Assembly: GCA_026397965.1 (NCBI GenBank)
Contig: JAPLTU010000072.1
Span: 1-64,000, forward strand
Direction of reading: 5' to 3'
DNA from: Verrucomicrobiota bacterium
Lineage (GTDB): Bacteria > Verrucomicrobiota > Verrucomicrobiia > Opitutales > UBA953
Length of the DNA: 64,000 nt
Shown: positions 1-64,000 of the stretch, in pieces
Numbering within the stretch: the stretch's first letter is position 1
Layout of the letters: the number at the start of each line of letters is the position of its first letter
Notes under the pieces: model-generated
Told to the model about the DNA's origin: nothing
Seen by the model: only the letters and a program-made list of their open reading frames with translations
Databases searched by the model: none
Made by a program: the position numbers and the translations under genes

Positions 1-2757
1 CCGCGCAACCGCCTCACGGTCATCACCGGCGTGAGCGGCTCGGGAAAGTCGTCCCTGGCCTTCGATACCCTTCATGCGGAGGGTTGCCGCCAATACCTCG
101 AATCCCTTTCCGCCAAGGCCCGGGGGATGCTTGAGTCCGTAGCTCGTCCCGATGTCGATTTTATCCGCGGACTCTCACCCGTCATCGCAATCGCGCAACG
201 CACGGGCGGGAACACCAATCCGCGCTCGACGGTGGCGACGCTCACCGAAATCGCCGACCATGCCCGTCCGCTTTGGATCTTAGCGGGCGATCGCAAGTGC
301 CTCAAGGATGGCCACCCCGTTCGCCGGCGCTCATTAGATGATAATCTTCAGGCGCTAGAAGTCATTCCCAACGGCACGCGATTGATGATCATCGCACCCA
401 TCACGAAAGACCGTCCTTCGGTCTTGCTGGAAACGACCGCCGACCTCAGCCGGCGAGGCTTCACGCGGCTACGCCTTAACGATAAAGTCGTCACGCTCGA
501 AGAAGCGGAAGGCTTGCTCGTCGGACGCGACGCGCAGCAACTCGACGTGGTCGTGGATCGCATCGTGATGGCGAACGATCAACGCAGCCGCCTCGCCGAC
601 TCCCTCGAGCTAGCTTTTCGCGAAGGACGAAACCGCGCCCTCGTGCTCGCCGAAAGCGGCGGCGCCTGGATCGAACACGTCCTTTCCCTTAACCTTGCCT
701 GCGAACACTGCGGTGAGACTTACGAAGACATCAGCCCGCGTGCCTTGTCGCACAATCACCCGAGCGGCGCCTGCCCAGACTGCGGTGGATTAGGCCGGCA
801 ATTACGCTTTCAAGAAAGCCTCTCCATTCGCGACGAAAGCCTTTCGCTCAATGATGGCGCGGTAAAACCCTGGAAATGTGCGACCCGTAAAACCCTTATC
901 CGACGTAATGCGACCTTACGCGCCTTGGCCGAACAGACGCCCTTCGATCTGAAGACTCCTTGGCGAGATTTAGCTCCGGGCATTCGCCAACTTATCCTGC
1001 ACGGCGATCCGAAAAGAATCTTCCAACTGCCGCCAGCCAAAGGGCGTAAATTAGTCGAGACCGTCTGGGCGGGGATGTTCGCAGAGCTTGAACATGCTTA
1101 CCGGACGACGACCGGTGAATCGCTCCGCCAACGCCTGCTCCAGTTCCAGTCCGGCTCGACCTGTGCGGGTTGCCACGGCCAACGCCTGTCTCCTTCGGCT
1201 CTCTCCCTCCGTCTGGCCGGAAAAAATATGGCCGAATTCCTGGCCTTAACGATTCCCGAAGCCCTCGCCTTCACGCGCGAACTTACGACACATCCACGCG
1301 TGATGCCAGCCGAAGAGGCGAGACGGGGCCTCGAGCAACGCCTGACTTTTTTGAATGATGCCGGCTTAAATTATCTCACCCTTGATCGCGAATGTAGCTC
1401 CTTGTCCGGCGGCGAAGCGCAACGCGTCCGCCTGGCCACGCAACTTGGACTCGGACTGGTTGGCGTCACCTATGTGCTCGATGAACCGAGCATCGGCCTT
1501 CACCCTAGCGACCATCAACGTCTGATTAAATCAATCCACGACCTACGCGACCTCGGCAATACCATCGTCGTGGTCGAACATGACCGCGACATGATCATGG
1601 CGGCGGACCATCTTGTGGAGATGGGACCAGGGGCCGGGGCTGATGGCGGAAAAATCATCTTCGAAGGCACGCCGAAAGAATGCCTCAGCCATACGACCTC
1701 CCGCACGGGTTCTTATCTTTCCGGACGGGCCGACTTACGCCAAATTATCAAACGCAAATCCGTCGGCCGGGAGCATATCACGATCAAAGGCGCGACGGAA
1801 AATAATCTAAAGAACATCACCGCCCGGTTTCCTGTCGGCAATCTTACCGTCGTCTGCGGCGTTTCGGGCTCAGGCAAAAGCACGCTCGCCATCGATATCC
1901 TCTCGGCTACTGCTGCGCGCAAGATCAACGGCGCCAAGATTGTCCCTGGTAAGAACGCCGGCATCGAGGGACTCGAAAAAATGGTCGCATTTACGTCGGT
2001 CGACCAAGAACCCATCGGCCGGACACCACGCTCGAACCCCGCCACGTTCACGGGAATCATGGACTTGATGCGCGAGCTTTGGTCCACCCTGCCCTTGGCT
2101 AAGGTCCGAGGTTACGGACCGGGACGATTCAGCTTCAATGTCCGCGGCGGCCGATGCGAAACCTGCGCCGGCGAAGGCTCCGTCGCGCTGGACATGCAAT
2201 TTCTCGGTGAAACTTTCGTGGACTGCCCCAGCTGCGCCGGCCGGCGCTTCAAGCGCGAGACGCTCGAAGTTCGCTTCAAAGGATTAAGCATCTCGGATGC
2301 GTTACAACTCACCGTCAAGGAAGCCGGGGAAATATTCCGCGCCCAACCTAGGCTCGCAGAAAAACTGCGCACCTTGGAAGAGGTCGGCCTGGGATATATC
2401 AAACTCGGCCAGGCAGCTAATACGCTCTCGGGAGGTGAGGCCCAAAGACTGAAACTCGCCTCGGAATTATCGCGGCGCGATCATGCAGGCAGGCTCTACG
2501 TCCTTGACGAACCCACCACCGGATTGGCTTGGGATGACATTGCCAAATTATTGGCGTTACTCGGTCGCCTCCGAGACGCCGGGGCGACCCTTATCGTCAT
2601 CGAACATCATGCGGACGTCATTTTGGCGGCAGACTGGGTGATGGAACTAGGCCCAGTCGGCGGCGAAAAAGGCGGGAGTCTTACCTTTGAAGGAGCTCCC
2701 GAAGATCTCTTACGGCAAAAGGAATCGCCTACCGGACGTGCGCTAAGGCACGCGTAA
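1..2757 (+). CDS. UvrA-family excinuclease ATPase paralog, 5' end outside window
   Basis: The reading frame is open from base 1, so the true start lies upstream; 918 codons are visible. UvrA is the DNA-damage-sensing ABC ATPase of nucleotide excision repair. Visible marks are Walker A GVSGSGKSS at the left edge, the NPRSTV segment, a CxxC pair zinc site (CEHC...CPDC), ABC signature LSGGEAQRV near base 1402 followed by a VLDEPSIGLHP Walker B, a second Walker A near base 1859, a second CxxC...CxxC zinc module near base 2157 and a second LSGGEAQRL near 2427. The region expected to contact UvrB seems present. It is divergent: the first zinc motif, normally CPxCGxPI, reads CLKDGHPV, and the second zinc module differs from the usual consensus. 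It may be an extra UvrA-like paralog rather than the housekeeping protein. Family call is firm; the exact role is open. Confidence 0.9.
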   Translation, partial: PRNRLTVITGVSGSGKSSLAFDTLHAEGCRQYLESLSAKARGMLESVARPDVDFIRGLSPVIAIAQRTGGNTNPRSTVATLTEIADHARPLWILAGDRKCLKDGHPVRRRSLDDNLQALEVIPNGTRLMIIAPITKDRPSVLLETTADLSRRGFTRLRLNDKVVTLEEAEGLLVGRDAQQLDVVVDRIVMANDQRSRLADSLELAFREGRNRALVLAESGGAWIEHVLSLNLACEHCGETYEDISPRALSHNHPSGACPDCGGLGRQLRFQESLSIRDESLSLNDGAVKPWKCATRKTLIRRNATLRALAEQTPFDLKTPWRDLAPGIRQLILHGDPKRIFQLPPAKGRKLVETVWAGMFAELEHAYRTTTGESLRQRLLQFQSGSTCAGCHGQRLSPSALSLRLAGKNMAEFLALTIPEALAFTRELTTHPRVMPAEEARRGLEQRLTFLNDAGLNYLTLDRECSSLSGGEAQRVRLATQLGLGLVGVTYVLDEPSIGLHPSDHQRLIKSIHDLRDLGNTIVVVEHDRDMIMAADHLVEMGPGAGADGGKIIFEGTPKECLSHTTSRTGSYLSGRADLRQIIKRKSVGREHITIKGATENNLKNITARFPVGNLTVVCGVSGSGKSTLAIDILSATAARKINGAKIVPGKNAGIEGLEKMVAFTSVDQEPIGRTPRSNPATFTGIMDLMRELWSTLPLAKVRGYGPGRFSFNVRGGRCETCAGEGSVALDMQFLGETFVDCPSCAGRRFKRETLEVRFKGLSISDALQLTVKEAGEIFRAQPRLAEKLRTLEEVGLGYIKLGQAANTLSGGEAQRLKLASELSRRDHAGRLYVLDEPTTGLAWDDIAKLLALLGRLRDAGATLIVIEHHADVILAADWVMELGPVGGEKGGSLTFEGAPEDLLRQKESPTGRALRHA

Positions 2758-2763
2758 ATGGCT

Positions 2764-3234
2764 TCAGAGATGCGGAGCGATGAGCGCTGCGCAGTAATCT
2801 AGATCCGAAATTTCTTCGGCCAAAAAATCATAAGGCTGCATCTTACCGATACCGAGTACACCGATGACCTTGCCATCGGCTCCTAAGACCGGAACCGCCA
2901 GAGCGCCTTGGACATTCGTCTTGCGCGCGTCGGGCTTGGCGACACCGCCGAGATCTTCCTGCAAATTGCAGAGCTGAACGGCTTCCTTACGAGAGGCGGC
3001 GCAACCGGCGATACCCTTGCCGAAGGGGATATTATCAATTTTAGGCAAAAGCATCGCTTGGACCTGAGGTGGAATACCCTGGTGCGCGATGAGCATGAGC
3101 AAACCCGTGGACGGATCCGTCCGATGCAGCGTACCCGTTACGCAGTCGAACGATTTCAAGATATGCGCAAGGGCCGCATGCCATTCAATTGAACCGACGA
3201 GATGAGCGGCTAAGCCGGCAGTACGATTTGACAT
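2764..3234 (-). CDS. GAF-domain protein
   Basis: A 156-residue protein that is essentially one GAF domain, the small-molecule or redox sensor fold seen in phytochromes, PDEs and free methionine-R-sulfoxide reductases. It has a typical layout: an N-terminal helix (HAALAHILKSFDC), a central FGKGIAG turn, a block with C, N and Q residues, and the C-terminal strand AVPVLGADGKVIGVLGI. There is no output domain and no membrane segment. The ATG at 3232-3234 was chosen over an upstream in-frame codon because the shorter start sits 5 bases from the end of the preceding gene. It is probably cotranscribed with the CCA-adding enzyme. The catalytic cysteines of free Met-R-sulfoxide reductase are not clearly present, so the ligand and role are unknown. 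Confidence 0.75.
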   Translation of the reverse strand: MSNRTAGLAAHLVGSIEWHAALAHILKSFDCVTGTLHRTDPSTGLLMLIAHQGIPPQVQAMLLPKIDNIPFGKGIAGCAASRKEAVQLCNLQEDLGGVAKPDARKTNVQGALAVPVLGADGKVIGVLGIGKMQPYDFLAEEISDLDYCAALIAPHL

Positions 3235-3239
3235 AATAA

Positions 3240-4628
3240 TTAGACAGCCCGGCGATCCATGCGTTCCTTGAGCCAAGTGACCCCGGCGGCCTCATCGGCA
3301 AAAGCGCCATCCAGTTGGGCCTCAAAAGCCTCTTCAAGAACTTCGGAGAACCAACCCGCCGGCTTATGGCCCAAAGCAATAAGGTGACGACCCAAGACGA
3401 TACGCTTGGGGGCTGAATCCTCGAGATGAAGGGCCGCCGCACGTTCGGTAAGCCAAATTCCCTGTGGTGAAGGCTCGGCAGTAGATTTCGAGCCCCTTCC
3501 CTTTCGGTCGGCCTCATCGACGCGCACCAATCGATCGATGCGCACGACCTTATTAGCCAATCGGCGAACCGCAGCATCGCCCGCCTTCGCCCGGAACAAC
3601 TCCCAAGGCTGGGCATGCCAGCGAACCAGCGGCAGAATCGATTCGATCAGTTTCACTTCACGGGTGATCTGACCGAGGAATTTCGGGGCGAGATTAAAAC
3701 TCTCTTCTTCATGACCGTAAGCATGCCAGCGATTGTCATGAGGCTCTTTCTTCGTGGTCGTGGCTTTACCGATATCATGCAGGAGTAAGGCGAGCCCGAC
3801 GATCAGATCTTCGTCCCGGTCGCCTTTACGCTCTTTGGCGAAAGCATCAAGACAGAGAGCCGTGTGCGTCCACACACAGCCTTCGGGATGCCATTCTGGA
3901 TCCTGCGGCACACCAATCATGGCGTATAGTTCCGGATAGAATTTCGACCAGCCGCAATCTCGGAGGAAATTTAAACCGACCGACGGCTTCACGCCACGCA
4001 AGATAAGCTTCGTCCACTCTTCCATCAGGCGTTCCGGAGGGAGGTCGGCCTGAGAAAGCGAAGCGCAGAGTGCGACGGTCTCCGGAGCGACTGTGAATTC
4101 GAAGCGCGCGGCGAACTGCATCGCACGAAGAACGCGCAAGGGATCTTCGGAAAACTTGGGTGAGACATGCCGAAGCACCCGATCGTCCAGATCCTTCTGT
4201 CCCTGCCAAGGGTCGACGATCTCACCCGAAATCGGATCCCACAAGATCGCATTCAGCGTGAAGTCGCGGCGTTCGGCGGCGTCTTTCGGCGTCATCGTCG
4301 GGTCGGCCTGGACATCGAAATCCGCATGTTTTACGCCCGTACGATTCTCGCGGCGAGGCACCGAGACATCGACCGGGAAGTCCTTGAGCTTAGTCACTCC
4401 GAAAGCCGCACCTACGGTAATAATTCCAAATTCCTTACGGAGGGCCGCTTCGATCTGACGTGAGCCCAGACCGTATACTTCGATATCGATATCAACCACG
4501 GGCGCCCGCAAAAGCGCATCACGCACGCAGCCACCGACCATGTACGGCTTACCCCCGGCGGCCAAAAGCAATTCCACGACCCTCCGGACAGGCGCTAAAT
4601 CACCTACCAACGGAATCAGATTAGGCAT
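3240..4628 (-). CDS. cca: CCA tRNA nucleotidyltransferase with HD domain
   Basis: A 462-residue class II tRNA nucleotidyltransferase that adds or repairs the 3' CCA of tRNAs. The polymerase-beta-type head shows GGCVRD at 32-37 and the catalytic DID at 46-48, then the RRDFTLNAI motif near 120 and the EDPLRVLRAMQFAARF segment that recognises nucleotide and tRNA. A C-terminal HD phosphohydrolase domain carries HD at 284-285, as in E. coli-type bifunctional enzymes. The ATG at 4628 was preferred to a GTG four codons upstream. The tRNA-Val gene at 5364 lacks an encoded CCA, so this enzyme would be needed for its maturation. A poly(A) polymerase is the main alternative within the superfamily; the HD domain favours the CCA enzyme. 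Confidence 0.88.
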   Translation of the reverse strand: MPNLIPLVGDLAPVRRVVELLLAAGGKPYMVGGCVRDALLRAPVVDIDIEVYGLGSRQIEAALRKEFGIITVGAAFGVTKLKDFPVDVSVPRRENRTGVKHADFDVQADPTMTPKDAAERRDFTLNAILWDPISGEIVDPWQGQKDLDDRVLRHVSPKFSEDPLRVLRAMQFAARFEFTVAPETVALCASLSQADLPPERLMEEWTKLILRGVKPSVGLNFLRDCGWSKFYPELYAMIGVPQDPEWHPEGCVWTHTALCLDAFAKERKGDRDEDLIVGLALLLHDIGKATTTKKEPHDNRWHAYGHEEESFNLAPKFLGQITREVKLIESILPLVRWHAQPWELFRAKAGDAAVRRLANKVVRIDRLVRVDEADRKGRGSKSTAEPSPQGIWLTERAAALHLEDSAPKRIVLGRHLIALGHKPAGWFSEVLEEAFEAQLDGAFADEAAGVTWLKERMDRRAV

Positions 4629-4693
4629 CAACAGCGGCACGGTTCAGCGATAGCCCAACTCGCGGGGGCTGGCGAGAGGGTTTTGACGAAGGC

Positions 4694-5029
4694 CTAAAGG
4701 TTGGTCGTGTAACCTTCTTTTAGCAGCCAAGCCTTGGCCGTCTCGCGTCGATCCCCTTGCAGGACGATTTCGCGATTTTCCAAAGTGCCACCCGTACCCA
4801 TGGCTTTTTTCAATTGTTTGAGGAGCGCTTCGCGCATGCGCATGTCTTGCGACTCCAACCAGAGCCCCTTAAAAATCGTGACCTCTTTGCCACCCCGCCC
4901 GGCACGTTCGTACTGCAGAATAATTTTACCCAGCTTAGGTTTGACCTTGGCTATAGGAACAACCGGCTTAATCGGCGGACCAGGAGGTAGGTCGGCTCCA
5001 TCGAGCTTATCGAAAGGGTTACCGCTCAT
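4694..5029 (-). CDS. SUI1/eIF1-family translation factor (YciH type)
   Basis: A 111-residue protein ending in a SUI1 domain, the bacterial relative of eukaryotic and archaeal initiation factor eIF1, which influences start-codon fidelity. Residues 1-32 are proline-rich and probably flexible. The domain core follows: GRGGKEVTIFKGL near 44-56, the basic helix MREALLKQLKKAMGTGGT near 65-82, and VLQGDRRE near 89-96, all hallmarks of the family. Length matches YciH (about 108 residues). Its start overlaps the stop of the upstream small gene by 4 bases, so the two are probably cotranscribed. Most bacteria lack this gene. Its presence in a genome with few Shine-Dalgarno sequences is noted as a finding. 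Confidence 0.88.
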   Translation of the reverse strand: MSGNPFDKLDGADLPPGPPIKPVVPIAKVKPKLGKIILQYERAGRGGKEVTIFKGLWLESQDMRMREALLKQLKKAMGTGGTLENREIVLQGDRRETAKAWLLKEGYTTNL

Positions 5030-5319
5030 GCGCCGCGACCACAGGTCCCTTCGCCTGGCTTGCCACCCTGCAGATAAACCAAGGCTTTTTCGTAAGACCG
5101 ACGGCGTAAATAGTGATCCAAGTCGCCTGGAAGGCCTGAATTTACCGCTGCCACCTCGCCGTCCAGCACGCGGATACAGTCCAAAACACCCTCTTTAGGC
5201 AGGCCGGGGCGGGTTAACCCCTCAAGGGCCGTAATGATACGCTGGATGCGGGCTGGGTCCATTAGGCTGTAGATTGCAGAAGTAATGCAGGCGGGGCAAG
5301 CCCGAGGGGCGGTTTTCAT
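5026..5319 (-). CDS. Small protein of unknown function
   Basis: A 97-residue protein that I do not recognise. It is translated from an ATG at 5317-5319; a second ATG at 5260-5262 would give 78 residues beginning MDPARIQRI and would clear the tRNA promoter at 5322. The body looks helical and soluble, with a conserved-looking C-terminal piece (LDHYLRRRSYEKALVYL). The longer form adds an N-terminal CPAC pair. Its stop overlaps the SUI1 start by 4 bases, which points to translational coupling with that factor. Reality is supported by the coupling and by the lack of any better frame. Confidence 0.6.
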   Translation of the reverse strand: MKTAPRACPACITSAIYSLMDPARIQRIITALEGLTRPGLPKEGVLDCIRVLDGEVAAVNSGLPGDLDHYLRRRSYEKALVYLQGGKPGEGTCGRGA

Positions 5320-5321
5320 TG

Positions 5322-5351
5322 TGGACAAAAGGCCGGGGACTTCCCTATACC
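5322..5351 (+). promoter_or_regulatory. Likely sigma-70-type promoter of tRNA-Val
   Basis: TGGACA at 5322-5327 (5 of 6 matches to the -35 consensus), an 18-base spacer, then TATACC at 5346-5351 (4 of 6 for -10). The predicted start near 5358 is just upstream of the tRNA 5' end at 5364, as expected for a tRNA gene. Transcription would run on into ilvN 21 bases beyond the tRNA. Inferred from motif match only. Confidence 0.5.
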
Positions 5352-5363
5352 CAACCCTCCATT

Positions 5364-5437
5364 GGATGGATAGCTCAGTTGGTTAGAGCGCCTGCTTTAC
5401 ACGCAGGATGTCGTGGGTTCGAGTCCCTCTCCGTCCA
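5364..5437 (+). tRNA. tRNA-Val (anticodon UAC)
   Basis: Full cloverleaf: acceptor stem GGATGGA/TCCGTCC (one G-T pair), D arm GCTC/GAGC, anticodon stem CCTGC/GCAGG with loop TTTACAC and anticodon TAC, T arm with TTCGAGT loop, discriminator A at 5437. Pair 50:64 in the T stem appears as T-T. The next bases are CCC, so CCA is not encoded and must be added after transcription. The gene lies 21 bases before the ilvN start. Confidence 0.95.
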
Positions 5438-5458
5438 CCCTTTTTTCGCCCCAACACC

Positions 5459-5968
5459 ATGACGCCCATCAAGAAGAAGCACACCCTCTCGGCCCTCGTC
5501 GAAAACAAATTTGGCGTCTTGGCTCGTGTCGCCGGCATGCTCTCTGGCCGTGGCTTTAACATCGAGACCCTGAACGTCGGCCCCACCCATGACCCTGCCT
5601 ACTCCCGGATCACTGCGACCGTGAGCGCCGACGAAGCCGCCTTGGATCGTTGCGTCAAAGCCTTAGACAAGCTGATCAACGTCATCACCGTGGTGGACTT
5701 TTCCCGTGAAGAGGTCGACCACGTCGCCCGCGAACTCATCCTTTGCAAAGTGAAGTGCGACAAGAAGACCCGAACCGAGATCCTCGAAATCGCCGGACTT
5801 TTCCGTGCCAAGGTCGTCGATGTCGCCCACGATTCGCTCCTGATCGAATTCACTGGCAACGTGACCAAGATCACCGCCTTCCTTGATCTGATCGAGCCTT
5901 TCGGCATCATCGAAACCGCCCGGACCGGCGCCGTCGCCTTGACGCGCGGTAAGAAGAAAATCAGCTAA
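5459..5968 (+). CDS. ilvN: Acetolactate synthase small (regulatory) subunit
   Basis: A 169-residue regulatory subunit of acetohydroxyacid synthase, which condenses pyruvate for valine, leucine and isoleucine synthesis. The N-terminal ACT domain has the usual opening HTLSALVENKFGVLARVAG and GRGFNIETLNVGPT, followed by the second domain with HVARELILCKV and the FRAKVVDVAHDSLLIEFTG segment. Length fits the IlvH/IlvN family (about 160-170). The ATG at 5459 was chosen because the family begins just there and a longer frame would run back into the tRNA. It is followed 25 bases later by ilvC. The catalytic large subunit ilvB is not in this window. ACT domains of this family bind valine for feedback control. 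Confidence 0.93.
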   Translation: MTPIKKKHTLSALVENKFGVLARVAGMLSGRGFNIETLNVGPTHDPAYSRITATVSADEAALDRCVKALDKLINVITVVDFSREEVDHVARELILCKVKCDKKTRTEILEIAGLFRAKVVDVAHDSLLIEFTGNVTKITAFLDLIEPFGIIETARTGAVALTRGKKKIS

Positions 5969-5993
5969 TCACCCATCTTTTCCATCACATACC

Positions 5994-7031
5994 ATGCCTG
6001 CTAAAGTCTACACCGACAAGGACGCCGATCTCGGCGTTCTTAAGAACAAGACCCTTGCCGTTCTCGGCTTCGGTTCCCAGGGACACTCCCACGCGATGAA
6101 TCTCCGCGACAGCGGACTTAACGTCATCGTGGGCCTGTACAAGGGTTCGAAGTCCGCCGCCGCGGCCAAGAAAAAAGGCTTCAAGGTCTACGAGACCGCT
6201 GAAGCTGTGCGTCGCGCGGACGTCATGCTCGTCGGTATCCCCGACATGAAACAAGCCGATGTTTGGGAAAAGGATATCGCCCCTAATCTCGGCAAAGGTG
6301 GCAAGACCGTCCTCTTCATCCACGGCCTTTCGATCCACTACAAGCTGATCAATCCTCTTAAGAATGTCGACATCGCCATGGTCGCTCCGAAAGGACCTGG
6401 CCACGTCGTTCGTGCCCAGTACGTCGAAGGCAAGGGCGTCCCTGCCCTCATCGCCATCCAGCAAGACATCTCCGGCAAGGCGACCAAGACCGCTCTGGCT
6501 TGGGCCAAGGGCATCGGTTCGACCCGGGCCGGCGTTATCAAGACCTCCTTTAAGGAAGAAGCCGAGACCGACCTCTTCGGCGAACAGGCTGTCCTTTGCG
6601 GCGGTGCCTCCGAGCTCGTCAAAGTCGGTTACGAAACTCTGGTTGAAGCGGGCTACCAGCCGGAGATGGCTTATTTCGAGTGCTTGCACGAATTGAAACT
6701 CATCGTCGACCTCATGGTCGAAGCGGGGATCTCCGGCATGCGTTTCTCGATTTCCGAGACCGCCAAGTACGGAGACATCACCCGTGGTCCTCGCGTGATC
6801 AACAGCTCATCCCGCAAGGCGATGCGCGAGATCCTCAAGGAAATCCAGTCCGGCAAGTTCACCGCCCAGTGGGTCAAGGAATACAAGGGTGGCCTGAAGA
6901 ATTACAACAAGTTGCTCAAGCAGGGCGAGAACCACCCGATCGAAAAGACCGGCCAGCGTCTCCGCGCCCTCATGCCTTGGGTCCAGAAGCGCAACATCAA
7001 GGGTGCCCAGGCCGAGTACACGACCAAGTAA
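5994..7031 (+). CDS. ilvC: Ketol-acid reductoisomerase, class I
   Basis: A 345-residue enzyme for the Mg- and NAD(P)H-dependent conversion of acetolactate to dihydroxyisovalerate, the second common step of valine, leucine and isoleucine synthesis. The N-terminal Rossmann motif is GFGSQGH at 25-31; the KGPGH loop sits near 133-137. The metal-binding helix shows DLFGEQAVLCGG near 193-204, with D193 and E197 as predicted Mg ligands, and a later conserved block reads FSISETAKYGD. Length is typical of class I (about 330-350). It lies 25 bases after ilvN and ahead of a strong terminator, so tRNA-Val, ilvN and ilvC look like one unit. The cofactor loop (LYKGSKSAAAAKK) does not settle NADH versus NADPH. 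Confidence 0.96.
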   Translation: MPAKVYTDKDADLGVLKNKTLAVLGFGSQGHSHAMNLRDSGLNVIVGLYKGSKSAAAAKKKGFKVYETAEAVRRADVMLVGIPDMKQADVWEKDIAPNLGKGGKTVLFIHGLSIHYKLINPLKNVDIAMVAPKGPGHVVRAQYVEGKGVPALIAIQQDISGKATKTALAWAKGIGSTRAGVIKTSFKEEAETDLFGEQAVLCGGASELVKVGYETLVEAGYQPEMAYFECLHELKLIVDLMVEAGISGMRFSISETAKYGDITRGPRVINSSSRKAMREILKEIQSGKFTAQWVKEYKGGLKNYNKLLKQGENHPIEKTGQRLRALMPWVQKRNIKGAQAEYTTK

Positions 7032-7051
7032 ACGGTCATTTGACCGAAACG

Positions 7052-7079
7052 AAAAGGCCGACGCAAGTCGGCCTTTTTT
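7052..7079 (+). terminator. Intrinsic terminator after ilvC
   Basis: A GC-rich hairpin with arms AAGGCCGAC and GTCGGCCTT closed by a GCAA tetraloop, followed by a run of T. It lies 20 bases after the ilvC stop and separates the ilv unit from the transporter genes. Confidence 0.9.
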
Positions 7080-7162
7080 ATGCCCCCAAACACCCCCGTC
7101 CTCACCGAGGCCATCCAAGGGATTGCCAAGCGTGGCCAAAAGGCTTGGCTGTCCCCACCCCC

Positions 7163-7477
7163 ATGAGCGAGCCCCCCTCCACCCCTGATGCCATCCATTC
7201 GGATGCCTTTTTGGCGCGCCTGATGCGCGACCAACTCAAACTCTCCATCGCTTGCGCGCTGTGCTTCATCGTGGCGCTCGTCGCGCTACCGTTGCTGAAT
7301 TACTTTCAGCCGGCGTTCATGGCGCAGCGGGTGTTTGGCTTCACGCTCTCGTGGTTAATCCTCGGCGTGCTCTTCTTCCCGTTCGTGTGGATCATTTCCT
7401 TCGTCTTCATCAAGCGCTCCATCGCCCTTGAAGTCGCCGAAGCCCAAGCCGCCACCAAGGATGGCGCCAAACGCTGA
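7163..7477 (+). CDS. DUF485-family membrane protein (YjcH type)
   Basis: A 104-residue inner-membrane protein with two hydrophobic helices (about residues 30-50 and 62-82) and a short charged tail. The arrangement RDQLKLSIA before helix 1 and FVFIKRSI after helix 2 fits DUF485, the small partner usually encoded directly before acetate/glycolate-type sodium symporters. Here it ends 2 bases before such a symporter. The ATG at 7163 was chosen because the frame upstream is only the antisense-like continuation of the ilvC region. It probably helps assembly or regulation of the transporter. Confidence 0.8.
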   Translation: MSEPPSTPDAIHSDAFLARLMRDQLKLSIACALCFIVALVALPLLNYFQPAFMAQRVFGFTLSWLILGVLFFPFVWIISFVFIKRSIALEVAEAQAATKDGAKR

Positions 7478-7479
7478 AC

Positions 7480-9331
7480 ATGAGCCTACCGCTTGCTTCC
7501 CTCTTTCTTGCCGAACTCGGCAAGGTCGATCCATGGATTGCCATCTGCTCGCTCGCGACGGTCTTCGTGACGGTCGGGATGGGTTTCTGGTCTGCTGGTA
7601 AATCCAAGAACGCCGGCGACTTCTTTGTCGCGGGCCGTTCGGTCTCGGTCGGCTGGAATGCTTCGGCGATTTCGGGCGAATACCTTTCCGCCGCTTCTTT
7701 CATGGGCGTCGCTGGCATGGTGATGGCGACGGGCTACGATGCGCTCTGGTATCCCGTGTGCTATGCGTGCGGCTATTTATTCTTATTACTCTTTATCGCG
7801 GGGCCGCTGCGTCGCTTTGGAGCTTACACCATTCCGGACTTCGCTGAAGGCCGTTATGACTCCCCGCTCTTCCGCAAGATCGCCGTCTGCTTCGTGCTCT
7901 TCATCGGCTTCTTTTACACGATGCCCCAGATGAAAGGTGCGGGCACGACCTTGGCCTATATCTTCCCTGGCCTGCCTTATTGGGCGGGAGTCGTGGTCGT
8001 CGGTGCCGTCATCACGCTCAATGTTTCCTTAGGGGGCATGAAAGGCATCACCCTCGTGCAAGCCTTCCAATACTGGCTTAAAGTCTTCGCCATCACCGTT
8101 CCCATCTTCGTCTTAGCTTCGATTGTCGGACATTACGAAGATCACGTCAGCGCTAATAAGACCGCTTTTGAGACCGTCGCTTCTGCCCCGGCGAACATCG
8201 AAAGAAAGGCCCTGCCCGCCAAAGCGCCGAAAGACGAGCAGTGGATTTCCCCTTTCGGCAAGCTAACCACCAAAGCGGTCGATGCGTCGATCGGCGCGGC
8301 CCCCACGCCCGAAGCCAAAGCCGCACTCGAAGCGAATAAGAAGCCCTTTTCCCTTCTTTACACCTACTCACTGATTATCGCACTCGTCTGCGGCACCGCT
8401 GGCTTGCCGCATATTCTCGTCCGCTTCTACACCAACCCGGACGGCGTCGCGGCGAAACGTACGACGATGTGGGTGATGATCCTCATCGGTGTCTTCTACG
8501 TTTTCCCTCCGGTGTACGGCGTCATCGGTCGCTCACTCACGCCCGAACTTTATGATGCGGTTGGCGCCAAGGGGACGGATAAAGTCGTACTCGAACTACC
8601 CACCCTGCTCGCGGGCAAGAATCACGCACTACTCGGCTCAGTCCTCTCCGGCATCACCTGTGCGGGTGCGTTCGCGGCGTTTATGTCAACATTCTCGGGT
8701 CTGCTTGTCTCGATGACTGGCGCGCTCGCGCATGATGTCTATGGACGTATGCTCAAGCCGGACTCGACGCCCGAACAGCGTCTGCGCGCCTTTAAATGGG
8801 CCGCCGTCATCATCGGCGCGGTTTCCATTTCTCGGCATGCAAGTCGAAGCGTTGGAAATCAACTTCATGGTTGGTCAGGCTTTCGCCATCGCCGCTGCCA
8901 GTTACTTCCCCTTGCTCTTCATGAGCGTCTGGTGGCGCGGTATGACGATGCCGGGAGCAGCCGCTGGCATGCTTGGCGGCGGTGTCAGCGCCCTGCTGGC
9001 GATCACGATGACTTCCATTTCCGATGTTGCCGCCGCTGGGGCGAAGAAAATTACCGATGTCGCTCAACTGGCCGCCTTCTGGCAGGACCATCCTGTGGCG
9101 AAAAGCCTCGCGGACATGTGGGTCGCCCATCCGCTCGCCCGCATCCTTTGCGAGCAACCCGCCATCTGGGCCGTCCCCCTCTCCATTACGCTCATGATCG
9201 TCGTTTCCAAAGCCACCGCGGCCAAGGTTCCTGGCGACATCCGCATGAAGATGCTCGTGTTACATGCCCCGGAAGCCTTGGGCCTGAAGCAGGAATACAT
9301 CAAGGAGCACGAAGGCCTCGGCGGTCACTGA
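7480..9331 (+). pseudogene. Sodium:solute symporter (ActP-like acetate permease), frameshifted near 8827
   Basis: A sodium/solute symporter of the cation-acetate type (family 2.A.21), about 617 residues if restored. The first frame (7480 to about 8827) has the usual SSS marks: the ATGDFFVAGR-like block KNAGDFFVAGRSVS, GEYLSAASFMG, a proline-rich DFAEGRYDS loop, PHILVRFYTNP and the AFAAFMSTFSGLL helix. Homology then continues in the +1 frame from about 8828, with FLGMQVEALEINFMVGQAFA onward, to a stop at 9331. The shift sits inside one conserved helix and leaves both sides intact, so it is either a recent mutation or a sequence error. An insert of about 70 residues rich in Ala, Lys and Pro lies between two helices (bases about 8150-8345). 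The gene follows the DUF485 gene by 2 bases. Confidence 0.85.
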
Positions 9332-9412
9332 TCCGGATTCCCGGGGCGGATTATTCCGCCTCCGTGAAACTTGAAACTTGGAAGTCCGGCAGGGGCTGTC
9401 TTTGCTGACGGC

Positions 9413-9748
9413 GTGTCCACCGAACTCACCGAAGACGACTCCCGCGCCTATGGCGTCGTCCAGGCGTTCTCCCTCGCCCTCGCCGGCGGCGCCCTGTACG
9501 CGGCGACCCTCCTGACCTACCGCGGCGCCGAGGTCTTCCTCGGCCTCGTCCCGGACCCTTACGACCGTGTGGTCTGGCTCGGCGTCGGCATGGGTATCCC
9601 CGTCGCCCTCTGCGGCGCGGTCATCGCCGTCCAAGCCACACTGAACCGCGCCTGGGGCCTCCTCCGCATCGCCGCCACCATCCTGCTCGTCGGTAACCTC
9701 GCCATCCCTGCCGCGTGGGGTGTACTCTGGCTTATCCGTCAGAGCTAA
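9413..9748 (+). CDS. Small membrane protein, unknown
   Basis: A 111-residue hydrophobic protein with three predicted membrane helices (around 13-35, 45-68 and 78-105) and almost no soluble part. I do not recognise the family. The proposed GTG start at 9413 follows the symporter end by about 80 bases; a TTG at 9371 is the only other in-frame choice. Third-position C and G use is visibly higher than in flanking genes. It ends 9 bases before hemC, so it could be the first gene of the hem operon. Confidence 0.55.
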   Translation: MSTELTEDDSRAYGVVQAFSLALAGGALYAATLLTYRGAEVFLGLVPDPYDRVVWLGVGMGIPVALCGAVIAVQATLNRAWGLLRIAATILLVGNLAIPAAWGVLWLIRQS

Positions 9749-9757
9749 ACTTACGTC

Positions 9758-10618
9758 ATGTCCGGACCCATCGTCATCGTCACTCGCGGCAGCCCGCTGG
9801 CGCAACAACAAGCCCATGATGCGGCGGCACAGATTGCCCAAGCGCTGCAACGCCCTACGGAAATACGGATCCTGACGACGACGGGGGATCGGCAAGCCAA
9901 TTGGTCGCTGGAGAAACAAGGGGGCAAGGGTCTCTTCACCGCCGAGCTTGAACAGGCTTTATTACGAGGTGAAGCCGACGTGGCCGTCCACAGCTCTAAA
10001 GATCTCCCGACCGAGATGCCGGCCGGACTGGCAATCGCGACCTGCCTGACTCGACAGGACGCCCGCGACGTACTCGTCCGCCGGACCGACATCGCAGAGC
10101 CTAAGTTGATCGCCACCGGAAGTCCGCGCCGCCGGGCGCAGGGAGCCTTGAAATTTCCCGAAGCCCAATGGACGGAATTGCGCGGCAACGTGGACACGCG
10201 CCTTAAAAAACTGGTCAATGGCGATGCGGAAGCTTCGTACCTTGCGGCTTCCGGCCTGAATCGTCTCGGAATTAAAAACTGGGAGGGGCTCGCCTTCGAA
10301 CCCGTCAACATTGTTCAGATGGTACCCGCCGCCGGTCAAGGAGCCGTCGCGATCCAGACCCGTTCTGCCGATACCGCGCTCTACCTGGCCGCAGGTTGCG
10401 CAACGACGACCTTTTCCGTCTTTGTCGAAAGACTTTTCTTGGCCAAACTCGGCGAAGGCTGCCACACCGCCTTTGCTTGTCACCACTCCGCCGGAAGGAT
10501 TCACCTGTTTCGGAGCGACTTTGGTCGCCACGAGATGGAGTTCCCCGCGACCGACCTGACCGCCGCCTCTCAACTCGCCGACCGCATCCTGCAACACCTC
10601 CTGCCCCGTCAATCATGA
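9758..10618 (+). CDS. hemC: Hydroxymethylbilane synthase (porphobilinogen deaminase)
   Basis: A 286-residue cytosolic enzyme that polymerises four porphobilinogens into hydroxymethylbilane for heme. It opens with the substrate-binding TRGSPLAQQQ, carries the catalytic aspartate in HSSKDLP (D82), the arginine-rich GSPRRRAQ near 121-128, and the cofactor-attachment loop LGEGCHTAFA, with C235 predicted to hold the dipyrromethane primer. The C-terminal domain is slightly short compared with the usual 305-315 residues. It overlaps hemD by 4 bases (ATGA), so the two are translationally coupled. Confidence 0.95.
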   Translation: MSGPIVIVTRGSPLAQQQAHDAAAQIAQALQRPTEIRILTTTGDRQANWSLEKQGGKGLFTAELEQALLRGEADVAVHSSKDLPTEMPAGLAIATCLTRQDARDVLVRRTDIAEPKLIATGSPRRRAQGALKFPEAQWTELRGNVDTRLKKLVNGDAEASYLAASGLNRLGIKNWEGLAFEPVNIVQMVPAAGQGAVAIQTRSADTALYLAAGCATTTFSVFVERLFLAKLGEGCHTAFACHHSAGRIHLFRSDFGRHEMEFPATDLTAASQLADRILQHLLPRQS

Positions 10619-11400
10619 GCAAACTTCCCTTACGCGATCGACTCGTCGTCCTCACCCGTCCGGAAGGTCGCGGGGGCGATTGGAAAGAATTACTCGTCGA
10701 CGCCGGCGCCGCGGTCTCCGAACTACCCTTGATCGAAATCAGCTTCGAGCCAGACGATACCGTACTGAGCGAAGTCCTCGACGCCATGGGCGAATACGAT
10801 TGGATCATCTTCACGAGCCCCAACGGAGTCCGCGGATTTTTTGATCGATTCTTTGAACGCTTTTCCGACATCCGTTCCGTCGGGGGCGTACGCTTCGCTT
10901 GCGTCGGCCCTTCGACCGAGAAGGCCTTACGCGGCTATCATTTAGACTCGGACCTGACGGCCGCCAAACCGGACGCCCTTTCGCTCGGACAAGAACTCAT
11001 GACCAAGTTCGACGTCGAGAATCAGAAAATCCTGCTCGTCACTGGCAATCTTAATTCACCCGAACTTTCGCGGCTTCTGATGGAGGGCGCCCTGGCCATC
11101 GTCGACGTCATTAAAGTCTATGCGACCGAAGAAAAATCTGTCGCGGAAACGCCCGAAGCGGCCGAATTCCGACGCCATGGCGCCGATGCGATTGTCTTCG
11201 CCAGCCCTTCGGCCGTGGAATCATTCCTACACCAGGCGGCTTCCCTGCGCCCGGACGTGGGAGCGCGGCAGCCCAAGGCCATCGCTGTCGGGCCGACAAC
11301 CGCCGACGCCCTTCGTAAAGCTGGCGTGCCCTTAGCCGGCATGGCTGCAGCCCCCACCGCCAAAGCCATCCGCGATGCCGTGATCGCGGCCCTGACATGA
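10615..11400 (+). CDS. hemD: Uroporphyrinogen-III synthase
   Basis: A 261-residue enzyme that closes and isomerises hydroxymethylbilane to uroporphyrinogen III. The family is weakly conserved, but typical marks are visible: VVLTRPEGRGGDW at the start, the FTSPNGVRGF block, a CVGPSTEKALR segment, LLVTG, and the later pair VFASPSAVESF and AVGPTTADALRKAG. The ATG at 10615 overlaps the hemC stop and was chosen over upstream frame extension inside hemC. Its stop overlaps the trpF start by 4 bases. Context makes the call strong. Confidence 0.92.
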   Translation: MSKLPLRDRLVVLTRPEGRGGDWKELLVDAGAAVSELPLIEISFEPDDTVLSEVLDAMGEYDWIIFTSPNGVRGFFDRFFERFSDIRSVGGVRFACVGPSTEKALRGYHLDSDLTAAKPDALSLGQELMTKFDVENQKILLVTGNLNSPELSRLLMEGALAIVDVIKVYATEEKSVAETPEAAEFRRHGADAIVFASPSAVESFLHQAASLRPDVGARQPKAIAVGPTTADALRKAGVPLAGMAAAPTAKAIRDAVIAALT

Positions 11401-12047
11401 TCGGAAAAATCATCGTCAAAGTTTGCGGAATCACTCGGCAGGCTGACGCTGTCGTCGCCCTTGAATTCGGAGCCGACTACTTAGGTATCAATTGCTGGGA
11501 CGGATCGCCTCGCTTTGTCCCGGCCGACCGCCGGGCAGCTTTATTACGCGAAATAACGCCAGGCAAACGTGTCGCCGTCACCGTCAACCCGACCGACGCC
11601 GAGGCATCGGCATTCATCGCCGAAGGCTTTGATATTGTTCAGGTTCATTTTGATCCTGCGAAAAAAGAGTGTGACCCCGCCGGCCTTTCGACCTGCATCG
11701 GGAAAGCTCATCTCTGGCTTGCGCCTAAATTGACCGATGGTGCCGAATGGCCCAAGACCTTGATCCCCTTGGCGGCCGGCTTCATCCATGACGCCCATGC
11801 GCCCAATTCTTTCGGGGGAACGGGCAAGCAAGCGGACTGGGCACGCTTCCAAAAGCTCACGCAAACCTACCCAGACGCACTTTGGATTTTGGCGGGGGGA
11901 TTAGGGCCAACCAACGTCGAAGCCGCCCTAAAAGCCCAACCCAAGGGTTTAGACCTTAATAGCGGGGTCGAACTAGCCCCCGGCTTAAAATCTGCCGAAC
12001 TATTGTTTGAAGTGAAGCAAGCCTTGCTTAAAAACGACCAATCCTAA
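11397..12047 (+). CDS. trpF: Phosphoribosylanthranilate isomerase
   Basis: A 216-residue TIM-barrel enzyme of tryptophan synthesis, turning phosphoribosylanthranilate into its ribulose form. The N-terminal KVCGIT holds the predicted catalytic C10. Later marks are the FVP block, an aspartate in the FIHD strand, GGTGKQADW, and the phosphate-binding LAGGLGPTNV and LDLNSGVE. The start overlaps hemD by 4 bases, so trpF is in the hem operon rather than in a trp operon. Loop 1 after the barrel entry is slightly different from E. coli TrpF, which is normal for stand-alone enzymes. Confidence 0.92.
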   Translation: MIGKIIVKVCGITRQADAVVALEFGADYLGINCWDGSPRFVPADRRAALLREITPGKRVAVTVNPTDAEASAFIAEGFDIVQVHFDPAKKECDPAGLSTCIGKAHLWLAPKLTDGAEWPKTLIPLAAGFIHDAHAPNSFGGTGKQADWARFQKLTQTYPDALWILAGGLGPTNVEAALKAQPKGLDLNSGVELAPGLKSAELLFEVKQALLKNDQS

Positions 12048-12071
12048 GCCCCTTCCCGCTTACAACCCACT

Positions 12072-12087
12072 TGGCACGGGGGATGCA
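12072..12087 (+). promoter_or_regulatory. Sigma-54-type promoter of the PII gene
   Basis: TGGCACGGGGGATGCA matches the RpoN consensus: TGG at -24, a GC at -12 and exactly 10 bases between the invariant GG and GC. The predicted start lies near 12098, leaving a leader of about 37 bases before the PII ATG at 12135. PII genes under NtrC/sigma-54 control are well known, so promoter and gene support each other. No enhancer site was identified. Confidence 0.65.
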
Positions 12088-12116
12088 TAAGTGGACTTGC
12101 CCAACCGAACGCCTAA

Positions 12117-12473
<357 letters not shown>

Positions 12474-12490
12474 GCGTTTAATTAGAAAGC

Positions 12491-12521
12491 AAAAGGGCGA
12501 CCCAAGGGTCGCCCTTTTTTT
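12491..12521. terminator. Bidirectional intrinsic terminator between glnB and the cupin gene
   Basis: A hairpin with arms AAAAGGGCGACCC and GGGTCGCCCTTTT separated by AA, with T runs at the 3' side on both strands. It lies 17 bases past the glnB stop and 21 bases past the convergent cupin stop, so it can serve both genes. Confidence 0.9.
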
Positions 12522-12542
12522 GGCACAGGTACGAACCTTCCC

Positions 12543-13052
12543 CTATTTAACACTGGCGGCCTTGGCGGCCTCGCGCTTGGCCAACATGCCGGGAGAGTTC
12601 CACTTGATGACGTGGTAGGTCGCCTGCCCTTCACCGACGTTGCGGATGCCGTGTTCGATATTGGCCGCCTGGAAAATGACCGAGCCCGGGCCGAGTTTGA
12701 TCCACTCGCCGGCAACGAACGCCTCGACATTACCTTCCTTGATAATGAGCAGCTCTTCGTCGGCGTGCTGGTGAGGCGGGTGTGGCGCTTGGCCCTTGTT
12801 CAGGGTCGTCACATGCATCTCGAGCTCGTCCAGGGTCGCAGTCGGGGCGCGACAGACGGAGCGGGATTCGCCGGCCTTGGTCTGCTTTACGATGAGTTTT
12901 TCCCAATCGAAAGCCATCGAACCCATGATGGGCTTAGGAGCTGCCGGGGTGACCGCGGCCACTGGGGGCGAGGACATGAAGCCAACTAAGCCAAGGCAGA
13001 CGCTCGCCGTTAAGGTGGCGACCAGCAAATCACGACGGGTAAGGGGTGTCAT
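12543..13052 (-). CDS. Exported cupin-domain protein
   Basis: A 169-residue protein with an N-terminal twin-arginine-like signal (TRRDLL at 5-10, followed by a hydrophobic stretch to about residue 34), so it is probably exported by the Tat or Sec route. The rest is a single cupin beta-barrel. Metal-binding motif 1 is PHPPHQHADEEL with later glutamate, and motif 2 is PGSVIFQAANIEHGIRNVG. Such proteins bind a divalent metal and may be dioxygenases, isomerases or binding proteins; nothing in the sequence fixes the substrate. It is monocistronic and converges on glnB. Confidence 0.85.
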   Translation of the reverse strand: MTPLTRRDLLVATLTASVCLGLVGFMSSPPVAAVTPAAPKPIMGSMAFDWEKLIVKQTKAGESRSVCRAPTATLDELEMHVTTLNKGQAPHPPHQHADEELLIIKEGNVEAFVAGEWIKLGPGSVIFQAANIEHGIRNVGEGQATYHVIKWNSPGMLAKREAAKAASVK

Positions 13053-13154
13053 CCCACAGTTCTAACCCTCCTAGGCGGGGAGTAAAGACGGCTTGTCGGC
13101 CTGGCGCCACGGACCGCCTTGCACTGGGGACGGGCCCGCGGTTAATCTGAGCCT

Positions 13155-14807
13155 ATGTTGCGCCCCCTCATGGGAAACCTTGTCCTGATGCTCATGGCCT
13201 GCCTGGGCCTCACCGGCTGTGGCGTCAAGAAAAGTACGGCCGTCCTCAAGGCCGAAGCAGGCGTGCTCGTTATTAATAATATCGCGGAACCGTCCAGCCT
13301 CGATCCGCAGACCGTCACGGGCCTTTCCGAAAGCCATATCATGTACGCCCTCTTCGAAGGGCTGGTCAATTATGACCCCGTCGACCTTCACCCAATCCCG
13401 GGCGTCGCCGAAAGTTGGACGAGTTCCGCCGACGCCAAGACCTGGACGTTCAAACTCCGCCCCGCTGCGCGGTGGTCCAATGGCGACCCCGTCACCGCCC
13501 AAGACTTCCTCTTCAGCTGGGAGCGGATGCTCAGGCCGAGCTTCGGAGCCGAATATGCCTCGATGCTGCACGTGGTCAAAGGGGCCAAAGATTTTAATAC
13601 TAAAAAAATCAGCTCCTTCCGCGACGTCGGCTTCCGGGCGCCCGACGCGCACACCCTCGAGATCCGCCTGGAAAATCCCGTTCCCTATTTCCTCCAGCTC
13701 ATTTGCCATCACAGCTGGCTGCCCATCCACCCTCCGACGATCCTGAAGTTCGGGACCATCGACCAGCTCAACACGCCGTGGACGCGACCGGGCGCGCTCG
13801 TGGGCAACGGGGCCTTCACCCTGGAAAGTTGGGAAGTGGCCCGCAACCTGGTGGTGCGGAAGAATCCGACTTATTGGAATGCCGGGGAGGTCTCGCTCAA
13901 CGCCATCGAATTCCGGGCCATCGCAGACCTCTACGCCGAAGAGCGGGCCTTCCGGGGCGGCGAGTTGCACATCACCGGCTCCGTGCCGCCTTACAAAGTA
14001 GCCAAACTGCTCGAACAAAAATCTCCCGCCCTGCGCCTCGATCCGTTCATGTCCGTAGCGTTCATCTGGATAAATAATGATATCAAAAATAACGAACCCG
14101 TTCGGAAGGCCTTGGGCGACGCCCGCGTGCGCCAGGCCTTGGGCATGGTGATCGACCGCGAACAAATCGTCCGCAAAGTCCTGCGCACGAACGACGCGCC
14201 AGCTTACCACTTCACGCCGCCCGGCGCCGGCGGTTTCCACGCCAAAGCCCGGTGGAGCCAAGAGGTCGCCCGCGCCCAAAAGCTCTTGGCGGACGCCGGC
14301 TACCCTGGCGGCAAAGGTTTCCCGAAACTGGAATACCTTTACAACACTTCCGAAGGCGCGCAGATGGCCGCCCAGGCTTACCAAGAGATGTGGCGCGAAC
14401 GGTTAGGCGTCCAAGTCGAACTCAAAAATCTCGAATGGAAAGTCTACCTCAATGCCATGCACAAAGGAGAATACCAGATCGGCCGAGGTGCCTGGAGTGG
14501 AGACTATAACGATCCGAACACTTTTCTGGAAATGTTCATCACGGGGAACGAACTCAATCAATGTAATTGGAGCGACGCGGAGTATGACCGACTGATTGGC
14601 CAGGCGGCCCAGGAAGTGGATCCCGCTCGCCGTTTCGAATATTTCCAGCAAGCGGAAGCCCGGCTCGTCAGCCAAGCCCCGGTCCTGCCCGTCGTATTTA
14701 ATAAGAATAAGTTCCTCATCCGGCCCGAAGTCCAAGGCTGGTACCCCACTGTGCTTGATCAACACCCCTTCACGGCGGTTAAACTCGTCCCCGCGAAAGG
14801 GGATTGA
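13155..14807 (+). CDS. Peptide/nickel-type ABC transporter substrate-binding lipoprotein (family 5)
   Basis: A 550-residue extracytoplasmic binding protein of solute-binding family 5 (OppA/DppA type). The lipobox LTGC places the lipidated cysteine at residue 22 after a hydrophobic signal. Core motifs include EPSSLDPQTVTG, FEGLVNYDP, AESWTSSADAKTWTFKLR and the WSNGDPVTAQDF block typical of the family. Family length is 500-560 residues. There are no permease or ATPase genes beside it, so the partner transporter is elsewhere or the protein has another role. It likely binds oligopeptides; substrate not determinable. Confidence 0.92.
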   Translation: MLRPLMGNLVLMLMACLGLTGCGVKKSTAVLKAEAGVLVINNIAEPSSLDPQTVTGLSESHIMYALFEGLVNYDPVDLHPIPGVAESWTSSADAKTWTFKLRPAARWSNGDPVTAQDFLFSWERMLRPSFGAEYASMLHVVKGAKDFNTKKISSFRDVGFRAPDAHTLEIRLENPVPYFLQLICHHSWLPIHPPTILKFGTIDQLNTPWTRPGALVGNGAFTLESWEVARNLVVRKNPTYWNAGEVSLNAIEFRAIADLYAEERAFRGGELHITGSVPPYKVAKLLEQKSPALRLDPFMSVAFIWINNDIKNNEPVRKALGDARVRQALGMVIDREQIVRKVLRTNDAPAYHFTPPGAGGFHAKARWSQEVARAQKLLADAGYPGGKGFPKLEYLYNTSEGAQMAAQAYQEMWRERLGVQVELKNLEWKVYLNAMHKGEYQIGRGAWSGDYNDPNTFLEMFITGNELNQCNWSDAEYDRLIGQAAQEVDPARRFEYFQQAEARLVSQAPVLPVVFNKNKFLIRPEVQGWYPTVLDQHPFTAVKLVPAKGD

Positions 14808-14838
14808 TGCGGACCCCAAACCCCAACATCCTTCTCTC

Positions 14839-15360
14839 ATGCGTCTCTTCGCCTTCGCCCTCCTGCTCGCAACCTCCACCCTCGCCAACGCTCAGGCCGC
14901 CGGTGAGCCCTTGCCCAAGGGAGGAAGCGGCGTCGATCAAAGTTTCGTGAAATTACGCGGCGTCAGTTTCTTTTATATCGACGTTAAAACCTCCGAAACT
15001 CGCCCCGAAGACGCTGACCTGCGCGGTGAAATCCGCGATGCGATCGAGTTGGAACTACGTCGCAGCAACATCACCCCGAAAGATTTCAATGGGCTCGCGC
15101 CCGAAACCTCGACCCCTTTGCTCACGATTGAAGTTCGCTTTGACCGCGGCCTCGGTCGTTATGCAGCCGACGTCATCCTTTCCATCAGCGATAACGCCAC
15201 CGTAACGCGGAACAAAGAGTCCGTGCTGGCGACGACTTACGTGCAGACCAAGAAATCCATGGGGTCATCGGATAATACCCTTTCGCGCGAAGTGAAAAAT
15301 CGCAGCCGCGAAGCCGTCTTGGAACTGATTGAAGGAATTAAAAAACTTAAGGGGAACTAA
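14839..15360 (+). CDS. Secreted protein of unknown function
   Basis: A 173-residue protein with a clear Sec signal (MRLFAFALLLATSTLANAQA, cleavage near residue 21), so it is periplasmic or outer-membrane. The mature part alternates short beta-strands with a long amphipathic helix and ends in a basic helix (ELIEGIKKLKGN). It contains no cysteine and no membrane helix. I do not recognise the family. The ATG was placed at 14839 because upstream codons lie inside the previous gene. It starts 31 bases after the OppA-like gene and may be cotranscribed. Confidence 0.7.
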   Translation: MRLFAFALLLATSTLANAQAAGEPLPKGGSGVDQSFVKLRGVSFFYIDVKTSETRPEDADLRGEIRDAIELELRRSNITPKDFNGLAPETSTPLLTIEVRFDRGLGRYAADVILSISDNATVTRNKESVLATTYVQTKKSMGSSDNTLSREVKNRSREAVLELIEGIKKLKGN

Positions 15361-15368
15361 ACCGTCCC

Positions 15369-15878
15369 GTGCGTCGACTGCTCCACAAGATGAAGGGCGA
15401 TGGCGCCGCTCCGCCCCCGCGCCCTTCCCTGCAAGCGGTCGGACTGGCTTTTACGGGCTGCGTCTTAGTAGTCGCGTTGCTGTCAAAACTTTCTGACCAA
15501 ATCGGCACCGTGCTTTTGATCGGCTCTTTTGGTGCAAGCAGCCTGCTCGTCTTCGGCTACCCGGATGCCCCCTTCAGTCAGCCGCGCAACCTGGTTTTTG
15601 GTCACGTCATTGGCGCCTTCATTGGTATCACTTTTCTTCATCTATTTGGAGATAACTGGTTAATCCTGGCCCTGGCGCTTGGCACGACGGTCGCCGCGAT
15701 GATGCTTACCCACACCGTTCATCCCCCGGCAAGTTCGACCCCCGTCGTGGTCTTCGCGCTCAAATCCTCGTGGATGTTCATCTTCCTTCCCACCTTAGTC
15801 GGGACGCTCACGATTCTTTTCTTCGCCCTCATTTACAATAATACCGTTCGCCAGGAGCGCTGGCCCAAGCATTGGTAA
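15369..15878 (+). CDS. HPP-family membrane protein
   Basis: A 169-residue inner-membrane protein with four or five hydrophobic helices and the family-naming motif HTVHPPASSTPVV near residues 117-130. HPP proteins have been linked to nitrite transport in plants and cyanobacteria; some bacterial members are fused to CBS domains, which is not the case here. The GTG at 15369 is proposed, with an ATG seven codons in as the alternative. The stop lies 5 bases before the next start. Confidence 0.85.
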   Translation: MRRLLHKMKGDGAAPPPRPSLQAVGLAFTGCVLVVALLSKLSDQIGTVLLIGSFGASSLLVFGYPDAPFSQPRNLVFGHVIGAFIGITFLHLFGDNWLILALALGTTVAAMMLTHTVHPPASSTPVVVFALKSSWMFIFLPTLVGTLTILFFALIYNNTVRQERWPKHW

Positions 15879-15883
15879 GCGCC

Positions 15884-16348
15884 ATGCCAAATCCTGAATC
15901 ACGCCTGCAAGAACTCGGACTGACTCTCCCCGCCCCGCCTGCGGCGGCGGGCGCCTATGTGCCAGCCGTCCGCACCGGCAACCTACTTTACCTCGCCGGC
16001 ACCTTACCCATGCGCGATGGCAAAATTGTCTCCCTCGGTAAAGTCGGGAGAGAAATCGACCTCGGCCAAGCCGCCGAAGCCGCGAAGCTCTGCACGCTCA
16101 ACGCCTTAGCCAACGCCAAAGCCGCGCTGGGCTCGCTTGATAAGATTACTCGCGTGGTAATGGTGAACGGCTTCGTCAATGGTATCGATGGCTTTAGCGA
16201 TAGCCCCAAGGTCCTGAATGGTGCTTCCGAATTCCTTCTGCAGATTTTCGGCGAAAGCGGTAAGCACGCGCGGGCAGCGGTTTCCGTCAACGGCCTACCG
16301 CTGGGGGCTTCCGTCGAAGTGCAGATCGTCCTTGAGGTGCGCGACTGA
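15884..16348 (+). CDS. RidA/YjgF/Rid-family protein
   Basis: A 154-residue protein of the Rid family, subfamily with an N-terminal RLQELGLTLPAPPAAAGAYVPAV extension. Family residues are LLYLAGTLP, an aspartate/glutamate pair near the middle and the C-terminal HARAAVSVNGLPLGASVEV, where an arginine in canonical RidA binds the enamine substrate. RidA enzymes deaminate reactive 2-aminoacrylate from PLP enzymes; this subgroup is less well studied. The ATG at 15884 follows the HPP gene by 5 bases. Confidence 0.88.
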   Translation: MPNPESRLQELGLTLPAPPAAAGAYVPAVRTGNLLYLAGTLPMRDGKIVSLGKVGREIDLGQAAEAAKLCTLNALANAKAALGSLDKITRVVMVNGFVNGIDGFSDSPKVLNGASEFLLQIFGESGKHARAAVSVNGLPLGASVEVQIVLEVRD

Positions 16349-16356
16349 GCGGCAGA

Positions 16357-17157
16357 TTAGCCTTCGGATACGCCGACCTTAGGGAAATCGATCTTGAAAG
16401 CCCTGCCATTAGGGGGTTTGCCGCAGTTACCAATTTGGGTGCAAGCGCGGCGGACAAGCTCTGCGAGATGGTTATCTTGCGGGCGACTCAGCCAGCCGGA
16501 GAATGAAACGGTGCCCCCGGCATCGACGGATAACGTCACGCCGCAGCTGCCGGCCGAGGAAATCGCCCCGCCTTCGGCCGAAATGATCTCCGTCCAAGCC
16601 GAACGAAAACGAGCCAAGACTTCACCTGCATAAAGCTGCTGTTCCGTCGCTGATCCGCCCTCGCCGCCATTATCACCCGTGCCAAAGTTGCGGCCTTTTT
16701 TGACGGATACCCCGCCGATACCACCCACTTTGCCCGAAGCTGAAGATTTACCGCCCTTAGCATTCATGAAATCGCTCAAGGATGTTTTTCCGGAACCCGT
16801 CGAAGCCTTGGGGGTAGTCTTAGCCGTCGCCTTGCTCGTCGCATGGGCAGGCGCGGCGGCCTCGGCTTCGGCCTGAGCTCTGGCTTCTTGAATCTTCTCT
16901 ACATCAAGTTTCTTGATTTTGACGATCTTCACGCCCGTCTTAGTACCATTTTCTTCACCCTGAGCCACGCCGGCGGCTTTGCCGATTTCTCCCGGACGCT
17001 TACCCGGGATACCGTTCAAATCTACTAGGAGCGGATCCGCTGCCTCAACGGCTTGGCCCTCGTGACGAGAAGCAAGCCAGGATACCGCCACCAGCGCACA
17101 GATGATCCCCGCATGCACTGCAATCGAACCAATCATTCCTTTGCCTTCAGTGGACAT
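16357..17157 (-). CDS. TolA/TonB-like periplasmic energy-transducing protein
   Basis: A 266-residue protein with one N-terminal membrane anchor (about 8-28), a long Lys/Ala/Ser-rich low-complexity spacer, and a C-terminal domain of about 90 residues that resembles TolA/TonB C-domains (QLYAGEVLARFRSAW..., a cysteine-containing strand, a final FKIDFPKV). It is the third gene of an ExbB-ExbD-TolA-like operon and starts 4 bases past the ExbD stop. The cluster would use the proton motive force to drive an outer-membrane process (Tol-Pal-like or TonB-like). No TolB or Pal gene is nearby. The ATG at 17155-17157 is preferred because upstream starts would overlap ExbD. Confidence 0.8.
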   Translation of the reverse strand: MSTEGKGMIGSIAVHAGIICALVAVSWLASRHEGQAVEAADPLLVDLNGIPGKRPGEIGKAAGVAQGEENGTKTGVKIVKIKKLDVEKIQEARAQAEAEAAAPAHATSKATAKTTPKASTGSGKTSLSDFMNAKGGKSSASGKVGGIGGVSVKKGRNFGTGDNGGEGGSATEQQLYAGEVLARFRSAWTEIISAEGGAISSAGSCGVTLSVDAGGTVSFSGWLSRPQDNHLAELVRRACTQIGNCGKPPNGRAFKIDFPKVGVSEG

Positions 17158-17161
17158 GGCT

Positions 17162-17587
17162 TTAACGGATTTCGGTATCAAGACCGACCTTGGTGAGACC
17201 CTTTGCTTTGGCCTTGGACATCACATCAATCACTTTTTGATACGGCAACGTGGAGTCGGCGCGAATACGGACAATCGGCTGATCCGCCTCTGGTAGCGCC
17301 GCGATGGTGGAAAATTCAGCTTCTAATTGGGCTACTGTCACCGGGTGATTGCCGAACGTATAGGTACCGTCGCGAGCCACGTTCACAAAACGATACCGAT
17401 CCTTCGTGTCCGCCTGTTTGCCGGCTCCCTTGTCCGCCTTCGGCAGATTGACGGCCGTCGTTTGCTCCAACACCGGCGTCGCGATCATGAAGATAATGAG
17501 CAAAACGAAGCACAAATCCAGCATCGGCGTGACGTTCAAATCGTTCATCACGTGCAATCGATGCGGCCTGGAAAAGGAACGCGCCAT
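17162..17587 (-). CDS. ExbD/TolR-family proton channel subunit
   Basis: A 141-residue single-pass inner-membrane protein. The short N-terminal cytoplasmic part is followed by the helix NVTPMLDLCFVLLIIFMI with the conserved aspartate (D24) that relays protons with the TolQ/ExbB channel. The periplasmic portion ends with the usual peptidoglycan- or partner-binding fold (VRIRADSTLPYQKVIDVM). It sits between the ExbB-like and TolA-like genes with gaps of 4 bases on each side, so the three form one operon. Confidence 0.92.
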   Translation of the reverse strand: MARSFSRPHRLHVMNDLNVTPMLDLCFVLLIIFMIATPVLEQTTAVNLPKADKGAGKQADTKDRYRFVNVARDGTYTFGNHPVTVAQLEAEFSTIAALPEADQPIVRIRADSTLPYQKVIDVMSKAKAKGLTKVGLDTEIR

Positions 17588-17591
17588 CGCC

Positions 17592-18452
17592 TTACTGGGC
17601 GTCTTCCCAGCCCGGCAGGGCGGAAGGGGGAGCGTCGAGCGGGCTCACCGTGGGGATGTTGGCCGCCGTCGCCGCCGTGATCGACGCCATCTGAGCAGCG
17701 CGCACCAGACTTTCGCGCTCTTGGGCTTGTGCAAAATTACGGCGGGCTTCGCCTTCTAGTTCCAACTCAACGCGATCGGCCAGTGAGCTGGCGAAATTTT
17801 CGAGTTCCGTCGTCATGATCTTAACCTGCGTTAAAAGATAATTATAACCGAACGTCGCGGGGATGGCTACCAAGAGCCCCAGCGTCGTCGTCACGAGCGC
17901 ACCGCAGACACCTGGCGCCAATTGGGCGATGCTGGCCTTTTCGGTCAGCGCACCGAAGGTCACCATCACCCCCCAGACCGTTCCCAAGAGACCTAAGAAT
18001 GGACCGCCCGAAACTAACGAACTTAACAGCACCATTTTGCTTTCGTAATTTACCATCGTCCGGGAAACGCCGCGTTGAATCGCATTCTCGACGTGACCCA
18101 TGCAAAGCGTGACGTCGGACGGCTTCAGCAACCGACCCTTGTGGCGTTGGACGGCGGAGACGCCTTCCGCGACCAAGAATTCATACGGCCCGAGATTGGC
18201 ACCGCGAGGAAAGTTTAAAGCGACGACGGAAGGCTCATCGCGCAAGCGACGTTCAAAGCCATGATTACGGCGACGGAGTTCTTGGACGTCGGACCATTTC
18301 TGGATCATCGCACCCCAACCGATCAAGGAGCAGACCACCAGCACGGCCGCCACGGCGAGACCGGGAGCATCCATCTGCTTAAAATACCAGAGAGCGCCTT
18401 TTTCGGTATCGGCCAGCACGACCATTAAGACGGGATAAAGCATCGCTTTCAT
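17592..18452 (-). CDS. MotA/TolQ/ExbB proton channel family protein
   Basis: A 286-residue inner-membrane protein with three helices; two lie in the C-terminal half, where the family signature GPFLGLLGTVWGVMVTFGAL followed by the LLVAIPATFGYNYL helix is clear. It pairs with ExbD to form the proton-driven motor. The ATG at 18450-18452 was chosen over a TTG two codons upstream. A long cytoplasmic loop with REL-type helices sits between helices 1 and 2. ExbB and TolQ cannot be told apart from sequence alone, but the TolA-like third gene hints at a Tol-type system. Confidence 0.9.
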   Translation of the reverse strand: MKAMLYPVLMVVLADTEKGALWYFKQMDAPGLAVAAVLVVCSLIGWGAMIQKWSDVQELRRRNHGFERRLRDEPSVVALNFPRGANLGPYEFLVAEGVSAVQRHKGRLLKPSDVTLCMGHVENAIQRGVSRTMVNYESKMVLLSSLVSGGPFLGLLGTVWGVMVTFGALTEKASIAQLAPGVCGALVTTTLGLLVAIPATFGYNYLLTQVKIMTTELENFASSLADRVELELEGEARRNFAQAQERESLVRAAQMASITAATAANIPTVSPLDAPPSALPGWEDAQ

Positions 18453-18538
18453 AGGCAATCCGACTCGAGCTGGGCTTCAACCTGAAAAGACCTACCGATG
18501 CTTGAAACGGAAGACTTTCTTCTTCATAGTTAAGCTTG

Positions 18539-19033
18539 ATGATACCACGTCCATCATCCTGCACCGACTGCACCAAAGCCTGCGCCGTTTACTTTACCGT
18601 CGTCGCGGGCGGCAAGGCGATATCCCATGCCTGTTGCCAAGACTGCCCCGCCCTGCAAGCCGCGGCCGGAGACGGGCAACTCCCGTCGGTTGCCCTCGGC
18701 CTCAAACTCACGATCCCAAGCCCACATGGTCGGGGCAAATGCCCCACTTGTGGCTTCCGCTGGACGGACTTCGTGCGTATCCACCGCATGGGATGCCCAA
18801 CCTGCTATCAGACCCATGCCCAAGAGGCCCTCGAGACCATTGCGCGCATCCAGCCCGGTATCGAACACCAAGGACGGCGCCCCCTGGGATCTACCGCCGA
18901 CTCCCTGCTGCGTCTGACCAAAGCCCGTCAACTGCTCAAAGAGGCGCTCAAGGAGGAAGACTTCGAGACCGCCGCCGTTTTGCGGGATCAGATTTCTGAT
19001 TTAGAGGGCAATTCCCTTGAGAGTAAGAAATAA
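18539..19033 (+). CDS. McsA-like zinc-finger protein with UVR motif
   Basis: A 164-residue soluble protein with an N-terminal set of cysteine pairs (C8-C11, C32/C33-C36, C68-C71, C86-C89) suited to bind zinc, and a C-terminal UVR motif (LLKEALKEEDFETAAVLRDQI, residues about 132-152) of the kind that contacts UvrC or, in McsA, the McsB arginine kinase. This layout matches the protein-arginine kinase activator McsA (about 170 residues). A McsB gene is not adjacent, so the partner is elsewhere or the role differs. The ATG at 18539 was preferred to a TTG one codon upstream. Confidence 0.82.
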   Translation: MIPRPSSCTDCTKACAVYFTVVAGGKAISHACCQDCPALQAAAGDGQLPSVALGLKLTIPSPHGRGKCPTCGFRWTDFVRIHRMGCPTCYQTHAQEALETIARIQPGIEHQGRRPLGSTADSLLRLTKARQLLKEALKEEDFETAAVLRDQISDLEGNSLESKK

Positions 19034-19081
19034 CCTTCGGCGTTGCTCGACCTTCAAGTCGGGGCACGCTGAGCCAAAAGT

Positions 19082-19849
19082 ATGAAGCCCACCGCCCTAC
19101 TCACCAATGATGATGGCATCAACGCGGCCTTCATTCATGCCTTGGTCGCGGCCTGCGAAGCTGAGGGCTTTAAGGTGATTGTCGCCGCCCCCGCCGGCGA
19201 GCGCAGCTGGATCGGCCGAGCTTTTAGTCGCCACCGGGAAGTCACGCTCTCCGACTACCCCAATCTCGGCAGCCAAGCGTGGTCCATCGATGGCACTCCT
19301 TCGGACTGTGTTAATATCGCCCTCGGGCATTTGTTAAAAACGCAACCCGACGTCGTCATCTCGGGGATGAATATCGGCTTTAATGCGACGATGCCATTAT
19401 GCCTCAGCTCGGGCACCTTAGCGGGAGCGACCGAAGGGGCGGCCTGGAATCTGCCCGCCGTAGCGTGCTCCATGGACCTCGAACAAGCTATCTTTGAAAG
19501 CGTCCATCGCCAATCTGCGGAGTGCCCTGGCGCCCTCCGGCCCCACCTTGAAGCTGCCTGCCAGCACACCGCACGTTTTGCCCGTGGTCTCATTGGCCAG
19601 CCCGTCCGGGGCCTGCATGTCCACAGCTTAAACTACCCAGCAACCGTGACGAATACCACAGCGATGGAACGCAGCGTCCCGGCCTTGGTTCGACATGGGT
19701 CGCTTTTCAAACCTTCCGCCCAAGGCTTTACTTTCGCTTGGAACGACGGAGAACAAGTCAGTGAAGGCGGCCAAACGGATTTAGCCGTGATCGAGCGGGG
19801 GCTAATCAGCCATACCGTCTTTGACTTCGGCAACGTCGGCCCGCTCTGA
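19082..19849 (+). CDS. surE: SurE-family 5'/3'-nucleotidase
   Basis: A 255-residue metal-dependent phosphatase that dephosphorylates nucleoside monophosphates and short polyphosphates. Metal ligands are in the N-terminal TNDDGI (D10 and D11). Other family blocks are VIVAAPAGERSW, DGTPSDCVNIAL, SGMNIGFN and SSGTLAGATEG. The usual S-G-x-G-rich loop after AP is altered (GERSWIGRAF), a modest departure that may change substrate preference. Length fits. It is not near pcm or nlpD, its classical neighbours in proteobacteria. Confidence 0.9.
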   Translation: MKPTALLTNDDGINAAFIHALVAACEAEGFKVIVAAPAGERSWIGRAFSRHREVTLSDYPNLGSQAWSIDGTPSDCVNIALGHLLKTQPDVVISGMNIGFNATMPLCLSSGTLAGATEGAAWNLPAVACSMDLEQAIFESVHRQSAECPGALRPHLEAACQHTARFARGLIGQPVRGLHVHSLNYPATVTNTTAMERSVPALVRHGSLFKPSAQGFTFAWNDGEQVSEGGQTDLAVIERGLISHTVFDFGNVGPL

Positions 19850-19855
19850 GTCAGC

Positions 19856-20473
19856 TCAGTGCGCGTGGCCGTGGTCGTTGTCATGGTCGCCGTGACCTTC
19901 GCCGGCAACGAAGACAGGCAAGAGAAGCACGAGGCCGGCGATGAACGCAGGCATCCATGCCTTACGCAGATCGTTGTGAGCCAAGAAAGGGTAGAAGGCG
20001 ATGTAGCCCGCCAAAGACCATGCTCCAAGGTGATGGACGAAGAGCCATAACCCCTGAAAGCCCGCATCGTTTGCCCGACGCTGGACATAGACGGAAAGGA
20101 AACCGGCGAAGAAAACCGCAGATAAGATAAGCAGGAAGACTGCAAAAGGAGCCCAGCCTGATACGGCATGATGATGGATTTCTTCTTCTTGCTTCTTCAC
20201 TTCGGCTTCAGCGGCGACCTTTGCCTGTTCTCGGGCGACTTTTTCGTCAAAAGCCTTACCCTTAGCGGAGGACTTCGCCTTGGAAAAAGCAGCCTCTTCC
20301 GACTTACGGGAGACCTCCGCGATCTTTTGGGCGACTTCACTATGAGGAAGCGATGCTGTCATGTAGTGAAAGGCGGCCGTCGAAAGCGCATAGAAAACGA
20401 CGGAAAGAAGGGCGAGGTTAAGGGCCAAGCCGAAGCGGCGGAGTGGCTTGGTCAGATCCAGCGAGAAGGTCAT
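19856..20473 (-). CDS. Membrane protein with coiled coil and His-rich tail, unknown
   Basis: A 205-residue inner-membrane protein I do not recognise. From the N terminus there is one helix (about 17-40), an Ala/Lys/Glu-rich stretch that can form a coiled coil (about 50-100), then three more helices, and a C-terminal tail GHGDHDNDHGHAH rich in His, Asp and Gly that could bind a divalent metal. The ATG at 20473 was chosen because the longer frame lacks an ATG with hydrophobic support. The gene runs convergently with surE, 6 bases apart. Confidence 0.65.
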   Translation of the reverse strand: MTFSLDLTKPLRRFGLALNLALLSVVFYALSTAAFHYMTASLPHSEVAQKIAEVSRKSEEAAFSKAKSSAKGKAFDEKVAREQAKVAAEAEVKKQEEEIHHHAVSGWAPFAVFLLILSAVFFAGFLSVYVQRRANDAGFQGLWLFVHHLGAWSLAGYIAFYPFLAHNDLRKAWMPAFIAGLVLLLPVFVAGEGHGDHDNDHGHAH

Positions 20474-20553
20474 AGGTTGAGTTCGGGAAATTAGATGACC
20501 CACCCTCGCCTTCAATTCCAAACTTGGAAACCTGACATATTCACGCCTCATGG

Positions 20554-21222
20554 ATGGCAGATATGGCCCACCCTCTTCCTGAAACCGTACTTTTCGACCT
20601 CGACGGCACCTTGGTCGATAACTTTGAGGCGATTCACCGCTGCTATGATGATGTGATGAGCATGATGGGGCTACCCAGCGTCACCCTCGAACAGATACGC
20701 CGTGCGGTGGGAGGTTCGGTTAACGTCACCGTCGTCAAGCTCGCCGGCGAAGCCAATGCGCCGACCGCCACCCGCCTCTTCCGCGAACACTTCCCCAGTG
20801 TCATGTACCACGGCTTACGCGTCTACCCCGGTTGCCGCGAAATTCTCGAAGGTCTCCGGGCGCGCGGAGTGCGGACCGCGGTTTACACCAATAAGGATGA
20901 CGCTAATTCTAAGAAAATCATGGAGCACCTGGAGTTAAGTCATCTCTTTGACGGTATCTACGGGACGAACGTCCATCCCTGGCGCAAGCCCCAGCCAGAG
21001 TTTACGCAGTTCGTCCTTTCTTCCCTAAAAGCAAAAATCAGCACCACGGTCATGGTGGGAGATTCGCCTTTCGATATCGCGGCCGCCCGGAATGGCGGAC
21101 TCGCCGCCATCCATTGCGTCACCACGGGCAGCCATACCGCCGAAGAGCTCCAGCCGTACAACCCTGATACGATTCATGCCGGACTCAACGAGCTGGCCCG
21201 GGAGACCTTCCGCCTCGCATGA
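20554..21222 (+). CDS. HAD-superfamily phosphatase (phosphoglycolate phosphatase-like)
   Basis: A 222-residue HAD hydrolase. Motif I is FDLDGTLVDN with the nucleophile D15 and D17, the cap helices follow, motif II is in VYTNKDD, and motif III/IV is MVGDSPFDIAAARNGG near 155-170. The cap size and the PETVLFDLDGTL opening fit the phosphoglycolate phosphatase/PGP-like subgroup. It could remove 2-phosphoglycolate made during DNA repair or act on another phosphosugar. The ATG at 20554 is used; a second Met three codons in is possible. Confidence 0.87.
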   Translation: MADMAHPLPETVLFDLDGTLVDNFEAIHRCYDDVMSMMGLPSVTLEQIRRAVGGSVNVTVVKLAGEANAPTATRLFREHFPSVMYHGLRVYPGCREILEGLRARGVRTAVYTNKDDANSKKIMEHLELSHLFDGIYGTNVHPWRKPQPEFTQFVLSSLKAKISTTVMVGDSPFDIAAARNGGLAAIHCVTTGSHTAEELQPYNPDTIHAGLNELARETFRLA

Positions 21223-21263
21223 TTTTGTTTCGCCCCAAAGGTGCCAGAGTGATTGGCTGAACC

Positions 21264-23450
21264 ATGGCGCCCCCGCGGGAATCTGATCGAGGTCCAGAAA
21301 TTGCGCTCTCCGGCGTGGTCGAGCGCATCCTATGGCTGGACGAGGAGACGCACTTCACCATCGCCGAACTGGTGGCGGAAAATAACGAGAAGACAATCAT
21401 CCTCGGCAACATGACGGGGCTGCAGTGCGGCGAGACGGTCGATCTCCTGGGCTTCTGGGAGCGGCACCCTTCGCATGGTCCGCAACTGCGCGTCAAATCG
21501 TTCAGCTCGCGCCTACCCTCCTCCGTGCATGGTATCCGCAAATACCTCGGGAGCGGCCTGATCAAAGGTATCGGCAAGACTTATGCCGATAAGATCGTCG
21601 CGAAATTCGGTGTGCGTACTTTTGAGATCATTTCCAACATGTCGGGACGGCTGCGGGAAGTTGAAGGCATCGGCCCTGGGCGTGCCAAATCCATCAAGGC
21701 TGCCTGGGAAGAGCAGAAAGCCCTGCGCGAGGTGATGGTCTTCTTGCAAACCTACGGCGTCACCAATTCCATCTGCCTACGCATCGTCAAAGCTTACGGC
21801 GAAGAGGCAAAAAAAGTCGTGACCGCCGAGCCCTATCGCGTCTGCCGCGAAGTCGAAGGCGTCGGCTTCAAGACCGCGGATAAAATCGCCCGCAACCTGG
21901 GTCTGCCCACCGCTGGGCCGCAACGCGTCGACGCAGGCATCTTGCACACGCTCGAAGAACTTGAAGGCGAAGGCCACAGCGCTTTCCCGGACGAAGGTTT
22001 GCTCGAAAAATCGACTGCCTTGCTCGAAGTGGATCGGGCCGTAGTTCAGGACCGCATGCGACGGCTCATCGAAGAAAACGCCGTGGGTATCCTCGATTAT
22101 CGTGGCGTTCGGCTCGTGCAGTTGCGTCCGCAGGAAAACGCCGAAAAATCCATCGCGGTGTCGATTCGCCGGTTCATCGGCGGCGACAGCGGATTGCCCG
22201 CGATCCAAGCGGAAAAAGCCATCGAGTGGGCACAAGGCCGGGCTGGCTTTACCTTCTCGGAAGCCCAAGCCACAGGCGTCCTGATGGCGCTTAAAAATAA
22301 AGTATCCGTGCTCACCGGCGGCCCCGGTACAGGTAAAACCACGATCCTGAAAGCACTGTGCGATATTCTTTCCGCCAAGCGCACCCGCATGATGCTCGGC
22401 GCCCCCACGGGACGCGCCGCCAAACGGATGTCCGAAGCGACGGGCGTGCCCGCCGCCACCATTCATCGGCTTCTTAAATTCGATCATGCGGCGGGCGGCT
22501 TCACCGCCAATGCCGACAATCCCTTGGCCGCAGATTTTGTCATCGTCGACGAATCCAGCATGCTTGATACCAAGCTTGCCGCCGCCCTTTTGCGGGCCGT
22601 GCCATCGACCGCCCATCTCTTGCTTGTCGGCGACGTCAATCAGCTCCCTTCGGTCGGTGCGGGTAATGTCTTAGGCGACCTCATCGAATCTGGCACCGCC
22701 GCCGTCACCCGGCTCGATACGGTCTTCCGCCAAGGCGCGCGAAGCGGTATCGTGACCGTGGCCCACGGCATCTTGCACGCGGACACGACTCCGCCCACGC
22801 CAGTGGAAGATCCGACGAAATTAGATTTCTCGGATGACATTCATTTCGTCAAAGTGGAAGACCCCGAAACCTGCGTGGCGATGGTCACCCGGATCTGCTG
22901 CGACATCCTGCCCAAGGCGCTTCGCCTCGACCCGTTACGTGACATCCAAGTCCTGGCCCCGATGCACAAAGGGACTGGCGGCATCCAGGCCTACAACCAA
23001 GCCCTGCAAGTCCGCCTCCGCGGACCGGACGCCAAACCCGGACGGATTTCGCCGGGCGATAAGGTGATCCAGACCCGCAATAATTATGATAAGTTAGTCT
23101 ATAACGGTGATTTCGGAGTCGTCCTCGGCCAAAACGAAGCCGGCACCTTGCTGGTCGATTTTGACGGCACCCGCGTCGAGCTGGAACGCGGCGAGCAATC
23201 CGACCTCCAGCTGGCCTACGCGGTGAGTATCCATAAATCCCAAGGTTCAGAGTTTCCCGCCGTCGTCGTGCCGTTGCTCCGCCAGCACAGCATCATGCTG
23301 GCCCGTAATCTGATTTATACCGCGGTGACCCGGGGGCGCAAACAAGTCATCCTTGTGGGGGACCCCACGGCGTACGCGATGGCCGTGCGCAACGCTTCGG
23401 ACTCCCGTCGGATTACGGGCTTATTGCCGCGCTTAAAAGATAACCTTTAG
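21264..23450 (+). CDS. recD2: RecD2-type ATP-dependent DNA helicase
   Basis: A 728-residue 5'-3' superfamily 1B helicase. The N-terminal OB-like and HhH modules are visible (LIKGIGKTYADKIV and EGIGPGRAKSI, then EGVGFKTADKIA), which distinguish RecD2 from the RecBCD-bound RecD. The helicase core begins with Walker A GGPGTGKTT near 352-360, then DESSMLD (motif II), GDVNQLPSVGAG, and the C-terminal YAVSIHKSQGSEFP and YTAVTRGRK. RecD2 works alone in DNA repair and recombination. The stop overlaps the convergent gene by 4 bases. Confidence 0.95.
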   Translation: MAPPRESDRGPEIALSGVVERILWLDEETHFTIAELVAENNEKTIILGNMTGLQCGETVDLLGFWERHPSHGPQLRVKSFSSRLPSSVHGIRKYLGSGLIKGIGKTYADKIVAKFGVRTFEIISNMSGRLREVEGIGPGRAKSIKAAWEEQKALREVMVFLQTYGVTNSICLRIVKAYGEEAKKVVTAEPYRVCREVEGVGFKTADKIARNLGLPTAGPQRVDAGILHTLEELEGEGHSAFPDEGLLEKSTALLEVDRAVVQDRMRRLIEENAVGILDYRGVRLVQLRPQENAEKSIAVSIRRFIGGDSGLPAIQAEKAIEWAQGRAGFTFSEAQATGVLMALKNKVSVLTGGPGTGKTTILKALCDILSAKRTRMMLGAPTGRAAKRMSEATGVPAATIHRLLKFDHAAGGFTANADNPLAADFVIVDESSMLDTKLAAALLRAVPSTAHLLLVGDVNQLPSVGAGNVLGDLIESGTAAVTRLDTVFRQGARSGIVTVAHGILHADTTPPTPVEDPTKLDFSDDIHFVKVEDPETCVAMVTRICCDILPKALRLDPLRDIQVLAPMHKGTGGIQAYNQALQVRLRGPDAKPGRISPGDKVIQTRNNYDKLVYNGDFGVVLGQNEAGTLLVDFDGTRVELERGEQSDLQLAYAVSIHKSQGSEFPAVVVPLLRQHSIMLARNLIYTAVTRGRKQVILVGDPTAYAMAVRNASDSRRITGLLPRLKDNL

Positions 23451-25981
23451 ACCCGGACGCGCATCGTGCCGCGCGTAACGCCGAGTTGATTCAGGACCTT
23501 AAGATCGTTCCAAAGCGCGGTGCCATCGAGCTCGCCTTTGAGCAGGGCCTGATACTTTTCCAAAGTGCGCGTGACCGTGACCGCATCTTCGTCAACGAAT
23601 TCGACGCGGAAACGACGGACGCCGAGCGCCAGGAGCTGGTTAACGTATTCCGCCCCGGTCTGGGCACGGGAATTGAAGAGCGTATTCCGGCAGCCAGCAT
23701 CGGCCTTGAGGATATGTTCAGCGCCGACGCGGTCGCGCAATTTTACGCGGTGCTTCTCGCAAGGCCGGCCGCAATCCCGGTAATCCTTCCCCTTGGAAAG
23801 GAAGGCGCAGAAAACACAATGCTCCATATGGAACATCGGCATATGTTGGTGAATAGTGACTTCAAACCAGGCGGGCGGGGCCGATTGCATCAAGGCCGCG
23901 ACCTGATTGGCATCGAGATCATAAGAGGCCGTCAAACCCTCTAAGCTATAATTTTGCATCAACCATTCCGCCGTAAGCCCATTGGCGACATTCAGCGAGA
24001 AGTCTCCGCGCCGACGCTGCCCCGCGAAGGCACGAAAGTTATCGTGATTACGGACGAGATAACCATCCGCCTGCGAGGAGAGCATGATTTCACTCAGACG
24101 ATCTTCGCCTTGCTTATGCACGCGCGGACCCATCACCCAAAATTCTACCTTCTTGCCAGTTTCTTGTTCGAAGGCCCGCACGCGGGTGACAGCGTCGCGA
24201 AACTTTTTTGGGTCTTCAAATTCGGCATAAATCACCCGAGCACCCCAAGCCAAGGCGGGCTCCAATTGTTCTGGCTCACGAATCACCACCACGATTTCCG
24301 GCACCTTATTCGTCGTAGCTGCAGCCGTCGTCACTACCTTGGTTGCGGATTCCTCGTAAGGCAGCAAAGCCCAGCGGCGGGGCTGCCGACGCAAAGCTGT
24401 GATCCGATCGGAAAGGTCGCGACGAAGGCGGTTAAGCTCACTCATCGGAACAATCAAGGCGCCCTCAAGGTCGGCCTCGAGTGCACCCAGCACAAAGCAA
24501 GTATCGCCTAAGCGCCCCAATTGTTCGCGTAAAGACGGGACGTCCATCGGCCGCTTTTCGGCGATCGCACAGGGCATCGATGATTCAGCTGTCACCACAT
24601 GGCCTTCGGTATCGCTAAACTCGACGCGCAAAGGCTGCGCGACGCGCCCGATGACGCGGATGTCTATCGTGCGGCGATAATTTGCCTTCTCCCGATCCCA
24701 GGACGCATGCAGCTGCTTATCTAAGTCTTGATCCTTAGTTTTCCAAAGCAGAGCGCCCGGAAGCACGCGGGCCCAATCCATCGCTCCCGCCCGATCAAAG
24801 CGGACGAAGGTGAGACCGCCGCGAGCGGGTTCGATGCCGTGGACGAAACCACCCTCTTCGCGCTCGGCCGGCTTACCTTGGTCAAACACGACGCCATCGC
24901 CAGGCTTCAAAGCACCTTCCAATTTAAGCGTCACTCCCGGAGGCGCCACATCGATCACCGTACCCAAGAAAGCACCGCGTTTCTTCCCGAAACGAGCGTG
25001 CACCAACTGTTGATTATCGATGCCGCGAAGCCATCCCGTATGGAGTCCGCGAGAAAAAGTCATCTGCATGGCATAGTCCTCTTCTTGTCTCACCTTTTGC
25101 GCAGCCAGGTCGGCATCGGCGCCCCGCTCAAAGGCATCCCAAGCGGCATCAACGGCCCGTCGATAGGCCTTCGTAATCGCGGCCACATATTCCGGCGATT
25201 TGAGACGCCCTTCGATTTTCAGCGAACGGATACCGGCGCGAATCAGATCAGGGACGACTTCGATGCCCGCGAGATCCTGAGGTGAAAGCAGGTAGGCCTT
25301 ATCACCCAGCGGTTGCAGGACCCCATCCACGATCAATTCATAAGGTAGCCGACAGGCTTGGGCGCATTCGCCGCGATTCGCAGAGCGACCGCCGAGAGAT
25401 TCGCTGGTCAGGCATTGTCCGGAGTAGGCCACGCAGAGCGCGCCATGGACAAAAACTTCGAGGTCGAGCGGAGTACCCTTGGTGGCTTGCTCTGCTTGTA
25501 ACTTCTGCATTTCGGGAATGGAAACTTCGCGACCGAGCACGGCAAGCGAGGCACCTAAGTCACGGGCGTAATCGAGCCCCGCCGCACTTGTTACCGTCAT
25601 CTGCGTCGAAGCGTGAATCGGGAAGTCAGGGGAAATCCGGCGAATCAGACGGCAGATCCCCGGGTCCTGCACGATGGCGGCGTCGACCCCGGCGGCGACG
25701 ATCGAGCGGAGGGTCCGGGCGGCCTCGGCCAATTCGTCGGGAAAAATAAGGGTATTAAAAGTCACATACCCCTTCACCCCCCGCGAATGCAGGTAAGCCA
25801 TGAGCTCGGGCAAATCCGCTTCTTCGAAATTCTTGGCCCGAACGCGCGCGTTAAAGCGACCAACCCCGAAGAAAATGGCGTCCGCCCCGTTCTCGACGGC
25901 TGCCCGGGCACAATTCCACTCACCGGCGGGTGCCAGAACCTCGGGTTTGAGTTTGGGATGGGTTAGGCCGGAAGGAGACAC
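23447..25981 (-). CDS. U32-family peptidase-like protein (RlhA/YdcP-type, rRNA hydroxylation)
   Basis: An 844-residue protein of family U32 with a DUF3656-type middle and an extra C-terminal U32-like part. The N-terminal core reads PEVLAPAGEWNCARAAVENGADAIFFG, then the signature GRSANRGECAQACRLPYE with its cysteines. A late cysteine cluster (HCVFCAFLSKGKDYRDCGRPCE) suits an iron-sulfur site. E. coli RlhA, a homolog, hydroxylates C2501 of 23S rRNA; the long form here is larger than RlhA (about 650). The GTG at 25981 is proposed; a TTG at 26023 is possible. It overlaps the recD2 stop by 4 bases (tail to tail). Confidence 0.85.
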   Translation of the reverse strand: MSPSGLTHPKLKPEVLAPAGEWNCARAAVENGADAIFFGVGRFNARVRAKNFEEADLPELMAYLHSRGVKGYVTFNTLIFPDELAEAARTLRSIVAAGVDAAIVQDPGICRLIRRISPDFPIHASTQMTVTSAAGLDYARDLGASLAVLGREVSIPEMQKLQAEQATKGTPLDLEVFVHGALCVAYSGQCLTSESLGGRSANRGECAQACRLPYELIVDGVLQPLGDKAYLLSPQDLAGIEVVPDLIRAGIRSLKIEGRLKSPEYVAAITKAYRRAVDAAWDAFERGADADLAAQKVRQEEDYAMQMTFSRGLHTGWLRGIDNQQLVHARFGKKRGAFLGTVIDVAPPGVTLKLEGALKPGDGVVFDQGKPAEREEGGFVHGIEPARGGLTFVRFDRAGAMDWARVLPGALLWKTKDQDLDKQLHASWDREKANYRRTIDIRVIGRVAQPLRVEFSDTEGHVVTAESSMPCAIAEKRPMDVPSLREQLGRLGDTCFVLGALEADLEGALIVPMSELNRLRRDLSDRITALRRQPRRWALLPYEESATKVVTTAAATTNKVPEIVVVIREPEQLEPALAWGARVIYAEFEDPKKFRDAVTRVRAFEQETGKKVEFWVMGPRVHKQGEDRLSEIMLSSQADGYLVRNHDNFRAFAGQRRRGDFSLNVANGLTAEWLMQNYSLEGLTASYDLDANQVAALMQSAPPAWFEVTIHQHMPMFHMEHCVFCAFLSKGKDYRDCGRPCEKHRVKLRDRVGAEHILKADAGCRNTLFNSRAQTGAEYVNQLLALGVRRFRVEFVDEDAVTVTRTLEKYQALLKGELDGTALWNDLKVLNQLGVTRGTMRVRV

Positions 25982-26109
25982 GCCCCTAGCAAGGCACAGA
26001 CCTACCCGCCCTGCAAAGAACAATTAGGACAAATCCAAAAATCCGCCTTGGGTTGGCCCGGCTTAGCTTCCTTTGTTGCTCCCCCCTCCCCAGATAGTTT
26101 GATGAGGGC

Positions 26110-26484
26110 ATGGCCGACAAACTCGAAGAAATCTTCCAAATGCAAAAAGCGCTCAACCAGCGTATTGGCGTCGAAACCGCCGGCATGACGGAGGAAGAAA
26201 AAATCAAGTGGATCCTAAACTACCTCCGCGCGATGCAGCAGGAAATGGCGGAGCTGACCGATTCCGTACCTTGGAAGTGGTGGGCCAAATACCAGAAGTT
26301 CGACGAACAGAATGCGCGCGTCGAAGTCATCGACCTCTTCCACTTCCTAATATCTATCGCCCAAGTTTTAGGGATGTCGGCCGAAGACGTCTACCAAGCC
26401 TATCTCAAAAAGAACGCCGTGAACCACCAGCGCCAAGATTCTGGCTACGTGAAGAAAGACGAAAACGACTCACGCCACATCTGA
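26110..26484 (+). CDS. All-alpha dUTPase-family nucleotide pyrophosphatase
   Basis: A 124-residue all-alpha NTP-pyrophosphatase of the dimeric dUTPase (dUTPase_2) or MazG-like group. Helix motifs that bind Mg and nucleotide are visible: Q44/E45 and E48 in QQEMAEL, the DSVPWKWW segment at 51-58 that is characteristic of this group, and the second pair E72 and D75 in RVEVIDLFHFL. The likely job is hydrolysis of dUTP/dCTP to keep uracil out of DNA. It stands 6 bases before the prepilin-like gene and 86 bases after the divergent U32 gene. Confidence 0.85.
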   Translation: MADKLEEIFQMQKALNQRIGVETAGMTEEEKIKWILNYLRAMQQEMAELTDSVPWKWWAKYQKFDEQNARVEVIDLFHFLISIAQVLGMSAEDVYQAYLKKNAVNHQRQDSGYVKKDENDSRHI

Positions 26485-26490
26485 GCCCCC

Positions 26491-27255
26491 ATGAAAAACC
26501 CAATTTTCAAACGTCGGTCGGGCTTTACGCTCATCGAACTCCTGATGGTGACGGCGATCATCGGCATCCTGGCCGGGGCGACCTTCGGTCTTTTTAAGGC
26601 TGCCAGCACGGCCCGCACCAAAGCGAAGGCGAAAGGTGAAATGCAGGGTATGATTATGGCCGCTGAGAATTTCAAAAAGAACTACGGCGATTATCCTTGT
26701 GCGCAAAGTAGTACGCCGGACGACTATCGAATCGATTTCTACGATCAGATCATGGGGAGAAAAGTCCTGAAAAGTTCGCCCATCACTACCGGCGGTTCCT
26801 CCCTCAAGCTGTTGAATTATAACGATAATACATTACCGGGGAGCGGCAATCGAAAGCAGAAGCCCTTCCTGACCTCGGGCGACGTGCCCTCAAACGATGA
26901 CACCAAGTTCAGCGACTTGTCCGCGCGACTCGAATTCCGCGACCCTTGGGATAATCCCTTTGATTATCGCTACCGGATTCTGAACGGAGGCAGCTCAATC
27001 ACCGATCCGAGCACCGGGAAATTAAACGCCCCCTACGCCAACTGGAAATCTTCCAATTTCTTGCTGGTGAGTTGCGGCGGGAATTATGCCGAACCTACAG
27101 GTTCCGCACCCGCCCTGGAAGAATACTGGGATCCGACCAGCGTCGCCAGTAGCACTATGGAGAAATGCGGCATGATCCCGGCTTCTTACTTTGATCAACC
27201 TTCGGCCACGGGACCTTACCGGGCCGACAATATCGTCAACTGGCAGAATAATTAA
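26491..27255 (+). CDS. Prepilin-type secretion/pilus-like protein
   Basis: A 254-residue type IV pilin-like protein. The basic leader MKNPIFKRRSG is cut after Gly11 by prepilin peptidase, and the mature part begins FTLIELLMV with Glu at +5 (E16), the signature of pseudopilins. The hydrophobic helix runs to about residue 38. The C-terminal globular domain has two cysteines that could bond and a FRDPWDNPFDYRY segment near 150, common in pseudopilins of type II secretion systems. No other pilus or secretion gene is nearby, so the partner system is elsewhere. The 3' end overlaps the convergent PAP2 gene by 20 bases. Confidence 0.85.
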   Translation: MKNPIFKRRSGFTLIELLMVTAIIGILAGATFGLFKAASTARTKAKAKGEMQGMIMAAENFKKNYGDYPCAQSSTPDDYRIDFYDQIMGRKVLKSSPITTGGSSLKLLNYNDNTLPGSGNRKQKPFLTSGDVPSNDDTKFSDLSARLEFRDPWDNPFDYRYRILNGGSSITDPSTGKLNAPYANWKSSNFLLVSCGGNYAEPTGSAPALEEYWDPTSVASSTMEKCGMIPASYFDQPSATGPYRADNIVNWQNN

Positions 27256-27964
27256 GCGGCGAAGCGGGCCTGATCATTCGAGCTAAGCCCGCACAGAGCA
27301 CCCAAGCGAGTGCAGCGGTGACCACGGTGTGGGAAATGAAATGTTCACCTCGGGCGATTTGATAAAGCCCCATCCCTCCGCCAAAGACACCGGCCAAGAT
27401 GAGGCCGAGGCGACGAGGGAGAAATTCTGCCCAGGCAAAATAAATCGAAAGCAAAGCAAAGCCGCCACTGGCATGTCCGGCCGGGAAAGCGTGGCTGGGG
27501 TAACCAAGAGGCTTGGCATCAAAGAGCAACAGATGAGGGAAGCTGGACGGCACGCCATACATGGCCAAATCACTCGGGGTCGCCATCTGCGTAATTGACC
27601 GCAGTTGCGTACAGACCACCGGCACGAGGGCCAGGCAGGCTAACAAGTATAACGCGCGCCGACGTCCCAACCAGGTGGGAAAACACGCGGGCAACGCCCC
27701 CGCCGCTAACAGAACAATTGCCCAGATAATAATCAGCACCTTGGGCCCGCTATAGGCAAGGGTATGAAAAAAACCTGAGTCTTTGGGAATCAGCCAAGCC
27801 GAACCGTTCCAAAAAATAGCCTGAAAGCCAAGATCGACCGACTCGCCGCCCGTACCGTGAAAGCCAAAGAAGCCGACCAAGGCGACCAAGATCGCGCACG
27901 GCCAGAAGACGCCCGGACGTTCAGCGACTTGGGTTGGCGAGTCCACCTTGGTTAAAGAGTTCAT
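27236..27964 (-). CDS. PAP2-family membrane phosphatase
   Basis: A 242-residue inner-membrane protein with about six helices and the acid-phosphatase motifs FPAGHASGGFALL (catalytic PSGH-like) and the histidine in ARGEHFISHTVV. The classical first motif KxxxxxxRP is not clearly present. Members dephosphorylate undecaprenyl-pyrophosphate, phosphatidylglycerophosphate or lipid A. The gene overlaps the LTA-synthase-like gene by 44 bases, which implies translational coupling and a shared lipid or envelope-polymer substrate, but which one is unknown. Confidence 0.85.
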   Translation of the reverse strand: MNSLTKVDSPTQVAERPGVFWPCAILVALVGFFGFHGTGGESVDLGFQAIFWNGSAWLIPKDSGFFHTLAYSGPKVLIIIWAIVLLAAGALPACFPTWLGRRRALYLLACLALVPVVCTQLRSITQMATPSDLAMYGVPSSFPHLLLFDAKPLGYPSHAFPAGHASGGFALLSIYFAWAEFLPRRLGLILAGVFGGGMGLYQIARGEHFISHTVVTAALAWVLCAGLARMIRPASPLNYSAS

Positions 27965-29957
27965 CGGTACCTTGATAATAGAAAATGGCTTCGTCTACGG
28001 CATCCGGACGGAGTTCCTGCAGCGGGACTAAAGCACCCGTGGCGAGATCAGCCTGATATTGGACTACCTGTTTCACGGGCTTGAGCACGGTCAATAACCC
28101 GTCTTCGCGCAGCACAGCTACCTTTTGATAGTTACTGATAAAAGCGCGCGGCTGGTATGTCGGACTAAAAACATCCGAACCGACAAAGCGGGCCACATAG
28201 GATGAATGCAATAACCCCAGTACGGTCGGGGCCAAATCGACCTGGCTCATCATCTTATCCTCAGGGCGGGCGGCTATCAGACCTGGAGCCCAAATAAAGA
28301 GCGGGATTTCATATTTCCTGATCTCGAGATCACGCTTGCCTGCGACGGAAGCACAGTGATCGGCCACGATAATGAAGACCGTATCCTTGAACCAAGGCTT
28401 GGATTCGGCCGCCTTAAGAAAAGCGCCGATCGCGTAATCGGTATAGGCCACGCCCCCCTCTCGCCCCACGAGCTTGGCGTCGATCTTTCCGGCTGGCCAC
28501 GTGTAGGGGCGATGGTTCGATGTCGTCATCACGAAGTGATGGAAAGGCTTTTGGGCAGCAAAGGCCTTATCCGCCTCATGCAAGGACCAGTTGAAAGCGT
28601 CCTCATCACAGGCACCCCAAGCATTACCAAAAGTCATCTTCTCTCCGGCCTTCAAGGCCACCGGTTGATCCACGATACGATAGCCGTTATTCTCGAAGAA
28701 GTAATTCATATTATCGAAGAAGCCATCGCCCCCGTAAATGAAAGCATTGTCGTAACCTTGGGCGGCGAGGACTGAACCTAAGGTCGTAAGATCTTCGCAC
28801 TTTGCCCGACGCAAAACCGACTGCCCAGGGATGGGAGGGATGGCGAGCGTGAGCGCTTCCATCCCGCGGACCGTACGCGTGCCGCTGGCATAGCAGTGGC
28901 GAAACCAAAGAGACTCTTGGGCAATCCGATCCAAGACCGGCGTCAAGCGCTGCTCCGCATAGGGACTCTGACCGTAGCAGCTCAGGTATTCCGCACTCAA
29001 ACTCTCGACCGTGATCTGGATGACATTGAGCCGACGGCCTGGTCCGGATGCGGCGATGATATGTCGTTTGACACCTTTCGATTCATCCTTCGCTAGGGGG
29101 ACACCCTGTCGGGCGAGCTGTGCACGCAAGCCGGCAACCGCCTCTGGGCGGGACGGGTAAAAGCGATACCATTCCAATTGATTAGCCCAAAACGCCGCCA
29201 AAAAAGCGTATTCTCCATTCTTCGCTAATTCCGCATCATAGTTATTGGCCCAGCTTGGCTGCGGTTCGCCCATGTGACGCAAGCCGGCCGTCATGCGCTC
29301 GCCCATCGAAGTTGCGACGCGAGAGGATGCCTTCAAGTCTTGCCGACCGGCCGTATAGGCGAGGGCTAAGCATAGGAACAACGGCAGTAAAAGCCCGACC
29401 CAGGAACGCCATCGCGGTGACATATCCATCTGGGCGCCTTCCTGCCATCGCTTCCACCATCCTGTCTTAATCCAGGCAAAAACGATAACCCCCACGGCCA
29501 GTAAGATCCCCGCAACGATGGCAGCCATCGGGTAGGACTCTTTGATATTTTTGACGACCTCCTGCGTGTAGACCAAATAATCAACCGCGATAAAATTAAA
29601 GCGGACGCCAAATTCTTCCCAAAATAAAACCTCCGAGACCTTCCAGAAAACGAACAGGGAGCAGCCGAAGACCCAAGCCAAGTAAAGCGGAACCCGGAGC
29701 CATGAGCGGGCCCAGGCCCAAGAGGGCCAGCAAGCGGACAGCAAGCCAAAGGGCAACGTCAAGAGCCAGGCCATCAAGACATCGAAAAAGAACCCAACGA
29801 CCAAAGCGCCAACGGTTGAAAGACCCCAAGACACCGCGGAAGCTGAAAAGATTAGAAGTCCTAAACGTAAAATCGTCCCCAAAATCAGGTAACTCGCAGC
29901 CAAGAGCAAAGTACCTCCTTGGCGCGAACCGAGAACTCGGGAGAAAACAGTTTTCAC
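27921..29957 (-). CDS. LTA-synthase-like sulfatase-fold transferase (phosphoglycerol/phosphoethanolamine type)
   Basis: A 678-residue protein with five N-terminal membrane helices (to about residue 180) and a C-terminal alkaline-phosphatase/sulfatase-fold domain facing the periplasm. The region SGTRTVRGMEALTLAIPP carries the catalytic threonine, and metal-binding blocks appear in IYGGDGFFDN and VADHCASVAGKRD. It is built like lipoteichoic acid synthase and MdoB, which transfer glycerophosphate, and like phosphoethanolamine transferases. A Gram-negative would use it to decorate lipid A or periplasmic glycans. The GTG start is at 29955-29957. It is the likely partner of the overlapping PAP2 gene. 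Confidence 0.85.
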   Translation of the reverse strand: MKTVFSRVLGSRQGGTLLLAASYLILGTILRLGLLIFSASAVSWGLSTVGALVVGFFFDVLMAWLLTLPFGLLSACWPSWAWARSWLRVPLYLAWVFGCSLFVFWKVSEVLFWEEFGVRFNFIAVDYLVYTQEVVKNIKESYPMAAIVAGILLAVGVIVFAWIKTGWWKRWQEGAQMDMSPRWRSWVGLLLPLFLCLALAYTAGRQDLKASSRVATSMGERMTAGLRHMGEPQPSWANNYDAELAKNGEYAFLAAFWANQLEWYRFYPSRPEAVAGLRAQLARQGVPLAKDESKGVKRHIIAASGPGRRLNVIQITVESLSAEYLSCYGQSPYAEQRLTPVLDRIAQESLWFRHCYASGTRTVRGMEALTLAIPPIPGQSVLRRAKCEDLTTLGSVLAAQGYDNAFIYGGDGFFDNMNYFFENNGYRIVDQPVALKAGEKMTFGNAWGACDEDAFNWSLHEADKAFAAQKPFHHFVMTTSNHRPYTWPAGKIDAKLVGREGGVAYTDYAIGAFLKAAESKPWFKDTVFIIVADHCASVAGKRDLEIRKYEIPLFIWAPGLIAARPEDKMMSQVDLAPTVLGLLHSSYVARFVGSDVFSPTYQPRAFISNYQKVAVLREDGLLTVLKPVKQVVQYQADLATGALVPLQELRPDAVDEAIFYYQGTDELFNQGGLANPSR

Positions 29958-30025
29958 TCCATGGATTTCGCCTCAAAACGCTAGTCAGGGCGAGAATATT
30001 ATGCCGGTGAGCCTACCCCGGGTGG

Positions 30026-30280
30026 TCAAGCTTCCGGCACTTCATCCACACCGGAGCCACCCCAAGGGTGACAACGTCCGATCCGCTTCAAACCAAGCCA
30101 TGCGCCCTTAAAAAAACCAAAGCGTCGCAAGCTCGTAGCCGCATAACAGGAACAGGTGGGGTGAAATCGGCACCCAGACCCTGGTACGACCCGGTGCAAA
30201 GGAACGGAAATAAATCGCTGGTAAAAGCCGACCCCTTGCAGTGCCAAACGGGCAACGAATGATAGGCTCTTGGGGTTCAT
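30026..30280 (-). CDS. yidD: Membrane protein insertion efficiency factor YidD
   Basis: An 84-residue protein with the family core [22 protein letters not shown], then [22 protein letters not shown]. The conserved cysteines and the GG-x-D-x-VP ending identify it. YidD aids insertion of inner-membrane proteins together with YidC. The ATG was placed at 30280 so that the start overlaps the rnpA stop by 4 bases, as in many genomes. yidC normally follows, but here the next gene on this strand is an LTA-synthase-like enzyme. Confidence 0.92.
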
Positions 30281-30639
30281 TCCACCTGACGTGCGGCCTG
30301 CGCGACCAGTTTGGTAGCAGCCAACGCATAGGCCGCCTTCAAGTCGGCAAACCGACGACGGAGCATCCCAGATCGAATCACCAAGACAATCTCCCACCCC
30401 GGAGGAAAAGCCGTGGCATCAGCCCGGAATAGCTCTCGGGCCAGACGCTTGGCCCGGTTACGATTGACGGCCAACGGGATGGATTTCTTAGCTGCGATGA
30501 CCGCAAAACGGGCGGGTACGTCGCTCTTAGTGTGACGAAAATTCAAAAGAAAAGGCCCGCAATCGAGTCGCGAGCCTTCTTGGCGGAGACGCGTGAAATC
30601 GGCCGAGGCACGAATTCTACGCTCCCGCGGGAGACGCAT
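30277..30639 (-). CDS. rnpA: Ribonuclease P protein component
   Basis: A 120-residue basic RNA-binding protein that assists the RNase P RNA in 5' tRNA processing. The family core [29 protein letters not shown] is present, with the RNR motif and the N-terminal [13 protein letters not shown]. It lies between rpmH and yidD in the classical order, overlapping yidD by 4 bases. Length matches the family (110-130). Confidence 0.95.
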
Positions 30640-30644
30640 GAGAA

Positions 30645-30782
30645 TTAGGAGGCGCCGAGGCGCTTACGACCAATGCTGCGGCGATTAGCCAAGACCTTGC
30701 GGCCACCTGGGGTCTTGGAACGGGCGCGGAAACCGCATTTACGGGCGCGGGAAATCTTAGACGGACGGTAGGTGGGATGCAT
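30645..30782 (-). CDS. rpmH: Ribosomal protein bL34
   Basis: A 45-residue, highly basic protein: [20 protein letters not shown] at the N terminus, then [16 protein letters not shown]. The family norm is MKRTYQPSxxxRxRxHGFRxRMxTxxGRxVLxxRRxKGRKxL, so the call is secure; the altered start (HP for KR) is tolerated in the family. It is first in the rpmH-rnpA-yidD operon. No dnaA or DnaA-box cluster is next to it. Confidence 0.95.
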
Positions 30783-30869
30783 GGCTTTAAAGGAAATAGC
30801 CAAGGCTACCCCGCCGAGCCTGTCAAGCACCACGCTTCCCGGCTTGGCAGAAGCTAAACTAAGGGAAAG

Positions 30870-31739
30870 ATGGGGGGTATGACCCCTGAAAAAGGTAAAC
30901 TTAGGCCCACACCACCTCGGGCCTACCTAAATCCGGAGTTTATGCATAGCCCCCAGGCCCGGACGATTCGCGTCATGGCGGAGCTGATGGAGCCCTACCA
31001 GCGCTTTAAAAAGTATGGGGTACGCAATACCGTGGTGATGTTCGGCTCCGCTCGCACACTGCCACCAGAAAAAGCCCAGGCGCAGCTCGCAGAAGTAAAA
31101 GCGATAATCGCCCGCGGTGAATGCTCGGGTGCCGAATGCGCCGGCCGCCTCCGCGTCGCCGAAATCAATTTGCGTAGCTCCGCCTACTTTGAGGCCTGCC
31201 GCCAGCTCTCCTACGAGATGACCAAGTGGTCGATGTCGCTCCCGGAGTGGCAACGCTTTCTGATCTGTTCCGGCGGCGGCCCTGGCATCATGGAAGCCGC
31301 CAACATGGGCGCTCATCAAGCCGGCGGAAAATCGGTCGGCCTCGGCATCGCCCTACCCTTCGAGCAGGAACATAATCCTTATATCACCCCCGAGCTCGAC
31401 CTGGAATTCCACTACTTCTTCGTCCGCAAATACTGGTTCCTTTATCTCGCCAAAGCACTCGTCGCTTTTCCCGGAGGCTTCGGTACCTTTGACGAACTTT
31501 TTGAAATGCTCACGCTCGTCCAGACAGGTAAGACTAAGAAGCGTATCCCCGTTCTGCTTTTCGGTTCCGCCTTCTGGAAGAGCGTCCTGAATGTCGAAGT
31601 TTTCCACGAATGGGGCATGGTTTCTCCCGAAGACCGCGATCTTTATCGTCACGTCGATTCGGTGGAAGAAGCCCGCGACCTCCTCATTAGCATCATCACG
31701 GAGCAATATTTGAAGTCGGATAATATTGGTCATGACTGA
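30870..31739 (+). CDS. LOG-family protein (lysine-decarboxylase-like, nucleotide phosphoribohydrolase type)
   Basis: A 289-residue member of the LOG family. Its active-site motif [14 protein letters not shown] and the [13 protein letters not shown] block are both complete. Founding members hydrolyse cytokinin riboside 5'-monophosphates to base and ribose phosphate; bacterial versions act on purine nucleotides. This one has a longer N-terminal part than the typical 180-220 residue LOG proteins. The ATG at 30870 has an AGGGA upstream, one of the few Shine-Dalgarno-like motifs in the window. It runs divergently from rpmH. Confidence 0.88.
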
Positions 31740-32055
31740 AGCCCAAGCGATCGCCATTGCTTGGACGACCCTCCCGCAACGCGAAGAGGCCGAACGTCTC
31801 GCCAGCGAGGCCGTTGGCGCAGGCTTGGCGGCTTGTGCGCAGGTGGACGGCCCCATCCGCTCGCATTTCACTTGGGAAGGGCGCACCCAGGTCGAAGACG
31901 AATTCCGCATAACTTTTAAATTCGCCGTGACGCAAGGACCCCACCTCGAAGCATGGGTTCACGCCCGACATCCTTACGCACTGCCGCAATGGATTGTCAT
32001 CGAAGCCGCCCATGTTTCACCGGCCTACCGGGCCTGGATTCTGGGAGTTCGGTAA
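31732..32055 (+). CDS. cutA: Divalent-ion tolerance protein CutA
   Basis: A 107-residue CutA1-family protein. The trimeric alpha-beta fold is marked by the N-terminal IAIAWTTLPQREEAERLASE, the glycine-rich LAACAQVDGPIRSHFTWEG, and the C-terminal HPYALPQWIVIEA. It has been linked to copper and divalent cation tolerance, though its direct role is debated. The ATG at 31732 overlaps the upstream stop by 8 bases. Confidence 0.92.
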   Translation: MTEAQAIAIAWTTLPQREEAERLASEAVGAGLAACAQVDGPIRSHFTWEGRTQVEDEFRITFKFAVTQGPHLEAWVHARHPYALPQWIVIEAAHVSPAYRAWILGVR

Positions 32056-32059
32056 TTTT

Positions 32060-32632
32060 ATGGACCGCACGACTGTCGAAGCCCTGCTTTATTTCGTTCT
32101 CGGTGCCTGCGTGCTCGCAGCCTGGGTAGGCGAATATCGCCAGCGACGTGTAAAGAACAGCGGCGAACTCTTTTGGCCCGGTACAGAATCGGCCCCCTGG
32201 GCGGCATACTTCGTCGCCGCCGCCGGGGCGCTACTGATTACCATTGCCGAAGCGAACGTCGAATTGCGCTACGAAATCACCGATCAACAATCCGTCCTAC
32301 CGGCGATCTCTATCCTGGCCTTGATCGGCGCCTCCATCATCGAAGAGGTCGTGTTCCGCGGCTTTACAGCTCCTTCGCACCTTACGGGACCGAAACTACT
32401 CGGCGTAATCTTCGTGGGCTCCCTTATTTTCGCCCTGATTCATGATTTTGATTTAAAAAGCGCCAGCGGACGTAGCAGCACAATCTTCGCCTTCCTGACC
32501 TCGGTCTGGCTTTATCTCGCACGGTTTAATCCGCTGAATCCAAGCCGTTCCTTACTGCCCTGTTTTATAGCTCATACCGTGCGTAATCTGGCAGTCTTTG
32601 GGATTAAATGGAGCGAAGGCTTCATAAGTTAA
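32060..32632 (+). CDS. CPBP-family intramembrane metalloprotease
   Basis: A 190-residue membrane protein. CPBP (Abi, Rce1-like) proteases carry EExxxR plus two conserved histidines. Here E95-E96 and R100 fall in EEVVFRGF, H128 in LIHDF and H172 in IAHTVRNLAVF, in the expected order. About five hydrophobic helices flank them. Roles in bacteria include prenyl-protein-type processing and self-immunity to bacteriocins. The ATG at 32060 follows cutA by 4 bases, so LOG-cutA-CPBP are probably one unit. Confidence 0.85.
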   Translation: MDRTTVEALLYFVLGACVLAAWVGEYRQRRVKNSGELFWPGTESAPWAAYFVAAAGALLITIAEANVELRYEITDQQSVLPAISILALIGASIIEEVVFRGFTAPSHLTGPKLLGVIFVGSLIFALIHDFDLKSASGRSSTIFAFLTSVWLYLARFNPLNPSRSLLPCFIAHTVRNLAVFGIKWSEGFIS

Positions 32633-32641
32633 AACTTTCGA

Positions 32642-32699
32642 GGGTAAAAAAGTAAATCCGTTGCAACCCTTGTACGGTTTTACTGTTATGGTTTTACCC
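32642..32699 (+). promoter_or_regulatory. Promoter region of the GH109-like genes with repeat operators
   Basis: This 69-base gap is AT-rich. TTGCAA at 32661-32666 and TGTTAT at 32684-32689 are 17 bases apart and could serve as -35 and -10 (4 of 6 matches each). It also contains a direct repeat GGTTTTAC (32676-32683 and 32690-32697) and outer inverted arms GGGTAAAA (32642-32649) and TTTTACCC (32692-32699). The repeats overlap the core promoter and could bind a repressor. Motif match only. Confidence 0.4.
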
Positions 32700-32701
32700 C
32701 T

Positions 32702-34162
32702 ATGCTAACCCCAGAAAGCCAGAGCCGTCGTGATTTTTTAAAACACTCGGCGATGACCGGTATAGGGCTCGGGATAAGTGCGGCTTCGACCGCCGAGGCT
32801 AAGCCTGACCCCGCTCAGTTAACCCATCTGACCGCCGACACGATCGGCAAGATGCGTCCGCGGCCCGCTGGCAATAAACCCGTCTGGGATCTTAACACCC
32901 GGCCCATCGGAAAAGTGCGCATCGGCGTCATCGGTCTCAATCGTGGCAGCGCCCACGTCAAATCAGGAAGCTTACTCCCGTTCGTCGAAGTCGTCGCCGT
33001 GTGCGACATCTTGGATGATCGCGCCAAGGCCCAGGCAGAGATTGTCTTTAAGAACACTGGTAAGCGTCCGGCAATCTACAGTGGCGACGAGAATGTCTGG
33101 GAGAAGATGGTCGACCGGGAGGATATCGATGTTGTCTATGTCGCCACCCCGTGGGAGTGGCACAAGCCGATGGCCGTCCGGGCGATGTCGCTCGGCAAGC
33201 ATGCGTTTGTCGAAGTCAATTGTGGCGTCACCGTCGACGAATGTTGGGAACTCGTCGATGCCTCGGAGAAATATCAACGGCACTGCCCCATCCTGGAGAA
33301 TGCCTGCTACGGCGAGGACGAGCTCTTTGTCCTGAACCTCGCCCGCCAAGGCTTCTTCGGCGACCTCAAGCATGCCGAGTGCGCTTACATCCACGACCAA
33401 CGTCATTCGGCCACACACACTTTCCTGGATAAGCAACGCGAATGGCGCCGCCACTACGCCACCTTCATGCAGGGCAACGTCTACCCAACCCATGGTCTGG
33501 GCACCGTCTCGCAATACCTCGGCATGGGCCGGGGTGATGCTTTCAACTATGCGGTCTCGGTCTCATCTCCAGAATTCGGTCTTTCCCAGTTACGCGAGAA
33601 GACCCAGCCGAATCGCGACCGGTCGCAGGATCAAAAGTTCGTCTGCGGAGACATGAACACCACGATTATCAAGACCGTGCTTGGCCGGACCATCGTGGTC
33701 CAACACGACAACACCAGTCCGAGGCCTTATACCCGTGGCAACATGCTCAGCGGCTCCCAGGCCACTTTCTGCGGCTACCCCAACCGTCTCGCCATCGATG
33801 AGGACAACAAACATCCAATACTTGATCCGAAGGAGAAACGTAACAGCCACAGCTGGACTTACGAAGGCGATAAGCTCACGCAATTCATGCAGGCCAACGC
33901 CCACCCGCTTATTAAAAAGGCGGGAGTCGACGCCAAGAAAGTCGGCGGACACGGCGGCATGGACCATCTGATGAACTACCGATTCCTGGACTGCATCCGC
34001 CAGGGTATCACCCCCGACCTGACGGTCTATGATGCAGCCTCTTGGTCATGTCTCATGGATCTCTCCGACCGCTCTGTCCGCGATGGCAGCCTGCCTATCG
34101 CCTATCCGGATTTCACCCGCGGCGGCTGGCAGACTTTGAAGCCCCTACCCCTCGTCTCTTAA
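32702..34162 (+). CDS. GH109-like Tat-exported NAD-dependent glycosidase (Gfo/Idh/MocA fold), copy 1
   Basis: A 486-residue protein with a Tat signal (SRRDFLK at 8-14, hydrophobic part to about 28) and an N-terminal Rossmann domain (VRIGVIGLNRGSAHV). GH109 alpha-N-acetylgalactosaminidases act through an NAD-dependent oxidation-elimination route, and this protein shows their pattern: YVATPWEWHKPMA, the histidine in NVYPTHGLG, CGDMNTTIIKT, PRPYTRG and the GGHGGMDHLM block. It would be a periplasmic hydrolase of an alpha-linked GalNAc or a similar sugar. A plain Gfo/Idh oxidoreductase is the alternative. The paralog follows 21 bases later. Confidence 0.82.
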   Translation: MLTPESQSRRDFLKHSAMTGIGLGISAASTAEAKPDPAQLTHLTADTIGKMRPRPAGNKPVWDLNTRPIGKVRIGVIGLNRGSAHVKSGSLLPFVEVVAVCDILDDRAKAQAEIVFKNTGKRPAIYSGDENVWEKMVDREDIDVVYVATPWEWHKPMAVRAMSLGKHAFVEVNCGVTVDECWELVDASEKYQRHCPILENACYGEDELFVLNLARQGFFGDLKHAECAYIHDQRHSATHTFLDKQREWRRHYATFMQGNVYPTHGLGTVSQYLGMGRGDAFNYAVSVSSPEFGLSQLREKTQPNRDRSQDQKFVCGDMNTTIIKTVLGRTIVVQHDNTSPRPYTRGNMLSGSQATFCGYPNRLAIDEDNKHPILDPKEKRNSHSWTYEGDKLTQFMQANAHPLIKKAGVDAKKVGGHGGMDHLMNYRFLDCIRQGITPDLTVYDAASWSCLMDLSDRSVRDGSLPIAYPDFTRGGWQTLKPLPLVS

Positions 34163-34183
34163 CGACCCTACAAGACACATCCC

Positions 34184-35641
34184 ATGAACCTTCCCGAAAA
34201 TCCCAATCGCCGCGACTTTCTTAAACTCGGTGCCCTCGCCGGCCTCGGTCTCGGACTCAGCGCCGTCCCGTCTGCCGAAGCGAAGCCCGACCCGCGCGAC
34301 CTCAAACTCCTCAATGCACGCGATATCTCCGCGACGCGCCCCCGCCCGGCCGGCAACAAGCCTGTCTGGGACTTGACCACCAAGCCCATCGAGAAAGTCC
34401 GGGTCGCCGTCATCGGCCTTAACCGCGGCCGTTCCCATGTGAACTCGGCTGCGAACATCCCATTCGCTGAAGTCGTCGCTGTTTGCGACATCATTGAAGC
34501 CCGTGCCAAGGGCGCCGCCGCGAGCGTCAAGAAAATCACCGGCAAAGAACCAAAGATGTATTTTGGGGATGAAAATGCCTGGGAGAAAATGCTCGAGCGC
34601 GACGACATCGACGTCGTCTTCGTCGCCACTCCTTGGGAATGGCACGTGCCGATGGCCCTCAGGGTCATGGAAAAGGGCAAGCATGCGTTCGTCGAAGTCT
34701 CCCCGGCCGTCACGGTCGACCAGTGCTGGCAGCTCGTGGATATGGCCGAGAAGACGCAGCGCCATTGCTCGATCATCGAGAACTGCTGCTACGGCGAAGA
34801 AGAGCTTTTCGTCCTTAATCTGGCCCGCCAAGGCTTCTTCGGCGACCTCAAGCATGCCGAGTGTGCCTACATCCATAACCTCGGCGGCGGCGTGCTTTGG
34901 AGCTTGGGCAGCGAAGGCGATTGGCGCCGCGATTATCACCGTTTCATGGACGGCAACCTCTACCCCACGCACGGCCTCGGCCCGGTGGCGCAGTATCTAA
35001 ATATCGGACGCGGCGATGCCTTTAAATTCGCGGTCTCCGTCTCGTCTCCGGAATTCAACCTCACCCAGTTCCGCGACAAGCACCAGCCGAATAACGGCCA
35101 GCACCAGGACGAGAAGTTCGTCTGCGGCGATATGAATACCTCAATCATCAAGACGCAGCTAGGTCGCACCATCATGATCCAGCACGACGTTGTGAGTCCC
35201 CGCCCCTACACGCGTATCAACGCTCTTTGCGGCACGGAGGCGACGTTCTTCGGCTACCCCGCCCGTCTGGCGATCGACGCAGATAACAAACACCCCATGC
35301 TTGATCCGAAGGAAAAGCGCAGCAGCCATGAATGGACCTACGAGAAGGAGAAACTCGCTAAATTCATGAAAGCCAACCAACACCCACTGATCAAAAAAAT
35401 TGGCGAACTCGGCAAGAAGGTCGGCGGCCACGGCGGCATGGATTTTGTCATGGCCTACCGCATGCTCGACTGCGTGCGCCAGGGCCTCACGCCGGACATG
35501 ACCGTTTACGACGCCGCGGACTGGTCGAGCATCCTCGAGATTTCCGCCCGCTCCGTGAAAGAAGGTAGTATGCCGATCCATTGCCCCGACTTCACGCGCG
35601 GCGGATGGAAGACCATCCCTCCCTTGGGGATTGTTTCCTAA
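34184..35641 (+). CDS. GH109-like Tat-exported NAD-dependent glycosidase, copy 2
   Basis: A 485-residue paralog of the gene before it, in the same orientation 21 bases downstream. It has the same architecture: Tat signal with RRDFLK at 9-14, Rossmann start VRVAVIGLNRGRSHV, YVATPWEWH-type block (VVFVATPWEWHVPMA), NLYPTHGLG, GDMNTSIIKT and GGHGGMDFVM. Similarity runs over the full length, with differences mostly in loops around the substrate site. A tandem duplication with divergence toward a second glycan linkage is the simplest reading. The two probably share the promoter upstream of copy 1. Confidence 0.82.
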   Translation: MNLPENPNRRDFLKLGALAGLGLGLSAVPSAEAKPDPRDLKLLNARDISATRPRPAGNKPVWDLTTKPIEKVRVAVIGLNRGRSHVNSAANIPFAEVVAVCDIIEARAKGAAASVKKITGKEPKMYFGDENAWEKMLERDDIDVVFVATPWEWHVPMALRVMEKGKHAFVEVSPAVTVDQCWQLVDMAEKTQRHCSIIENCCYGEEELFVLNLARQGFFGDLKHAECAYIHNLGGGVLWSLGSEGDWRRDYHRFMDGNLYPTHGLGPVAQYLNIGRGDAFKFAVSVSSPEFNLTQFRDKHQPNNGQHQDEKFVCGDMNTSIIKTQLGRTIMIQHDVVSPRPYTRINALCGTEATFFGYPARLAIDADNKHPMLDPKEKRSSHEWTYEKEKLAKFMKANQHPLIKKIGELGKKVGGHGGMDFVMAYRMLDCVRQGLTPDMTVYDAADWSSILEISARSVKEGSMPIHCPDFTRGGWKTIPPLGIVS

Positions 35642-35690
35642 GCCTGCAAGGACGCTTGCCCTGCAACCACGCCACGGGAAGACTGCGCCC

Positions 35691-36143
35691 ATGGGACCAC
35701 CGTCTGACCTTGCCGCCTGGATTGCGGGCATCACCACCCGCTCAGGAATCGAAACCGAAAGAGCGGCGGCGGCCTTTGCCCAGTTACTACCCCGAGATAC
35801 CGTCTTGGCTCTCGAGGGCAACTTAGGCGTCGGCAAAACCACCTTCGTGCGCGGGCTGGTGCGAGGCTTCGGCGTCCGGGGTAACATCACCAGCCCATCC
35901 TTCGCCTTACTCAACGTGCACGAAGGAGATCGCCAGATTTTCCATGTCGATGCCTATCGCCTGAAAGACCCGGCCAGCTTCGATGAATTACTAATCTGGG
36001 ATGTCGCCCAATCGCCCTGGAACGTAGTCATCGAATGGCCGGAAAAAGTGGCCAGCCGACTCCCGAAGGGCTTATGGAAAATAAAAGCCGCCATCCTGGC
36101 GGACGGAGGCCATCATTTTCAACTGACCAGCAACGTCGCCTAA
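35691..36143 (+). CDS. tsaE: tRNA threonylcarbamoyladenosine biosynthesis ATPase TsaE
   Basis: A 150-residue ATPase that works with TsaB, TsaC and TsaD to make t6A on tRNAs that read ANN codons. Walker A GNLGVGKTTF lies at 43-52, followed by the ITSPSFALLNVH segment, FHVDAYRLKD and the VVIEWPEK strand. The ATG at 35691 was chosen because the upstream extension has no match to the family. It ends 6 bases from the convergent typA stop. Confidence 0.92.
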   Translation: MGPPSDLAAWIAGITTRSGIETERAAAAFAQLLPRDTVLALEGNLGVGKTTFVRGLVRGFGVRGNITSPSFALLNVHEGDRQIFHVDAYRLKDPASFDELLIWDVAQSPWNVVIEWPEKVASRLPKGLWKIKAAILADGGHHFQLTSNVA

Positions 36144-36149
36144 GCGACC

Positions 36150-38054
36150 TTACTTGTCGAAACGCTTACGCTCATTTTCGGTGAGGTAGCGCTTGCGCAT
36201 GCGGATGAAGTTCGGGGTCACTTCGACCAATTCATCGGTCTCAATGTACTCCAAGCAGGCTTCAAGGGACATCTGACGCATCGGCTTGATGCGAGCCGAG
36301 TCATCCGAACCCGAAGCGCGGACGTTGGAGAGCTTCTTATTAATGACCAAGTTGATTTCGAGGTCATTGTCTTTACAATGCTCGCCTACGACTTGGCCCA
36401 TATAGATCTCGTCGGTTGGCTTCACGAAGAAGTCACCCCGGTCGTACAGACGGTCGAGGGAATAAGCCGTGACGGCGCCACCTTCTCCGCCGATCATCAC
36501 GCCGGCCGAACGGTGAGGGGCTTCGCCTTTGACGGGTTCATAACCGAGGAGGTTATGGTACATGACGGCATCACCACGCGTGGTGGTGAGCATCAAGGTG
36601 CGCAGACCGAAAAGAGAACGGGAAGGAATCTTGAATTCCATGTGAATCCAGCCGCTGGTGCCGGCCTTGGCATCCATCGTCTGCAGTTCACCGCGACGGC
36701 TCAAGACAAGCGCCATAACATCGCTCTGCGAGGCCTCCGGACAATCGACAGCTAAAGTTTCGACGGGCTCGCACTGCACGCCATCAATCTGCTTCATAAT
36801 CACCGTGGGCTTGCCGACGGAGAGTTCGTAACCTTCGCGACGCATCGTCTCAATGAGCACGCCAAGGTGCATCAAGCCACGACCCGAAACCTGGAAGGCA
36901 TCCGCTCCGGCTTCGCGTTCGACGCGTAAGGCCACGTTCTTTTCGAGTTCCTTGATGAGACGTTCGCCGACCTGACGACCGGTGACGAATTTACCATCGC
37001 GGCCAGCAAAAGGAGAATCGTTGACGCGAAAGGCCATGGTCACGGTGGGCTCGTCGACACTGACGGGAGGCATCGGACGCGGATCTTCTTGGTCCGTGAT
37101 CGTGGCACCAATCTCGACGTGATCGAGACCGATGACGGCGCAGATATCGCCGGCCAGGACTTCCTGGGACTTGACGCGACCGAGGGCTTCAAAGACTTCG
37201 ACCTCCAGGACGCGCTGTTTGAACTGTTCACCATTACGGGTGACCATCATGACCGGCATACCGGGAGCAATCTTACCTGCGGTAACGCGGCCGACGGCGA
37301 TACGACCAACGTAGTCGGAGTAAAGCATGGCCGTCACCATAATCTGGAGCGGGTTGGCGAGGGCCTCGACACGGGACTTAAAGCCGGCGGCGGCACCGCG
37401 AGAGGAACCTTCGGCGTAGGGCTCAGGGATCTTATCGACAATCGTGTAAAAGAGATCCATCAGGTCCTTGGGGCGCTTACCTTCGACCGTCTTGGCGCGA
37501 TCAAGGGTGCCCCAGCCTTCGCGACCGGAGGCGTAGATGATCGGGAAATCGAGAGCGGATTCCGGGGCGTCAAGAGCGACAAGTAAGTCGAAGACTTCGT
37601 CGACGACGGCGTCTGGGCGGGCCGAAGACTTGTCGATCTTATTAATAACGACGATCGGCTTGAGTCCGAGGGCGAGCGCCTTGGAAAGCACGAAGCGAGT
37701 TTGCGGCATCGGACCTTCGAAAGAGTCAACGACAAGCAGACAACCGTCGGCCATGTTGAGCACGCGTTCGACTTCGCCGCCGAAGTCGGCGTGACCTGGG
37801 GTATCGATCAGGTTGATCTTGTATTCCTCTTTGTTGCGTGGGTCGATCCACTTGATCGCGCAGTTCTTGGCAGTGATGGTGATACCGCGTTCACGCTCGA
37901 GGTCGCCCGAGTCCAGGATGAGGCCGTGTTGGCCACCGGCGAGTTTATCAAGGTCCTCAGCCCGGAACATGCCGGACTGGTAAAGGAGGCGGTCGGTCAG
38001 GGTAGTTTTACCATGGTCGACGTGAGCAATGACTGCGATGTTGCGGAGATGCAT
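36150..38054 (-). CDS. typA: Ribosome-associated GTPase TypA/BipA
   Basis: A 634-residue translational GTPase. G1 is AHVDHGKT at 10-17, switch I is RERGITI, G3 is [15 protein letters not shown]4 NKID, and the C-terminal part follows the BipA pattern with [18 protein letters not shown] (domain V) and the C-terminal domain that binds near A-site tRNA. Family length is 600-640. It assists ribosome assembly and stress response. A short gap with a possible terminator separates it from the upstream M3 peptidase gene. Confidence 0.96.
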
Positions 38055-38075
38055 CTGTAAAGGTCTTACGCATAG

Positions 38076-38100
38076 GAAAATCCCCCTTGGCGCAAGGGGA
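38076..38100 (-). terminator. Possible weak terminator between the M3 peptidase gene and typA
   Basis: A hairpin reading on the minus strand CCCCTTG, CGC loop, CAAGGGG, followed by GATTTT. It lies between the M3 oligopeptidase stop and the typA start on the same strand. The T run is short, so it may only attenuate readthrough. Confidence 0.4.
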
Positions 38101-38158
38101 ATAAGGCAATCCGCCCATATTATTGGGGGATGGGGGCACAGACGTCTCCGAACCCTTG

Positions 38159-40264
38159 TCAGGCTAGGCCATCCCGCACCAGCAGGGCTTCGGGATCGAG
38201 GTCACGGCCCATAAAATCACGAAAAAGCTCCTCGGCCGGCTCGGAATTGCCTTTTGAGAGTATTTTAGCCCGCAATTCACGACCCACCTGAGGATTAAGC
38301 ACCCCCTCCTTCAGGAAGCGGGTAAAAGCATCCGCCTCGAGCGCTTCCGCCCATTTATAAGAATAATAGCCCGCAGCATAGCCCGTGGCTTCGGAGAACA
38401 GGTGATTGAACCGACGCGTCATGGCGGGCCCACGACGGGTCGAGCGGGCCTGCCAAGGCGCAAAATCCTCATTCCAATGGGCGTCTAAATCGCGCCCCTT
38501 GAGTTCTTCGGCACGAATATGCAAATCGAGGTCGAGCTTGGAAAAGGCAAGTTGGCGCATGCAGGTCGAGGCCGCGCGGAAATTCGCGGCCGCATCAAGT
38601 TGCGCGAGCAGGTCAGAAGGCAAAGGAGCGCCGGTGACATGGTGGCGGGCGAACAGCGCCAAGGATTCTTCCTCCCAACACCAGTTTTCCAAGATCTGCG
38701 AAGGGAGTTCGACGAAATCCCAGGCGACGCGCACGCCGGCCAGGGATTCGACTTCGACCTCCCCCAGCAAATGGTGAAGCAGGTGGCCAAATTCATGGAA
38801 AACCGTCGTGACTTCGTCGTGGGTCAGTAGGGCCTGCTGACCCGTGACCGGCGGCGTGAAATTGCCGCACATCAAACCGAGATGGGGGGCGAACGAACCA
38901 TCAGCCCGTGGCCCACCCGTCCGGAAGAAATTCATCCACGCGCCACCCCGCTTCGATTCACGCGGAAACCAATCCGTGTAGAATGAGCCGAGATGACGGG
39001 CGCCATCACGCACTTCATAAAAACGTACTTCCGGATGCCAAACCTCCACCGGGGCGCCCTCCACTCGCGGAGCCGCGGCCGTGACAACGGAACGCACTCC
39101 GGTCACCGGATCGACCGTAAAGGTATCTCGTGCCACCACCTGAATCCCGAATAAACCGCCAAAGAGTTTGAACATCCCCGCGATGACGCCGTCGACGGGG
39201 AACCAAGGCCGCAAAGCTTCGTCGTCGAAACCATGGCGCTCACGCCGCATTTTTTCTGAGAAATAACTGAACTCCCAGGGGTGCAACGGCCGCATCGCCT
39301 CACCGGACTTAGTCGCGCGGTATTGCTCGAGTTCGATGACTTCGGCTTCGAACTTAGGTCGGATACGCTGGCCGATATCTTCAATGAATTTCAGGGCATT
39401 GGCACCCGTACGGGCCATCCGACGGGCGGTCGTGAAATCTGCGAAGTGTAATTTACCCAGGAGTAGGGCCTTCTCATGTCGGAACGCTAGAATCTCGCCT
39501 ACCAATGCCGTATTATCCCATTTATCTTTTAGGCCGACCTGACCGAGTCCCTCCCAGCATAGCCGACGCAAATCGTCGTCGTCCGCATACTGGAGAATCG
39601 GAAAAACGGACGGGGCCTGCAAAGTGAAACGCCACGACTCGGGGCGGCTCTTGGCGACCGCCGATTGCTTGGCCGCGGCGAGTGCGCTGGCGGGCAAGCC
39701 GGCGAGACGCTTCGCATCATCGAGGAACAATTCCCATTCGTTCGTCGAATCGAGGACGTTCTCCGAATACTTCTGAGTCTTCTCCGCCAAGGCGGCATTA
39801 ATGGCCGCAAGCCGATCTTTTTTGTCGGCAGGCAAGTCCGCCCCGTTCTCCTCGAAGTCCGCCAGCGTCTCCTTGAGGAAGCGGAGCCGGACTCCCGTGA
39901 GTGCCTTGGCCTCGGTGGTATTCGCATAGCCCTTAAGCACGGCCCAGAGAGCTGGATCGAGGGTCAAAGAAGTAAAGAACGCCGTCACCTCCGGCAGCAA
40001 AGCGTTGTAAACTTTTCGCAATTCAGGCGAATTAAGCACCGAATCTAAATGTGAAACTAAACCCCAGGCGCGGGAGAGTTCCCGCGTCGCCGACTCTAAG
40101 CCCAATAAAACCTGGGCGTAAGTAAGCTGTTCGGGCTTGAGAACCTTGATTGCCTCGACGGAGACACGGGCACGGCGAAGACCTTCGCGAAGATCGGCCT
40201 CCACGCACGGAGGAGTCAAACGGCTCCACGCGAAAAGGAAGTTATCGTCGAGAAAAGGGTGCAC
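38159..40264 (-). CDS. prlC: M3-family oligopeptidase (oligopeptidase A type)
   Basis: A 701-residue zinc metallopeptidase of family M3A. HEFGHLLHHLL places the HExxH at about residue 490, with the third ligand glutamate shortly after it. The N-terminal helical domain and the late ASTCMRQLAFSKLDLDLH and GYAAGYYSYKWAEALEAD motifs fit PrlC/OpdA. It degrades cytosolic peptides and signal-peptide remnants. The start is a GTG at 40262-40264; no ATG is better placed. It may also be a dipeptidyl carboxypeptidase, but the motifs favour oligopeptidase A. Confidence 0.9.
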   Translation of the reverse strand: MHPFLDDNFLFAWSRLTPPCVEADLREGLRRARVSVEAIKVLKPEQLTYAQVLLGLESATRELSRAWGLVSHLDSVLNSPELRKVYNALLPEVTAFFTSLTLDPALWAVLKGYANTTEAKALTGVRLRFLKETLADFEENGADLPADKKDRLAAINAALAEKTQKYSENVLDSTNEWELFLDDAKRLAGLPASALAAAKQSAVAKSRPESWRFTLQAPSVFPILQYADDDDLRRLCWEGLGQVGLKDKWDNTALVGEILAFRHEKALLLGKLHFADFTTARRMARTGANALKFIEDIGQRIRPKFEAEVIELEQYRATKSGEAMRPLHPWEFSYFSEKMRRERHGFDDEALRPWFPVDGVIAGMFKLFGGLFGIQVVARDTFTVDPVTGVRSVVTAAAPRVEGAPVEVWHPEVRFYEVRDGARHLGSFYTDWFPRESKRGGAWMNFFRTGGPRADGSFAPHLGLMCGNFTPPVTGQQALLTHDEVTTVFHEFGHLLHHLLGEVEVESLAGVRVAWDFVELPSQILENWCWEEESLALFARHHVTGAPLPSDLLAQLDAAANFRAASTCMRQLAFSKLDLDLHIRAEELKGRDLDAHWNEDFAPWQARSTRRGPAMTRRFNHLFSEATGYAAGYYSYKWAEALEADAFTRFLKEGVLNPQVGRELRAKILSKGNSEPAEELFRDFMGRDLDPEALLVRDGLA

Positions 40265-40385
40265 CCTAGAAAGTTGCCTATAAAACAGGTGCCTTTCAAG
40301 GGCGGGTGCGGCTTAAAAGTAATTAAATTCGGGCTCGTCGTGCCTCGGGCTTGCGAAAAGGCCCCAGGCCGACAAGCGTCCTGGC

Positions 40386-40829
40386 ATGAGCAAACCGGAG
40401 GCAATCCCCGTCGTGGGCATCGAAGTCATCCCCACTAAAGGCGGGACGGCGGTTTTCCTCATAACCGAGAACAAAGCGATGGTGATCCAGGTCGACCCGT
40501 CGGTGGGCGAGGCCTTGCAGGGGGCCCTCAGCGGCAAAACCATTGATCGGCCTCAATCTCACGACCTGATGCTACACCTGCTCCTCGGGCTCGACGCCGT
40601 GGTCGTGCACGTGATCATCGTGGATGTCAAAGACGGGGTTTTCTTTGCCCGCATACTCGTCGGGCAAGACGGGCCCGTGGCGCGCAAGGTCGCCGAAGTC
40701 GACGCCCGCCCGAGCGATGCCTTAGTCCTCGCCGTAAAAGCCAAACGCCCGGTCTTCATCGCCAAAGCCGTCCTTGATGCGTGTGATGACATGACCGAGA
40801 TGCTCACCCGCCTGCGTAAGCAAGCTTGA
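40386..40829 (+). CDS. Bifunctional nuclease family protein (DUF151)
   Basis: A 147-residue DUF151 protein. Family residues include the ATLVDVKDGVFFA-like strand (IIVDVKDGVFFARILV) and VDARPSDALVLAVK near the centre. Plant relatives are nucleases (DNA/RNA) with a role in defence; bacterial members are little studied but widespread. The UVR extension of some homologs is absent. The stop overlaps the start of the dus gene by 4 bases (TTGA). Confidence 0.88.
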   Translation: MSKPEAIPVVGIEVIPTKGGTAVFLITENKAMVIQVDPSVGEALQGALSGKTIDRPQSHDLMLHLLLGLDAVVVHVIIVDVKDGVFFARILVGQDGPVARKVAEVDARPSDALVLAVKAKRPVFIAKAVLDACDDMTEMLTRLRKQA

Positions 40830-41884
40830 GCACGCCTTTACCATCGCCCGTCGTCGCTGGCACCCGACCCTCGGTGCTCGCACCGATGCAAGACGTCACG
40901 ACCACGGGCTTCATGCGCGTGATCGGCCGAAGAGGCGTGCCCGATTGGTTCGTCACCGAATACTTCCGCGTCCATGAAACCTCGACGCCGGAAAAGCATA
41001 TCGTCGATTCCATCCTGAATCACGGTACCGGACGCCCGGTGTTCGCGCAGCTCATCGGCGAAGACACCCCGCACATCCTTCGCACGATACGCGAGCTCGG
41101 CAAATTGCCTATCGCCGGCATCGACCTCAACATGGGTTGTCCGGCGCCCAAAGTCTACCGCAAGAACGTCGGCGGAGGATTACTGCGCGATCCGGCTAAG
41201 ATTGATGAAATCCTCGGAGCCATGCGCCAAGAAATCGCGGGGCGCTTTACCGTTAAGATGCGAATCGGTTTCGACAGCCTCGAACGGTTCGATGAAATCT
41301 TGGCGATTGTCGCCAAACATAACGTCGACCTCCTGACCGTGCACGGACGGACCGTCAAAGGACTGTATTGGTCGGAGGTCGATTATGCCGCGATTACGCG
41401 TGCCGTAAACGCCGTTCCCTGTCCGGTGATTGCCAACGGTGACGTCATCAATGCGACCAAGGCCCAACGCTTGATCAATGAAACAGGGGCATGGGGCATG
41501 ATGATGGGTCGGCACGCTATTCGTAATCCGTGGATTTTCCGGCAATGGCGCGAAGTCCAACAAGGCCTCTCGATGTTCACTCCCACCCTCCAGGACGTAC
41601 GGATTTACGTTCAGGAGCTGGCCGAGGAATGCTGCGACGTCACCCGCCCGGCGGAAAAACAAGCTGGGCGTTTAAAGAAATTCCTCAACTTCGTCGGACT
41701 GGCCGTCGATACCGAAGGCCAATTCCTCCACGACATGCGCCGCACCGAAACGATGACTGAACTGATGAAATGTTGTGATCAATACCTTCTCGGGGAAAAG
41801 GCAACCCGGCCCTACCCTGACGTACCCCATCGCGGTCTCATTGCCCGCCCCACCCGGGAGACCCAACAGACCTGCGAGCTTTAA
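40826..41884 (+). CDS. dus: tRNA-dihydrouridine synthase
   Basis: A 352-residue FMN enzyme that reduces uridines in tRNA D loops. The APMQDVTTTGFMR opening, the catalytic cysteine in DLNMGCPAPKVYRKNVGGGLL (C105), TVHGRT and the NGDVINATKAQRLI/MGRHAIRNPWIF blocks identify the Dus family. The C-terminal helical domain follows the usual length. Start is a TTG at 40826, overlapping the previous stop by 4 bases. DusA, B or C subtype is not assigned; the KNVGGG loop resembles DusB. The 3' end overlaps a convergent gene by 4 bases. Confidence 0.93.
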   Translation: MSTPLPSPVVAGTRPSVLAPMQDVTTTGFMRVIGRRGVPDWFVTEYFRVHETSTPEKHIVDSILNHGTGRPVFAQLIGEDTPHILRTIRELGKLPIAGIDLNMGCPAPKVYRKNVGGGLLRDPAKIDEILGAMRQEIAGRFTVKMRIGFDSLERFDEILAIVAKHNVDLLTVHGRTVKGLYWSEVDYAAITRAVNAVPCPVIANGDVINATKAQRLINETGAWGMMMGRHAIRNPWIFRQWREVQQGLSMFTPTLQDVRIYVQELAEECCDVTRPAEKQAGRLKKFLNFVGLAVDTEGQFLHDMRRTETMTELMKCCDQYLLGEKATRPYPDVPHRGLIARPTRETQQTCEL

Positions 41885-42588
41885 GAAGCCTGATCAGACC
41901 GCACGCCGGCCCGAAGACGACGATCACGGGCCAGGATAAAGAGGAGCGGGCCACCCACGACCAGCAGGGACCAAAGGCCTAGAACCAAAGCCCAGAACCC
42001 GCCCAATGAGCAATAGCAGGCCTGCTTCTTGCGTAATACATAATACCAAGGGAGACAGAGCGCTAAACCTACGGCGGAACCGGCAATCGATTTACCTACG
42101 AATTTTTCCACCGCATCGGCCTGGCCGCGCGCCCGATGTAATAAAACCGGAATCCAAATCAGCCACGATAGCACCCAGACGCCCAGCACCCCCAGGGTGC
42201 AGCCCGTCGAGTTAAAGGTCTTCGGATCGGCCTTGGGGGAAAAATAATAAAAATCAATCGATGCGAAAAGCGGGATGGCGATAAACAGGCCGCCTAAAAA
42301 AGCCGCCGCCATGATGCGAGGTCCGAGCGCCGTCTTTTCCGTCGAATGCGTCGGCAAATGGATGGGCACCAAGAGCAAACATGCCTGCATGAAAGCGAGG
42401 CCCCAAAGAACCAGCGGCCAGAAGAAATCTTGCAATGCGTCGGCCTTGAGCAACCGCAGCGCAAAAATATTATCCGGGTCGATATCTTTAAAATCCCAGC
42501 TCACCACCCCGACGATTAACCACAGGAGCAGGTTAAAGCAGAAGGCCAAGGGTATCGAAAAAAGGAAGGCCTTAAGGAATCGGAGCAT
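41881..42588 (-). CDS. Membrane protein of unknown function
   Basis: A 235-residue polytopic membrane protein with about six helices. Visible features are an N-terminal hydrophobic segment (FLFSIPLAFCFNLLLWLIVGVV), an acidic loop SWDFKDIDPDN, a SPKADPKTFNSTGC loop and a C-terminal block CYCSLGGFWALVLGLWSLLVVGGPLLFIL. I do not recognise the family. It stands alone between convergent dus and the divergent IscA gene. The ATG at 42588 was taken because it precedes the first membrane helix. Confidence 0.7.
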   Translation of the reverse strand: MLRFLKAFLFSIPLAFCFNLLLWLIVGVVSWDFKDIDPDNIFALRLLKADALQDFFWPLVLWGLAFMQACLLLVPIHLPTHSTEKTALGPRIMAAAFLGGLFIAIPLFASIDFYYFSPKADPKTFNSTGCTLGVLGVWVLSWLIWIPVLLHRARGQADAVEKFVGKSIAGSAVGLALCLPWYYVLRKKQACYCSLGGFWALVLGLWSLLVVGGPLLFILARDRRLRAGVRSDQAS

Positions 42589-42705
42589 GGCTGGGGTGGG
42601 GTTACTCCTAGCCTAGGCCATGGAGCCTTTAAATCCACGATAAAGGGGGCAACCTGGAATCACCCGCACCTTGACTCCCTGCAATTGCCCCTAAACTTAT
42701 AGAGT

Positions 42706-43020
42706 ATGATCAATCTCACCGAAGCCGCCGCCGGGCAGGTCCGCGTCCTTCAGCAACAGGCTAATCCGGAGTCTGTCTTGCGCGTGCTCGTCGAGACCGG
42801 GGGTTGCTCCGGCTTTGAATATGGTATGGCCTTTGATGTTCGAAAAGACGGCGACTTGGAGTTCGAGAGCCAAGGCCTTAAAATCCTGATTGACCCCACC
42901 AGCCACGCCTATCTCGACGGCTCCACGGTACACTTTGACGACGGCTTGCATGGCAAAGGCTTTGAAGTCCGCAACCCTAACGCCAGCAGCACTTGCGGCT
43001 GCGGCAAATCCTTTAGCTAA
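42706..43020 (+). CDS. A-type iron-sulfur cluster carrier (IscA/ErpA/HesB)
   Basis: A 104-residue A-type carrier that delivers [Fe-S] clusters to apo-proteins. The three metal-binding cysteines are C34 in GGCSGFEYG and C97 and C99 in CGCGKSF, the family signature. The N-terminal ITEAAA-like opening ([12 protein letters not shown]) is also typical. Heme, dihydroorotate and oxidase enzymes need such carriers. Four bases separate it from the exported MsrB gene. Confidence 0.94.
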
Positions 43021-43024
43021 AATC

Positions 43025-43603
43025 ATGAAAGCCACCCTCCTCGCCTTCGCCGCCTGCGGGCTCATGTTCCTCGACATCACGACCCCCGAAGCCGCCACTC
43101 AACCCATGAAAGAAAAATCCTCCGATCAGAGCGCTGCGAATAAAGTGCTCGTCACCCTTGATGACGGCAAAGGCGGCCTGACCAAGCCCCAGCTCGTTGA
43201 GCGCGTCGTGAAGACCGATAAGGAATGGGCCGCGCAACTCACTCCCGAGCAGTATCGCATCACGCGCGCGAAAGGCACGGAACGGGCTTTTTGCGGCACC
43301 CTCCTGGACAACCATAAAATCGGCACTTACCACTGCCTCTGTTGCGACCTGCCGCTTTTCTCCTCTGACTCAAAATTTAATTCCGGCACCGGCTGGCCGA
43401 GTTTCTTCCAGCCTGTTTCCAAGGAGAACGTCGCGACCATCGTGGATAACGCCTACGGTATGACGCGGACAGAGATCCTCTGCGCCCGCTGCGACTGCCA
43501 TCTCGGACACGTCTTCGAAGACGGGCCAAAGCCCACTGGCTTGCGCTACTGCCTGAATTCGGAATCCCTTAAATTCAAAGAGCGCCCAACTGAAAAGAAA
43601 TAA
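43025..43603 (+). CDS. msrB: Exported peptide-methionine (R)-S-oxide reductase
   Basis: A 192-residue MsrB with an N-terminal signal ([18 protein letters not shown]), so it repairs oxidised methionine in the cell envelope rather than the cytosol. The zinc site is C104/C107 and C153/C156 (two CxxC pairs), the catalytic cysteine is C176 in [12 protein letters not shown], and [10 protein letters not shown] carries substrate contacts. C90 in ERAFCGT may be the recycling cysteine. It lies 4 bases after the iron-sulfur carrier gene. Redox partner unknown. Confidence 0.92.
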
Positions 43604-43629
43604 TGCGTCGGCCGGACAGGGCGGACTGA

Positions 43630-44952
43630 TTACTTCTTCTTCGATTTAGTGCGCGCGGCCACCTTCTTGACTGGGGTGGCCTTCTTTTTGACGGAGGGCT
43701 TGGCCTTCGGTGCTTTCTTTTTGCCGCTCACCCGAGCCTTCACGGATGGCTTAGCCTTTTTAGGAACGGCGATGGGTTTCTTCTTCGCCGCGGCCGGCTT
43801 CTTCTTCGCCTTTACAGCGGTCTTTGGGGCCGACTTAGCCTTCTTGGTGGATGATTTTTTAGCCTTAACCGGGGCCTTCTTGGCCTTAGAGAGCTTTTTG
43901 GCCAGATGAGATGAAGCCGTATCCTCCTCGATTAAAACGGGGGTCTGCGGACGCTCCGCAGGACTTCCCTTCACGGCCTTCCAGAGCTGCATACGCAAAT
44001 CCTCTAAACCTTCGTGAGAGTAGCATGAAATCGGAATCACCAAATCTTTGATGCGCGATTTGAATTCCTTGAGCATCTCGGCGGATGCCGGAAGATCCAT
44101 CTTGTTGGCCACGATCAGACGCGGCTTAGCGGCGAGGATCTTGGAATAAAGGCGTAATTCCTTTTCCAGGATACGGTGATCATCCCAGGGCTTACGATTT
44201 TCGCTGCCGGCCATATCGATAATGAAGACCAACAAAGCACAGCGCTCGATATGCCGCAGAAATTGGTGACCAAGGCCACGGTTATCATGGGCCCCTTCGA
44301 TCAGACCTGGAATATCGGCCATGACGATGCGACCGAAGACATGGGGGTATTCGATGACCCCGACATTGACGTGTAAAGTGGTGAAAGGATAAGGCGCCAT
44401 CTTCGGCCGGGCCGCCGTAAGCAGATTGGTCAGCGAGGACTTACCGGCATTCGGATAGCCCACGAGGCCGATGTCGGCGATCGTCTTCAACACGATACGG
44501 AACGAACCTTCTTCGCCGGGATAACCGGGGGTCGTGCGACGAGGCGCTTGGTTCACCGAACTTTTAAAGTTCATATTACCCTGACCGCCCTTCCCGCCGG
44601 CGAGCAAGATGACCCGTTCACCATGTTCGGTCAGTTCGGCGACCAAGCGATTAGTGCCCTCTTCAAGGATCTGCGTCCCAGGAGGCACGGGCAGGATAAG
44701 ATCGACCCCATCTGGACCAGCACATTGGCGGCCCATACCGGGCGTACCATTAGGAGCCCGACGATGAGGTTGCCAGCGGTAGGCCTGTAAATCGCCTTGG
44801 TTACGGTCGCAGAGAAAAACGACATCGCCACCCTTCCCGCCGTTACCGCCGTCGGGTCCGCCCTTCGGGATGAATTTCTCGCGACGGAAGCTAACGCAGC
44901 CATGGCCGCCGTCACCCGACTTCAAAATGACCTTGGCTTCGTCGATAAACAT
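43630..44952 (-). CDS. obgE: Obg-family GTPase with a lysine-rich C-terminal tail
   Basis: A 440-residue ribosome-assembly GTPase. The glycine-rich Obg fold (GGPDGGNGGKGGDV) fills residues 1-157, the G domain follows with GYPNAGKSSL, switch and TAARPKMAPYPFTTL, DIPGL and NKMD. The usual OCT domain is replaced by a basic, low-complexity tail of 91 residues (350-440) in which 37 are Lys and most others are Ala, Pro, Ser, Thr or Val, arranged in KKxPxKAKK-like blocks. It resembles the C-terminal part of linker histone H1 or bacterial histone-like proteins. Confidence 0.93.
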   Translation of the reverse strand: MFIDEAKVILKSGDGGHGCVSFRREKFIPKGGPDGGNGGKGGDVVFLCDRNQGDLQAYRWQPHRRAPNGTPGMGRQCAGPDGVDLILPVPPGTQILEEGTNRLVAELTEHGERVILLAGGKGGQGNMNFKSSVNQAPRRTTPGYPGEEGSFRIVLKTIADIGLVGYPNAGKSSLTNLLTAARPKMAPYPFTTLHVNVGVIEYPHVFGRIVMADIPGLIEGAHDNRGLGHQFLRHIERCALLVFIIDMAGSENRKPWDDHRILEKELRLYSKILAAKPRLIVANKMDLPASAEMLKEFKSRIKDLVIPISCYSHEGLEDLRMQLWKAVKGSPAERPQTPVLIEEDTASSHLAKKLSKAKKAPVKAKKSSTKKAKSAPKTAVKAKKKPAAAKKKPIAVPKKAKPSVKARVSGKKKAPKAKPSVKKKATPVKKVAARTKSKKK

Positions 44953-45011
44953 AAGCCGAAGGTTGAGACGACCCGAGCGGGGGTCGAGCAGGAAACTATT
45001 AACTTAAACTC

Positions 45012-45776
45012 TCAAAGCCCCCGTGAACGACGCAACCAGCGTTCCAACGGGGAAAAGAAGATGAGATCGGCCAATAGACCGACCAGCACGACGACGGTCA
45101 TGACGCCCATGACTTGATCCATCCTGAGGAGCTCACGACCGGCATGCAGCAACGAGCCCAGCCCAAAGCCAGTCAGGATGACCACGAAGATTTCGGCCGC
45201 CATCAGCGAACGCCAGGCGAAGGCCCAGCCCTGCTTCATGCCGCTGAGGACGCCCGGAAGTGCCGCCGGCAGAATAACGCGTAACCAGAGATGCCAGCCC
45301 TTGGAGCCCATCGTCATGGCTGCGCGGAGATACAGCGGTTGGACGTTTAAGACGGATTCCTGAACCGCGATGACCACGGCCCAAATCGTCCCCATCACCA
45401 CCACGAATAAGAGGGCTGATTCCTCCTGCCCAAACCAGAGCAATGCCAGCGGTACCCAGCACACGGAAGGCAGGGTCTGCAGGCCGAGGGCGAGGACCCC
45501 GAGCGTATCCCGAATCCAGCGGACGCGGGCGCAGAGCGCGCCGAGCGGCACGCCTAGGGCCGCCCCGATGGCAAAGCCGATGATCAGACGGCGCATTGTC
45601 ACCCAAGTGGCTGAAAGTAATTCACCATTGAGCAACGAGTCCCAAAACCAATGCAGGATCTGCGAAGGAGCGGGCACCAACACGTCGTTGACGTGTCCGA
45701 CGCGGACAAACCATTCCCAGCCGCCGAGAAAAGTAACGGCGACCAAAGTAGGGATGACAAAGCGGGGAAGTTTCAT
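45012..45776 (-). CDS. ABC transporter permease (SsuC/TauC type)
   Basis: A 254-residue inner-membrane permease with six hydrophobic helices. The EAA-like loop LRAAMTMGSKGWHLWLRVILPAALPG (near 152-176) is the ATPase-coupling motif, typical for nitrate/sulfonate/taurine transporters. It is encoded last, with its start overlapping the ATPase stop by 4 bases. The cargo is set by the binding protein and is not clear. Confidence 0.92.
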   Translation of the reverse strand: MKLPRFVIPTLVAVTFLGGWEWFVRVGHVNDVLVPAPSQILHWFWDSLLNGELLSATWVTMRRLIIGFAIGAALGVPLGALCARVRWIRDTLGVLALGLQTLPSVCWVPLALLWFGQEESALLFVVVMGTIWAVVIAVQESVLNVQPLYLRAAMTMGSKGWHLWLRVILPAALPGVLSGMKQGWAFAWRSLMAAEIFVVILTGFGLGSLLHAGRELLRMDQVMGVMTVVVLVGLLADLIFFSPLERWLRRSRGL

Positions 45777-46579
45777 GCGAGGCCCTCTTGCGAGCGCGAA
45801 AGGTGGGAAGAAAGCGCATCGGTCACTTCGGCGGCGAGCGAGGCTAGTTCAGGGTCATTGATGCGGCGCGGCCGGGGGAGATTGATATCAAAAATCTGCC
45901 GAACCCTGCCGGGGTTAGGCGAAAGCAAGACCACCCGGTCGCCCAAGCAAACCGCCTCACGGATATTATGGGTCACCAACACAATCGTCTTCTTCCGCTT
46001 GGTGAAGATATCCTGAATATCACGGTAGAGCTGATCGCGCGTCAGAGCGTCTAACGCAGAAAACGGCTCATCCATGAGCAGTACCCGAGGGTTCGGAGCG
46101 AGCGAGCGAGCGAGGGCCACGCGTTGGCGCATGCCACCGGATAATTCATGCGGGCGAGCTTTCTCCTTATCCGCCAAGCCGACGAGCGAAAGGTAGTAGC
46201 GGGCCGATTCCAGCCGTTCGGCTTCCGTCAAATCAGGCTTTAACCGTAAACCGAACATCACGTTTTCCAAGGTGTTCAACCAAGGGAAGAGTGCGTCTTG
46301 CTGGAACATGACCAACCGATCACGACCCGGCGAGCGCACCGGTTCCTCACCTAAGCGAATCGCCCCTTCATCCACTTGATCGAGGCCGGCCAGCAAGCTG
46401 AGCAAAGTGGATTTTCCGCAACCGGACGGACCGACTAAGACCAGAAATTCCCCTTCTTTGACGTCGAGCGTAATGTCATCGAGCGCCGTGACGCAACCGG
46501 CAGCGCCATTGAATCGTTTCGTAACATTACGGAGCGTCAGGGCGGCCGAAGGATGGGTCTTAAAGGAAGCGGGATTCAT
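45773..46579 (-). CDS. ABC transporter ATP-binding protein (SsuB/TauB/NrtD type)
   Basis: A 268-residue ATPase. Walker A GPSGCGKST, Q-loop, signature LSGGMRQRVALAR, Walker B LLMDEPFSALD and the switch histidine in VTHNIREAV are all present. The sequence fits the nitrate/sulfonate/bicarbonate/taurine import group. It overlaps the permease start by 4 bases and lies 56 bases downstream of the binding-protein gene. Confidence 0.95.
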   Translation of the reverse strand: MNPASFKTHPSAALTLRNVTKRFNGAAGCVTALDDITLDVKEGEFLVLVGPSGCGKSTLLSLLAGLDQVDEGAIRLGEEPVRSPGRDRLVMFQQDALFPWLNTLENVMFGLRLKPDLTEAERLESARYYLSLVGLADKEKARPHELSGGMRQRVALARSLAPNPRVLLMDEPFSALDALTRDQLYRDIQDIFTKRKKTIVLVTHNIREAVCLGDRVVLLSPNPGRVRQIFDINLPRPRRINDPELASLAAEVTDALSSHLSRSQEGLA

Positions 46580-46635
46580 GGGTTACCTCACGAAAGGATT
46601 GCGGGGTGGAAGGAGAAACGTGGCAAGGTTAGTCG

Positions 46636-47655
46636 TTATTTTCCCCGAGACATCGGCGAGGGGTCAGGCACCAACGACTCCAAGAGCGGATCGAGCGGAG
46701 CCGTCCCGACCAGCAAGCCGGAGTCCTGCGAATCTTTAAGGGAACGGGCAAAAAAATCCTTGAGCCGGGCGACTCGGGCCGAACTTTCTTCGCGAGCCTC
46801 TAAGCGGACTCGACCCAAGGAAGCAGCGATTAGACTTTCCGAAGGGGGCGCGGAATGGGTTTCCGCCCCCAGCCCTAAGCGCACGGCTTGGGCGTAGCGG
46901 ACCGGGTCAGCAAGGAGCGCGTCTCGCAATAAATAATAGGACTGCACAAATGCACGGACCGCCGGACCGCGCTGTTCCAAGACTTTCCGGGAAGTGGCCA
47001 ACACCGTCACGATCGAATCGGTCCGCTCGAGGAGGATTTCGCCCCCGAACTCCGTCGTCAGGCGCGTGACCCAAGGCTCGACTGTCCAGGCGCCCGCAAT
47101 TTTACCTTGGGAAAAAAGCATGGCCATGTCCGCGCTACTAGCAGGAATGATCTGCACATCCCCGCCGCTCAGCATCACTTTAAGCCCTGCCCCACGAAGC
47201 CAAGCGCGGGCTTCAATGTCCTGGGTGTTGCCGAGTTGCGGTGTCACCAGCCGAAGCCCGCGAAAATTCTCCGCGGTCTTTAATCCAAGACCTTTACGCA
47301 CCACCAGGGCGCTGCCACCCCGGGCGACGGAGGCCAGGACACGAATCTCCGCCCCCTTGGTTCGGAGATGAGCGTTAAGGACTGGGGATGGCCCGACAAA
47401 AGCCACATCTACCGATCCGACCAGTAAAGCCTCCATCGCCGAAGGCCCGGCGTTAAAGGATCGCCATTCGATTTTTGAATCCGGCGGCAAGTGAGCTTGA
47501 AACCAGTCAGATTTTTCACGCTCCCACTGGCGTGCGACCAATGCCGGGGCATGCGTCAAATTAGGAAAATAGCCGACCTTCAAAGTCACGGCCTCTTGGG
47601 CCGCGGCCGTCAGGAGCGGAGCCAAAAGTAAAAGGATAAGGCAGAAAAGTCGCAT
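46636..47655 (-). CDS. ABC transporter substrate-binding protein (SsuA/NMT1/ThiY-like)
   Basis: A 339-residue periplasmic binding protein with a Sec signal (MRLFCLILLLLAPLLTAAAQ). The opening VTLKVGYFPNLTHAPALVA and the GPSAMEALLVGSVDVAFVGPSPVL stretch are family marks for nitrate/sulfonate/thiamine-precursor binders. The ATG at 47655 was preferred to a TTG one codon upstream. It is the first gene of the binding-ATPase-permease operon. Substrate could be an alkanesulfonate, nitrate or a pyrimidine; no riboswitch is visible upstream. Confidence 0.9.
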   Translation of the reverse strand: MRLFCLILLLLAPLLTAAAQEAVTLKVGYFPNLTHAPALVARQWEREKSDWFQAHLPPDSKIEWRSFNAGPSAMEALLVGSVDVAFVGPSPVLNAHLRTKGAEIRVLASVARGGSALVVRKGLGLKTAENFRGLRLVTPQLGNTQDIEARAWLRGAGLKVMLSGGDVQIIPASSADMAMLFSQGKIAGAWTVEPWVTRLTTEFGGEILLERTDSIVTVLATSRKVLEQRGPAVRAFVQSYYLLRDALLADPVRYAQAVRLGLGAETHSAPPSESLIAASLGRVRLEAREESSARVARLKDFFARSLKDSQDSGLLVGTAPLDPLLESLVPDPSPMSRGK

Positions 47656-47758
47656 CAATCTAAAAGTTGATATTATTACTTATGATTAAATGATTATGCC
47701 AAAAAGGAAATACAAATCTAGAAAGTGTGCCTAACCCATTCATGAGCAGATATTTATA

Positions 47759-49045
47759 TTAATTAATAAAAAAATCTGTCACAAACCAGAGGCTGGCGGA
47801 AACGACCACCACGGTGGCAAACCAGCCCAAAAGGTTAATCCACCGGGGGGAAACATAATTACCCATAAAGGCGGAGTCACCGGTCATTCTAACCAAAGGC
47901 CAGCAGGCAAAGCCGAGCTGCAAACTAAGAATCACCTGACTCCATAATAAGAGGGATTCCACCCTGCCCTCTCCGGATAACCCGAGAACAATCAAGGCAG
48001 GCAGCAGCGCGGCCAGACGGGTGGCGATGCGCACGATCCAACCTACGGTTTTGATCTTAAGGAAACCTTCGAGCACGATTTGCCCGGCCAAAGTACCGGT
48101 AATGGTCGCGCTTTGACCAGAGGACAAAAGGGCCAAGGCGAACAGCGTGCCCGCGATCGTCGAACCAAGAACGCCATCAAGCAAACGATGCGCTTCGCGG
48201 ATATCTGTCACCGCTTCGGGTCGACCGTGGAAAGCGGAGGCGCTGAGCACGAGCAAACCAGCGTTAACGAAGAAGGCAAAAGTCAGGGCGATGGTGGAAT
48301 CTAAAGTCGCGAACCGAATGGCCTCCTTTTTAGACGCCTCCGTCAGCCCGAAAGACCGCGTCCCGACGATCGAGGAATGCAGATAGAGATTATGCGGCAT
48401 CACGGTGGCGCCGATAATGCCAAGGGCGATAAAGAGCATGCCCGGGCGCGCAAACACTTCCGTCGTCGGAATAAAACCCTGCAGCAACTCCGCCACCACG
48501 GGTTGGGCTAGAAAGAGTTCCACTCCGATGCAGGCGGCAGTGGTAAAAACAAGAACGGCGACAAAAGCCTCCAACCATCGATAGCCCAACCGCGTCAAGG
48601 CCAGCAGGATTAAGACATCAAGGGCCGTGATGATGGCTCCGAAAAAAAGCGGGATACCGAAAAGAATCTGCAGCGCGATGGCGGAGCCAAGCAGTTCGGC
48701 CAGGTCGCACGCAATGATGCCAAGTTGAGCTGAGGCCCAGAGGAATTTACCGACGAAGGGCGAGTAGCGCTGGCGGCAGGCCTGCGCGAGGTCGAGCCCC
48801 GTCGCGACATTCAAACGGACACATAGATGCTGGAAAAGCACCGCCATTAAATTGGAAAGCAAGATGACCCAGAGGAGCGAGTAACCGTAGCGAGAGCCGC
48901 CGGCCAGATCCGTCGCCCAATTCCCTGGGTCCATATAGCCAACGGCGACCAAAAAGCCCGGCCCCACAAATGCAAGAAAACGACGAAAAGCTGAGAAGCG
49001 GGATACTTGGCGGGCTTGGGTCAGTTCATCTGTCTTCATCACCAT
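47759..49045 (-). CDS. mntH: Nramp-family Mn(II)/Fe(II) transporter
   Basis: A 428-residue divalent-metal symporter with about eleven helices. The metal-binding TM1 motif GYMDPGNWATD and TM6 motif VMPHNLYLHSSI are intact, which points to an active transporter. MntH imports manganese using the proton gradient. The ATG at 49045 is used; a second one two codons in is possible. No Mn riboswitch or MntR site was seen in the short upstream gap of 26 bases. The AT-rich spacer (47659-47758) separates it from the ABC operon downstream on the same strand. Confidence 0.93.
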   Translation of the reverse strand: MVMKTDELTQARQVSRFSAFRRFLAFVGPGFLVAVGYMDPGNWATDLAGGSRYGYSLLWVILLSNLMAVLFQHLCVRLNVATGLDLAQACRQRYSPFVGKFLWASAQLGIIACDLAELLGSAIALQILFGIPLFFGAIITALDVLILLALTRLGYRWLEAFVAVLVFTTAACIGVELFLAQPVVAELLQGFIPTTEVFARPGMLFIALGIIGATVMPHNLYLHSSIVGTRSFGLTEASKKEAIRFATLDSTIALTFAFFVNAGLLVLSASAFHGRPEAVTDIREAHRLLDGVLGSTIAGTLFALALLSSGQSATITGTLAGQIVLEGFLKIKTVGWIVRIATRLAALLPALIVLGLSGEGRVESLLLWSQVILSLQLGFACWPLVRMTGDSAFMGNYVSPRWINLLGWFATVVVVSASLWFVTDFFIN

Positions 49046-49071
49046 TGAGCATCGCCGACCCCCTCACCCTG

Positions 49072-49485
49072 TCAACCCGCCGCCTTCGCGAAGGAAACGC
49101 CGGCCAAGACCGACCATCCCACCGTCCGCCAGACATGCGATCGAACCAGCTCGGCAAGAGCTGGCGACGAGGGCCCTTCTTTTTGAAGCCGCCCATGACA
49201 CGGTACGGACCAAGCGGCCGTCAGCGCCCAGCACATGACCACGAGACCGAGGCCAATGCCACCGCCCGCGACGATAGTCAGCCAGATATGTCCGCCCAGT
49301 TGGGCGAGCAGCAGAGGCCCCACGACCCAGCCGACGCGACGGGTATAAGCCTCATGCGCCTCGGCGAAGCCTTCGGCCCGCCAACGAGCGAAATCGGGAT
49401 ATGTACAAAGCAGGATCAGCCACGAGACCGCGGCCATGGCGACATCGATGCACGCCGTACCGGATTGGATTAAACGAAGGTCCAT
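49072..49485 (-). CDS. Small membrane protein of unknown function
   Basis: A 137-residue membrane protein with about four helices. The middle loop FARWRAEGFAEAHEAYTRRVGWVVGPLLL has the look of a DUF4149/DUF1772-like family, but I cannot assign it. It ends 26 bases before mntH on the same strand, so it is probably cotranscribed. Start at 49485 rests on an ATG before the first helix. Confidence 0.6.
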   Translation of the reverse strand: MDLRLIQSGTACIDVAMAAVSWLILLCTYPDFARWRAEGFAEAHEAYTRRVGWVVGPLLLAQLGGHIWLTIVAGGGIGLGLVVMCWALTAAWSVPCHGRLQKEGPSSPALAELVRSHVWRTVGWSVLAGVSFAKAAG

Positions 49486-49544
49486 GAGGGTACCGAAGTG
49501 GGTTTTTCCCTTTGCACAACTCGGCGAGACGTTAAACCCAAGTC

Positions 49545-51476
49545 ATGCCCCGTCTCTACTTCGGCCTGTTCCTCGGCGCCTTGCTCGCGCTCGTCCCTGT
49601 TGTCGCCGCGCAGGAGACTCCGCCCAACTTTGTCATTCTCCTCGCCGATGACCTCGGCATCAATGACCTGAGCTGTTTCGGCCGGAAGGACCAGAACACC
49701 CCTAACCTCGATAAACTCGCCGCTGACGGAGCGCGTTTCACTTCGGCCTATGCGGCCGCCTCGGTCTGCTCCGCCTCCCGAGCCGCCCTCCTGACAGGCC
49801 AGAGCCCAGCGCGCCTCAATATCACTACGTTCTTACCTGGCCGTTCAGATCGGGCTTCCCACCGCCTCATGGCCCCGACACTTAACAATAACCTACCCGA
49901 GGGCGTGCAGACCATCGCCGAACTCCTTAAAGCCAAAGGGTACGCGACGGGCGCCGTCGGCAAGTGGCACCTCGGCGGCAAAGGTCACCAGCCCACGGAC
50001 CATGGCTTCGATGAATATTTCGCTGGCAAAGCGAACCCTGGAGCCGAGTCCCCCATGGGCGGAAAAGGCGAGCTTGGGCATGCGGACTACGCGGTGAAAT
50101 TCATCGAGCGCAACAAAGCCAAACCATTCTTCCTCTACCTGGCCTTCGACAATCCGCATATCCCGCTGGCCGCTCCGGCCAAAGGTATCGAAGCTAATGC
50201 GAAAGCCTTTCACCCGACCTACGCCGCGCTGGTAGAGTCCTTGGACATGGCCTGCGGACGCGTCCTGCAGAAACTCGAGGAGGCGGGTCTGGCTAAAAAT
50301 ACCGTGGTGATTTTTGCTTCCGATAATGGCGGCGTGCATGTATCCGAACTAAAGGAAAGCCCGCCTACCTTCAACGCGCCGTCGCGCGCCGGTAAAGGCT
50401 TTCTTTACGAAGGAGGCCTCCGCACCCCCCTAATCATCCGCTACCCGGGACACCTCGCATCCAAAGTGATCGCAGAGCCAGTCGTGCTGGGCGACCTCAC
50501 GTCCACATTCTGCGCTCTCGCTAAAATCACGCCTCCCGCCATCCAGGATTTCCAAGATCTTTCGCCCATCCTTTTCAACAGTAAGCCTCGGGCGGATACA
50601 CGCGTTCTTTGCTGGCATCAGCCTCACTACATGAATCAAGGCAGCCAACCCGGTGGCGTGATTCGGGAAGGCGACTGGAAAATGATCGAGTTCTACGAGA
50701 CCGGACGCATGGAATTGTTTAATCTAGCTAAAGATCCCAGCGAAACCTTGGATCTGGCCGCCGAAGAGCCAGCCCGCGTGGCCGCGATGCGCGGCAAGCT
50801 GGAAGCCTGGCGCCGAAGCGTCGGAGCGAAGCCGATGGGCGCTAATCCTCAGTTCAATCGAAGCCTCTGGGATGAGTGCTTCGTCAAATTCGATTCCACA
50901 CTCATCAAAGCGGCCGCCACTTCCGAGGCGATGCGCCCGCTCCAAGCCGATTGGCGTAAGGTCATGAACGATGCCAGCACTGAAGGGGGTAATGCGCTCA
51001 TCTACTTGGAAGCCAAAGACGCCCAGGTGAAGGCAACAAAGATGCATTACGAAGAACTACCACAAAAGGATACCCTGGGCTTCTGGGTGAACGTTGAAGA
51101 TACCGCTTCGTGGAAATTCGTGGCCCCGCTGGCCGGCAAGTATCGCGTCACGGTCCTGCAAGGCTGTGGCAAGGGCAACGGTGGCTCAACTGTTTCGGTC
51201 GAAACAGGCGCCAGCAAATGCGAGTTCACGGTCGAGGAGACCGGCCACTTCCAGCGCTTCGTCCCACGCGAAGTCGGCCAGGTCGAATTGACGGCCGGCG
51301 ATAATACTTTGACGATTCGTCCGCTCAAGAAGGCAAAGTCCGCGGTCATGGATCTCCGTCGCGTCATCCTTGAACGCATCGACCAGCCAGGCCCGATGCG
51401 CAGCGCCTTCATGAAACAGACGGCGGTCAAGACGATCAGCTTCACGACCTTCCTGCCTTATCCTGAGACGGAGTAA
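49545..51476 (+). CDS. Arylsulfatase-type sulfatase with C-terminal accessory domain
   Basis: A 643-residue exported sulfatase (Sec signal ending near ALVPVVAAQE). FVILLADDLGINDLSCFG supplies the metal aspartates, and the site for formylglycine is in SVCSASRAALLTGQSPAR, a CxAxR variant of the usual CxPxR. Later blocks are AVGKWHLGG and IFASDNGG. After the catalytic domain, residues about 475-640 form a beta-rich accessory part (KYRVTVLQGCGKGNGGSTV...) like a carbohydrate-binding or DUF5077-type module. Verrucomicrobia often use such enzymes on sulfated polysaccharides. Substrate unknown. Confidence 0.9.
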   Translation: MPRLYFGLFLGALLALVPVVAAQETPPNFVILLADDLGINDLSCFGRKDQNTPNLDKLAADGARFTSAYAAASVCSASRAALLTGQSPARLNITTFLPGRSDRASHRLMAPTLNNNLPEGVQTIAELLKAKGYATGAVGKWHLGGKGHQPTDHGFDEYFAGKANPGAESPMGGKGELGHADYAVKFIERNKAKPFFLYLAFDNPHIPLAAPAKGIEANAKAFHPTYAALVESLDMACGRVLQKLEEAGLAKNTVVIFASDNGGVHVSELKESPPTFNAPSRAGKGFLYEGGLRTPLIIRYPGHLASKVIAEPVVLGDLTSTFCALAKITPPAIQDFQDLSPILFNSKPRADTRVLCWHQPHYMNQGSQPGGVIREGDWKMIEFYETGRMELFNLAKDPSETLDLAAEEPARVAAMRGKLEAWRRSVGAKPMGANPQFNRSLWDECFVKFDSTLIKAAATSEAMRPLQADWRKVMNDASTEGGNALIYLEAKDAQVKATKMHYEELPQKDTLGFWVNVEDTASWKFVAPLAGKYRVTVLQGCGKGNGGSTVSVETGASKCEFTVEETGHFQRFVPREVGQVELTAGDNTLTIRPLKKAKSAVMDLRRVILERIDQPGPMRSAFMKQTAVKTISFTTFLPYPETE

Positions 51477-51480
51477 GCCC

Positions 51481-51789
51481 TCAGAGCGTCGCCAATAGCG
51501 CACGCAGCTCTGCTTCAGGCTCCTCGTGACCTTGGGACACGGCGAGCGCAAGGGCTTCGTCTAAGACAGCTTTGGCTTCGGCGCGAAGCCCAGAGGCGAG
51601 GTAGCATTTCCCGAGGAGAATGCGCGGCATCATCCAATCCGACTTTGAATGCGCGGCGATGCGCAGATGCTCCAGCGCTCCCCCATAATCTCCTTCGGTC
51701 AGTAAAGCTTGCCCGAGCGAAAAACGAAAAAGCGGGTTGGTGGAATCGGCCGCCACATGCGTACGGAAAGTGTCTGAGCGGGAGGCCAT
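51481..51789 (-). CDS. Tetratricopeptide-repeat protein
   Basis: A 102-residue soluble protein with two TPR-like helical pairs: NPLFRFSLGQALLTEGDYGGALEHLR and PRILLGKCYLASGLRAEAKAVLDEAL. TPRs bind partner proteins. There is no signal or catalytic domain. It sits 3 bases downstream of glgB on the same strand, so cotranscription is likely, but there is no reason to tie its function to glycogen. Confidence 0.75.
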   Translation of the reverse strand: MASRSDTFRTHVAADSTNPLFRFSLGQALLTEGDYGGALEHLRIAAHSKSDWMMPRILLGKCYLASGLRAEAKAVLDEALALAVSQGHEEPEAELRALLATL

Positions 51790-51792
51790 CTT

Positions 51793-54018
51793 TTACTTCT
51801 TCGCTTTCTTAAGCGACGGACGCGGCAACGGATGATCGGCCTGTCGGAAAATCGCCAAGGACAAACCAGGCAGACGGACTTCCAGAGAGTGCTCGCGCCC
51901 GTGGCACGGAATCTTTTCGGAATCCACGCCGCCGAGATTGCCCAAACCTTTGCCGGCATAGTGTTTAGAGTCGGTATTCAGGGCCTCTTCCCATCGCCCA
52001 GCCTGGGGCACGCCGAAGCGGTACGTCCGCTCAACCGGGGTGAAGTTACCCACCACGACCCAGTGGCAAGCCGAACTTTTGCGTTCAAAAACCAAGACGC
52101 TCTGGGCGCCGTCTTCCGCGTTAATCCAAGCAAAACTATCCGGATTCAATTCGTTCTCCGCCAACGCGACGTCGCCGACATAGAGCTGATTAAGGTCACG
52201 GACGAGGCTTTGTAAGCCGGCGTGCAAGGGGTATGCGAGCAGATGCCAATCGAGGGATTGGTCATATTTCCATTCTGCAAACTGGCCGAATTCGCAGCCC
52301 ATGAAAAGGGTCTTCTTGCCAGGCCAAGCCCACTGCAAAGCCAGCAGACAACGCAGATTGGCGGCCTTGGCCTCGTTATCGCCGGCACCCATCTTGTTGA
52401 TCAGCGAGCCCTTACCGTGGACGACCTCGTCGTGCGAAAAAGCCTGCATGAACGATTCGGACCATTGGTAGAGCATCCCGAACGTCAGCTTATCGTGGTT
52501 GAACTTGCGGAATAAAGGGTCTTGGCGGAAATAAGAAAGCGTGTCGTGCATCCAGCCCATGTTCCATTTGAAGTCGAAGCCCAGTCCGCCGTCCGCCACG
52601 GCCTTGGTGACTCCGGGGAACGAGGTCGACTCCTCCGCGATTAACACCACGCCGGGTTGATAAAGATGAATGAGGGAATTTACGTGACGTAAAAATTCAA
52701 TGGCCTCGATATTTTCGCGGCCGCCGTGACGGTTTGGAATCCACTCGCCGGCTTTGCGGGAATAATCGAGGTATAACATCGAAGCCACCGCATCGACGCG
52801 CAAGCCGTCGACGTGAAAACGTTCCAGCCAGGAAAGAGCGGAGGAAGTCAGGAAGCCGCGGACTTCATGTCGGCCGTAATTAAAGATGAGCGTGCCCCAG
52901 TCCTGATGCTCACCGAGACGCGGATCAGCGTGCTCATAAAGATGCGTCCCATCGAAGCGGGCCAAGGCGAAAAAGTCGCGAGGGAAATGAGCGGGCACCC
53001 AATCGACGATCACACCGACGCCGGCTTGGTGGAGCGTGTCGACCATCCGCATGAAATCCAACGGGGAGCCGCAGCGGTGCGTGGGAGCGAAGAAGCCTGT
53101 CACCTGATAGCCCCAGGAGCCGTCGAAAGGGTACTCGGACGGCGGCATCAGCTCCACGTGGGTGAAACCGAGCTGATTACAGTATTCGGCCAATTGAACC
53201 CCGAGCTCGCGGTAGTTCAGGACTCGTCCGCCTTCTTCAGGTACGCGGCGCCAAGAAGCGAGATGCACCTCGTAGACCGACATCGGCCGGCGACGGTAAT
53301 CGGTCCGCTTCCGGACCTCCATCCATTCGGCATCATGCCAGACATAGGCGGATAGGTCGCACACGATTGCCGCATGATTAGGCGAAGGCTCGAAATGCAA
53401 GCCGTAGGGATCCGTCTTCAGGAAAGGCGTCGCATCATGCGGACCCACGATTTCATATTTATAGCGGGCGCCGGCCGCGAGACCGGGAAGGAAAAGCTCC
53501 CAGATTCCGGATGCCCCCAGGGCCCGCATCGGATGGGAACGCCCGTTCCAGAGGTTATGATCGCCGACCACGGAAACCCGGCGGGCAGAGGGGGCCCAAA
53601 CCAAGAAAGAAACCCCGGCGACACCGTCGATTGTCCGCACATGAGAACCGAACTTATAGTGGGCCCCATGGTCATCCCCCTTGCCGATGAGGAAGAGGTC
53701 TTGCTCGGAGATTGTGGGTAAAAAACGGTAAGGGTCTTCGGTATCGAGCAAGGCGCCATCCAGATAGGCGACCCGGAAATGGTAGTGGAAATCAGCGGCC
53801 CCGGTCAGTTCTAACTCAAAAATCCCTGCCACGTGTAATCGCACCATGGCGACACCCTGCTTGCTCTGGGCCTTGAAAAGCTCGCACCGCACCGCCCCAG
53901 GAAAGAGCGCCCGGACGACGCAACCCCCACCGGCCATGGCATGGAGGCCTAAAAATCGGTGCGGCGAGATCTCGGTGGCATCCGCCAGGGCGGTCAACTC
54001 GGCTGGACTGATGCGCAT
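51793..54018 (-). CDS. glgB: 1,4-alpha-glucan branching enzyme
   Basis: A 741-residue GH13 branching enzyme that makes alpha-1,6 links in glycogen. The N-terminal carbohydrate-binding module is present (HRFLGLHAMAGGGCVVRALFPGA), then the core GH13 motifs: DWVPAHFPRD, GLRVDAVASMLYLDY (nucleophile Asp), LIAEESTSFPGVT (acid/base Glu) and AFSHDEVVHGKGSL (transition-state Asp). The C-terminal domain finishes with GLSLAIFR. The ATG at 54018 follows from the family start (RISPAELTALAD); a longer frame exists upstream. It lies back to back with lptD, 90 bases apart. Confidence 0.95.
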   Translation of the reverse strand: MRISPAELTALADATEISPHRFLGLHAMAGGGCVVRALFPGAVRCELFKAQSKQGVAMVRLHVAGIFELELTGAADFHYHFRVAYLDGALLDTEDPYRFLPTISEQDLFLIGKGDDHGAHYKFGSHVRTIDGVAGVSFLVWAPSARRVSVVGDHNLWNGRSHPMRALGASGIWELFLPGLAAGARYKYEIVGPHDATPFLKTDPYGLHFEPSPNHAAIVCDLSAYVWHDAEWMEVRKRTDYRRRPMSVYEVHLASWRRVPEEGGRVLNYRELGVQLAEYCNQLGFTHVELMPPSEYPFDGSWGYQVTGFFAPTHRCGSPLDFMRMVDTLHQAGVGVIVDWVPAHFPRDFFALARFDGTHLYEHADPRLGEHQDWGTLIFNYGRHEVRGFLTSSALSWLERFHVDGLRVDAVASMLYLDYSRKAGEWIPNRHGGRENIEAIEFLRHVNSLIHLYQPGVVLIAEESTSFPGVTKAVADGGLGFDFKWNMGWMHDTLSYFRQDPLFRKFNHDKLTFGMLYQWSESFMQAFSHDEVVHGKGSLINKMGAGDNEAKAANLRCLLALQWAWPGKKTLFMGCEFGQFAEWKYDQSLDWHLLAYPLHAGLQSLVRDLNQLYVGDVALAENELNPDSFAWINAEDGAQSVLVFERKSSACHWVVVGNFTPVERTYRFGVPQAGRWEEALNTDSKHYAGKGLGNLGGVDSEKIPCHGREHSLEVRLPGLSLAIFRQADHPLPRPSLKKAKK

Positions 54019-54108
54019 AGGAGGACAATCTACGCTCCACCAAGGTCGGCAAGCGCTCATTGCCCGAAAATACTTGAGGGAAGCCCCAGAGCGACAAGTC
54101 TCCGAAGG

Positions 54109-56253
54109 ATGCCTGGCCGTCGTTTCTGGATTCTTGCCGCAAGCCTTGGGCTCGCACTGACTGCGTATGCCGTCGAGGAAACGTCGGCCGCCCAGAAGGC
54201 CATCAACCAGATGCCTAATATCGTAGGGGACGACTTGGGATTTGAGGAAAACGGCAAAGTCTTCGTGGCAACCCATGCGCGCCTCGAAAGCCGCGACACC
54301 GTGCTGTGGGCAAAAAAGATACGCATTGATTATCGGACGGGCGTGATCACCGCCGAGGGGGATGTCGTCTACGCGACCAAGGCACTGCGCGTCATCGGAG
54401 AAAAAGTCGTCGTCGACCCGAAGACCGACACCACCATCGCCACCAACGTTCGCTTCGGGAAGAGCCCGATCTACTTCACCGCGGAGGAATTAAAAATCGT
54501 CAAAGGTGACAAGTACATGAAGGGCGTCCGGATGTGGAATAACGAACCTTCGGAATGGGGTATGCACTTGGATATCAGCGAAGCCAACTATTCTGAAAAA
54601 GATAATTGGCTGACAATGCGTAACGTGAAGCCGCACCTCGCCGGCATGCCGTTCTTCGTCCTGCCTTACTACGGTCAAGAAGGTTATAAAGACATCCCTT
54701 ATGACGTCTACCTGAGCATGGGCAACGCGGACAACAAAGGCTTCTTCGTTCGCACGACGGCCCTCGCGCGCCAAACCCCTTCGCTCTGGGTCGGTGGCTT
54801 ATTTGATTACTATACCAAATCCGGCTTCCTTTACGGACCGGCGTTACGTTATGATAACGCCAAGGTGGCCAACGGAGATACCGTCTGGAAAGGCCGTTTT
54901 CAGGCTGGCTTCATTAATGATCGCAGCGAGTTGCTCTTGAATACCTTTGGGCGTTTACCGGAACGAAATCGCGACTTTATTATGGGAGAAATCAACGGTC
55001 GCACTTCGGGTGGAATTGAAATCGCCGGTCAACTTTTCGCCCAAAGCGATCCGGACTTCATTCGCGACTTTCGGCCTAATCTCTTAGATCGCACTGGCCT
55101 ACCCCAGGCTAATTTTGAGATCTCCGCCCCGCTCGCCAACGGCTACCTTTCGGCCAAAGTCGTCGCCAAAGTCGACAACTATCAGGACATCGTTCAGAAG
55201 TATCCGGAAGTCAGATTCGACTTGCCGCAAACTTCCTTGGGCGACTCCGGCCTGACGCAGCGAAGTTTTGTGACCGTTGGCTACCTTTCCGAACGCCCTT
55301 CGGCGGTCATCCCACAGCCGGTAAATCAGACGAACTGGTCGACGGGTCGCATCGACGCTTACTACGGAATATCTTATCCCATCACCCTGCAGGACTGGCT
55401 GACCTTCAAGCCCGTCGCCGGCGTCCGCACCACTGGATGGTCTTCGAGTTTAGACCATTCGGGCAGCGCTTCAAAAGTCATCGGACAGGCTGGCTTCGAT
55501 CTCGAAGGATTGGTTACGGGCTCTTGGGATTTAGTCGCCGACAAGTGGGGTATCAACGGAATGAGGCACACCCTCCGACCCATCATCCAATTCCGCGCCC
55601 TGCCAGGTGCGGACCGCGGTATCGGGCAACTCCCCATTGCGGAGCGAGCCACGGCCATTTCGGTCTTGAATGAAGTCGATTTGGCAGATCGAGCGGATGC
55701 CGCCTCGACTACGGACACCGAAGTGGTCCGCTTTGGGATCCGCAACACCTTGGCAACCCGCGATACCCAGCTCGGAACCCGCGACCTATTGCGGGCAGAC
55801 TTTTACACCGATTGGCACAAGGGGGCAACGGGGGCCGAGACTGGACGTAGCGACTTCCTCACGCACATCACCCTGACTCCGGCATCGTGGGTGACCATTG
55901 ATTCGTTCATGCGTCTACCCAACGGGCGCAGCACCCCCCTAGAATCCAACCAAAGCATCGCCTTTAATTCCGGAGATTTCTGGCGAACGTCCGTGAGCTG
56001 GGTCGAACTCAGCGAAGTAACCCCGACACGCCAGTTGGTGTTCACGGGTCAAATCACCCTGAACTCGGTTTATTCGGCCTTCATCACGTCCAATTACGAC
56101 GCGATCACCAAGCACTCGATTTACCAAAGCATCGGCCTGATTCAGAAAGTCGGCAATTCATGGGAGCTCGAATATGGCTTCCAAAAGAGAGTTTCCGACC
56201 GAGGCGACAGCGCATTGGGCTTCCTCCTGCGGGCTCGCTTGTTCAAATTCTAA
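54109..56253 (+). CDS. lptD: LPS-assembly protein LptD (OstA)
   Basis: A 714-residue outer-membrane protein for inserting LPS at the cell surface. A Sec signal (MPGRRFWILAASLGLALTAYA) is followed by the N-terminal jellyroll/OstA region (residues about 40-160: RIDYRTGVITAEGDV, VRFGKSPIYFTAEEL) and a long beta-barrel to the C terminus ending in F. No cysteine is present in the mature chain, so the disulfide-based maturation known from E. coli cannot apply. The ATG at 54109 was preferred to upstream frames by the signal peptide. It is followed by scpA 4 bases later. Confidence 0.9.
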   Translation: MPGRRFWILAASLGLALTAYAVEETSAAQKAINQMPNIVGDDLGFEENGKVFVATHARLESRDTVLWAKKIRIDYRTGVITAEGDVVYATKALRVIGEKVVVDPKTDTTIATNVRFGKSPIYFTAEELKIVKGDKYMKGVRMWNNEPSEWGMHLDISEANYSEKDNWLTMRNVKPHLAGMPFFVLPYYGQEGYKDIPYDVYLSMGNADNKGFFVRTTALARQTPSLWVGGLFDYYTKSGFLYGPALRYDNAKVANGDTVWKGRFQAGFINDRSELLLNTFGRLPERNRDFIMGEINGRTSGGIEIAGQLFAQSDPDFIRDFRPNLLDRTGLPQANFEISAPLANGYLSAKVVAKVDNYQDIVQKYPEVRFDLPQTSLGDSGLTQRSFVTVGYLSERPSAVIPQPVNQTNWSTGRIDAYYGISYPITLQDWLTFKPVAGVRTTGWSSSLDHSGSASKVIGQAGFDLEGLVTGSWDLVADKWGINGMRHTLRPIIQFRALPGADRGIGQLPIAERATAISVLNEVDLADRADAASTTDTEVVRFGIRNTLATRDTQLGTRDLLRADFYTDWHKGATGAETGRSDFLTHITLTPASWVTIDSFMRLPNGRSTPLESNQSIAFNSGDFWRTSVSWVELSEVTPTRQLVFTGQITLNSVYSAFITSNYDAITKHSIYQSIGLIQKVGNSWELEYGFQKRVSDRGDSALGFLLRARLFKF

Positions 56254-56257
56254 GCCC

Positions 56258-57115
56258 ATGGAAAATACTGGCGAAGCCCCTGTCATCCCGGAGGACGGTA
56301 TCTTACCGCCAGCGGACTTACCCATCCGCCTCGATGTTTTCGAAGGCCCTCTCGATTTGCTACTTTTTTTAATCCGAAAGAACGAAATCGATATTTACGA
56401 TATCCCAATCGAGAAAGTCACCCGGCAGTATCTGGAAATTTTACGCACCCAGGAAAAGGATAACCTGGAGTTGGCGGGAGATTTCTTCGTCATGGCCGCC
56501 ACGCTGATGTATATCAAGAGTCGGATGCTGTTGCCGGTGGAAAGTCGCCCAGAAGAAGAGATCTCGCCCAGCGACGAAGGCCAGGATCCGCGCTGGGCTC
56601 TGGTTCAACAACTCATCCAGTATAAACGCGTCAAAGAAACGGCGGCCATCATCCGCGGCTTGGCGGATGAACGCCAAGGGCTGCTTGCCCGTTACGTCAA
56701 CCAACCTCAAGGGGAAGACGCCGTCGTCCGCCCCGTGGCGCCGGCTGACCGGATTGAGCTTTGGAATACCTTTAATTTGGTCCTTCGTCGGCTAGCGGAA
56801 CGGATTCAGCCTGGAAATATCGCGCTCGAAATCGTCACGGTTTCTGACCGGATGGAAAATATCCTAAAGCGGCTCGAGACCGAGACCACGTTCGCTTTTA
56901 CCAGCTTACTACCCGAACGACCGACCGTGGGCTTCTTGGTTGCGACCTTTTTAGCCTGCCTCGAATTAGCCCGACTGGGATCGTTGAGACTGGAACAAGA
57001 CGCATCTTTTGCAGAGATTAACTGTAGCAAGGCCCAACCAGCCGCCGCACCTCATGCGGGCGAAGCCCTCGAGGGTGGCTCGGAATTCGATAACTCGACT
57101 GCACCCGCCGAATAA
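56258..57115 (+). CDS. scpA: Segregation and condensation protein A
   Basis: A 285-residue kleisin that links the heads of the SMC dimer and helps chromosome segregation. The N-terminal IRLDVFEGPLDLLLFLIRKNEIDIYDIPI is family-typical, as is the ELAGDFFVMAATLMYIKSRMLLP helix. The C-terminal winged-helix region is followed by a low-complexity tail. The ATG at 56258 lies 4 bases after lptD. scpB does not follow here. Confidence 0.93.
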   Translation: MENTGEAPVIPEDGILPPADLPIRLDVFEGPLDLLLFLIRKNEIDIYDIPIEKVTRQYLEILRTQEKDNLELAGDFFVMAATLMYIKSRMLLPVESRPEEEISPSDEGQDPRWALVQQLIQYKRVKETAAIIRGLADERQGLLARYVNQPQGEDAVVRPVAPADRIELWNTFNLVLRRLAERIQPGNIALEIVTVSDRMENILKRLETETTFAFTSLLPERPTVGFLVATFLACLELARLGSLRLEQDASFAEINCSKAQPAAAPHAGEALEGGSEFDNSTAPAE

Positions 57116-57158
57116 GCTCTGGACTTGAAATTGAATCCAAGCCGCCAACCTACCAGCC

Positions 57159-57404
57159 ATGGCTAAGATTAAGCGAACTGCTAACCACCTCTTAGGCATA
57201 GGCCTAGACAGTAAAGATACCCACAAACGAATCACGCAAGGTGAGGGTTTCAATCTCGTCGGCGGGTCGGCCGAGACCCACGAAAAAATGACCGAGACGG
57301 TGATTAAAACGGTCGAAGATCTGGGCCGACGCGGCCGAACAATCACCGAAGCCCATCCGGAAGAAATCGCCGAGCTTTTGCGCAAGCATAACCCGGAGTC
57401 TTGA
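57159..57404 (+). CDS. Small soluble protein, unknown
   Basis: An 81-residue charged protein I do not recognise. It begins with a basic segment (AKIKRTANHLLG), has a central ITQGEGFNLVGGSAETHEKMTETVIKT stretch and ends in an acidic helix. The balanced coding pattern and the ATG 43 bases after scpA support a real gene. It is followed by another small gene 64 bases later. No domain or signal is visible. Confidence 0.65.
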   Translation: MAKIKRTANHLLGIGLDSKDTHKRITQGEGFNLVGGSAETHEKMTETVIKTVEDLGRRGRTITEAHPEEIAELLRKHNPES

Positions 57405-57468
57405 CTCTTAAAAACTACACTGGCTGATTGACTCACCTCTTTTCTAAGACTTCATTACCTTCCCTTAG

Positions 57469-57795
57469 ATGAGCACCGAACTGCCCCCGCCCCCGCCTCC
57501 GCCTCCTGAAGGCGACAACTCAGCTCCTCAAGCCCCTAAGCTTAAGTTGGCAAAACCTGTGGCGGCCATCCCCCCGCCCCCACCTCCACCGGCTCCCGCC
57601 GCTGCTTCGGCCGCAGCCCCCGTAGGTGCAGCCGCACCGGCCGCCTCCGCCCCTCGACCTTCCCCGAGCTTCAATCCAGGCAAAGACCGCGGCATCACCA
57701 AGGCCGAAGGACTCGTCGACGTCGTCACGCTCGTCGCTGCCGGCGTGGCCGTTTTCTTCTTAGCTGCCGAACTCTTCACCAAGTCCAAAGGTTAA
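57469..57795 (+). CDS. Proline-rich protein with C-terminal membrane anchor
   Basis: A 108-residue protein. Residues 1-70 are rich in proline, alanine and serine with uninterrupted proline runs (PPPPPPPP near 6-13 and PPPPPPP near 35-41), then a short basic region (DRGITKAEG) and a single hydrophobic helix (about 83-103) with a short charged end. The layout looks like a tail-anchored protein with a flexible cytoplasmic arm. Function unknown. It lies 8 bases before trxA. Confidence 0.7.
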   Translation: MSTELPPPPPPPPEGDNSAPQAPKLKLAKPVAAIPPPPPPPAPAAASAAAPVGAAAPAASAPRPSPSFNPGKDRGITKAEGLVDVVTLVAAGVAVFFLAAELFTKSKG

Positions 57796-57803
57796 GTTAT
57801 TTC

Positions 57804-58136
57804 ATGGCCTCCGAACTCATTACTAATCTCGACACCACCAACTTCGACTCGACCATCAAAGCGTCGACCGTTCCGGTGCTGGTAGACTTCTGGGCCACCT
57901 GGTGCGGGCCCTGCAAGCAGTTAGGCCCTGTCCTCGATCAGCTTGCCACCGAAATGGGGGCAGCGGTTCAAATCTGCAAAGTGGACGTGGATAGCAACCC
58001 GGCCTTGGCGCAAAACCTTGGCGTCACTTCCATCCCTGCCCTCTTTCTTTTTAAGAACGGCGTCGTGGTAGACAAGATCGTCGGAGCCCGCCCTAAGGGA
58101 GATATCGCCGCCTTCATCAAGAAGCATTCGGCCTAA
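57804..58136 (+). CDS. trxA: Thioredoxin
   Basis: A 110-residue thioredoxin with the active site WCGPCKQ (C34 and C37), VDFWATWCGPC and the cis-proline in VTSIPALFLFKNG. Length and motifs are canonical for TrxA, the general disulfide reductant of the cytosol. A bidirectional terminator lies just downstream. Confidence 0.96.
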   Translation: MASELITNLDTTNFDSTIKASTVPVLVDFWATWCGPCKQLGPVLDQLATEMGAAVQICKVDVDSNPALAQNLGVTSIPALFLFKNGVVVDKIVGARPKGDIAAFIKKHSA

Positions 58137-58170
58137 GCCCGGCAGCGGCATCCGCTGTCTCTATAACAAC

Positions 58171-58202
58171 AAAAAAGACCCGGAAAATTCCGGGTCTTTT
58201 TT
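58171..58202. terminator. Bidirectional intrinsic terminator between trxA and the cytochrome operon
   Basis: Hairpin arms AAAAGACCCGGAA and TTCCGGGTCTTTT around a short AA loop, flanked by A and T runs so both strands end in U tracts. It closes trxA (plus) and the convergent cytochrome operon (minus, last gene ends at 58219). Confidence 0.9.
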
Positions 58203-58218
58203 CGAACTTTTTCGAGGC

Positions 58219-58908
58219 TTACTTTATTTCTAACGGATGGGCCTCAAGTAACTCCTTGGCCGCGTATTGTCCGCGGGCGCCGATGGCCTTCCGGACTTCG
58301 GCCACCTTGGTATCCATCACCGGTTCAGCCGAATTACCCCAGGCCGAACGGACATAGGTGGCGATATTGGCGATTTGGGCATCCTTCAAAGTGGCACCGA
58401 CGTTAGGCATATTGCCGTTATATTTGGCGCCCTTGATTTCGATTTCGCCCACGAGCCCAACGAGGATGGCCTTGATGATACGTTCATCCGCACCAGCCAC
58501 CCAGGGCGAGCCAACCAGTGGAGGGAAAGCGCCAGGAACACCCAGACCGGTAGGCTGGTGACAAGCGGCACAAATAACCAAGAAGAGCTTCTCGCCCTTC
58601 GCGGCATCAGGCTCAAAAATCTTGGGGCCGGTATCCGCCACCACCTTAGGGGCATCGAGGTCGAAAACCCCCGGCGAAAATTGGCCAGAATTGCGGGTCA
58701 AGTAAAGACCCGCCCAGAAGCCGAATCCGCAAAATAGGAAAACGATGAAAATCGGCGTCAGGGAGAAACCCTGGGCCGGCTCATCCTTATCCCGAGAAAG
58801 CTGCGAGTGCAGCTCCACCAAACGTCCGTCGGTAAGCCCGTCGGAGGGATGGCCAGGAGAGCCCGGGCGAGGGCGATTACGATCTGGGGGACGATTACGG
58901 TCGTTCAT
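58219..58908 (-). CDS. Membrane-anchored cytochrome c (operon-terminal)
   Basis: A 229-residue protein with a cytoplasmic Arg/Pro/Asn-rich tail (residues 1-45), one membrane helix (about 50-70) and a periplasmic class I cytochrome c domain. Heme is bound at CAACH (C113, C116, H117), with the distal methionine likely M167 in YNGNMPN. It is the last gene of the ACIII-linked operon, 4 bases after the CcoO-like gene. It resembles the other membrane cytochrome c of the cluster and would pass electrons on. The tail resembles that of the CcoN-like protein. Confidence 0.9.
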   Translation of the reverse strand: MNDRNRPPDRNRPRPGSPGHPSDGLTDGRLVELHSQLSRDKDEPAQGFSLTPIFIVFLFCGFGFWAGLYLTRNSGQFSPGVFDLDAPKVVADTGPKIFEPDAAKGEKLFLVICAACHQPTGLGVPGAFPPLVGSPWVAGADERIIKAILVGLVGEIEIKGAKYNGNMPNVGATLKDAQIANIATYVRSAWGNSAEPVMDTKVAEVRKAIGARGQYAAKELLEAHPLEIK

Positions 58909-58912
58909 GGGT

Positions 58913-59476
58913 TCACTGCTTTAATTTGGCTTCAGGTGAGGCGTAGTCCTGACGAAGGGACTTAAGATAGGCGACGAGGGCGACGGCACGCTCGGTGGGC
59001 CGCGCCTTTTTACCATCAGCGGAAAGGATGTAAAGATAGGCGAAGTCAGGCTTCTGGAGCGAATAACCTGCCGAGTGCGGATCGCGTATCAGGGCATGGA
59101 TATCATCATCAGACTTAGCCCGGGCACCACAGTTAGCCAGATCGGGACCCAGGCGACGTTCGCCGAGCAAGATTTGGGACTGCAGCACGTAATCGCGGGC
59201 CACGGAGGGACGAGAGCCCCAACCGCGGGCGATATCGCTGCCTTGACCCGCTGGACGCACTTGCTGCGTATGACAAGCAACGCAGCCGAGCTCACGGTAG
59301 ACCGCCCGACCTTGGATTGCCAAGCCGGGCTCACGGGCAGGAAACAAAGGACCCCCTTCTTCGGCAGGCGCACGGGAGAGTGAACCGAGTTGAATCTGGC
59401 TACTCAGCAATAAGCCGCCGAAGGGCAAAGCGATCGTGAAAAACAGCCCGGCGAAGAGAAAGTTAAGGTTCTTCAT
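58913..59476 (-). CDS. CcoO-like membrane cytochrome c, atypical heme ligand
   Basis: A 187-residue protein with one N-terminal membrane helix and a monoheme domain of the cbb3 oxidase subunit II (CcoO/FixO) type. Heme attachment is C65-x-x-C68-H69 in RELGCVACHTQQVRP, followed by the RGWG and GPDLANCGAR blocks typical of CcoO. In CcoO a methionine in an SxMP motif is the distal ligand; here the corresponding place reads GYSLQKPDFAYLY and there is no methionine after the initiator. The heme may have histidine or no second ligand. It follows the CcoN-like gene by 12 bases. Confidence 0.88.
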   Translation of the reverse strand: MKNLNFLFAGLFFTIALPFGGLLLSSQIQLGSLSRAPAEEGGPLFPAREPGLAIQGRAVYRELGCVACHTQQVRPAGQGSDIARGWGSRPSVARDYVLQSQILLGERRLGPDLANCGARAKSDDDIHALIRDPHSAGYSLQKPDFAYLYILSADGKKARPTERAVALVAYLKSLRQDYASPEAKLKQ

Positions 59477-59488
59477 GGCGGTGGTGAA

Positions 59489-60922
59489 TTAGTCAGATTG
59501 GGCTTCCGAGGCTGTCGGAGCCGATGAGGAGAAAATCATGCTGAAAGCGTTGAGGGCAAAAGCCAAATGGCCGACCAAGAAAAGGATTGCGAAAATGCTT
59601 CCCGCTAAAGCCAGGGAAGATGATCCGACCTGCGCCATCTTGACCGCCGGATTCAGAAGTTGGTGCCCAGCCTGGTAGCCGTGAACAAGTGAAACGGCCA
59701 CGCTGCCGATCACCGCCAGTGCCGTCGTCCAGAAATGAAGATGAATCAACTTGGCAGATGGCCAGAGGGCACCCGTAAGGCGCGGCAGAATAAAGTAGGC
59801 AGCCCCAAAAATGACCATCGTTAAGAAAGCGTAGGTCAGCATCTGCTCTTGGCCTTGGGCGAATTCGGTAAAACGAACCGCGGCATTAAAGCCCCGGGTC
59901 GAAAAAACCGTGTTGAGCAGACCCGCCAAAGTGAAACTGACGGCCCCGAAAGCCACGAAACGTAGCGTCGTACTATTCCACGCCTGCGCCCACCCCCCCC
60001 GCTGGAAAAGCGTGCCATGGAAATTAATCGCGGTGATGATGATCGGGATAATCATCATGATTGAGGCGACGACGCCAACGGACTGAACCCAAACCGGAAT
60101 AGGACTGCCTAATAACGCCGAAGGAGCGGTCGCGCCGGCAAAAAGGAAGTAAGTCCAGAAAGCTACGGTCGCGAGGTAGTAGCCGTGGAGCGGACGTCCG
60201 AGCACCTTAGGAATGAAATAGTAGACCGCCGCCAATCCGGAGGCACCCAACCAAAGCAGCATCAGGTTCTGGATGAACCAGCTATGCACCAAGGCCTGCA
60301 CGGGGCCAGAAGCGGGACACCAGAGAACTAAAAGCTGGGTAAGCGCATAAACAATCGGGAAGGTAAAGGCGGCGCCGACCACGAACCATTGCGAGGCAAA
60401 AGAATGTCCAGTCGGCCGACGGGCGAAGGCCACGATTGGCCAGAAGCCGACGAGTAAGAAAGCCACCATCAGAACGGGGCCGACTTCCCGCGGCATTTCC
60501 AGTAAGCTGAAGCCGTTCATGTTTCCGGTGAAAATCTGCAAGACACCGTAACCCAAAGCGGCGTTCCAGATGAAACCGCCGAGGGTGGCAAGCCAACCAC
60601 TACGCAATTCAAAGCGTCCTAATTGCGAGAGCAGCCAAAGATTGACCGCGAAGAGCGCATTGCAGGCCCAACCATAAATAAAGGCGTTCTTTTGGGCGGC
60701 GACGACATGCCCGAAAGTCAGGCATTCCGAATTCAGGAAAGAGGGAAGGTGCAGTTTGAGCGAGGCGACCAAACCGAGCACGGAAGCCAGCAACAACCAA
60801 AGGATGGCGGAGCCAAAACAGAAAAGAAACGGACCGCGAAGCTGGGCTTCACCGCGGGGCGCACGCGATGGGTTTCCGGGTGAACGGCCGGGCGGTCGGC
60901 GGTAGTTAGGGTCCTGACTCAT
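59489..60922 (-). CDS. CcoN-like subunit without heme/copper ligands
   Basis: A 477-residue polytopic protein of the cbb3 oxidase subunit I (CcoN) family, by length, helix pattern and motifs. Aligned with known CcoN motifs, the low-spin heme b ligand is Q77 (family H in PLHTxAVIFAFGG; here AAQKNAFIYGWACNALFA), the first CuB ligand is Q218 (family WYGHN; here WFIQN), the CuB pair HH is absent (the stretch AGATAPSALLGSP has no His), and the two C-terminal ligands of hemes b3 and b are Q358 and Q360 (family DxTIAHVH; here QGQEQ). It should bind no heme and no copper. The fold blocks YYFIPK, SPIPVW and IMMIIP remain. Probably a structural or adaptor subunit. Confidence 0.88.
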   Translation of the reverse strand: MSQDPNYRRPPGRSPGNPSRAPRGEAQLRGPFLFCFGSAILWLLLASVLGLVASLKLHLPSFLNSECLTFGHVVAAQKNAFIYGWACNALFAVNLWLLSQLGRFELRSGWLATLGGFIWNAALGYGVLQIFTGNMNGFSLLEMPREVGPVLMVAFLLVGFWPIVAFARRPTGHSFASQWFVVGAAFTFPIVYALTQLLVLWCPASGPVQALVHSWFIQNLMLLWLGASGLAAVYYFIPKVLGRPLHGYYLATVAFWTYFLFAGATAPSALLGSPIPVWVQSVGVVASIMMIIPIIITAINFHGTLFQRGGWAQAWNSTTLRFVAFGAVSFTLAGLLNTVFSTRGFNAAVRFTEFAQGQEQMLTYAFLTMVIFGAAYFILPRLTGALWPSAKLIHLHFWTTALAVIGSVAVSLVHGYQAGHQLLNPAVKMAQVGSSSLALAGSIFAILFLVGHLAFALNAFSMIFSSSAPTASEAQSD

Positions 60923-60943
60923 CGTGCGTATAAAGGGTTGGGA

Positions 60944-61690
60944 TTATTTGAGGCCGAGTTCAGCGGTGGTCCACGGCGCGGTCCGGGCCGCATTGGCGGC
61001 ACGAACAGCTTTAACCTGTTCGACGGAAACCGGATTACCTTTATTGCCGAAACTTTGGCGAACATAGGTAAGGACGTCGGAGATATCCTGGTCCGTGACT
61101 CCAACTACCGGAGGCATCATGCTATTATAGGTCATACCACCCACCGTGATCGGACCCATGAGCCCGTTCGTGATGAACTTGATCGGCAGTTCAGGATTAC
61201 CGACGACGATGGGCGTCTCAGCGATCGAGGGAAAGACGGGGGGCAGACCTTTGCCCGTAGGCTGGTGGCAAGCGATACAAGTGCGGGCGTAGACGGCTGC
61301 GCCCCGCTTCATCACTTCGTCATCCGCTTTCACGAAGGCTATGGCTGGAGCGGCCCCGGCGACAACAGCTACGATGGGGGGCGCAAATTTTCCGAGGACT
61401 TTATTGTCCGCCGCAATCAACGCCATGGCATCTTGGATTGGGATACGAACGGTGCCGTCGGGGTTACGTGCCGGAGTGGTAAGAAGCGCCTGGGCCTTGG
61501 ATTCGGCATCCGCGCGCAATGCTTTTTGGGCGACGCGACGTTCCGTGTCCGCCCCACCCTGTGGGCGGTTGGCGACGTAAACGTAAGCGATGACCAAGAA
61601 AGCCAGACCGGCTAAAATGACGGTTCCGAGCCAAGCATTAATCTGCCCAGGAATCAGCGGGCGGCTTCCAGAAGGAGAATGATCACTCAT
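60944..61690 (-). CDS. Membrane-anchored cytochrome c of the ACIII-linked operon
   Basis: A 248-residue protein with one N-terminal membrane helix (about 20-40), a linker with RIPIQDAMALIA-like sequence, and a class I cytochrome c domain. Heme binds at C138-x-x-C141-H142 (TCIACHQPTGKG), and M191 or M192 in YNSMMPP is the probable distal ligand. It resembles the operon-terminal cytochrome c and may be an electron carrier between ACIII and a terminal oxidase. The ATG at 61690 overlaps the ActF stop by 8 bases; a longer frame exists but lacks support. Confidence 0.9.
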   Translation of the reverse strand: MSDHSPSGSRPLIPGQINAWLGTVILAGLAFLVIAYVYVANRPQGGADTERRVAQKALRADAESKAQALLTTPARNPDGTVRIPIQDAMALIAADNKVLGKFAPPIVAVVAGAAPAIAFVKADDEVMKRGAAVYARTCIACHQPTGKGLPPVFPSIAETPIVVGNPELPIKFITNGLMGPITVGGMTYNSMMPPVVGVTDQDISDVLTYVRQSFGNKGNPVSVEQVKAVRAANAARTAPWTTAELGLK

Positions 61691-62966
61691 GATAATTGAT
61701 GGACTCGAGGATACGGGGGTCGTGAACAGGAATAGTCTCGTGTCGTGTGGCACCGCGCAAGAAGACGGCGATGACGATACCGCCGAAACCAAGCAGTGCG
61801 GCCAAATCAAGGAAAAGATGAGGGGTAAGGAAAGGCGCCACGATGAAGCCCTCTGGGCCGGACTTATCCGCAATCTGACGCGGGACGGCATTGAACCAAA
61901 GGTCGACGAGCCCCCCGAAGAAAATCAGCCAAGCCACCGACAAGAGACGACCGGCGATGATTTTGGTACGGTAAAAAAGCAGGATAAGAAAAGGTAGCAG
62001 AAAGAACCCGAAGATGAGGTACATCGAGACACTCCACCATTGGTTTTTGAGTCCGGTAATGGAATCAAACTCGCGGATATTATACCAATACGTCTCTTCC
62101 GGGATGTTCGCCGTATAGATCAGGAAATATTGGGAGAAACTGATGTAAGCCCAGAAGACCGTGAAAGCCAGCATCAGACAGCCCAAGACGTGGCGATGGG
62201 CTTGGTTGAAAATACCGTCGAGCCAACCGCCATGCGAAAGCCGATAAGTGATAATCACCGTGAACGCCAAAGCGAGGCGGATGGAAAGGGAGAAGAACCA
62301 CACGCCATACATCGTGGAAAACCAGTGGTAGGAAAGCGCCATCAGGCAATCGAACGCCAACATCGTGAGGGTGACTGCGCCGAGAGGAATACCGACGGCA
62401 GAAACCGCGTGCAGGCGATGGGTGTGCCCCGCCGTCCGATCGGTATCCTGGGCGAAGGACCATTTACGCAGAGCCCAGACTAAGCCGCCCAAAATAATCA
62501 CGTAGCCGAAAATGCGGCCGAGGAAGAAACTCTCATTCAGGAACCAGCTCTTAGCCTGGAGAATCGGATCATGCCCGACTTCATGGCCGTTTGGCAGAAG
62601 GTGCGAGGCATCGGTCCAATCCCAAAGCAAGTGACGGAATTTAGGAAGGAGCGCCATCGGTACAACGCTCAGCAACAGCACCAAAGGCAAAGCGGGTAAG
62701 ACTAATTCCCACGAGCGACGAATGACGGGTGCCCAACCGGCGTCGAAGACCCGGGTAATCATCGTGAGCATCAGCAAACCGATGAGCACCGAGACCCAGA
62801 AAAGGCCTCCGACCAAAACGGAAAGAAGCGGACGGTAGTTGTGTTCCAGCATTCCCTGGAAGGCAAAGAACCAACACACCCCGAGACCCATGAGGCCCAG
62901 CACCAGGAATTTCTTCCAGTGAGCCGTGATTGGATGGGCGGAGGGCGATGAAGAAGTATCTCTCAT
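61683..62966 (-). CDS. actF: Alternative complex III subunit ActF (quinol:cytochrome c oxidoreductase, membrane subunit)
   Basis: A 427-residue membrane protein with about ten helices. ActF is homologous to ActC/NrfD-type quinol-binding subunits, and the family segments KFLVLGLMGLGVCWFFAFQG, NESFFLGRIFGYVI, STMYGVWFFSLS and ISFSQYFLIYTANIPEETYWY identify it. ACIII replaces bc1 and hands quinol electrons to cytochrome c or directly to oxidases. It follows actE by 7 bases and overlaps the next cytochrome c gene by 8. Confidence 0.92.
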   Translation of the reverse strand: MRDTSSSPSAHPITAHWKKFLVLGLMGLGVCWFFAFQGMLEHNYRPLLSVLVGGLFWVSVLIGLLMLTMITRVFDAGWAPVIRRSWELVLPALPLVLLLSVVPMALLPKFRHLLWDWTDASHLLPNGHEVGHDPILQAKSWFLNESFFLGRIFGYVIILGGLVWALRKWSFAQDTDRTAGHTHRLHAVSAVGIPLGAVTLTMLAFDCLMALSYHWFSTMYGVWFFSLSIRLALAFTVIITYRLSHGGWLDGIFNQAHRHVLGCLMLAFTVFWAYISFSQYFLIYTANIPEETYWYNIREFDSITGLKNQWWSVSMYLIFGFFLLPFLILLFYRTKIIAGRLLSVAWLIFFGGLVDLWFNAVPRQIADKSGPEGFIVAPFLTPHLFLDLAALLGFGGIVIAVFLRGATRHETIPVHDPRILESINYHE

Positions 62967-62973
62967 ATTCGGA

Positions 62974-63690
62974 TTACTTAAGGTTAGCCTTCAATGAGGC
63001 TGGGACGAGTTCAGCGGGGCAAGCCTGTGAAAGCTGCAAGGCGCGGACATAGGCAACGACCGCCCAGCGTTCTTCAGGCGAAAGCTTGTCGCCGTAGCCC
63101 TGCATGGTGTTCTTGCCGTTCGTGATAACGTCGAAGATCTGTCCGTGCGGGTAAGCTCGAAAAATCGGGGTCTGTAAGTTCGCAATCGTGACGATGGCAA
63201 CATCGCCTTCGACGGCGGAACGGACCTTCATGATGCCATTGCCGTCGGCCGCCTGACCATGGCAGACCGCACAATAGATTTGGAACTTCGCTTGGCCGAG
63301 AGCCAACGTCTTACCGTCGATGGTGAAGGGCTGGAGTTCGCCGCCCTTGAGCACCGTAAGGGATTTGACCGGAAACTCCGCGAGGAAATTACCCTTGCCA
63401 TCCTTAGCCGTCACGAAAGAAGGATTTAAAGATTCGGCCCGACGGTAGTCAGCGGCGAAAACCTTTTCTGGGTGCAGGGCGTCGCCCCGGGCGACCGTCC
63501 CGGCGACCGGCGGGCGCGCATCGCGGCCATCGGCAAAGAACACGTTCTCCCCCTGGGCTTTGTACTTAGATTGGTAATCCATGTCATCGAAGACATAGAC
63601 GGGAGTATCCTTGGAGGTCTTACCCTGAAATCCTAAGAAACTTATGAGGGCCAGGACGGCGACGGCAAGAAAGGTGAGGTAACGGCTCAT
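62974..63690 (-). CDS. actE: Alternative complex III subunit ActE (monoheme cytochrome c)
   Basis: A 238-residue exported cytochrome c with an N-terminal signal or anchor (TFLAVAVLALISFLGFQG). The DDMDYQSKYKAQGENVFFADG region is a family mark of ActE, and the heme site is CAVCHGQAADGNG with a methionine in NTMQGYGDKLSPEERW. It accepts electrons from ActA or quinol-linked cofactors in ACIII. It lies 8 bases after actD and 7 before actF. Confidence 0.92.
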   Translation of the reverse strand: MSRYLTFLAVAVLALISFLGFQGKTSKDTPVYVFDDMDYQSKYKAQGENVFFADGRDARPPVAGTVARGDALHPEKVFAADYRRAESLNPSFVTAKDGKGNFLAEFPVKSLTVLKGGELQPFTIDGKTLALGQAKFQIYCAVCHGQAADGNGIMKVRSAVEGDVAIVTIANLQTPIFRAYPHGQIFDVITNGKNTMQGYGDKLSPEERWAVVAYVRALQLSQACPAELVPASLKANLK

Positions 63691-63698
63691 GAGACGAA

Positions 63699-64000
63699 TT
63701 AGTCGCGGATGACGGTGATTTCCTGGCCGCCCAGCGACAGCAGGAAGTTACGGGATTCATCGAGGTGGAAGTTCGTATCGCGCGCTTCGAGGACGATCAT
63801 GAAAGTATCGTCCGAGACGCGACTGAACTGCGGCAGGTCAAACAACGGGTGGTGGTGGTGAGGCAGGCGATTAAAAATGAACTGCCCGAAGAACGTGCCG
63901 AACGCCGCAAAAAGAATCGTGCACTCATACAAGATCGGGAATGGAAAAATAACGCTCCAGTAAGGCTTACCGCCGACGATCAACGGGTAGTCGTAAGAGT
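63699..64000 (-). CDS. actD: Alternative complex III subunit ActD, 5' end outside window
   Basis: Only the C-terminal 99 residues are inside the window; the frame is open to the right edge. ActD is a small membrane protein with two helices and no cofactor (DUF3341). VGGKPYWSVIFPFPILYECTILFAAFGTFFGQF and PHHHHPLFDLPQF, then SDDTFMIVLEARD, are typical. Upstream of it, actA, actB and actC are expected outside the window. It ends 8 bases before actE. Confidence 0.88.
   Translation of the reverse strand, partial: SYDYPLIVGGKPYWSVIFPFPILYECTILFAAFGTFFGQFIFNRLPHHHHPLFDLPQFSRVSDDTFMIVLEARDTNFHLDESRNFLLSLGGQEITVIRD

Follow-up and report, generated by a model that had tools for sequence, protein, structure and literature searches.

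A CcoN homolog without heme and copper ligands encoded in the alternative complex III operon of Verrucomicrobiota

Introduction

Enzyme homologs that lost their catalytic metal and became structural parts of respiratory complexes include ActB1 of alternative complex III (ACIII), which is homologous to molybdoenzymes but has no molybdenum, and NuoD of complex I, a hydrogenase homolog without NiFe. The CcoN-like protein described here, hereafter N, would resemble both in this respect if its proposed role is correct; unlike them, it belongs to another enzyme class, and its loss is recurrent and recent enough for sister genera to remain intact. ACIII and oxidases form supercomplexes in Rhodothermus and Flavobacterium, in which electrons pass directly from the hemes of ACIII to the oxidase (PMC5928083). 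In the review PMC8498564, which cites Refojo 2010, a C-type oxidase linked to ACIII in Opitutaceae and verrucomicrobial methanotrophs is described as a working cbb3 oxidase; it has the same operon and belongs to the same gene family as N. The high O2 affinity of Methylacidiphilum has likewise been linked to a cbb3 cluster adjacent to ACIII (PMC6688271).

The window analysed here is a stretch of 64,000 nucleotides from a genome of the order Opitutales. A preliminary description of its letters alone had noted a cbb3-like subunit I without its heme and copper ligands; it overlooked the context, namely the ACIII operon, the intact ligands of most relatives and the recurrence of the loss. In the open-licence literature that we searched, no ACIII-linked CcoN is described as having lost its ligands. 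We consider N to be a pseudo-oxidase that now probably serves as a structural subunit of ACIII, anchoring c-type cytochromes from which electrons would exit to a separate oxidase, and we give this reading a probability of roughly 65%.

Gene order and partner cytochromes

The gene order is actABCDEF, a cytochrome c gene, N, O and P, with ActA as a pentaheme and ActC as an NrfD-like protein. The act genes are directly upstream of N, and O and P are downstream. The features within the window are as follows.

63699..63998, minus strand: ActD of ACIII, cut off by the window edge; upstream on the same contig lie ActC, ActB and ActA
62974..63690, minus strand: ActE, the monoheme cytochrome c of ACIII
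61683..62966, minus strand: ActF of ACIII, assigned by position and homology, with no Pfam match
60944..61690, minus strand: small one-helix membrane protein carrying a C-terminal P-like cytochrome c domain, 248 aa when translated from 61690, its likely start (61891 in the longest ORF)
59489..60922, minus strand: N, CcoN-like subunit without heme and copper ligands, 477 aa, ATG start, ORF confirmed
58913..59476, minus strand: O, FixO/CcoO-like monoheme cytochrome c, CxxCH present, axial Met lost
58219..58908, minus strand: P, CcoP-like monoheme cytochrome c, CxxCH and Met-Pro motif present

The actABCDEF–N–O–P operon is conserved across Verrucomicrobiota and also occurs in some Planctomycetota. 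Just downstream of it, on the opposite strand, a short protein rich in proline, whose tail is predicted to be hydrophobic (57469-57795), directly precedes a thioredoxin-like gene (57804-58136).

The fused cytochrome c domain at 60944-61690 shares 38% identity with P over 143 residues (5e-24), and no heme domain is present in the corresponding gene of two sister genera with intact N (L139 and L140). The small membrane protein between ActF and N has thus acquired its cytochrome c domain in the window genus. The CxxCH of O was kept in 79 of 79 ligand-less copies, and the heme motif of P in nearly all of them. The axial Met of O was found in all 102 intact copies versus 40 of 80 ligand-less ones, and the window O reads SLQKPDFAYLY where intact relatives have GSxMPPF. 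With half of the ligand-less O proteins lacking this Met, part of the electron wire may be vestigial too. A second CxxCH was found in seven O proteins of families f2 and f19, all beside a ligand-less N, and in none of the 102 intact copies; the seven are L042, L167, L168, L170, L198, L046 and L181. The added hemes fit a module that now relays rather than consumes electrons; they represent only about two events and alone prove nothing.

Fold of the N subunit

The product of N is a member of the COX1 family (Pfam COX1, 2.6e-35), and its closest HMM match is ccoN TIGR00780 (1e-30), at a score far under the cut-off of that model. The AlphaFold model (pLDDT 88, pTM 0.90) has CcoN (3mk7) as its top structural match (VIA Z 50.0, 1.8 Å, 441 residues), ahead of nitric oxide reductase (Z 41-44) and A-type structures (Z 34-38). 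The YYFIPK, SPIPVW and IMMIIP motifs are present, so the earlier statement that the cbb3 subunit I frame is intact was borne out. N and cbb3 CcoN share the fold, the length, the N-O-P gene order and the FixO/CcoP-like partner cytochromes; in contrast, identity to 3mk7 is only ~21%, and N has neither the six ligands nor the cross-link Tyr. The glutamate of the FEGP motif is replaced by Leu at the aligned position in N; it is also not Glu in the intact ACIII-linked relatives, and its absence therefore sets the whole group apart from cbb3 CcoN. NorB (3o0r, 4xyd) shares the superfamily fold but is less similar to N than CcoN is. N has none of the His ligands common to the superfamily, so that the conserved NorB ligands of heme b, heme b3 and FeB are not His in N. 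Judged from the alignment and the model, N has retained the CcoN fold and not the metal sites.

Preservation of the full helical fold could also mean that N has gained a non-redox activity of its own, such as the conduction of protons or ions, or quinol binding at a site that feeds ACIII. A precedent exists in ACIII itself, in which the cofactor-free, NrfD-like ActC and ActF have been proposed to move protons (PMC5928083). Against this, no conserved new polar motif was seen in N, and the residues that replaced the ligands vary by lineage; we regard such an activity as unlikely.

Ligand positions

Ligands were mapped by aligning N with P. stutzeri CcoN (3mk7), in which H60, H347 and H349 are the heme ligands. 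The CuB ligands are His207, His257 and His258 (numbering from PMC3578206). The aligned positions in N are encoded as follows.

60692..60694, minus strand: Q77, codon CAA, at heme b ligand His60
60269..60271, minus strand: Q218, codon CAG, at CuB ligand His207
60137..60139, minus strand: A262, at cross-link Tyr251
60116..60121, minus strand: S268-A269, at CuB ligands His257-His258
59849..59851, minus strand: Q358, codon CAA, at heme b3 ligand His347
59843..59845, minus strand: Q360, codon CAG, at heme b ligand His349

The four glutamines first reported were numbered exactly, and the CuB pair given there as missing reads S268-A269. The cross-link position holds Tyr in 106 of 106 intact relatives and in one of 82 ligand-less ones. 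All 39 aligned sequences of the window genus have lost the ligands at 77, 218, 268, 269 and 358 (77 being unreadable in one truncated copy), and five of them have His at 360. The replacements within the genus are Q, A or E at 77, Q, S, A or R at 218, Q, L or I at 358 and Q, H, V or L at 360. A histidine shifted elsewhere in the same helices would have told against a true loss. Comparison within the genus gave no conserved alternative in helices 2 and 10, and among the 11 His of the window N the sole genus-conserved one near a lost ligand is H213 (12 of 13 members), five residues ahead of Q218. The alignment thus shows that the active site has been lost, and N is probably a protein without heme b and copper.

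Residual binding of heme or metal through Gln, Glu or His213, with an altered redox function, could draw on the conservation and position of H213 and on the single His kept in some copies. Nevertheless, the ligand positions are filled by freely varying residues (Q, A, E, S, R, L, I, F, V), no conserved pair of opposing axial residues exists, and constraint on the second-sphere residues Y330, S334 and G337 loosens along with that on the ligands, making this quite improbable.

The preliminary description had also read the shared Gln as a sign of special function, a point that did not survive comparison. Gln is the commonest state at the lost ligands in the window genus, yet it is not conserved even there. 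Across ~16 loss lineages, replacement of His by Gln showed no clear excess over one-step mutation, for which a 2-in-8 chance was taken as the null expectation (P 0.06 to 0.99 per position, with position 360 borderline at 0.06). A conserved functional Gln signature was thus ruled out. Separately, an Opitutaceae-like clade independently has Gln at the same four positions (QQGRHQQ), which is notable and within the one-step expectation; the same QQGRHQQ occurs in a ligand-less N (L147) from a complete genome with six COX1 genes (G160).

Selection on the ligand-less gene

Between the window N and its three nearest relatives, dN/dS is 0.089-0.097. Other pairs of the window genus give 0.07-0.20, mostly 0.07-0.15, with 0.20 in one sub-branch; for comparison, intact pairs give 0.053-0.079 and ActF gives 0.013-0.027. 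Among the 128 columns invariant in intact copies, 54 are kept in at least 80% of the ligand-less representatives, and the ligands, the Tyr262 position and neighbouring residues relax. These values show purifying selection on the ligand-less N and agree with the initial view that the gene is not a degraded one. Some features would suit a gene in decay that persists through its operon: after ligand loss N evolves faster than the ACIII subunits, and one sub-branch reaches the upper end of the dN/dS range. Decay is nonetheless very improbable, given the low dN/dS of most genus pairs, the retained invariant columns, reading frames that are open in nearly all genomes, and the retention of N in at least a dozen separate lineages.

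Distribution and recurrent loss

Among the 188 N homologs aligned, the six His and the Tyr are all intact in 106; the remaining 82 lack the full set, and of these 47 keep none of the six His and 26 keep one. Intact N is present in the two sister genera mentioned above, which belong to the window's own family, and in Cerasicoccus (L065, L067, L081). The survey genomes are in part drafts. The profile scan of their contigs used a 7-row alignment that favours intact copies, and ligand-less copies were sampled by a separate genome search. Within 227 Opitutales genomes, N was found in 161 and ActD in 161, with 158 shared (one of these, G241, had only a score typical of canonical cbb3). N therefore follows ACIII almost one-to-one, and does so whatever its ligand state, in keeping with its proposed role as a subunit of ACIII.

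Some copies fall beside these classes. One N (L096:4572-6146) is an intermediate, in which the CuB pair and the cross-link Tyr are lost (AR and S) and all heme His and the first CuB His are kept. L209 (G160) and L210 (G071) are stand-alone C-like COX1 with all ligands, each next to a diheme cytochrome; the stretch read at these loci contains no ACIII genes. Four loci of family f44 genomes (L212-L215) encode a C-like COX1 that is intact, and three of these loci have a ~610-aa protein with seven CxxCH near it.

On a tree of ActC, ActD, ActE and ActF from 93 loci, the intact and ligand-less states need 14 changes, 12 of which are forced by well-supported branches. Counted as losses, because regain of six ligands is implausible, these amount to ligand loss at least 12 times within Opitutales; the loss was placed on the stem of the window genus, because L139 and L140, from other genera of its family, are intact. 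This count covers Opitutales; outside the order, loss was found in five more families.

Forcing the ligand-less loci into a single clade on the ACIII genes costs 3458 log-likelihood units (p-AU 4e-78). Nine loss groups were also placed singly among intact rows on the N tree. The window genus placed alone joins two intact rows, its family relatives, at a support of 100, its nearest intact row being L140, and f11-g55, f24-g28, L141, L096, L161 and the Opitutaceae-like group fall in well-supported sets headed by their own kin. Placement on this tree is only loose for very long groups, for example f11-g60. A single dead N-O-P cassette that arose once and spread by gene transfer would fit the full N tree, on which ligand-less sequences cluster (98% SH-aLRT), but that cluster is made of long branches, most groups placed alone join their own kin, the ligand patterns vary by lineage and a single clade is rejected by the ACIII genes that share the operon, making a single origin extremely improbable.

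Other oxidases and Methylacidiphilum

The window genome has one other COX1, which belongs to a complete caa3 oxidase (COX2 with a cytochrome c domain, COX1, COX3 and CtaG) with its His motifs present; no canonical cbb3 or cytochrome bd was found elsewhere in this genome. Nearly all ligand-less genomes have another COX1, although such counts are statistically weak, since additional oxidases are present in most intact genomes as well; in four ligand-less drafts (G004, G006, G017 and G073) no other COX1 was seen. In three genomes of one genus that are 97-99% complete (G046, G109 and G168), the intact copy is the sole COX1, and G046 has no bd either. Together with the cross-link Tyr, which every intact copy has although the cbb3 glutamate is absent, this suggests that the intact ACIII-linked form is a working oxidase.

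In the genomes assigned to Methylacidiphilum Kam1 and SolV, all heme ligands of N are gone and no more than one His remains, located in the CuB pair. Besides N, Kam1 has two COX1 genes of A-type score, one weaker and one NorB-like. We take the weaker-scoring one for the published ba3, and by elimination among these genes the published 'cbb3' next to ACIII (PMC6688271, PMC8498564) is the ligand-less protein. The N of Kam1 and SolV thus differs from the ACIII-linked oxidase published as a working cbb3 in having lost the heme ligands. An aa3-type COX1 starts 134 bases after P of the dead N-O-P in Kam1, and in G398 an aa3-type oxidase comes immediately after the dead N-O-P; the COX1 positions indicate a similar arrangement in SolV, G311, G406 and G409.

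Proposed role and implications

Under the pseudo-oxidase reading, the ancestor of N would have been the O2-reducing subunit of an ACIII-cbb3-like supercomplex, in which electrons ran from menaquinol through ACIII and cytochromes c to O2. The ligands of heme b, heme b3 and CuB would have been lost once another oxidase took over O2 reduction, caa3 in the case of the window genus, and the same loss would have happened independently in many other lineages. N would have been retained as a structural membrane subunit of ACIII, holding O and P, and in the window genus also the new fused cytochrome c, beside ActE, and electrons would leave ACIII via these c-type hemes to the separate oxidase. Such an electron exit is plausible because of the ACIII-oxidase supercomplexes known in Rhodothermus and Flavobacterium (PMC5928083). 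Of the interpretation offered in the preliminary description, a scaffold or cytochrome-binding subunit stays the best explanation, while the shared Gln is no evidence of a special function.

More broadly, we lean slightly towards the idea that subunit I of heme-copper oxidases can be converted repeatedly, across many lineages, into a cofactor-free integral subunit of ACIII, which would help to deliver protons, or electrons by way of new or retained c-type hemes, to an unrelated oxidase. Such a class of pseudoenzyme in the heme-copper superfamily is undescribed in the literature searched.

Inference of O2 respiration and O2 affinity from genomes routinely relies on heme-copper oxidase genes, and the ACIII-linked branch annotated as cbb3 is a mix of live and dead enzymes. 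The dead form occurs in Methylacidiphilum strains whose high O2 affinity was tied to this cluster (PMC6688271). The handover from ACIII to the oxidase is directly testable in cultured strains, and the many independent losses, together with the intact sister genera, constitute a natural experiment in how a respiratory enzyme may become a structural subunit of its neighbour.
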